Shown: positions 1 through 27,248 of the stretch, piece by piece
Layout of the letters: each line of letters opens with the position of its first letter
Numbering within the stretch: position 1 is the first letter of the stretch
IMG/VR virus record: IMGVR_UViG_3300046534_000975
Coordinates: 1 to 27,248 of that record
Origin: a virus
Length of the DNA: 27,248 nt
Reading direction: 5' to 3' (one strand)
The notes under the pieces: generated by a model
Databases searched by the model: none
Told to the model about the DNA's origin: nothing
Seen by the model: the letters and a program-made list of their open reading frames with translations, nothing else
Program-made: the position numbers and the translations under genes

Positions 1-2
1 AT

Positions 3-644
3 TATTACCCTCGTATATTAACATCAAGCATAAACACAACAATAGCAGTAAATCAACTAATAGACGCTAATGCTAATCCTGTTTTTTCAAATGGAACAAT
101 TACACCAACATATCCTGTTTCAGGAAGTATAGTGGTAAATACAACTACATTAGCTCAGGCTTTTGTAACTACGGTAGCAAATGCTACAACTATAAATTTA
201 ACACAAGATATTTTTGCTACAACGCCAGCAAACTATAGTATTTATAATGCTAATAATATTACTGAAGTTGAAAGAGTTAGTCAAAAGAAAATATTTTATT
301 TAACAAGCTCCACATTAACAGCACCTTCAAAACAATTTCCAGCTTATGTCTTGGGAGGTAATACGGTAAGCGTTTACCCAACATCAATTCAAGCCGCAGG
401 AGATATAAAGGCTCAATACATTAGATACCCTAAGCCTCCATCATGGACTTATGTTTCATTAACATTAGGAGAGCCAACATTTTACCAGTCATCATCAACG
501 TTTCAAGACTTTGAGTTACCGTTGTCAGACGAACCTGGTTTAATTGCAAAAATATGTCAGTATGTAGGTATAGAGATTAGAGAAGCTGATGTCTATAATT
601 TTGGACAGACAGAAGAAGTAAGTAACAATCAAATACAAACATAA
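3..644 (+). CDS. Tail ring/adaptor protein, C-terminal part (5' end outside window)
   Basis: The frame is open from the first full codon at position 3 with no stop before it, so this is the 3' end of a longer gene; the internal GTG at 132 need not be the start. The visible part is rich in Thr, Asn and Val, as in beta-structured virion proteins. It then has a YIRYPKPPSW segment, a FELPLSDEPGLIAKI segment and a helical end (GIEIREADVYNFGQ). This end resembles ring proteins that sit between portal and tail hub in crAss-like and other Bacteroidota podophages (recalled family knowledge, not searched). It stops one base before the next start, so the two are almost surely co-transcribed. An extra beta module near residues 35-85 of the visible part (SGSIVVNTTTLAQAF onward) resembles modules in two downstream tail genes. 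I am fairly sure it is a virion protein and less sure which ring it forms. Confidence 0.7.
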   Translation, partial: YYPRILTSSINTTIAVNQLIDANANPVFSNGTITPTYPVSGSIVVNTTTLAQAFVTTVANATTINLTQDIFATTPANYSIYNANNITEVERVSQKKIFYLTSSTLTAPSKQFPAYVLGGNTVSVYPTSIQAAGDIKAQYIRYPKPPSWTYVSLTLGEPTFYQSSSTFQDFELPLSDEPGLIAKICQYVGIEIREADVYNFGQTEEVSNNQIQT

Positions 645-645
645 C

Positions 646-1566
646 ATGGCATATATTTCTGATTATTTATATTACGAAAACAATGGTACAAGCCCTAACG
701 ATGAAAACTGGGGATCATATCAGTATGTATCTTTAGAAGATATTGTTTCAAATTTTATGTTAATGTATCAAGGTAACAATGAGATATTAAATAACATAGA
801 AAGGTATCAAGTTATATTTCATGCAAAGAGAGGTATACAAGAATTAAATTATGATGCAATGAAGGTTATTAAAATCCTTCAGTTAACAGTAGATTCTCAA
901 ATAAGATTTGTATTGCCTCCAGATTATGTAAATTATGTAAGAGTTTCTTTATATGAAAACAATACGTTATTTCCATTAGTAGAAAATATTCAAACAATGT
1001 GGAGTGGCGCTTATTTACAAGACAATCAATCTAATATATTATTTGATTTAGATGGTAATGTATTAAGACCAGAAAACTCACAAGTAGATTTAGCCAGAAT
1101 AGCTGGTGGTATGCAGACGTTGTATTTAGGGCCAGGGCCATACAATAACACAATGGGATTTTGTTGTGATGGAGATTGGTATTTTCAATACGGAGTAGGA
1201 GGACACTTTGGTTTAAACACTGAAACGGCAAACGTAAACCCTACATTTACTATCAATAGAGATACAGGAGTAATATACTTTAGCTCTGGTATGTCTGGAA
1301 AATCAGTTGTATTAGAATATGTTTCTGACGGTATGGAAAATGGAGATGATGCAAAAATAAGTGTAAACAAAATGTTTGAAGAATTTATATATGCTTACAT
1401 TAGATTTTCATTATTAAACAGTAAGCTTGGAGTGCAAGAATATATAGTTAATAGAGCCAGAAAAGAAAAATCTTCTTTACTAAGAAATGCTAAAATAAGA
1501 TTAAGTAACATTCATCCTGGAAGACTTTTAATGAATATGAGAGGACAAGATAAATGGTTGAAATAA
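646..1566 (+). CDS. Tail ring / head-tail adaptor protein
   Basis: A 306-residue protein lying between a ring-type protein and the muzzle gene, the place held by T7 gene 11 or crAss-like ring protein 1. The N-terminal ~80 residues are helical (SLEDIVSNFMLMYQGN, then an RYQVIFHAKRGIQELNYDA helix). A beta segment follows with FVLPPDYVNYVRVSLY, an arrangement I associate with head-tail ring proteins. The middle is Gly/Tyr-rich (VGGHFGLN). The C-terminal ~70 residues are basic and helical (YIVNRARKEKSSLLRNAKIRL), which would suit packing against a neighbouring ring. The ATG follows the preceding stop after one base and the stop lies one base before the muzzle ATG. No catalytic motif is visible. 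The structural role is inferred from order and general features; the exact ring position is not settled. Confidence 0.72.
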   Translation: MAYISDYLYYENNGTSPNDENWGSYQYVSLEDIVSNFMLMYQGNNEILNNIERYQVIFHAKRGIQELNYDAMKVIKILQLTVDSQIRFVLPPDYVNYVRVSLYENNTLFPLVENIQTMWSGAYLQDNQSNILFDLDGNVLRPENSQVDLARIAGGMQTLYLGPGPYNNTMGFCCDGDWYFQYGVGGHFGLNTETANVNPTFTINRDTGVIYFSSGMSGKSVVLEYVSDGMENGDDAKISVNKMFEEFIYAYIRFSLLNSKLGVQEYIVNRARKEKSSLLRNAKIRLSNIHPGRLLMNMRGQDKWLK

Positions 1567-1567
1567 T

Positions 1568-4500
1568 ATGGATATCAACACAAATTTTATAGCTGGTAAA
1601 ATGAATAAAAGCGTTGATGAACGCTTGCTTCCTCCAGGACAATATGTAGACGCTTTAAATGTAAGACTTGGATCAACAGAAACAACTGAGATAGGGGCTG
1701 TAGAAAACTCAAAGGGAAACACAAAAGTTACAAATATTCTTTACAAAAATGAAGAAATGAGTAACGCTGTTTGTATTGGTTCTTATGCAGACGGTATAAA
1801 TCAAAATATGTATTGGTTTGTTCATGACTCAAATAATTCCAATTCAACTTCAGGAAAGATAGATATGATTCTTTCTTATAACGCATCTACAAATGTTACT
1901 AAATATTTAGTTATATCTCAAACAGTTTTAAATTTTAATTCTACATATTTAATTACAGGTGTAAATTTAATAGGAGACTTATTATTTTTTACAGACAATT
2001 TAAACCCTCCCAGAGTTATAAATATTAATAGAGATTATGCCTACCCTACAACAGAGGATAATTTTACAGAAGAAGATATTTCTTTAATAGTAAAGCCTCC
2101 AGGATTTAGTCAATATGAAAACACTTTACTCTTACCTCCTGTACAAGAATTTGTATTAGCTGCTCCAAAGTTAGTTTTATTTGACACGCCTTCTCAAGAA
2201 GAGAATTACATAAAAGATAAATTTTTATGTTTTGCTTATCGCTTTAGATATTTAGACAATCAATATAGCGCAACGTCTTTATTTACAACTCCTGCATTTG
2301 AGCCAAATGATTTCAAATTAGACTATGATACTTTAACTAATTCTGGAATGGAAAACAGATACAATACTGTTGAAATAACTTTTAGTACAGGGCCACAGAA
2401 TGTAATAGGTATAGATGTATTATACAAAGAGTCAGGTAAGAACACAATATTTTTAATAGAAAAATATAAAAAATCAGAAGAAGGTTGGTCAGATAATTCT
2501 TTTAGATCTATAAACTTTGGAAAGAAAAAAGTATATACTTTACTGGGTGAAGATGAATTGCTAAGGACATTTGATAATGTTCCTTTACTTGCACAAGCTC
2601 AGTCAGTAATGGGTAATAGGGTTATGTTTGGAAACTATACAGACGGACGTAATATGGTAGACGCAGAAAATTTACCTGTTGCGATTGACTACTCTGTTGA
2701 AGTACAAGAGCTTAATGATGAGTTTGTAGCGTTATTAAATCCTACAAGGATTGCTACGTCACAAAATTGGAATATTAGCGCAACACAATTTCAATCTACT
2801 TTAGGCTTTAATACTTTTTACGCAAATACATCATCAGCTAACAATATTATTTTTTCAGGATCAGAATCTATACCTGTAGGTTCTGCCTTTAGATGGGAAA
2901 TACAACTTAGAACTACTTCTACTCAATCTATTACACAAAGTGTTACTGGATTTCCAGACACAGGAGAATATATTTCTTCAACAAGTACTGAACCTATAAC
3001 TTTAGATTTTAATTTTATAACACAAAATTCCTATAACTCTGTAAATGCTATGTTAAATAGCGCAGAATTTTCTGACGCTGTAGGTGTTACAAATTTTCAG
3101 CCAATATCAAATTCAAATAACGGTAACACTTTAACTGATTTATTTAACACAGCAATAGTAGCTCCAGGGCCAAACAACCCTGGTCTGAACGCTTTAAATC
3201 TTTCTCCTTTTATTCAAACAGAACACACTTTAACAGGAATATCTTCTACAACAGTAGACGAAGGGTGGGGATTAGTAATAGCAGGCGATACATTTGATTT
3301 AAAAGTTCCAGCCGTAGAGTATACATTTGTAGATGTTAGCACTAATGTTACAAGTAGATATTATGAATATTTTCAAACTGTAAACAATGGCATAACAGGG
3401 AGTTTAGATACATTATCTAACAGGTTAAGCTTACACAGTAATAGAGATTACAGTGTAGGAATAATATATATGGATGAGTACGGAAGATCGTCAACTGTTT
3501 TAACTAACACAGACAACACAATTCATGTTTCTCCAAAAGGAGCAGAATTTGTTAACAGGTTACAAGTCTCAATTAGTAACCCTCCTCCGTTTTGGGCTAC
3601 AAGATATAAGTTTGCTATAAAACCTTCCGCGACAACATACGACACTATATATATTACTGTTTTTACCAGAGATTTTTTTGATCCTGCTATGTTCTGGTTT
3701 AGATTAGTAGGCCAAGATCAAGCATTAGTATCTGCTGGAGATACTTTAATTGTAAAAGCAGAAAACTTTTTTGTTTTCCCAATAGTAGTTACTCTTGAAG
3801 TTTTAGAAGTAGAACCTAAAGGAAGAGGAGAGATAGATGGAGTTGTGGGAGCTTTAGGAAATAGTCTTCCTGGGTTATATTTTTCAGCAAAACCAACTGG
3901 ATTTGATCCGAGTGATCAAACTAAAATATATCAGTATAATACTAAATCAGCTAAAACAAAATCAACTTCTTGCGGGCCTAATCCTACTGATGATCAGCAA
4001 GTTGTGTATCCAGTTAATGATGGTACTGTAAACTACGCAATCCCCGCTGGTACTGTAATACAAATAGATATGAGGATTACAAGGGGGTCTTATGGCGGAG
4101 GTTTAAACCCTGGAAATCCAGATGATAATGAATCGGTTGATTGGGCATGGGATCAAGAATATATATCTACTGAAGCCTACCCTAATTTTTACGATTGGTT
4201 TGAGGGCCAGCAAATAGATAATTTTGTACAAGGAACAAGAAACTCAGGAGGAAAAGAAATTACAGGTCATTATAATGGAACTATTGAGAATTTTGTACAA
4301 GACATAGGTATTCCTGGAGGATGTTATAATTATTCAGTTCAGTTTTTGGCAGATCCAAATACTGGTTTATTATCTTTAGTTTTAAGTTCAGGAGTTGCAA
4401 GGGGTGGCCCAGGTTTTGACAAAAGACCTGCAAGAACAAGTGTGCAAATAACTGTAATTACAAATGGTGCTGTTGTTGTATTAGAAACGGTGCCAGCGCC

Positions 4501-6679
4501 AGCAGATCCAAATATATATTATGAAGGTTCTGAAAATTTTAATATTGCTTTTGATCCTGTACAAAATAAAAGAATACATTTTGCTAATAAACAAAACCAA
4601 GGCATAGCTACAAATTTACCTGCTATTTGCGATATAGCTTTTGGAAATTGTTATGGCTTTGGAAATGGTGTTGAAAGTTATAAAATATTAGATGAAGCTG
4701 CGCAAAATCAATTTGCTTTAGGTGAAAGAGTGAGCGCGGTATCTTCTCTTCCATATATAGAATCTAATAGAATTGCCTCTGTTACATACAGTGGTATTTA
4801 TAATGGTCAAACAAATTTAAATAACAGTAATGAGTTTAATTTAGCATTAGCAAATTTTAAAGATTGTGAGATAGTGTACGGCCCTATCATGAAATTGTAT
4901 TCGCGTAATACCAATCTACTTGTATTACAAGAAGATAGAATATCTTATATTTTAACAGGAGTTAATTTATTATCTGATGCAGCTGGAGGAGGAGCTATTA
5001 CTTCTATTCCTGAAGTTTTAGCTAATCAAATAGCTCGTACAGAAGAAAACGGTATAAGTTTTAACCCAGAAAGTTTTGCAAGTTTTGGAGATTCTGTATA
5101 TTTTACAGACACAAAAAGAAATGCTGTTTTAAAATTAACTGCAACTGAAAGAGGAGATCTTTTAGAGATTATTTCTGATTTAGGAATGAGATCTTATTTT
5201 AGAGACAACTTTTATCCACAAATAGATACACAAAAGTTAGGAGGCTATGATCCTTATATGGATGAATATGTTTTAAATAACAATCCTATTACTGTTGTAA
5301 ATAAAGCAAACACTTTAGATTGCGGAACTTTAATATCACAAACAAACGCTCCTGATCTTTATGAAGTTGTTGTAGAAATAGGAACTATTGTTGGAAATTC
5401 AACTGTAGATTATTTGTTAGGAGCGGGTTCTGGAGATATAAAAATAACATATACCTGGGAAGGTCTTAATATTAATACAATAGACACTGGAAGCGCTACA
5501 AGTACTAACACAGGAACGTTAACAGATAGTGGTGCAGATTTTATAACTTCTGGAGTGTTGGTAGGCATGGGTGTGCTTAACACAACTCAGGGTACTGTAA
5601 ATGCTCCAAGAACAACTATCACTGGTATAACCTCTGCAACAGAAATAATTTTAGCTAATCCAAATTTTAATTTTTCATCAGGAGATAGCTATATAATACA
5701 ACAAAGAGTAATTCCTGTAATATCTACTGTAACTGTTAACGGAACAAATCCAGGAGGGCAAATATCTATTAATAAAAGTTCTTTATATCCTACATCTATA
5801 ACTTTAAAGGTAGAGAGAGTTTCTGGAACAGATCCTTTGTCTTATCAAATAACTCCTAATTGTGCTGATGCACCAGTTGGATCACTTACTCAAATAGTAC
5901 TGACGTCTTCGCAACAATCAGGTAAAGAATTACATTATGAATATCAATGGAATGATAATACATTCTTTAGTCCTGTTGAGTCTAATTTAGTTAGAGTGCA
6001 ATCAAATCCTTTACAGAGCGTTTCAGCTTTTAATCAGACAACAGGATTGCAGTCACAAGGCATGATACCTTATTTAAACACAAATCATTTAATAAGATCT
6101 AATAAATTAAACACAGATGATTTAGTCTTTAATGTAAACGAAAATAAATTATATATTTTTGCCCAAGGAAATCCTATGTATGCTCCAGGAGCTACAGGAA
6201 CATCAAATGATTTTGACGTAACTAAGTTAGCAGGAAAATCTCCTTTAACACCTATTTTAAACCCTCAAACAGGATTGTATCAAGCGACAAGAAATAATTA
6301 CGGTATGGGTACTTCTACTCCAAATTTAATTGTAGTAACAGATTTAAGAGATGTTTCTTTTGTAAAAATGAGTTATGACCTAACTTCATCTTCAGCTGCT
6401 TGTGCATTGATTGGAAACTGTTCTAACATATTAACAAGCGCAAGAAAAAATTCAAATTATACTGCCTGTGAATTGACTTCAATAGCAATATCTCGTTATA
6501 CAAATGCTATTTCAGTAGCAAACATAGGTGTTGGAGATATTTTATATCAAAATTCTCCTTGTAATTCTAATCAAACTAATTGGACTAATTCAGGTTATTA
6601 TAAAATTGCTGGAGGATTAAATGGAAGAGTTCTTCGGGTGGGAAATGATGGTTTAATAGTTCAAATAACAAATTGTTAA
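1568..6679 (+). CDS. Tail hub/muzzle ('stabilization') protein, main part
   Basis: A 1703-residue protein. Its N-terminus (NTNFIAGKMNKSVDERLLPP, then QYVDALNVRLGS and GAVENSKGN) is the characteristic start of the stabilization/muzzle protein of crAss-like and flavobacterial podophages, functionally equivalent to T7 gp12. This protein forms the distal nozzle of the tail. A beta-propeller-like body follows, with SVMGNRVMFGNYTDGRN near residue 345 and GISFNPESFASFGDSVYFTD near residue 1160. The conserved GGYDPYMDEYV segment ends near residue 1236. About 465 further residues form extra Ser/Thr/Gly-rich beta modules, including GTLTDSGADFITSG near 1315 and a Cys-bounded module with SGYYKIAGG at the very end. 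In related proteins I would expect the GW-SFYSF domain straight after YDPY; here that domain is in the gene at 6870. Many Ile/Val/Tyr residues and no signal peptide fit a virion protein. Confidence 0.82.
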   Translation: MDINTNFIAGKMNKSVDERLLPPGQYVDALNVRLGSTETTEIGAVENSKGNTKVTNILYKNEEMSNAVCIGSYADGINQNMYWFVHDSNNSNSTSGKIDMILSYNASTNVTKYLVISQTVLNFNSTYLITGVNLIGDLLFFTDNLNPPRVININRDYAYPTTEDNFTEEDISLIVKPPGFSQYENTLLLPPVQEFVLAAPKLVLFDTPSQEENYIKDKFLCFAYRFRYLDNQYSATSLFTTPAFEPNDFKLDYDTLTNSGMENRYNTVEITFSTGPQNVIGIDVLYKESGKNTIFLIEKYKKSEEGWSDNSFRSINFGKKKVYTLLGEDELLRTFDNVPLLAQAQSVMGNRVMFGNYTDGRNMVDAENLPVAIDYSVEVQELNDEFVALLNPTRIATSQNWNISATQFQSTLGFNTFYANTSSANNIIFSGSESIPVGSAFRWEIQLRTTSTQSITQSVTGFPDTGEYISSTSTEPITLDFNFITQNSYNSVNAMLNSAEFSDAVGVTNFQPISNSNNGNTLTDLFNTAIVAPGPNNPGLNALNLSPFIQTEHTLTGISSTTVDEGWGLVIAGDTFDLKVPAVEYTFVDVSTNVTSRYYEYFQTVNNGITGSLDTLSNRLSLHSNRDYSVGIIYMDEYGRSSTVLTNTDNTIHVSPKGAEFVNRLQVSISNPPPFWATRYKFAIKPSATTYDTIYITVFTRDFFDPAMFWFRLVGQDQALVSAGDTLIVKAENFFVFPIVVTLEVLEVEPKGRGEIDGVVGALGNSLPGLYFSAKPTGFDPSDQTKIYQYNTKSAKTKSTSCGPNPTDDQQVVYPVNDGTVNYAIPAGTVIQIDMRITRGSYGGGLNPGNPDDNESVDWAWDQEYISTEAYPNFYDWFEGQQIDNFVQGTRNSGGKEITGHYNGTIENFVQDIGIPGGCYNYSVQFLADPNTGLLSLVLSSGVARGGPGFDKRPARTSVQITVITNGAVVVLETVPAPADPNIYYEGSENFNIAFDPVQNKRIHFANKQNQGIATNLPAICDIAFGNCYGFGNGVESYKILDEAAQNQFALGERVSAVSSLPYIESNRIASVTYSGIYNGQTNLNNSNEFNLALANFKDCEIVYGPIMKLYSRNTNLLVLQEDRISYILTGVNLLSDAAGGGAITSIPEVLANQIARTEENGISFNPESFASFGDSVYFTDTKRNAVLKLTATERGDLLEIISDLGMRSYFRDNFYPQIDTQKLGGYDPYMDEYVLNNNPITVVNKANTLDCGTLISQTNAPDLYEVVVEIGTIVGNSTVDYLLGAGSGDIKITYTWEGLNINTIDTGSATSTNTGTLTDSGADFITSGVLVGMGVLNTTQGTVNAPRTTITGITSATEIILANPNFNFSSGDSYIIQQRVIPVISTVTVNGTNPGGQISINKSSLYPTSITLKVERVSGTDPLSYQITPNCADAPVGSLTQIVLTSSQQSGKELHYEYQWNDNTFFSPVESNLVRVQSNPLQSVSAFNQTTGLQSQGMIPYLNTNHLIRSNKLNTDDLVFNVNENKLYIFAQGNPMYAPGATGTSNDFDVTKLAGKSPLTPILNPQTGLYQATRNNYGMGTSTPNLIVVTDLRDVSFVKMSYDLTSSSAACALIGNCSNILTSARKNSNYTACELTSIAISRYTNAISVANIGVGDILYQNSPCNSNQTNWTNSGYYKIAGGLNGRVLRVGNDGLIVQITNC

Positions 6680-6680
6680 T

Positions 6681-6857
6681 ATGGCGGTACTAATAAATAG
6701 ATATTTTGATGGTAATACATTTTGTCAAGCAACTGGTATTTTTACAGATGATAAACTAAGCGTATTTGCCCCTACAGGATATTACGCTTTTGACGGGTAT
6801 GTAAGGTACTGGGATGACAGTACGCAAATTTTAGGCAGTTGCTCTGTATGTCCTTAA
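6681..6857 (+). CDS. Small protein resembling the muzzle's terminal module (58 aa)
   Basis: An ATG one base after the muzzle stop opens a 58-codon frame ending in TAA. It fills almost the whole gap before the next gene. The protein (MAVLINRYFDGNTFCQATG at the start, then PTGYYAFDGYVRYWDD and CSVCP at the end) has the same layout as the last ~70 residues of the muzzle. Both have a first Cys, a short beta segment, a (T/S)GYY core, an aromatic or charged turn and a terminal Cys. It is in the same frame as the gene at 6870, separated by one TAA and a few AT-rich codons, so loss of that stop would fuse them. It is probably a small accessory tail piece or a leftover module from a muzzle duplication. 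No function is known to me. Its position and module likeness support a real gene. Confidence 0.6.
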   Translation: MAVLINRYFDGNTFCQATGIFTDDKLSVFAPTGYYAFDGYVRYWDDSTQILGSCSVCP

Positions 6858-6869
6858 AAAAATAAAATT

Positions 6870-7640
6870 ATGGCAACAAACGAAACATTATCATATAGTG
6901 ACGGGGCTAAAGGTTGGCCTTCTTTTTATTCATTCTTACCAGAATTTATGATGGGAATGAATAGTTTTTTCTATACATTTAAAAATGGAAATATTTATAG
7001 ACATAATACAAATGAAAAAAGAAATGTATATTATGATGTAAAGTATAAATCTAATATTACAGGTGTATTTAATGCATCTCCTTTAGAAATAAAATTATTT
7101 AAAACAATGTCTTTTGAAAGTGATGCTTCTTGGAATGTTACTTCTCTTCTTACTGATTTAAGCACAGGAAGCATGTTAAACACTTACTTTGAACAAAAAG
7201 AAGGAGAGTGGTTTTCTTTTATCAGACAAAATTCTTCAACGATTAATTTTAAATTAAGATCAGCGCATGGAATTGGAGACATATTGTCTACTCCTTCCTT
7301 GATATCTGCAAATTCATACTTATATACTTTCGCTAATCCCATAGGTAATATGATAGATGAAGGAGATGCAATTTTTAAAACTACTACACCTGGTACTGTA
7401 GCTCCTACTAAAACTGGTACTGTTACAAGCGTAGACAACACACTAAATACTATTACTGTAAACACTACAGGTTTTACTCAATTAGTTTTAGCGGGTGACT
7501 ATATACTTTACTATAAAAATGTTGTTGCTGAGTCGCAGGGAGCAAGAGGTTACTTTATGCAATTTACGTTAGAAAATGACAGCTTAGCACCAGTTGAGTT
7601 GTTTTCTGTAGGTAGTAGCATGATGAAAAGTTATCCATAG
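6870..7640 (+). CDS. Detached C-terminal domain of the muzzle protein
   Basis: A 256-residue protein beginning ETLSYSDGAKGWPSFYSFLP, then FFYTFKNGNIYRHNTNEKRN. In crAss-like and flavobacterial muzzle/stabilization proteins I know this as the C-terminal domain of the long chain (a GW-SFYSF-P motif followed by FYTF-G-LY-HN). Here it is a separate cistron with its own ATG behind an AT-rich leader. A conserved-type FKTMSFESDASWNV segment follows, then EGEWFSFIRQ, a Thr/Val-rich beta insertion near residues 170-210 (TGTVTSVDNTLN), and an end GYFMQFTLEND with ELFSVGSS. The piece probably assembles with the 1703-residue protein in the distal tail. Whether both parts come from an ancestral single gene, or another phage group also has them split, cannot be told from this window alone. 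Confidence 0.75.
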   Translation: MATNETLSYSDGAKGWPSFYSFLPEFMMGMNSFFYTFKNGNIYRHNTNEKRNVYYDVKYKSNITGVFNASPLEIKLFKTMSFESDASWNVTSLLTDLSTGSMLNTYFEQKEGEWFSFIRQNSSTINFKLRSAHGIGDILSTPSLISANSYLYTFANPIGNMIDEGDAIFKTTTPGTVAPTKTGTVTSVDNTLNTITVNTTGFTQLVLAGDYILYYKNVVAESQGARGYFMQFTLENDSLAPVELFSVGSSMMKSYP

Positions 7641-7660
7641 ATTTTATTATCTTTGCAGTA

Positions 7661-8062
7661 ATGTCATTTAATATACTACCTCTTACTTCTAAAGATTATG
7701 ATGATGTTTTAGTAGGCTGGTGGAAAGAGTGGAGATGGACTCCCCCGACAAAAGATTTTTTACCCGAAACAGGGTACATGGTTTATTATAAGGATAAACC
7801 TATTTGCGCAGGGTATATGTACATAACAAATTCTAATGTAGTTTTATTAGAATGGATTATATCTAATTTTAAATTTAAAAACAAAAAAATTAGAAAAGAA
7901 GCGTTATTGATGTTAATACAATTTATCACTTCTTTAGCGACAGGGACAGGGAAAAAGTATGTTTATTCAATACTAAAAAGTAAAAGTTTAATTGATTTAT
8001 ATACAGAACTTGGTTATAAAAAAGGTGATGAAAATGGACAAGAAATGATTAAAATATTATAA
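7661..8062 (+). CDS. GNAT-fold-like protein, positional counterpart of T7 gp13
   Basis: A 133-residue protein with the order of a GNAT N-acetyltransferase. An N-terminal LTSKDYDDVLVGWWKEW segment is followed by beta strands with PICAGYMYI. A basic stretch (FKFKNKKIRKEALLMLIQFI) lies where the acetyl-CoA binding loop and helix are expected. A C-terminal SLIDLYTELGYKKGD matches the usual 'a--lYeklGF' motif. The R/Q-x-x-G-x-G/A acetyl-CoA signature is not clearly preserved, so catalytic activity is doubtful. T7 gp13 is 138 aa, has been linked to the GNAT fold, and lies between the tail tube genes and gene 14, exactly as here. A role in virion assembly is therefore as likely as acetylation. It starts 20 bases after the preceding stop, and its stop is one base before the next ATG. 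Confidence 0.62.
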   Translation: MSFNILPLTSKDYDDVLVGWWKEWRWTPPTKDFLPETGYMVYYKDKPICAGYMYITNSNVVLLEWIISNFKFKNKKIRKEALLMLIQFITSLATGTGKKYVYSILKSKSLIDLYTELGYKKGDENGQEMIKIL

Positions 8063-8063
8063 T

Positions 8064-9143
8064 ATGGCAATAGGAACAGCAGCACTTATAGGAGCTGGTA
8101 TAAAAGCAGGAAGTGGATTTATGAGCTTTCAGCAAGCTTCGCAAGTAAAAGACTTAAGGAAAAATGCAGACAAAAGTGCGGCTAAATATTTAGCAGAAGC
8201 AAGTGACACTATAAATAAAGATTATTTTGCAAGCCTAAAGGTTCCTATGGAAGCTTATGAGGCAGAGTTGTTAAGTAATTTACAAGCTTCTACTACTGCT
8301 ATAAGCGCATTATCAGAGGCTGGGTCAAGAGAGCTTATAGGTGGTGTAGGAAGAGTAAACGCTGTACAGAGAGAAGCTGGAGAGTCTGCAAGGTTAGCGC
8401 AGCAAAAAGAGTTATTTGCTTTAGATAAAATGAAGGCAGAAAATAAGGATTCTATGAATCAGCAACAATTACAGCTTCAAGTTGCTGGTGAGCAAGACAG
8501 AATAAAAAGGAATATAGACTTTGATGAGCAAAGAGCTTCATTACAAAAGCAAGGATTTACATCGTTGACTGGTGCTGCTACTCAGCTTGTTGGAGGTCTT
8601 TCTGACACACCAATATCAAAGGAAGATAAAAAATTACAAAGTTTATTAAAAGAAAACAATATAAGCGCTTCAGAATATGGAGCGAATCCAGAGAAATATA
8701 AATTTATATTTGACCAAAAGAAACCTTTTTCTGCACTTGAAAGCTCTCCTTCTGCTTTTAGTATGCTTTCTCCGCAAGCTGGGCCAGGAAATGATCCTCG
8801 TCCAGGTATGTTACCTATAACAAGTAATGCGGCAAGATCAGTTTCTGGGCCAGGAAATGATCCTTATTTAAATATGTTGCCTGGTGTAGGTGGATTTACA
8901 ACCCCAGGACAAAGAAGAGGAACAGGGCCAATGAACATACAGCCAAATCAATTTGGTGGTGTTGGCGCTCCTACAGGTATATCAGGTTTAAATATTCAGG
9001 GACAGCAAGATCCGCGTAATGCTTTTGCTAATCAGGGTTATATGGGATTTGACCTAAATCAAATGGCAAACCCTTTAGATTACCCTGGTGTTTTTCCACA
9101 GCCAAGCATGGATGATTTATTAAAGAAATACGGTGTTAAATAA
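8064..9143 (+). CDS. Internal virion / DNA-ejection protein (T7 gp14-like)
   Basis: A 359-residue protein starting with a short Gly/Ala hydrophobic segment (AIGTAALIGAGIKAGSGFM). A long, almost uninterrupted Gln/Ala/Glu-rich helical region runs to about residue 165, with NADKSAAKYLAEASDT and AREAGE-like heptads. From about residue 230 it becomes Gly/Pro/Asn/Gln-rich and probably disordered, with a repeated GPGNDP...MLP unit. A small hydrophobic start plus coiled coil is the usual look of the first ejection protein of short-tailed phages (T7 gp14), which enters the outer membrane of the host. It follows the GNAT-like gene and precedes two larger proteins of the same kind. No enzymatic motif is visible. 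The assignment rests on gene order and composition, not on recognisable homology. Confidence 0.58.
   Translation: MAIGTAALIGAGIKAGSGFMSFQQASQVKDLRKNADKSAAKYLAEASDTINKDYFASLKVPMEAYEAELLSNLQASTTAISALSEAGSRELIGGVGRVNAVQREAGESARLAQQKELFALDKMKAENKDSMNQQQLQLQVAGEQDRIKRNIDFDEQRASLQKQGFTSLTGAATQLVGGLSDTPISKEDKKLQSLLKENNISASEYGANPEKYKFIFDQKKPFSALESSPSAFSMLSPQAGPGNDPRPGMLPITSNAARSVSGPGNDPYLNMLPGVGGFTTPGQRRGTGPMNIQPNQFGGVGAPTGISGLNIQGQQDPRNAFANQGYMGFDLNQMANPLDYPGVFPQPSMDDLLKKYGVK
8781..8882 (+). repeat. Two 36-bp direct repeats coding GPGNDP-x3-MLP
   Basis: Copies at 8781-8816 and 8847-8882, 66 bases apart, both begin gggccaggaaatgatcct and end in atgtt(a/g)cct. They encode GPGNDPRPGMLP and GPGNDPYLNMLP in the disordered C-terminal half of the 359-aa internal virion protein. 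A third, weaker likeness (TGPMNIQPNQFGG) follows. Confidence 0.75.
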
Positions 9144-9154
9144 AAAAAAGACTA

Positions 9155-11212
9155 ATGGCTAAGAAAAATGTAGATTTTAATACTTATGTAGAAAGAGATT
9201 TATCTAAAAGTTCTATTGATTGGAGTACAATATCAAAAACTTTAACTGATGACCTTACAAAGATACAGGAGGAAAAAGTAAAAAGAAAAACAGCAATAGA
9301 TGATAACACCATCGAAGCAACTAATACTTTACAAACATTAGAAGAGTATGACAATCAAGATTTAGGAACTCTTGCTTTAGGAATGTCAAATCAATCAGCC
9401 AAATTTCTTAGTGTACAAGCAGATTTACAAAAAAGAGGCTTAATAACAGCAACAGAACTGGCACAAGGAAAGCAGAGGGTTTTAGCAGACTGGAAACAAT
9501 TCAGTAATATATCAAAGCAATGGAACACAGATTACAAAGCATATGTTGAACGATTAGATAGTGGTGAAGCGTCTTCATTAGAAGAATGGTTAAACACACA
9601 AAATGTGGCTTTTGGTAATTTAGAAAACATGACTGGATATGTTAATCCAGAAACAGGTAGATTATCTTTAGTTGAGGTAGATCCAGAAACAGGATTACCT
9701 TCAGACAATCCAGGTAAGCATGTTTCAATGAACACTATAAACAACAGGTTTAAAACTCAGTATGATTCAGTTGACACAACAGAATTAGTTAAAGGGAAAG
9801 TTGATGCTCTTGGAGTAATGTTACAAGAAACACTTGGCCCTAACCAAGATATTCGTGGAGAAGAAGGATGGGGAACAAAAAAAGATGATATAGGTTTTCA
9901 GGAACAAATGAGAAATCAAGTTAAAAGTTTATTAACAGATAGTAATATTGCGGTAATATCTACATCACCAGCTATTGGAGCGAAACCTTCTTATGAAAAA
10001 AAGGATATATTAGGTGAAGATGACACTTCTAATGTTTTAATGAAAATAGTTAATGGTAGACCAGTTTTAGATAGAGATGCAATAAATTTTAAAGCAGTTA
10101 GCGAGAAAGTAGAAGACCAGCTTTATGGAGAAACAATGTTACAGTTAGACCAGAAGTATACAGTTGAAAAAGGTTTTGAATTATCAACTTCTACATCAGA
10201 GATGAAAGCATTTGCAGATATGAATAATGCAGAACAAAAAATTAATATAGAAAATAGAAAAGTTGACTTACAAGAAAAAATTGCTGCTGTTAACGAAAGT
10301 CTTACAAATCAGAAAATCACCTCAGCACAAGCGGCAGATCAAATAGCTGAATTAAATTACAAATTAAATAGAGATAAGTTTAATACTAATGATAAACTTG
10401 CTGACGCTCAAATTGACAATATATATGCAAATATAGATTTAAATAGAGATAAATTAGATTTAGCTGAACTTACTGGTGATAGAAACTACGATATTGCTTT
10501 AATGAATGAAACATACAAGTCTAAGCTTTTAGCAGAAAAAGAAGAAGAAGGTATTATTCCATTTACCTATCCAGATGGAAACAAAATGAGCGAATTTAAT
10601 GGTATAGAGCAGACTGGAAATGATTTTATAAAAGAAGAGTATGGCACAGGAATTTATATGTCAGATGTCTATGACACACCTGCCAAGTTAACAAAACTTT
10701 CTACTAATGTAGGTAAGTATGTTAAAGGAATGTTAGATCCAAATGTTTATAACGAACTTGCTGAAAATGGAGGGTTTGATGTTAAGGTTAATAAAGAAAA
10801 AGAAAGTGGAAAAAATAGAACTCAGGCAGCCGCAGGTCTTACAATAACAATTGGAGGTGTAGATTATCCTTACCCACCTCAAGCGGCTACAACTTTTGAT
10901 ATAAACGCAGCAATGAAGGCGGATCCTAATTTAAGCAGGGAAGAAGCAGTAAAAGCTTTAGATCAAGCTTCTGGGTTTACAGAATATGGAGGAGACGGTT
11001 TTAAAGCTGAAGGTAAAGGAATTATGATGCGAGCAGGTAAAGAGATTCCAGCTGCTGATTTCTTCGGATACATTAATAAACATATATTAAACAAGGCTAC
11101 AACATTAGCTATTGCTTTGCAAGAGCCTCCAGGAGAGCCTGAAGAAAATTATATTGATAAAATAACAAATAAAGGAACTGGAACTGATGCTGATGCAATT
11201 TTAGCAGAATAA
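9155..11212 (+). CDS. Internal virion protein (T7 gp15-like; 'cargo' type)
   Basis: A 685-residue soluble, mostly helical protein. The N-terminal VDFNTYVERDLSKSSIDWST then ISKTLTDDLTKIQEEKVKR is the kind of start I associate with second internal (cargo) proteins of Bacteroidota podophages: a short basic lead, a 'W--i-k-lt--l--i' helix, then charged heptads. A long coiled-coil candidate runs from about residue 350 to 450 (QKINIENRKVDLQEKIAAVN, and repeated LNRDK(L/F)). The C-terminal third is more globular, with EYGGDGFKAEGKGIMMRAGK near residue 610. T7 gp15 is 747 aa and lies in the same place between genes 14 and 16. No lysozyme, protease or polymerase motif is visible. The A-rich leader before the ATG lacks a Shine-Dalgarno sequence. 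Confidence 0.6.
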   Translation: MAKKNVDFNTYVERDLSKSSIDWSTISKTLTDDLTKIQEEKVKRKTAIDDNTIEATNTLQTLEEYDNQDLGTLALGMSNQSAKFLSVQADLQKRGLITATELAQGKQRVLADWKQFSNISKQWNTDYKAYVERLDSGEASSLEEWLNTQNVAFGNLENMTGYVNPETGRLSLVEVDPETGLPSDNPGKHVSMNTINNRFKTQYDSVDTTELVKGKVDALGVMLQETLGPNQDIRGEEGWGTKKDDIGFQEQMRNQVKSLLTDSNIAVISTSPAIGAKPSYEKKDILGEDDTSNVLMKIVNGRPVLDRDAINFKAVSEKVEDQLYGETMLQLDQKYTVEKGFELSTSTSEMKAFADMNNAEQKINIENRKVDLQEKIAAVNESLTNQKITSAQAADQIAELNYKLNRDKFNTNDKLADAQIDNIYANIDLNRDKLDLAELTGDRNYDIALMNETYKSKLLAEKEEEGIIPFTYPDGNKMSEFNGIEQTGNDFIKEEYGTGIYMSDVYDTPAKLTKLSTNVGKYVKGMLDPNVYNELAENGGFDVKVNKEKESGKNRTQAAAGLTITIGGVDYPYPPQAATTFDINAAMKADPNLSREEAVKALDQASGFTEYGGDGFKAEGKGIMMRAGKEIPAADFFGYINKHILNKATTLAIALQEPPGEPEENYIDKITNKGTGTDADAILAE

Positions 11213-11220
11213 AATAATTT

Positions 11221-14200
11221 ATGGAAGATAAAAGAAAAAAACTTTATCAGATATTTCTTGACAATAAGTTAATTACTGAAAAAACATCTTTAGAAAGATG
11301 GATGAGAATGTCCGAAAGAGAAGCGGAAAAGATATTTAATTTAGGGAAAGAAAATAAATTATTTGGACAAGAGACTGAAGCTGTTGCATTTACATCTTTA
11401 TGGGCAGAAGATCCAGTAAAAAAAAAAGAATCTTCGGACTTATCTTCAGATGTTCAAGAGGACATTGTTCAGCAGGATTCTTCTATCATTCCTACGAATA
11501 CACAATCGGACTCTACAGAAATAAACAATCTTGATTCTCAAGTACAAGAAGAAGTAAATACAGATATAAATAGTGTAGAGGTAGATTCTATAGCTTCTAC
11601 CCCTATCACTACTGAAGTAGAAGAAACTCAATTACCTTCTCAAACAAATATTCTTCCTGAATTTTCTGAAGTACCAAGATATAATCAATTTGGATCTGAA
11701 CAAAATTTAGCTGTAGGAGAAAAAAATACCGCTGTAGAAAGAGTGTTTGGAAAAAACTTTGCAACAGATTTTCTTGGTGATCTCTATAGATCAGGAGCAG
11801 CAGGAAGAGCGCAAGGAGCAACACTTGATGAGTCTTTAGAGTTATTTTTTAAAGGAAATAACGTAACTGATCAAGATATACAAGAGTTTATTGAAGCTCA
11901 ACAATCATTACAAAACATAGGCGAAAGTGATGAGATGAAAGAGTTTAATCGTATTTATGAGGAAGCAGGCGGAGGTGTATGGGGATTTATAAAAGGTAAT
12001 GTTTTAACAAGATTCCAAACTCTACCCCAACTTTTAGTTTCATCTACAACTCAAATGTTTAATTCTTCTACTTTAGGTTCAGCAGCAGTAGGAGGAGCGG
12101 TAGGTTCTGCCATTCCTATTCTTGGAACAATAGGAGGGGCAATTGGTGCTGCAACAACTACTTTAGAGACCGCAACAACTTTTGCTGAGCTATTGCAAAA
12201 TGAATTACGAGATAGAGAATTAGATTTTACAAATGAAAATGTAAGAACAATACTGGAAGATGAAGATGCTTTAAGTTCAATAAGATGGAAGTCAGGAGGC
12301 AGAGGTGTAGCTGTAGGTGTAACAGAACTTTTAACTGCTCGTGTGGCAGGCGCGGTAGGAGCTAAAATTTTAAATAGAGGCCCGAAATCTTTAAAAACAA
12401 ATTTAAAAGCTTTAGGGTCTGTTGCTGCAATTGAAGCTGTTGGAGGTTCAACAGGAGAAGTTGCGGGTAATATTATTGCGGGACAAGAGCTTGATGCTGC
12501 AAATGTTCTTTTTGAAGGCGCTGTTGGTTTAACAGGAACTCCTTTTTCTGCTATAAAAGCAATTTACCAAAGACCTAAGTATTATTTAAATCTTAGTAAT
12601 GGCGGTAAAGAATTAGCTGCTACTACAGAAGAAGATATGATTGACATAATAGAAAATTCTCCAGACGAAGATTATGCTCAAATGGAACTTACTATTGAGA
12701 ATAACCCAGAGCTTAATGCTAAGATGACAAAAAGAAAAACTGATCTACATGAAAGGGCTGTTATTGAAGGATCAATTAGAAAAGCGGGTGTAGAAAATCA
12801 ATCAGCAATTGATGATATAATACCTTTACAAGTTCAGATAAATGCATTAGCTGGCGTTGAGGGAGAAGCTGCAAGAATAAAAAGAGGTGAGATAAAAGAA
12901 AAAATTGCTGAAATAATACTAAACCAAAACGATGCTGTTCAAGAGTCAAGCACAGATACTGACGTTGTTCAAGAGTCAAGCACAGATGCTGACGTTGTTC
13001 AAGAAACTACTACAGAAACGGAGGTAGAAAGTACACCTGTAGAGAAAACAGAGGTAGAGACGGAAGTAGAAAATGTTGATGTTCAAGAGTCAAATGAAGA
13101 AAGCGTTGTTATGAATGACAGTAAGCCACAGGAGATGGTAGAGCTTACTGAAGAAACTTTTAATGAGTTTGTTGATACTGGAGAAGTGTCTGATCCAGTT
13201 TTAAGAAGTATAGCAAATAAGATTAAAAACGATACAAAATTAACAAAACAAGAAGAAGCTGTTAGGCAAGCAAATACAAAAAAAGTAGAGGCTTTATTAA
13301 AAGATGAAACATTAAACGAAGAATCAATTTCTATTGGAAAAGAAGATAAAATAGAAAGAGTGCAAGTACCTGGAAGCAGAACAGTTGATGTTGAAATAGA
13401 TAGCGAGGGAAAGTTTACTCCTGTAAATCGTAAAACAGGAAGACCTATAAAAGATATAAGTAAGTTACCAGTGAAAGTGCAGGAGTTTTTACTTAAAGAA
13501 GTTATAGATGTAAATGAAGGTAAAACTGCTATAGAAATTTTTAAAGAAAACAACCCTGACAGCACCCCTACAGAAAAAGAATTTAATGATCTTCGAAGTG
13601 AAAATGCAAGAGAGATTGCTGAGGCTATTATAGTAGAACAAGAAGCGGCAAATAATAGAGCTGGATTAGCTAAAGAAATGTCTTTAGACTCAGAAGAAGG
13701 AGGAACAAATTTATATGGAGAAAAAGTAACCGAAAGAGAATGGTATAGAGCTACAGGTCAAAAAGGAAAAGATATAGATGCTGCAACAAGAAAAAATTGG
13801 ATTACTGGCCTAACTATGAAGCAGGAAGAGGCTAAGTTAAAAAGATCAAAAGAAGGTAAAATAGGCCCTTACCAAATTCCAAAATCTGGGTTAGCTCAAA
13901 AAGCAGTCTTTGCTTCTGAAAATGCTGGAGGAGGAGTTGATCCTCAAATGTTAGAAAGAGATTTTTACACTTACGCACAGAATAATCCTAATGGTGTCCC
14001 AAACAAAACAAATCGAAAACAAGCAACTTCAGATCGATTAAACGATTTAAAATTCCAATTTCAAGAGGTTACAGGGTTAAAACCTTCAAAGCAAAACGTA
14101 GATGCTGTAATGAGTATAGACCCAGACAGACCTCCCCTGCAAGCTATTAAGCAAGATATAAAAAACCAACAGAAAGCTCAGTCAACTAATGAGCCAGCAA

Positions 14201-17200
14201 CAAATAATAAAGGTAAAAAAGTAAATGCAGATAAAATTGTAGGCGGAAAGAAGAAAAGAAAAACTGTAGTAGTAGATGAGATGGATGCTTTAATAAATCA
14301 GATTAAAAGAGAAGAGAAAGCAGCTCAAAGAGGTCAGTCAGTGTATAAAAAAATTAGTAAAGAAGTTAGTAAAAAACTTGCTGATTTAAAACAAAAAGGA
14401 AAACTTACCAAGAACCAAGCTTTAGTTTTATCCAGAGCAGCATTACGAGTAGATGTAACAAATCCAGAAGCTGTTGAAAAATATTTAAAATTTATAACTA
14501 AAATATTTTCTAATGCTGACCTTGCAAATAGAATTGTTCAGTCAAATAAAAAAAGAAAGATAGCCAAAAAAAATATATCAAAAGGTAAGTTGGGAGCTAT
14601 TAACGGAACATTGTCTTCGATTTTAGATGAACTGCTTAATGTTAATTCTCGTCTAATACCAGCAGCACAATTAAATACTTATTTAGACCTTGTTGATATG
14701 TTATCATCTCCAGGGACAACTATATCTTTAGACGAGATAAGTAAAGTGCAAAAAGATACTGAAGCAATCTTAAAAGCTTTAGACCAGGAATATTCACTTG
14801 CTAAACAGTTAGCTATTATGTATAAATATTATAGAGATACAAATCCTTTAATATCAGAAAGCTCTACATTTTCAGAAGTTCTTACTGCAATGAAAAAAGA
14901 CAAAGCTATTGATGACAGTGAAATGGCTTTAATGAAAAAATATAAAAAAGAAATTGATCCAGATGTTAGAGAAACTAAATCTGAAGAAGAATTAGCTCAA
15001 GAAAAAAGTGATTTAATAAGAGCTATAGTAAGCACAAACAAATTAAAAAGTAAAACTGACCAGTCTTTTACAAGCGATCAAAAAAGTTTAATAGATAATT
15101 TTACAGAATTAATTAATAAAGATATTTTAGATAGACTTACTTCAGTTGAGCTAAGAAATGTGTTGCAGTTACAAGACAATATAAATAATGGCTATGCTCC
15201 TCATTACTTACAGCTAATAACTGAAAAAATGAACGCTATTAAATTATCTAAAAAATTATCAGCTTCAGTAAAAAGAAGTAAACCTTTAAAGTTTTCTATG
15301 CTTTATGCTAAGGCTAAAGATATTTTTACTAAAAAGGGGGCAATGAGGGAATTTATAAGACGTAATCCCTTGTATTACATTGATCAATTATTTAATGATT
15401 TTCAAACACAAGATATTTTTAACTCTATTTTTGATCCTACAGCAAGAAAACAAGCTGTTTATCAACAAGAGGTAAAAGAGTTAAATCGTAATTTAGATGA
15501 TGCTAAAAGTAAATTGTATGAATCTTTAGGAAACGATGGTAATGCCACTACAGAATCTTCATATAAGATATCTACTTATATGTTAAAGAAAGAGCAGGAG
15601 TCTAATCCTAACAGCAAGGAAGTTAGTAATGTTAGAGAAGTTATGGGGGTAACAATAGATGCTATTGATGGTAAATTAACAAGTCTTAGTTCCAAGGAGT
15701 CAGCTATACTTAAAAAAATTGTAGATAAATATTCTAATGAAAAGAAAACAGATATAGATATAGATAAATTATACAATTCTTTTTCTAAAGAAGAAAGAGC
15801 TGTTGTAAATTTAGTAAATAAAATAAACAAAAAAAATGAGTCTAAAGCAGTTTTTACAGCTACAACAATAAGAGGAAAAAAAATAACTCCTTTAGCTAAC
15901 TATGTTCATCATGATGTTATGTTTATTAAAAAACCAGATGAAGATGCAACATCTAAAGATTTTGTAAAAGATTATAGCGCTGGCCTTAGACCTTCAACAA
16001 AAGGTCAGAATTTAATTGAGAGAACACCAGGTGTTAAACCATTGAATTTCGATATATTTTCTTCTGCAAAAAAGGGAGCTAAATATGTTTACTTAGATTA
16101 TTATTTAACTACGCCAATTCGTACTGCTCGTAAAACTATTAATGAAGCAAGAAAAAGATTAAACGAAGGTAAAACTCGTTTATCTGATCAAAAGTTAGAT
16201 ACAATAAATGCTATTGAGGCAGCTTTTGAAGAGGCTACTGCTAACTTACTTACTTCTGACTTTGGAGAAACATCTTTTGGGGATATGGTAATAGATTTTG
16301 TATCTAAACAAGGGTATAGAACTGTGTTAGCTGGTACAGGTCGTTTTGGAGCTGAGCTTTTATCAAACGTAGGGGCTGCTATGTTTATAGATTCGTCAGC
16401 ATTTTCTAAAGGTTTAGACTTTAAGGAATTACTTATGTCAGACCAGGGCGCTATAATAATGGGTGTGGTAGGAGCAAAGCAAACTGATCGTGTTTTTAAC
16501 GAAGGACTTTCTGGTAGATTTGTTGACCCTTCTCTTGTTAATAGATCATCTAATGATTCTGGTTCAAGAGTGCAAAACGATGTAAAAAATAAAATAAATA
16601 TATTAACAAAAGGATTAGGTGGTAAGTATGCTGGTTCTGTTGCTGCTTTAGCAGATTTTTTAATTGCAACTCCAGATAAGATAGTAATGAGGCCAATGTG
16701 GTTTGGATCTTTCGCTAATGAATTTAAAAAGGTAAGTGGTCAAGAAGTAAACTTTGATAAAATTGCCGCTAAAGATACTAAGTATTTAGCAGATAATAAA
16801 AAAGCTATAGAAGCTGCTACTTCAAAAGCAGATATGGTAACTGTTCAAATAGGAGCGACAGACAATCCTTATATGGGAATTTTAAAAGGTACTTCAAAAC
16901 CAAATCAATCTGTAACTGTTAAAGCTTTTAACAACTACAATAATTTTATGACAAGGTTCTTGATATTTGAATTTGTAACAGCAAGAACAGCTGTTCATGC
17001 CATGATGAATGAAGGAGATCTAATGACTTCAGAGCAAGGAGCTAAAGTATTAGCGGGAGTAACAACTCGTATGGTATCATATTCATTACTTTCTACTTTG
17101 TTAGGTTCAGGTCTTATTGGATTATTGTTTAACAATGATGATGAAGACGAAAAAGATATAGAGAAAAAAGTTGGTCAAGCGTTAGGTTCAACTTTTACAT

Positions 17201-17820
17201 CTTTACTTTTAGGAAGAGATTTTGGAAATGCAGTAAAAGGAATAATAAATATAGGTGTAGAAAAGTTTAATGAATCTCATTTAGAATTTTTAAGAGACGG
17301 AGAATATGATCCATATAAAGATTCCCTGCAATTTTCTGTCTTACCTAAAAAACAACAAGGGAAATCAACTTCTTTAGGTGATATTCTTTTAAAACTTGGA
17401 GGTTCATTTGGCCCAGCTTTTAGTACAGCAGATTTAGTTGTTAGAAAGCTAACAGAACCTAAAAGAATAGAAAAAGTATCTTTAGAGCGTCAAAAAAAAG
17501 AAATAAACTTAAGAGTACCATTAGAAATATTAGGTAACTTAGGACTTGTTCCTTTATATAAAGATGTAAGAAAAGAAGCAAACAAGTATATATATGAAGA
17601 TTTAAGAAAAGCAAAGGCTCAAGAAAAAAGAAATCCTAAAAGATCAAGGGAAGAATTAAAAAAATTAAAAATTTCTAATCCTAACGCTTATAAAAATTAT
17701 ATAGACAAACAAAAAACAAAAGGGAACTCTTCAAAACAAAAAGCTTATGATAAGTATAATAGAAACAGAACTTTGTGGATGAGAAGAAATCCTGGTAAGA
17801 AACCACCTAAAAGACCTTAA
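11221..17820 (+). CDS. Giant internal virion / DNA-ejection protein (T7 gp16-like)
   Basis: A 2199-residue protein, the largest here, last of the internal-protein trio. Residues 1-65 form a helical start (KLYQIFLDNKLITEKTSLER) of a kind seen at the N-terminus of very large Bacteroidota phage virion proteins. An acidic Ser/Thr/Gln-rich linker follows (about 75-145). A Gly/Ala hydrophobic stretch lies near 280-325 (SAAVGGAVGSAIPILGTIGG) and a weaker one near 361-430. An acidic repeat region lies around 571-635, and long charged helices fill 700-1500. Near the C-terminus a convincing membrane segment (SYSLLSTLLGSGLIGLLF, about 1949-1966) is followed by NNDDEDEKDIE. The last 60 residues are very basic. 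T7 gp16 (1318 aa) carries an N-terminal transglycosylase; I see no such catalytic motif here. It probably helps move DNA across the cell envelope. Confidence 0.62.
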   Translation: MEDKRKKLYQIFLDNKLITEKTSLERWMRMSEREAEKIFNLGKENKLFGQETEAVAFTSLWAEDPVKKKESSDLSSDVQEDIVQQDSSIIPTNTQSDSTEINNLDSQVQEEVNTDINSVEVDSIASTPITTEVEETQLPSQTNILPEFSEVPRYNQFGSEQNLAVGEKNTAVERVFGKNFATDFLGDLYRSGAAGRAQGATLDESLELFFKGNNVTDQDIQEFIEAQQSLQNIGESDEMKEFNRIYEEAGGGVWGFIKGNVLTRFQTLPQLLVSSTTQMFNSSTLGSAAVGGAVGSAIPILGTIGGAIGAATTTLETATTFAELLQNELRDRELDFTNENVRTILEDEDALSSIRWKSGGRGVAVGVTELLTARVAGAVGAKILNRGPKSLKTNLKALGSVAAIEAVGGSTGEVAGNIIAGQELDAANVLFEGAVGLTGTPFSAIKAIYQRPKYYLNLSNGGKELAATTEEDMIDIIENSPDEDYAQMELTIENNPELNAKMTKRKTDLHERAVIEGSIRKAGVENQSAIDDIIPLQVQINALAGVEGEAARIKRGEIKEKIAEIILNQNDAVQESSTDTDVVQESSTDADVVQETTTETEVESTPVEKTEVETEVENVDVQESNEESVVMNDSKPQEMVELTEETFNEFVDTGEVSDPVLRSIANKIKNDTKLTKQEEAVRQANTKKVEALLKDETLNEESISIGKEDKIERVQVPGSRTVDVEIDSEGKFTPVNRKTGRPIKDISKLPVKVQEFLLKEVIDVNEGKTAIEIFKENNPDSTPTEKEFNDLRSENAREIAEAIIVEQEAANNRAGLAKEMSLDSEEGGTNLYGEKVTEREWYRATGQKGKDIDAATRKNWITGLTMKQEEAKLKRSKEGKIGPYQIPKSGLAQKAVFASENAGGGVDPQMLERDFYTYAQNNPNGVPNKTNRKQATSDRLNDLKFQFQEVTGLKPSKQNVDAVMSIDPDRPPLQAIKQDIKNQQKAQSTNEPATNNKGKKVNADKIVGGKKKRKTVVVDEMDALINQIKREEKAAQRGQSVYKKISKEVSKKLADLKQKGKLTKNQALVLSRAALRVDVTNPEAVEKYLKFITKIFSNADLANRIVQSNKKRKIAKKNISKGKLGAINGTLSSILDELLNVNSRLIPAAQLNTYLDLVDMLSSPGTTISLDEISKVQKDTEAILKALDQEYSLAKQLAIMYKYYRDTNPLISESSTFSEVLTAMKKDKAIDDSEMALMKKYKKEIDPDVRETKSEEELAQEKSDLIRAIVSTNKLKSKTDQSFTSDQKSLIDNFTELINKDILDRLTSVELRNVLQLQDNINNGYAPHYLQLITEKMNAIKLSKKLSASVKRSKPLKFSMLYAKAKDIFTKKGAMREFIRRNPLYYIDQLFNDFQTQDIFNSIFDPTARKQAVYQQEVKELNRNLDDAKSKLYESLGNDGNATTESSYKISTYMLKKEQESNPNSKEVSNVREVMGVTIDAIDGKLTSLSSKESAILKKIVDKYSNEKKTDIDIDKLYNSFSKEERAVVNLVNKINKKNESKAVFTATTIRGKKITPLANYVHHDVMFIKKPDEDATSKDFVKDYSAGLRPSTKGQNLIERTPGVKPLNFDIFSSAKKGAKYVYLDYYLTTPIRTARKTINEARKRLNEGKTRLSDQKLDTINAIEAAFEEATANLLTSDFGETSFGDMVIDFVSKQGYRTVLAGTGRFGAELLSNVGAAMFIDSSAFSKGLDFKELLMSDQGAIIMGVVGAKQTDRVFNEGLSGRFVDPSLVNRSSNDSGSRVQNDVKNKINILTKGLGGKYAGSVAALADFLIATPDKIVMRPMWFGSFANEFKKVSGQEVNFDKIAAKDTKYLADNKKAIEAATSKADMVTVQIGATDNPYMGILKGTSKPNQSVTVKAFNNYNNFMTRFLIFEFVTARTAVHAMMNEGDLMTSEQGAKVLAGVTTRMVSYSLLSTLLGSGLIGLLFNNDDEDEKDIEKKVGQALGSTFTSLLLGRDFGNAVKGIINIGVEKFNESHLEFLRDGEYDPYKDSLQFSVLPKKQQGKSTSLGDILLKLGGSFGPAFSTADLVVRKLTEPKRIEKVSLERQKKEINLRVPLEILGNLGLVPLYKDVRKEANKYIYEDLRKAKAQEKRNPKRSREELKKLKISNPNAYKNYIDKQKTKGNSSKQKAYDKYNRNRTLWMRRNPGKKPPKRP
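12931..13020 (+). repeat. Three tandem 30-bp repeats in the giant virion gene
   Basis: Three back-to-back units at 12931-12960, 12961-12990 and 12991-13020. The first two share gttcaagagtcaagcacaga; the third is diverged. They encode DAVQESSTDT, DVVQESSTDA and DVVQETTTET inside an acidic, Thr/Glu/Val-rich linker, followed by more degenerate T-E-V repeats to about 13115. Confidence 0.85.
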
Positions 17821-18074
17821 TGATGGAAGAGTTTAACGAAGCGATATGTATGGAGCAGAGCTATTCTTTATTGACAGGTAAAGAAACCTATGAAGATTTA
17901 GTATCTAACGGAGAAGATCTTTATCTTTTGTTTGATCCAGAAAAATCTATTAAAGAAATAGATGTAAGCGTATACGATGCTTTATTAGATTATTTTATAT
18001 ATACAGAAGAATATGAAAAGTGTAATGATGTTTTAGCTGCCAAGCAATTAGCTAAACTCTTACAGTTTGATTAA
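17820..18074 (+). CDS. Small acidic conserved phage protein, last gene of virion block
   Basis: An 84-residue acidic protein whose ATG shares one base with the stop of the giant virion gene (TAATG), so translation is likely coupled; a second ATG follows at once. The sequence (EAICMEQSYSLLTGKETYED, then LYLLFDPEKSIKEIDVSVYD and DYFIYTEEYEKCNDVLAAKQ) is predicted all-helical without membrane segment or metal site. Similar small proteins with an 'iDYFi--EeYEKC--l' ending are common in phages of this kind in my recollection, but I know no function. It could be a chaperone or assembly helper for the giant protein, judging only by coupling. It ends the + strand block. Confidence 0.68.
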   Translation: MMEEFNEAICMEQSYSLLTGKETYEDLVSNGEDLYLLFDPEKSIKEIDVSVYDALLDYFIYTEEYEKCNDVLAAKQLAKLLQFD

Positions 18075-18093
18075 GATTATTTAATAATATCTT
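18072..18093. terminator. Possible weak bidirectional terminator at convergent junction
   Basis: The last + gene stops at 18074 and the last - gene stops at 18077, leaving two bases between them. Overlapping both stop codons is a short inverted repeat, AAGAT (18073-18077) with ATCTT (18089-18093), around an AT-rich core. The helix is only five base pairs, so this is a weak candidate. Nothing better lies near the junction. Confidence 0.25.
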
Positions 18094-18475
18094 CTATGCT
18101 GGTAACCTGGTCTTCAGCTGATCTATTCCTATTGTATTGATTTACAGCTTCTTTATTAAAATTCATCTTATAATTTTTTCTTTCAGCCTCTAACTTGTAA
18201 TAAGAAAATGCTTGCATGCCAACAACATGAGCATCAGTAGGAAAATAATATTTCCATCCCTTTGACCTTCCTCTGTTAATGTAATAACAAAAAGCTACAG
18301 CTAATTTTCCTGTATTTTTTTTAAAATTTATTACAGCTGAATCATCAGATGTTGGAATAATTTCATCTACAAAAAAAGTTTCGTTATTTAAATTTCCTTG
18401 CCTGGCATTATTAGAAAACCTTTCTGCTACAGTATTGCAAAACACTTGTAATTCTTTTGCTCTCTCTTTATTCAT
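18077..18475 (-). CDS. Hypothetical protein (132 aa)
   Basis: A 132-residue protein, last gene of the - strand block. It begins MNKERAKELQVFCNTVAERF, a charged helix. A beta-like centre follows (FFVDEIIPTSDDSAVINFKK) with a basic aromatic patch (YINRGRSKGWKYYFPTDAHV). It ends in a helical, Asn/Arg-rich tail with NQYNRNRSAEDQVTS. The mixture suggests a small globular nucleic-acid-associated protein, but I recognise no family. Twelve bases separate it from the gene upstream, so it is likely in the same transcript as the nucleases and helicases. Confidence 0.68.
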   Translation of the reverse strand: MNKERAKELQVFCNTVAERFSNNARQGNLNNETFFVDEIIPTSDDSAVINFKKNTGKLAVAFCYYINRGRSKGWKYYFPTDAHVVGMQAFSYYKLEAERKNYKMNFNKEAVNQYNRNRSAEDQVTSIEDIIK

Positions 18476-18487
18476 ATTTTAATTTTA

Positions 18488-18679
18488 TTATATTTCATCG
18501 CTTAATGATTGAATTAAATCAGCCAAAATTTTTATTAAGTCTTGAGCTTTCTTTTTAGCATTTTCATGCTCTCTATCCATTAAGTCTTCATAAAGATTAT
18601 CACCAAAACTATGTATACTGTTAGAAATATACTTAATATGATTAATAGTTGATTGGTCTTCTGGTGCAATTCGCGGCAT
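18488..18679 (-). CDS. Small helical hypothetical protein (63 aa)
   Basis: A 63-residue protein (MPRIAPEDQSTINHIKYISN at the start, AQDLIKILADLIQSLSDEI at the end), almost entirely amphipathic helix, with no Cys and no membrane segment. The ATG is preceded by a 38-base spacer with a small TTTG...CAAA inverted repeat, and no Shine-Dalgarno sequence is visible. A helical hairpin or dimerising regulator would fit, but no function can be assigned. Confidence 0.6.
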   Translation of the reverse strand: MPRIAPEDQSTINHIKYISNSIHSFGDNLYEDLMDREHENAKKKAQDLIKILADLIQSLSDEI

Positions 18680-18717
18680 TTACGTTTGGTTTTATCAAAT
18701 ATAAAAAAATAAATGAC

Positions 18718-19050
18718 TTATTCTAAATTTTTAGAATTTTTTATATAACAATTTAAATTGATCAAATCTAAATATTCATCCATAGTAATTAAAGTAACAT
18801 CTGTTAAGATGGTAGGATCTGTTTTGGTATTAATAATTTCTAATGCAAAAGTTATAGGATCTCCAATAGTGTCAATAACTATACCCCCAACAATGTGAGA
18901 TCGTAACTCATTACTTGGAAGATTTGGTAAGTTTTTTTTAATATATTTTCCAATTTTTAATGCTGTATATAAATCTAATTCCTGTAAGCTCTCAACAAAA
19001 AAATCGTCAAAATCAAAATCAACCTCTGTATACTTCTGTCCTAACCCCAT
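18718..19050 (-). CDS. Hypothetical acidic protein (110 aa), overlaps VRR-NUC gene
   Basis: A 110-residue acidic protein starting MGLGQKYTEVDFDFDDFFVE; the rest is mixed, with a helix (LDLYTALKIGKYIKKNLPNL) and beta-like segments (GGIVIDTIGDPITFALEI). The ATG lies 32 bases inside the upstream nuclease gene in another frame. No later in-frame ATG gives a sensible start, so I keep this one. The overlap suggests coupled translation with the nuclease, perhaps as partner or inhibitor, but that is inference. Similarity to known families is not apparent. Confidence 0.6.
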   Translation of the reverse strand: MGLGQKYTEVDFDFDDFFVESLQELDLYTALKIGKYIKKNLPNLPSNELRSHIVGGIVIDTIGDPITFALEIINTKTDPTILTDVTLITMDEYLDLINLNCYIKNSKNLE

Positions 19051-19258
19051 GCTCTTTTAATTGTTTTAATCTAAATTCTTGAAGCCTTGATAATTTACCA
19101 TTTGGCTTTTTTATTTCTGAAAACAAAACATTAGAATTTGGAGGAATTGCTAATAAATCTGGTATACCATTCTTATTAGTTATGGTTAATTTGATTACAT
19201 AATACCCTTCAGATTCTAATTGAAAAATCCTTTTTTCCTGAATTTGTTGTTCAGTCAT
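19019..19258 (-). CDS. VRR-NUC domain nuclease (79 aa)
   Basis: A 79-residue protein that is essentially one VRR-NUC domain, a minimal PD-(D/E)XK nuclease fold common in phages. Visible motifs are the N-terminal helix (QQIQEKRIFQLESEGYYVIK), a GIPDLLAI motif with the catalytic Asp, FSEIKKPNGKLS with the E-x-K pair, and QEFRLKQLKEHGVRTEVY giving the conserved Gln helix and last strand. Members of this family act as structure-selective nucleases on branched DNA. It starts one base after the stop of the SNF2-type helicase, a pairing known from other phages and suggesting the two act together on replication or recombination intermediates. Confidence 0.85.
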   Translation of the reverse strand: MTEQQIQEKRIFQLESEGYYVIKLTITNKNGIPDLLAIPPNSNVLFSEIKKPNGKLSRLQEFRLKQLKEHGVRTEVYRG

Positions 19259-19259
19259 G

Positions 19260-20489
19260 TTACAAATCTAACAAATCTCTTTTAAAATGCGTAAGGGTAT
19301 AATCTTTCTTTTTAACAACAGTTTTGTATATCTCGTTTTCAATTCCGTCATTACTAAAAATCCAATATATTTTATTTGTTGCTCTATTTTTTGTAGTCAT
19401 CCTATCTCTACTTTGCCAGTAAGATGTAGCGCTAAAATCTATGTTATAATAAACTAATGCTGAAGCTTCTTTTAAACTGATACCTTCTCTTCCACTAACA
19501 ATCTGAAGAGCAATACTTTTTTCTGTAGCATTGAATTCTTCTAAATCGTTTGTAATCATATCTTTATAGATTTTTTTTATAGCATTATATTCTTCTTTAA
19601 ACTTATAAAATATACCTATCTTTTGATCTTTAAAAAATTTATTAATAAATTTAGCTTTTGTAGTGTCTACCACCATAGACTTTCCGCTTTCAAATTTTAC
19701 AGTTCCAGAACATAATTGATGTACTTTTGACATAAGTTTTACGCCTGTGTCTGCAAGAACAATTTCTCCTTTTCCTTCTATAACCCTGTCTTTTTTAATT
19801 TTTTTTATTAAAGACAAACAAACAGAACTTAAGTTAACATAAAGTATTTTTTCCTCTATAGTAGTTTTAAAGCCTGCCATTTTTTGAGAATAATTTATTT
19901 TAAAAGGACTCATTTCATCAATTATACTTTTTAAACCCTTAGTGTAATCATTAATATAAATACTATTTATAAATTTTTGCTTTACTTTAATATGTACTTT
20001 ACTAAAAGCATAAAAGTTTTTAAACTTATTAAAAGGATTGTTTGGAATACCATATACTTGATGATACATTTGACTATATGATTCTGGCGTAGGCGTTCCG
20101 CTTAAAAGTATTACAAAAGGATTTGATCTATTTATAATCTCCCTTACTTGTTTCGCTCTTTTATTTGGTTTTGGAAAAGCTCCTAATGAATGGGATTCAT
20201 CACAGATCACAACATCCCAATCTGTTTGCTTTACCTTATGTAATGATTCATAATTTATTACTTCTAAAAAATAATTAGGATCGTATTTATTGTAATCATC
20301 AACAATACTGCTTATAGCTTTTTTCTTTGTAATAAATAAAACAGAATTAATTTTTAAATTATTACATATTCCTAAGCTTGTTAGTGTCTTACCAGTTCTA
20401 ACTTCCATGGCCAGATAAATAAACCCATGATCTTTTATTATCTCAGTTCCTTTGTCAATAATGTTTTTTTGATACTCTCTAAACTTCAT
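19260..20489 (-). CDS. SNF2-type superfamily 2 DNA helicase
   Basis: A 409-residue SF2 ATPase. Motif I is EVRTGKTLTSLG (near residue 35). Motif II is DESHSLGAF in CDESH context, motif III is LLSGTPTPESY, and the C-terminal lobe has VSGREGISLKEASALVYYN followed by SYWQSRDRM, which corresponds to motif VI (Q--dR--R in SNF2 proteins). It likely remodels or unwinds DNA during phage replication or recombination. I chose the ATG at 20489, giving MKFREYQKNII, because conserved SF2 sequence (REYQ, the Q-motif region) begins there and the overlap with the primase-helicase is then only 11 bases. An ATG at 20519 would add ten residues with a larger overlap. The VRR-NUC nuclease follows after one base. 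Confidence 0.85.
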   Translation of the reverse strand: MKFREYQKNIIDKGTEIIKDHGFIYLAMEVRTGKTLTSLGICNNLKINSVLFITKKKAISSIVDDYNKYDPNYFLEVINYESLHKVKQTDWDVVICDESHSLGAFPKPNKRAKQVREIINRSNPFVILLSGTPTPESYSQMYHQVYGIPNNPFNKFKNFYAFSKVHIKVKQKFINSIYINDYTKGLKSIIDEMSPFKINYSQKMAGFKTTIEEKILYVNLSSVCLSLIKKIKKDRVIEGKGEIVLADTGVKLMSKVHQLCSGTVKFESGKSMVVDTTKAKFINKFFKDQKIGIFYKFKEEYNAIKKIYKDMITNDLEEFNATEKSIALQIVSGREGISLKEASALVYYNIDFSATSYWQSRDRMTTKNRATNKIYWIFSNDGIENEIYKTVVKKKDYTLTHFKRDLLDL

Positions 20490-22866
20490 ATTTTTCTCGG
20501 AATAATATCCATCTACCACCTAAGTCTCTGCCTTCTTCTGGGTTATTGTTGTATTTGTATACGCAATAACTATGTAACCATTTTTGAAATCCTATACGCG
20601 AAATGGTAAACTTAGATTTAGGAGCAAAGTCTGGGTTCTCCTCTATAAAATCACTATATAATTCTGTTTTGTAAACCCTGTTGTCTGGTCTTAATTTAAT
20701 ATTTTCATTTGAATCATTTAATAACCCGCACCACTCAACAAACTCATGACAGGTTTCTGCTGAAAGCTTTCTAATTTTTAAATTAACAAACTCACTTTTA
20801 ACTAATCCTGTATGTAAATACATTTGCAAGCAGTTAATCATGTAGTTATCAAACTGACACCATTCTTCATCATCCCAGTCTCCAAACATTAGTTTTCCAA
20901 ACTCAACTAATGGTGTAAATTCTTTTGTGTAATGCTGAGATAATTCTAACTCCCATTTTCTTCTTTCAAAACTTGTACCTTTTCCTTTTATTGCATAGTT
21001 AGTTGTTATAGCTATTTTAGGAGACTTACTGAAAGGAATCATAATTGCATCACGATTTTTTTTCTCCAGGGTCAATCCTTCAGTTACAACGCTAAATAGT
21101 CTTTCAAAGTCAAATGCTTTTTTTACATCATCAAAACAAAGTATCTGTGTATCTGCTGAAACAAGTTGATAAGCAAAAGACCTTTCAAATGTAAAAGACT
21201 TTCCGTCTATAACAACTAACTTCTTCATCTTTGCTAATCCATTCATAAACAAACCTTTACCTGTGCCTCCTTCTGGATTATCAGATATAACCTCGTCATT
21301 TAAAATAGTAGCAGGACAATATGAAAGATTTTTATATCCATGCATTAAAAAACCTATTGTCGACTCCATAGAAGAAATTCTACTTTCATCTTCTCCACAG
21401 ATATTATGTATAAAATTTTTGTAATCACAATTTTTTACATTACAAAGTGTAAAATCTCTATCTATTACATGGTCTTTCCAAACGTAACCCCCTAAATCTA
21501 AATAATCAATTAGGTTTATTTCTTTATGTGTAATTTTTACAGCACAATTCATAAAATATAAATAAGCTGTGTCTTTAGTGTCTTCAATAAAGAATACGTC
21601 TATTGAAGAAAGTAGAGTTAAAAATTCTTCTCTAAAATACCTGGTATGTTCTGCAAAGTAATTATATACGCTAATATCATCTATCTCTAATAGGTATTCT
21701 AAAACAAAATCTTTAATTTCTTTTTCTGATGTATGATCTATAAGATTATTAATTACCCTTACAAAGACATAACTTTTGCTTCCCTCTGGATTAAATTTAT
21801 AAAAGCCGCTATCCTCTAAAAAAGTTTTAAAATATATATGTATAATTTTTATAACTCCTTTTTCGCTTTTAGTCCAAAATTTGTTTTCTGTCTGCTCTTC
21901 TTCTATTCTTGTAATAACCTTATCAACACTCTCTTCGTCAATTTTATCACTTATTATATGACATTTAATTTCATTTTTATCTACACCTTTTCTTAATTGG
22001 TTTTTAATTAAGTTTACCTTTTCTTCATCTTCATAATATTTAGACCCAAAATTGTGTGTATTAGCATAGGCAGAATTAATTGTTCTTAAAATCTCATTTC
22101 TATTAAAATCTTTTGAATCAAAATTACTCATTACATATTCGGCTAATGTCTTAGGTACACCAAAATCATTAAAAGATGCCGCCAGGATATAAACATTATT
22201 ATTTCTTTCCCCGTTTTTTAATCCATATTTTTTCTCCCACCATTTAGTTAATATTTCTACAATTTTATTCTCATCTGTTAATGGAATGGTAGGTTTGTCT
22301 TTATGTGTTACTTTCTCTACATATTCTTGCTCATCTATTTTATCCCAAATGCTTGAGTTTTTTGATATATAAATTAAAGGATCGTAAGACTCGTAACAAA
22401 CCCTTGAAACATTTTTTGATGTTGTATCAAAATGCTCAGAGTTTAAATATTTATTTAATGATGCAAAATAATTTTTATGATTCCCAATGTCTTCTGGAAT
22501 TTTAACTAATGCTTTTAATCCTTTACCACTGGGAGATATAAAGACAGAATAAATGTATTTGTTTTTTGAAAGCCTTTCTTTTTCCTGTAGCAAATCTTTA
22601 CTTGACTTATAACCATCAAAGTCTAAGCATATTAGCCCGCTATGTTCTATTAATGAATTATCATTTCTTTTATTAAATTTACCGCTAAAGCATATTGCTG
22701 GCAGTCTTTTTTTTAAATCATTTCTTTCTTCTTTGTCTTTTGATTTTCTTATTTCTTTAACTAATTCTTTAGATGATCCCTCTTCTATTCTCTTTAGAAC
22801 TAATTTAACATCTCTATAAAAAGGCTGAGATGTATCTTTTATGTCTTTGAATATTGTTACTTGCAT
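20479..22866 (-). CDS. BT4734-type primase fused to SF3 helicase
   Basis: A 795-residue replication protein with three parts. Residues 1-170 match the BT4734/VirE N-terminal domain, related to archaeo-eukaryotic primases: GLICLDFDGY carries the acidic pair, and SPSGKGLKALVKI and TTSKNVSRVCYESYDP follow. Residues about 200-280 look like a primase C-terminal (PriCT) helical domain (NGERNNNVYILAASFNDFGV). From about 490 comes a superfamily 3 helicase: Walker A NPEGGTGKGLF near 530, Walker B TQILCFDDVKKAF near 575, and the SF3 sensor SPKIAITTNYAIKGKG near 610. The C-terminus has a winged-helix-like end (SRIGFQKWLHSYCVYK). Such primase-helicases start and drive phage or plasmid replication. The gene follows a 105-base gap holding a long RNA-type hairpin, so its expression may be controlled separately. 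Confidence 0.88.
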   Translation of the reverse strand: MQVTIFKDIKDTSQPFYRDVKLVLKRIEEGSSKELVKEIRKSKDKEERNDLKKRLPAICFSGKFNKRNDNSLIEHSGLICLDFDGYKSSKDLLQEKERLSKNKYIYSVFISPSGKGLKALVKIPEDIGNHKNYFASLNKYLNSEHFDTTSKNVSRVCYESYDPLIYISKNSSIWDKIDEQEYVEKVTHKDKPTIPLTDENKIVEILTKWWEKKYGLKNGERNNNVYILAASFNDFGVPKTLAEYVMSNFDSKDFNRNEILRTINSAYANTHNFGSKYYEDEEKVNLIKNQLRKGVDKNEIKCHIISDKIDEESVDKVITRIEEEQTENKFWTKSEKGVIKIIHIYFKTFLEDSGFYKFNPEGSKSYVFVRVINNLIDHTSEKEIKDFVLEYLLEIDDISVYNYFAEHTRYFREEFLTLLSSIDVFFIEDTKDTAYLYFMNCAVKITHKEINLIDYLDLGGYVWKDHVIDRDFTLCNVKNCDYKNFIHNICGEDESRISSMESTIGFLMHGYKNLSYCPATILNDEVISDNPEGGTGKGLFMNGLAKMKKLVVIDGKSFTFERSFAYQLVSADTQILCFDDVKKAFDFERLFSVVTEGLTLEKKNRDAIMIPFSKSPKIAITTNYAIKGKGTSFERRKWELELSQHYTKEFTPLVEFGKLMFGDWDDEEWCQFDNYMINCLQMYLHTGLVKSEFVNLKIRKLSAETCHEFVEWCGLLNDSNENIKLRPDNRVYKTELYSDFIEENPDFAPKSKFTISRIGFQKWLHSYCVYKYNNNPEEGRDLGGRWILFREKYEV

Positions 22867-22886
22867 TTAATTTAATTGAGTGTAAA

Positions 22887-22965
22887 AAGGAGAGAGAGTT
22901 AGAAAGAAAAATTTTCAAAATCTAATTGAGTTATTTTTTGGACGTTGTGTCCGCTCCCTCTCCTT
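22887..22965 (-). promoter_or_regulatory. Candidate structured leader RNA upstream of primase-helicase
   Basis: Read on the - strand, AAGGAGAGGGAG (22965-22954) pairs with CTCTCTCTCCTT (22898-22887) over twelve consecutive base pairs. One of these is G-U, so the helix is perfect only in RNA made from this strand. Just inside the 5' arm is a small hairpin, GGAC-ACAAC-GTCC (22952-22940). The rest of the ~55-base loop is A/T-rich. The 3' arm runs straight into a short U run (CCTTTTTACAC), and the primase ATG is about 20 bases further. It could be a terminator with an odd long loop, a leader regulator, or a processed small RNA. It lies in one of the two longest intergenic gaps of the window. Confidence 0.5.
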
Positions 22966-22971
22966 ATGGTT

Positions 22972-23232
22972 TTAAAAAGGTAAATCTGGTGATGACTGAC
23001 TTTCTGTTGCAGCTTCCTTCTTAGCCTCTGGCTTCCAAGTGTCTACTGCTACATAATGAGTCTTTCCATATTGATCGGCTTCTCTTTTTTGTTGTACGAT
23101 AAGCTTTATATATTTCTTACCGTTATAATCAAAGACATGCTCTTGAGGTAAATCAGATAAGCAAACTGAACAAGCAACTTGATTACCTTCAAACTTAGAA
23201 ACACCTGAACCTACATATATTTTTTCTTCCAT
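22972..23232 (-). CDS. Small SSB-like protein with acidic DLPF tail
   Basis: An 86-residue protein. The start is set at MEEKIYVGSG because it follows the preceding stop by one base and conserved-looking sequence begins there; the 26 extra upstream codons overlap another gene. The body has YVGSGVSKFEGNQVACSVCL, a beta segment FDYNGKKYIKLIVQQKR and YGKTHYVAVDTWKPE. A Ser/Glu-rich linker follows and the last residues are SSPDLPF. An acidic tip ending in (D/I/L)PF is the partner-binding tail of bacterial SSB proteins, and the gene sits between recombination and primase genes. The core is too short and unlike a normal OB-fold SSB (about 110 residues) to be sure. A single-strand DNA-binding or SSB-mimic role is an inference. 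Confidence 0.6.
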   Translation of the reverse strand: MEEKIYVGSGVSKFEGNQVACSVCLSDLPQEHVFDYNGKKYIKLIVQQKREADQYGKTHYVAVDTWKPEAKKEAATESQSSPDLPF

Positions 23233-23233
23233 T

Positions 23234-23386
23234 TTAATGTATTTTAATTTCTTGCTCCAAAATTTCAAAAATGTCTGCCAATAACTTATGTTTTTGGCGC
23301 GCATCCTCACAAGTAGTTGGAACTTCTACTGTGAATATTTCCCTTTTCCACTGGAAAAAAGAAATAATTTTTTTAAAGAACCTCAT
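23234..23386 (-). CDS. Small hypothetical protein between exonuclease and SSB-like gene
   Basis: A 50-residue protein, MRFFKKIISFFQWKREIFTV then CEDARQKHKLLADIFEILEQ. A basic, aromatic start and a helical end; no domain is recognised. Alternative in-frame ATGs at 23395 and 23419 would lengthen it by 3 or 11 residues; I chose 23386 because the overlap with the exonuclease end is smallest (14 bases). Its stop is one base before the SSB-like ATG, which argues that it is a real operon member, although it is short. Confidence 0.5.
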   Translation of the reverse strand: MRFFKKIISFFQWKREIFTVEVPTTCEDARQKHKLLADIFEILEQEIKIH

Positions 23387-24101
23387 GATGAACATAGGTG
23401 CTAATTTCTTCTGTCGCAACTTTGCTAAAGAATTTATTATATATATGAATCGCTTGCTCTACTTTTGCTTTTCCTCTCTGTAAAAACTCTGGAGAAGTTG
23501 TAAATACCGCTAACTGCAAAGTAGATTTGTCTATAACATAAAACTCCATAGGTAAACCAAAAAGCTCCTGGTATATATAAGCCTGGCTATCATAGTTATA
23601 TCTGTATGCGCTCTGTTTAAACTTATTTAAATCAGAAGTAGTTTTTAAATCTATAATTTTATCTGTACAAACAATATCAGCTTTTCCCTTCCACCATTCA
23701 TCGTGAATAACTTTGACAAGCGGAACTTCATATTGATTTGTTTTGTCGTATATAGCCTCAAACATATCCATGTTTCCCTTCATTGACCCTATAACTTTGT
23801 CAAGATTTTCTTTTTCTTTTTGCAGCAGCATCATCTCTCCTGTTTCTTCTGCTAACTCTTTATATGCTTTAGAATTTCTACTTGCTACATCTACTATTTT
23901 AAATGAAGGAAGCTTTTCTGGCTCTAACATAGCTACATGGAAGTACCTACCCTCAAGCATTGCTTTAGTTTGCTCCTTTGGCTGCCTAAAGCCCTTAGGA
24001 TCGTTTACTAAAGTGTATATATCTGAATTTGATAACCATTGTCTTCCGTATTCCCCGTAGTACAATTTGTCATCTTGTAGTTTATTTATTATATCTTCCA
24101 T
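23373..24101 (-). CDS. PD-(D/E)XK exonuclease (RecE/Cas4-like, phage recombination)
   Basis: A 242-residue nuclease. After a helical start (WLSNSDIYTLVNDPKGFR) comes the G--H motif in LEGRYFHVAMLEPEKL. The catalytic core follows: WWKGKADIVCTDKIIDLKTT with the Asp and the D-x-K triad, then DSQAYIYQELFG with the QxxxY motif. This order is typical of RecE-type/Cas4-like exonucleases in phages, which process double-strand ends to leave single strands. Its ATG shares one base with the stop of the DUF1071 annealing protein gene (TAATG), so the pair is translated together and should act as an exonuclease-annealase recombination system. It is full length for small phage members of this family. Confidence 0.83.
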   Translation of the reverse strand: MEDIINKLQDDKLYYGEYGRQWLSNSDIYTLVNDPKGFRQPKEQTKAMLEGRYFHVAMLEPEKLPSFKIVDVASRNSKAYKELAEETGEMMLLQKEKENLDKVIGSMKGNMDMFEAIYDKTNQYEVPLVKVIHDEWWKGKADIVCTDKIIDLKTTSDLNKFKQSAYRYNYDSQAYIYQELFGLPMEFYVIDKSTLQLAVFTTSPEFLQRGKAKVEQAIHIYNKFFSKVATEEISTYVHHEVL

Positions 24102-24694
24102 TATAAATGTTTTGAAAGTTCTTTTTTAACTACTGCCTTTAACTTATATTTTGTTTCTAATTGAGCTACAATTTTAGGCAATCCCAATTTTTTATTAGCA
24201 GCAACATAATTTAAAACTTTATCCCAATGTAAATCTCCAATGTCTAATGTAATATGCACTGGCTTAGCAGGAGCAGGTGCTGGTGGCTTAGCTATATCAA
24301 CAAGGTCTTCGCCTTTAAATATTGATATTCCTAATCCATGCATAGCAATAGCCTTTGCGGTAGATCTTTGAATTGCAGTATTTACATCCATTGACGTAAT
24401 TTTTTCAAGAGGAATAGAGTTATTTCTGTAATCCATTATAGGAAGATAGTCAATATGCTCAATGTCCTCTGGATCTTGCCAAACCGTAATTCCTACCTTT
24501 ACAGATGCAGTTTTTCCGTCAGTAAAATAGTTTAAACCCGTATGCTCACTTTCATACACTGTTCTATTAGCATCTGGATGATTTTCTTTTAATAATGCCC
24601 AGGCATTTGCCCATGAAAGGTAATTAAACTTCCCTTTTTTTTCTGCCATTTGTTTTACGTTGATGGCTGACAACTTTTTAAAATAATTTTCCAT
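24101..24694 (-). CDS. DUF1071 single-strand annealing protein (Sak3-like)
   Basis: A 197-residue protein whose first ~130 residues fit the DUF1071 family, phage single-strand DNA annealing proteins distantly related to Rad52/Sak. Visible elements are KKGKFNYLSWANAWALLKEN (the hallmark 'YLSWA-AW' segment), then ASVKVGITVW, LPIMDYRNNSIP and STAKAIAMHGLGISIFKGED. A Pro/Ala linker (KPPAPAPAKPV) joins a small C-terminal helical part ending VVKKELSKHL, which may contact a partner. Its gene is directly coupled to the exonuclease. Together they would support recombination-dependent replication or repair of the phage genome. The ATG lies 17 bases inside the end of the upstream gene. Confidence 0.83.
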   Translation of the reverse strand: MENYFKKLSAINVKQMAEKKGKFNYLSWANAWALLKENHPDANRTVYESEHTGLNYFTDGKTASVKVGITVWQDPEDIEHIDYLPIMDYRNNSIPLEKITSMDVNTAIQRSTAKAIAMHGLGISIFKGEDLVDIAKPPAPAPAKPVHITLDIGDLHWDKVLNYVAANKKLGLPKIVAQLETKYKLKAVVKKELSKHL

Positions 24695-25091
24695 TTTTGT
24701 TATTTAATTTAATTAGTTTTTGTGTAAAAAAAGAATACTTATTCATAACAAATTCCCGTTTTGTTTTAAGATTCTTAATGAACTTGTCATTCTTTCTACT
24801 GTTTACTTCCTCCTTCATTTTTTGCTCTATGATTTGTAACTTTCTTTTATTGTTGTTTATACCCATAAGCAAACATCCCACCTTCCATCCATTCTTGTAA
24901 AACAATTTATATTCTTCTATTGTAATCTCTTGAAAATAATCTCCATTTTTAGAGCAATTTAATATTTCTGTTTTACTTGAAAATTTTTGTAATTTAAAAC
25001 CATTGTCTATTAAAATCTCTCCGTTTCTTTTAACTATATGTATGGGAGAATTTTCTAATGCCTGGTTGTATAAATCAGTAAGATTATACAT
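24678..25091 (-). CDS. Hypothetical basic protein (137 aa)
   Basis: A 137-residue protein with two parts. Residues 1-75 are mixed: NSPIHIVKRNGEILIDNGFK, then FSSKTEILNCSKNGDYFQEI and EYKLFYKNGWKVGCLLMGIN, a pattern seen in small Bacteroidota phage proteins of unknown role. Residues 76-137 are a very basic helix (NNNKRKLQIIEQKMKEEVNS onward), plausibly nucleic-acid binding or a coiled coil. It starts directly after the stop of the DnaA-like gene and overlaps the annealing protein gene by 17 bases. I do not recognise a family. Confidence 0.68.
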   Translation of the reverse strand: MYNLTDLYNQALENSPIHIVKRNGEILIDNGFKLQKFSSKTEILNCSKNGDYFQEITIEEYKLFYKNGWKVGCLLMGINNNKRKLQIIEQKMKEEVNSRKNDKFIKNLKTKREFVMNKYSFFTQKLIKLNNKNGKLF

Positions 25092-25400
25092 TTAATTTTG
25101 CAATCTTAATTTACTTGATATTGTATCTACAACATATTTATAGTCTGGATCGCTATCAACATAGTTTTTTGCTTTTTTATATCCATGCATTATTGTAGAA
25201 TGATCAACAGGCAAACCATTCTCCTCCATAAATCTTTTTATATAGGATAATCTAATAGGTCTTTCTCTTGCTAAAAAATACAACATCTGTCTTGCCTCAA
25301 CTATTTCTCTTTTTCTGGTCTTAGAAAACATCTCTCCTAAGGTTAAATGGAATTTTTCTGCTATAGCATCAGCATAGGCATCAAATATATCTTTTTTCAT
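25092..25400 (-). CDS. Stand-alone DnaA domain-IV-like DNA-binding protein
   Basis: A 102-residue protein matching the C-terminal DNA-binding domain of DnaA (Bac_DnaA_C). It shows EARQMLYFLARERPIRLSYI, where the RQ-A-YL helix is expected, and VDHSTIMHGYKKAKNY, which mirrors the DnaA signature DHTTVLHA--K. The AAA+ ATPase part of DnaA is absent. An additional N-terminal helix (DAYADAIAEKFHLTLGEMFS) covers the region just before domain IV. Such proteins could bind DnaA boxes in host or phage DNA, either to recruit the replication machinery or to compete with host DnaA. One base separates it from the DUF3310 gene upstream; the next gene begins directly after its stop. Confidence 0.8.
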   Translation of the reverse strand: MKKDIFDAYADAIAEKFHLTLGEMFSKTRKREIVEARQMLYFLARERPIRLSYIKRFMEENGLPVDHSTIMHGYKKAKNYVDSDPDYKYVVDTISSKLRLQN

Positions 25401-25401
25401 T

Positions 25402-25722
25402 TTATTTTTTATTAAATTTATTTTTTAAATCTTCTATTCTCTGTAAAGAAGCCTTTGCCTTTTCATGGCTCATGCCTTTTGACATAAGATCGTCTATTTG
25501 TAATTGCTTAATTTCTATTTGTAAATGGTGAATAGCTTTTTCAAGATCTTCAATATGTTTAGCCATGTCAGATAGTCCTGCATCTTTTTTCTTCCCTGCC
25601 CTTAATAAGTAAGTAACTGAATTACCTACGTTGTAGGAACAAGAAAATCCATAAATAACCTGGCTTGCTTCATATCCGTTTTTTCCATTATAATAGTCTG
25701 GTGTTGGTCGTATTTGTTTCAT
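25402..25722 (-). CDS. DUF3310 protein
   Basis: A 106-residue protein of the DUF3310 family, widespread in phages and sometimes described as nucleotide kinase-like without firm proof. The family core is visible: PDYYNGKNGYEASQVIYGF, then NVGNSVTYLLRAGKKKD (the NA-KY--R-G-K--- region) and HIEDLEKAIHHLQIEI. I set the start at MKQIRPTPDYY because the family core begins there and the upstream gene ends seven bases before. The 29 extra codons upstream, open to 25809, overlap that gene and look non-coding. The C-terminal 35 residues are a charged helix. It lies among replication genes, as in many phages. Confidence 0.82.
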   Translation of the reverse strand: MKQIRPTPDYYNGKNGYEASQVIYGFSCSYNVGNSVTYLLRAGKKKDAGLSDMAKHIEDLEKAIHHLQIEIKQLQIDDLMSKGMSHEKAKASLQRIEDLKNKFNKK

Positions 25723-25729
25723 TATATTT

Positions 25730-25951
25730 TTATTTATATTTTGACATATCATTACAAATTGATAGCACAATTTTTTTGTCAAAAAAGTAACTTGTATTGC
25801 ACAAGACAAATTTATTATTTAATTCTTGTTTTCCACTATATTTAAAGAAATTATTAAAATCTATTGTATTAGTTCTGTTCTTAATATTTTCTTCAGAAAT
25901 TTTTCGTTCCTTTTTAATTGTATCTACTAAATACCTTGATAATTGATTCAT
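25730..25951 (-). CDS. Hypothetical protein (73 aa)
   Basis: A 73-residue Asn/Lys-rich protein (MNQLSRYLVDTIKKERKISE, then DFNNFFKYSGKQELNNKFVL and SYFFDKKIVLSICNDMSKYK). No motif or membrane segment stands out. It is supported by tight spacing: 10 bases from the gene upstream and 7 to DUF3310 downstream, with the same AT-rich leader type as its neighbours. Confidence 0.58.
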   Translation of the reverse strand: MNQLSRYLVDTIKKERKISEENIKNRTNTIDFNNFFKYSGKQELNNKFVLCNTSYFFDKKIVLSICNDMSKYK

Positions 25952-25961
25952 CGTTTTATTT

Positions 25962-26183
25962 TTATCTATCCAAATTTGTTGTTATATCTAAATCGTCTAA
26001 TTCAAAATCTGGTTTTTCTTCGTCCTCTGTATCATCATAAATACCCTCAAGTATTTCTTCCAAATCCAAACCATCCTCATCTTGCAGTATGTCTTCATAC
26101 GTCCCATCAACATACCATTCATGAACTATGCTTAAAACTTCTTTTGTAGTTAATTTATACTTTTTAATTAAATTTTCTTCCAT
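25962..26183 (-). CDS. Acidic hypothetical protein (73 aa)
   Basis: A 73-residue strongly acidic protein. It has a short basic helical start (ENLIKKYKLTTKEVLSIVHE), then YVDGTYEDILQDEDGLDLEE and a tail with DDTEDEEKPDFELDDLD. The acidic tail could mimic DNA or bind a basic partner, as small early phage proteins often do; this is speculation from composition. It is the first gene after a 97-base gap with a long inverted repeat, so its leader may be regulated. Confidence 0.6.
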   Translation of the reverse strand: MEENLIKKYKLTTKEVLSIVHEWYVDGTYEDILQDEDGLDLEEILEGIYDDTEDEEKPDFELDDLDITTNLDR

Positions 26184-26201
26184 TATTTTATTTATTAAAT
26201 T

Positions 26202-26261
26202 AAAGGAAGCAGATAATAGTATTAATTGTTGTTGGCAAATGCCTTTATACCTGCCTCCTTT
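26202..26261 (-). promoter_or_regulatory. Candidate structured leader RNA upstream of acidic protein gene
   Basis: On the - strand AAAGGAGGCAG (26261-26251) pairs with CTGCTTCCTTT (26212-26202) over eleven base pairs, one of them G-U, so again the helix is perfect only as - strand RNA. The next four bases, GTAT (26250-26247), pair with ATAC (26222-26219) across a six-base bulge. Inside sits a hairpin GGC-ATTT-GCC (26243-26234). The acidic protein ATG is 18 bases past the 3' arm. Layout is like the element at 22887-22965, though primary sequence is shared only in the AAGGAG(A)G arm. Confidence 0.5.
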
Positions 26262-26280
26262 TATTATAACTTAAGTAAAG

Positions 26281-26412
26281 TTATTTCTTGAATGAAGCTA
26301 AAATTATTGATTTTAAAATATCCTGGTTTAATTTTTGAAGCCATTGAATGTACTTCTTATTAGGAGATTTTTTTAATTTCTCTTTTAAAATTAATTCTTG
26401 AATTTCTTTCAT
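26281..26412 (-). CDS. Small basic hypothetical protein (43 aa)
   Basis: A 43-codon frame whose ATG overlaps the stop of the zinc-ribbon gene (ATGA), a classic coupling arrangement. The product (MKEIQELILKEKLKKSPNKK, then YIQWLQKLNQDILKSIILAS) is a basic helical peptide. No family is recognised. Its stop is followed by the gap holding the structured element at 26202-26261, so it may be the last gene of a sub-operon. Confidence 0.55.
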   Translation of the reverse strand: MKEIQELILKEKLKKSPNKKYIQWLQKLNQDILKSIILASFKK

Positions 26413-26600
26413 AGCCCTAACTTTCTATCTTCTGCATCTGCCTCAGCTCTTTCATCTTTCATTAAAGCATCATAGTCATAATCATTTTGTAATTCGCATA
26501 TGTCTTCACATTTTTTACAAACTACTTTTGCATCTCCATATTCATCTTCTATGTCGACATAATCATAACCGCAACATTTACTTACCATTTCTATCCCCAT
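26409..26600 (-). CDS. Zinc-ribbon protein (63 aa)
   Basis: A small protein with four metal ligands: SKCCGYDYVD gives the first Cys pair and VVCKKCEDICEL the second (CxxC, plus a further Cys). This two-knuckle zinc ribbon is followed by an acidic helical tail (DALMKDERAEADAEDRKLGL). Small CCG...CxxC proteins are common in Bacteroidota phages, with unknown function. The frame stays open upstream to an ATG at 26702, but that stretch is the other-frame reading of the 51-aa gene at 26591-26746 and is full of Lys/Arg/Glu. I therefore chose MGIEM at 26600; MVSKCC at 26588 is also possible. It overlaps the upstream gene by ten bases. Confidence 0.62.
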   Translation of the reverse strand: MGIEMVSKCCGYDYVDIEDEYGDAKVVCKKCEDICELQNDYDYDALMKDERAEADAEDRKLGL

Positions 26601-26746
26601 GGTATCGTATTTCTTTGTTCCTCTTTCTTTTTCTCTTTCTTTACAGGATCTTTTTCTTTCTGGGGTTTGTTTTTTACTTGCGAAGCAATATGCTCTGTCC
26701 ATTCTGAAAATGATAATTCTCTAAATTTCTTTTTATTTTTTTCCAT
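26591..26746 (-). CDS. Small Lys-rich hypothetical protein (51 aa)
   Basis: A 51-codon frame starting five bases after the stop of the gene upstream, behind an A-rich leader typical of this phage. The product begins MEKNKKKFRELSFSEWTEHI, a plausible short domain. It continues with a Lys/Glu-rich stretch and ends RNTIPWG. I prefer it over the competing frame (an ATG at 26702) because of the sensible start spacing and the ten-base overlap with the zinc-ribbon start. No function is recognised. Confidence 0.55.
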   Translation of the reverse strand: MEKNKKKFRELSFSEWTEHIASQVKNKPQKEKDPVKKEKKKEEQRNTIPWG

Positions 26747-26751
26747 TTTTA

Positions 26752-26952
26752 TTATTTTATATTAACTTTCTTTAATTTATCATTGTAATTCCTGGATAAC
26801 ATATGCTCTGTTCTTTTGTTAGATAAGTAATGATATCTGCTTAACATCAAACTACTTTGCAATCCATCAAAATCAAAAAACTTAATGTTACCAAAAATTT
26901 CTTTTTTTAAAAGTATTAATTCTCTTTCTTCGTTTTTAGATAGTTTATTCAT
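26752..26952 (-). CDS. Hypothetical protein (66 aa)
   Basis: A 66-residue basic, helical protein (MNKLSKNEERELILLKKEIF, then FFDFDGLQSSLMLSRYHYLS and MLSRNYNDKLKKVNIK). The first half is a charged helix, the middle hydrophobic, without a clear membrane segment. A 54-base AT-rich spacer separates it from the gene upstream; I see no clear promoter in that spacer. Family unknown. Confidence 0.55.
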   Translation of the reverse strand: MNKLSKNEERELILLKKEIFGNIKFFDFDGLQSSLMLSRYHYLSNKRTEHMLSRNYNDKLKKVNIK

Positions 26953-27006
26953 AAGTATTATATTTAAGTGATAAAAATAATGAATAAATATTAAATAAGA
27001 AAATTA

Positions 27007-27222
27007 TTAGTAATTTATTGTTAAAATATTTAAATCAGCAGAATTAATTGATGAGATATCGCTTGTTAATATTTCTCCAGTTGAAAAATCAAATGTATTG
27101 TAATCTAAATATTCTCCATCAATGTAAAATTGATTCTTTAATGAATCATGATTATTTTTGTTCTCAACGATCAAGAGTTCCCATTCAAGTCTGTCTTGTT
27201 TTATCTCCAATAAACTGGACAT
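27007..27222 (-). CDS. Hypothetical acidic protein, start possibly outside window
   Basis: A 71-residue reading from the ATG at 27222 (MSSLLEIKQDRLEWELLIVE, then FYIDGEYLDYNTFDFSTGEI and an end DLNILTINY). The first part is helical and the rest beta-like and acidic. The frame remains open from this ATG to the window edge, reading IFIAWNNH before it, which looks protein-like. The gene may therefore start beyond 27248. No family is recognised. Confidence 0.5.
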   Translation of the reverse strand: MSSLLEIKQDRLEWELLIVENKNNHDSLKNQFYIDGEYLDYNTFDFSTGEILTSDISSINSADLNILTINY

Positions 27223-27248
27223 GTGATTATTCCAGGCAATAAATATTT

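Follow-up and report, generated by a model that had tools for sequence, protein, structure and literature searches.

The muzzle (nozzle) is usually described as the conserved single-chain gatekeeper of crAss-like phages. In the virus DNA analysed here (positions 1 to 27,248 of the IMG/VR record IMGVR_UViG_3300046534_000975; hereafter the window, 27,248 nt in all), the parts of that protein are met in more than one gene, which raises the question of whether the muzzle is truly made from separate chains and, if so, what the DNA between them does. We consider it probable that the nozzle of this phage consists of two chains, opened at the point that corresponds to the T7 fibre dock, and that the opening houses an exchangeable adhesin cassette, reduced here to a putative docking domain.

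Muzzle domains on separate genes

A sequence-only reading of the window had placed a hub gene, a 58-aa gene and an independent gene at 6870 in a row, and the open reading frames are found in exactly this layout:

1568–6679 (+): muzzle large chain (hub), 1703 aa, TAA stop; PF25731 crAss_MUZ N-terminus, propeller and crass region, YDPY segment, then approximately 460 extra residues
5306–6676 (+): hub C-terminal extension, residues approximately 1247–1703; predicted beta-sandwich domains
6419–6676 (+): hub terminal module of approximately 85 residues, traced with an HMM built from hub C-termini; recurs in the C-terminal parts of the longer middle-gene proteins of relatives
6681–6857 (+): middle gene, 58 aa, TAA stop; corresponds, without further parts, to the conserved N-terminal domain of a family that is otherwise larger and variable
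6870–7640 (+): muzzle small chain, 256 aa; carries crAss_MUZ_C and an additional beta-domain (residues approximately 136–217); probably the ring-joining/platform piece

In Pfam, hub residues 4–161 match PF25731 crAss_MUZ (8.3e-9, 34.5 bits, curated cut-off 27), a match limited to this stretch of the hub, and residues 50–121 of the 256-aa product match PF25729 crAss_MUZ_C (1.8e-13, 51.2 bits, cut-off 27). The two muzzle domains thus reside on separate products, as expected from the claim that the muzzle is divided into separate cistrons, and the identity of the 6870 product as the muzzle C-terminus, which had been put forward as refutable, is upheld by the PF25729 match. The hub also matches phrog_14478 (7.7e-196), and the small chain aligns with single-chain muzzle homologues, its GW-SFYSF motif occupying residues 15–22. 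The YDPY segment lies at hub residue 1227, with approximately 470 residues remaining before the hub stop, and the interval of 1597 nt from the YDPY segment to the GW segment takes in approximately 460 residues of the hub, the whole 58-aa gene and the beginning of the 256-aa gene, close to the about 465 extra residues plus a 58-aa gene of the earlier reading. Searches of PDB sequences with the hub and with the small chain gave no meaningful match.

Directly behind the small chain, at 7661–8062 (+), lies a 133-aa gene (phrog_17252). In MW202828 the corresponding position carries a gene annotated as an N-terminal acetyltransferase subunit; an enzyme-like gene appears fixed behind the muzzle. On the opposite strand, 18077–25400 (−) carries a replication/recombination module that looks ordinary, with a helicase, a BT4734-like primase, an exonuclease VIII-like protein, a Sak single-strand annealing protein and a DnaA C-terminal HTH protein.

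Spread of the two-chain muzzle

The 256-aa protein retrieved 80 IMG/VR loci as the close-relative set, of which 77 have a recognisable hub and are informative; all 77 are split. In a muzzle of the crAss001 gp44 type both domains belong to one polypeptide, and in the window and these 77 relatives they belong to two genes; we therefore call the arrangement a two-chain muzzle variant, not a crAss001-type muzzle. The sequences show that the split is fixed in the whole clade of the window. Both muzzle halves are recorded as entering virions in a distant split relative, Cellulophaga phage phi18:3 (KC821620), where the large gp114 and the small gp115 each carry the GenBank note "annotation based on experimental MS/MS proteomics analysis"; for that phage, the question that the sequence-only reading had directed to virion mass spectrometry is already answered on the strength of this note.

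After further searches, classification with HMMs of the three core segments yielded a redundant set of 223 loci, 179 split and 44 single-chain at this junction. The YDPY-to-GW spacer spans 590–7730 nt in the split loci (n = 179), meaning that the split is always accompanied by inserted coding DNA. Among single-chain loci it measures 3–459 nt in 42 of 44 and approximately 3.3 kb in the other two, L125 and L127, whose single chains of about 2800 aa or more hold some 1100 extra residues between YDPY and GW with no chain break. This site therefore takes up inserts in cut and uncut chains alike.

A quick tree of 84 representatives, calculated from core segments alone, gathers the main split group on one 53-row branch (SH-aLRT 93; not starred), groups the Pachyviridae split pair (phi13:2 type and L137) among single-chain phages and places L129/L152 apart from the main split group. 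With its modest node support, this tree suggests that the split arose at least twice, the Pachyviridae origin being probably separate. Maribacter phage Panino (L004, PP540027) was considered as a further split case and rejected, its break falling elsewhere, inside the conserved region at approximately window-hub residue 1112. The Panino muzzle (4822–8735) is annotated as two ORFs whose frames overlap at approximately 7641–7662, likely the result of a frameshift or sequence error.

The two-chain muzzle is typical of a large group of aquatic crAss-like phages. It is partly present in public records already, as pairs of 'structural proteins', and no paper describing a split muzzle was found in the openly licensed literature. 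For the named split relatives, the database records give either Pachyviridae or Caudoviricetes alone, and the order Crassvirales is not listed; the window itself is a 27-kb virus record.

The DNA between the halves

The conserved domain of the middle genes has the alignment consensus YYxDGxxFxxATxVYTDxALTTxAPDGxYxxGxxxRQQxxGVL...C. It stands alone, as a gene of 55–66 aa, in the nearest kin of the window and in the L013–L018/L022 group; other relatives in the close set have middle proteins of 146–637 aa, and L023, L028, L031 and L032 carry multiple tandem copies. The 58-aa gene of the window is, judged by this alignment, the middle family shrunk to its conserved front domain, a bare putative docking or anchor domain. 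Among the closest relatives, dN/dS is approximately 0.05–0.26 for the 58-aa gene and 0.03–0.18 for the 256-aa gene, values low enough to indicate that both are proteins under constraint.

An HMM of the middle domain matches 129 of the 179 split loci, leaving 50 without a match to the approximately 55-aa domain, and 0 of 41 single-chain loci; the matches always fall between the muzzle halves or in the hub C-terminus. When viral contigs were searched for the domain alone, using one member sequence as the query, 63 loci were recovered, all with muzzle genes adjoining: 54 are flanked by MUZ on the upstream side and by MUZ_C on the downstream side, 8 follow MUZ on a contig that ends at most 2.6 kb beyond the middle domain, and 1 is cut at the 5′ side with MUZ_C downstream. 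The single-member query found no relative in bacterial and archaeal genomes, a search with few patterns that reaches close relatives only. The C-terminus of the window hub gave no significant match to the middle-domain profile (whole-sequence E 0.018, best domain 0.09, in a one-sequence search), the middle proteins matched no receptor-binding family, and their C-terminal parts (C-parts) had no match in any domain library searched.

Several loci depart from the simple three-gene order. Cassettes of three to four genes lie between the halves in the distant split locus L118 (846, 136, 293 and 87 aa) and in L124 and L132, and in the split loci L102 and L103 the small chain has an N-terminal extension of approximately 250 residues. 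In MW202828 (L001), the 183-aa middle gene at 7442–7993 is annotated as a 'putative glycosidase'. That name is doubtful, because the product has no match in Pfam, NCBIfam or PHROGs and begins with the muzzle middle domain.

The hub extension is likewise absent from single-chain relatives, in which the GW motif follows almost directly after YDPY. It is predicted to consist of beta-sandwich domains, with good confidence over most of its length: the AlphaFold2 model of the hub C-terminal part (m658ef163cee4) has pLDDT values mostly of 80–90 at model residues 210–260 and 345–664. Jelly-roll-type matches to this model were confined to model residues 208–397 (VIA-align; highest Z 12.1, rmsd 2.2 over 102 residues); they indicate a shared fold, to which we attach no functional meaning. 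Foldseek with the same model returned nothing at E ≤ 0.001. The HMM of the terminal module of approximately 85 residues has 125 matches in middle genes and 104 in hubs; the downstream region, MUZ_C, single-chain muzzles and the opposite strand gave no match in the loci examined. For most of the clade, these profile matches show that the junction DNA uses two modules, of approximately 55 aa (the middle domain) and approximately 85 aa, that do not occur elsewhere in these loci.

Turnover was compared in pairs of loci with long middle proteins on both sides, and identities were divided by the longer sequence, so that length differences enter the values. At a core identity of at least 0.9 (19 pairs), mean identities are 0.84 for the middle N-domain, 0.60 for the middle C-part, 0.78 for the hub extension and 0.88 for the small chain; at 0.8–0.9 (50 pairs), the corresponding means are 0.79, 0.40, 0.63 and 0.83. 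The pair L170/L176 combines a core identity of 0.90 with 0.81 in the N-domain, 0.19 in the C-part (102 versus 344 residues) and 0.91 in the small chain. As measured by these identities, the distal parts of the junction DNA are shown to turn over faster than anything around them. A constant anchor joined to a fast-changing distal part is the pattern of phage receptor-binding proteins, and from this pattern we infer a similar function.

An unlikely but serious alternative is a neutral split, namely a tolerated break in an exposed inter-domain loop, with genes accumulating in an insertion-safe gap and having no exchange function. The break does fall between domains, L125 and L127 hold approximately 3.3 kb at the same place in an unbroken chain, and the Pachyviridae lineage is split yet has no middle gene, all of which such a history would accommodate. 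It fits less well with a middle domain that is restricted to the junction, with the module that middle genes and hub extension have in common, with purifying selection on the 58-aa gene, and with a C-part that diverges far faster than the N-domain at a nearly constant core, in the manner of host-range determinants.

Probable position of the small chain in the nozzle

The C-terminus of the T7 nozzle protein builds the platform that contacts the adaptor ring, and the fibre dock sits between the propeller and this platform, where an accessory domain on the outer surface helps to hold the fibres; three strands of the T7 nozzle fold are supplied by the N-terminus (PMC6702177). In the SU10 nozzle the chain takes the same path through blade 1 as in T7 (PMC9509320), and the ring-joining domain and propeller of crAss001 resemble their T7 counterparts (PMC10172136). 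The distal crass domain of crAss001 is formed by insertions within IG2, at residues 453–904 and 940–1012 (PMC10172136), well before MUZ_C. Because MUZ_C is C-terminal to the propeller, it should by analogy with T7 and SU10 be a ring-proximal platform piece and not the distal tip. By the same analogy, the insert would lie at the sequence position equivalent to the T7 fibre dock.

When the small chain was modelled alone with AlphaFold2 from 28 sequences, the mean pLDDT was 50.7 and only residues approximately 136–217 were confident. A poor solo fold of this kind fits an obligate partner and would equally fit a thin alignment. A fold search with the model found only generic small beta-barrels (Z < 7, residues approximately 127–226).

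The sequence-only reading had taken the separate piece for the distal tip of the tail, detachable so as to permit a different copy number or exchange of the tip. The small chain is indeed a separate gene with a homologue in phi18:3 virions, but the topology of the T7, SU10 and crAss001 nozzles takes the C-terminus to the ring-proximal platform, the distal domain being elsewhere, and the small chain nearly equals the core in conservation (0.88 versus 0.92 identity in the closest pairs). A detachable tip is therefore very improbable. The idea of exchange is lost for the MUZ_C chain itself and survives for the cassette between the halves, and a small chain that completes the ring-joining domain would be expected at a copy number of 1:1 with the hub.

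Reading frames at the junction

As the earlier reading had noted, the 6681 and 6870 frames of the window are identical, with one TAA plus 12 nt between them. Among the 69 distinct split loci, the middle gene and the MUZ_C gene share a frame in 15 (less than one-third), so that the agreement in the window, although real, is a matter of chance and carries no information. The middle gene ends with TAA in 66 of these loci, TAG in 2 and TGA in 1, and in the eight junctions compared the small gene starts at an ATG of its own, behind a short gap that is mostly A/T-rich. The proposed test of an assembly error, a search for close relatives with a single chain, found none among the 77 informative loci. 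An assembly error, or stop-codon readthrough or recoding that fuses 6681 and 6870 into one product, is in keeping with the common frame and single TAA of the window and yet is scarcely credible in view of the split in 77 contigs from many metagenomes, the infrequent frame match, the range of stops and the separate ATG.

Proposed role of the junction cassette

The gene organization and the turnover described above allow us to set out how a two-chain nozzle with an adhesin cassette could work. The muzzle would be made from two essential chains, broken where the beta-propeller gives way to the ring-joining/platform domain. Though not joined to it by a peptide bond, the small chain would bind the large one, probably in a 1:1 ratio within a hexamer, and would thereby complete the platform that contacts the tail ring. 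The middle protein and the additional hub domains may face outward from the nozzle at the place of the T7 fibre dock, with the approximately 55-aa domain docking the middle protein on the nozzle and the C-terminus of the middle protein binding the host. With the small chain as its own cistron, adhesin genes could be swapped between the two chain ends while the essential fold is left undisturbed. Short middle genes lack a variable part, which excludes an adhesin role for the 58-aa protein of the window; in this phage, the middle protein without its adhesive part may serve as a cap, a spacer or a partner of the hub extension.

Whether this extends to aquatic crAss-like phages in general, with the MUZ–MUZ_C interval as a dedicated receptor-binding exchange cassette in which the approximately 55-aa domain docks interchangeable adhesins and the platform is a separate chain, seems to us evenly balanced. 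If so, host range could be changed by gene swaps inside what elsewhere is one essential protein, host-range determinants would reside in the nozzle itself, beyond the tail fibres alone, and the approximately 55-aa domain would serve as a marker by which the variable part could be located in metagenomes. The availability of split (phi18:3, phi13:2) and unsplit (phi38:1) flavophage isolates makes the assembly of the split form testable.

Comparison with known systems

The crAss001 muzzle gp44 (PDB 7qok, 7qol, 8ckb) shares its two Pfam domains and their order with the window. It is one chain of 1371 aa in which MUZ ends at 1235 and MUZ_C occupies 1244–1333, whereas the window has two chains with approximately 460 extra residues and a gene between the domains. 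The phi38:1 and elemo phages have muzzles homologous over hub and MUZ_C, again as one chain (gp097 in phi38:1), and their YDPY-to-GW gaps are 15 nt and 57 nt, respectively, as against 1597 nt in the window. In the Pachyviridae, Cellulophaga phages phi18:3, phi13:2, phi19:3 (Baltivirus) and phi46:3 (Bacelvirus) like the window combine a large chain bearing a long extension with a separate MUZ_C gene (for example, phi13:2 gp120 and gp121); unlike the window they have no middle gene, and the phi13:2 extension contains a Big_9/cadherin-like domain. The Manatee Spring podovirus ctfjg026 (MW202828) shares with the window the large chain, a middle gene with the same domain and a separate MUZ_C gene, the middle gene being 183 aa long versus 58 aa in the window. 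The T7 gp12 and SU10 gp17 nozzles, likened to the window by topology and not by sequence, have a propeller and a C-terminal platform that we take to work alike; both are single chains and carry their accessory material within the chain.
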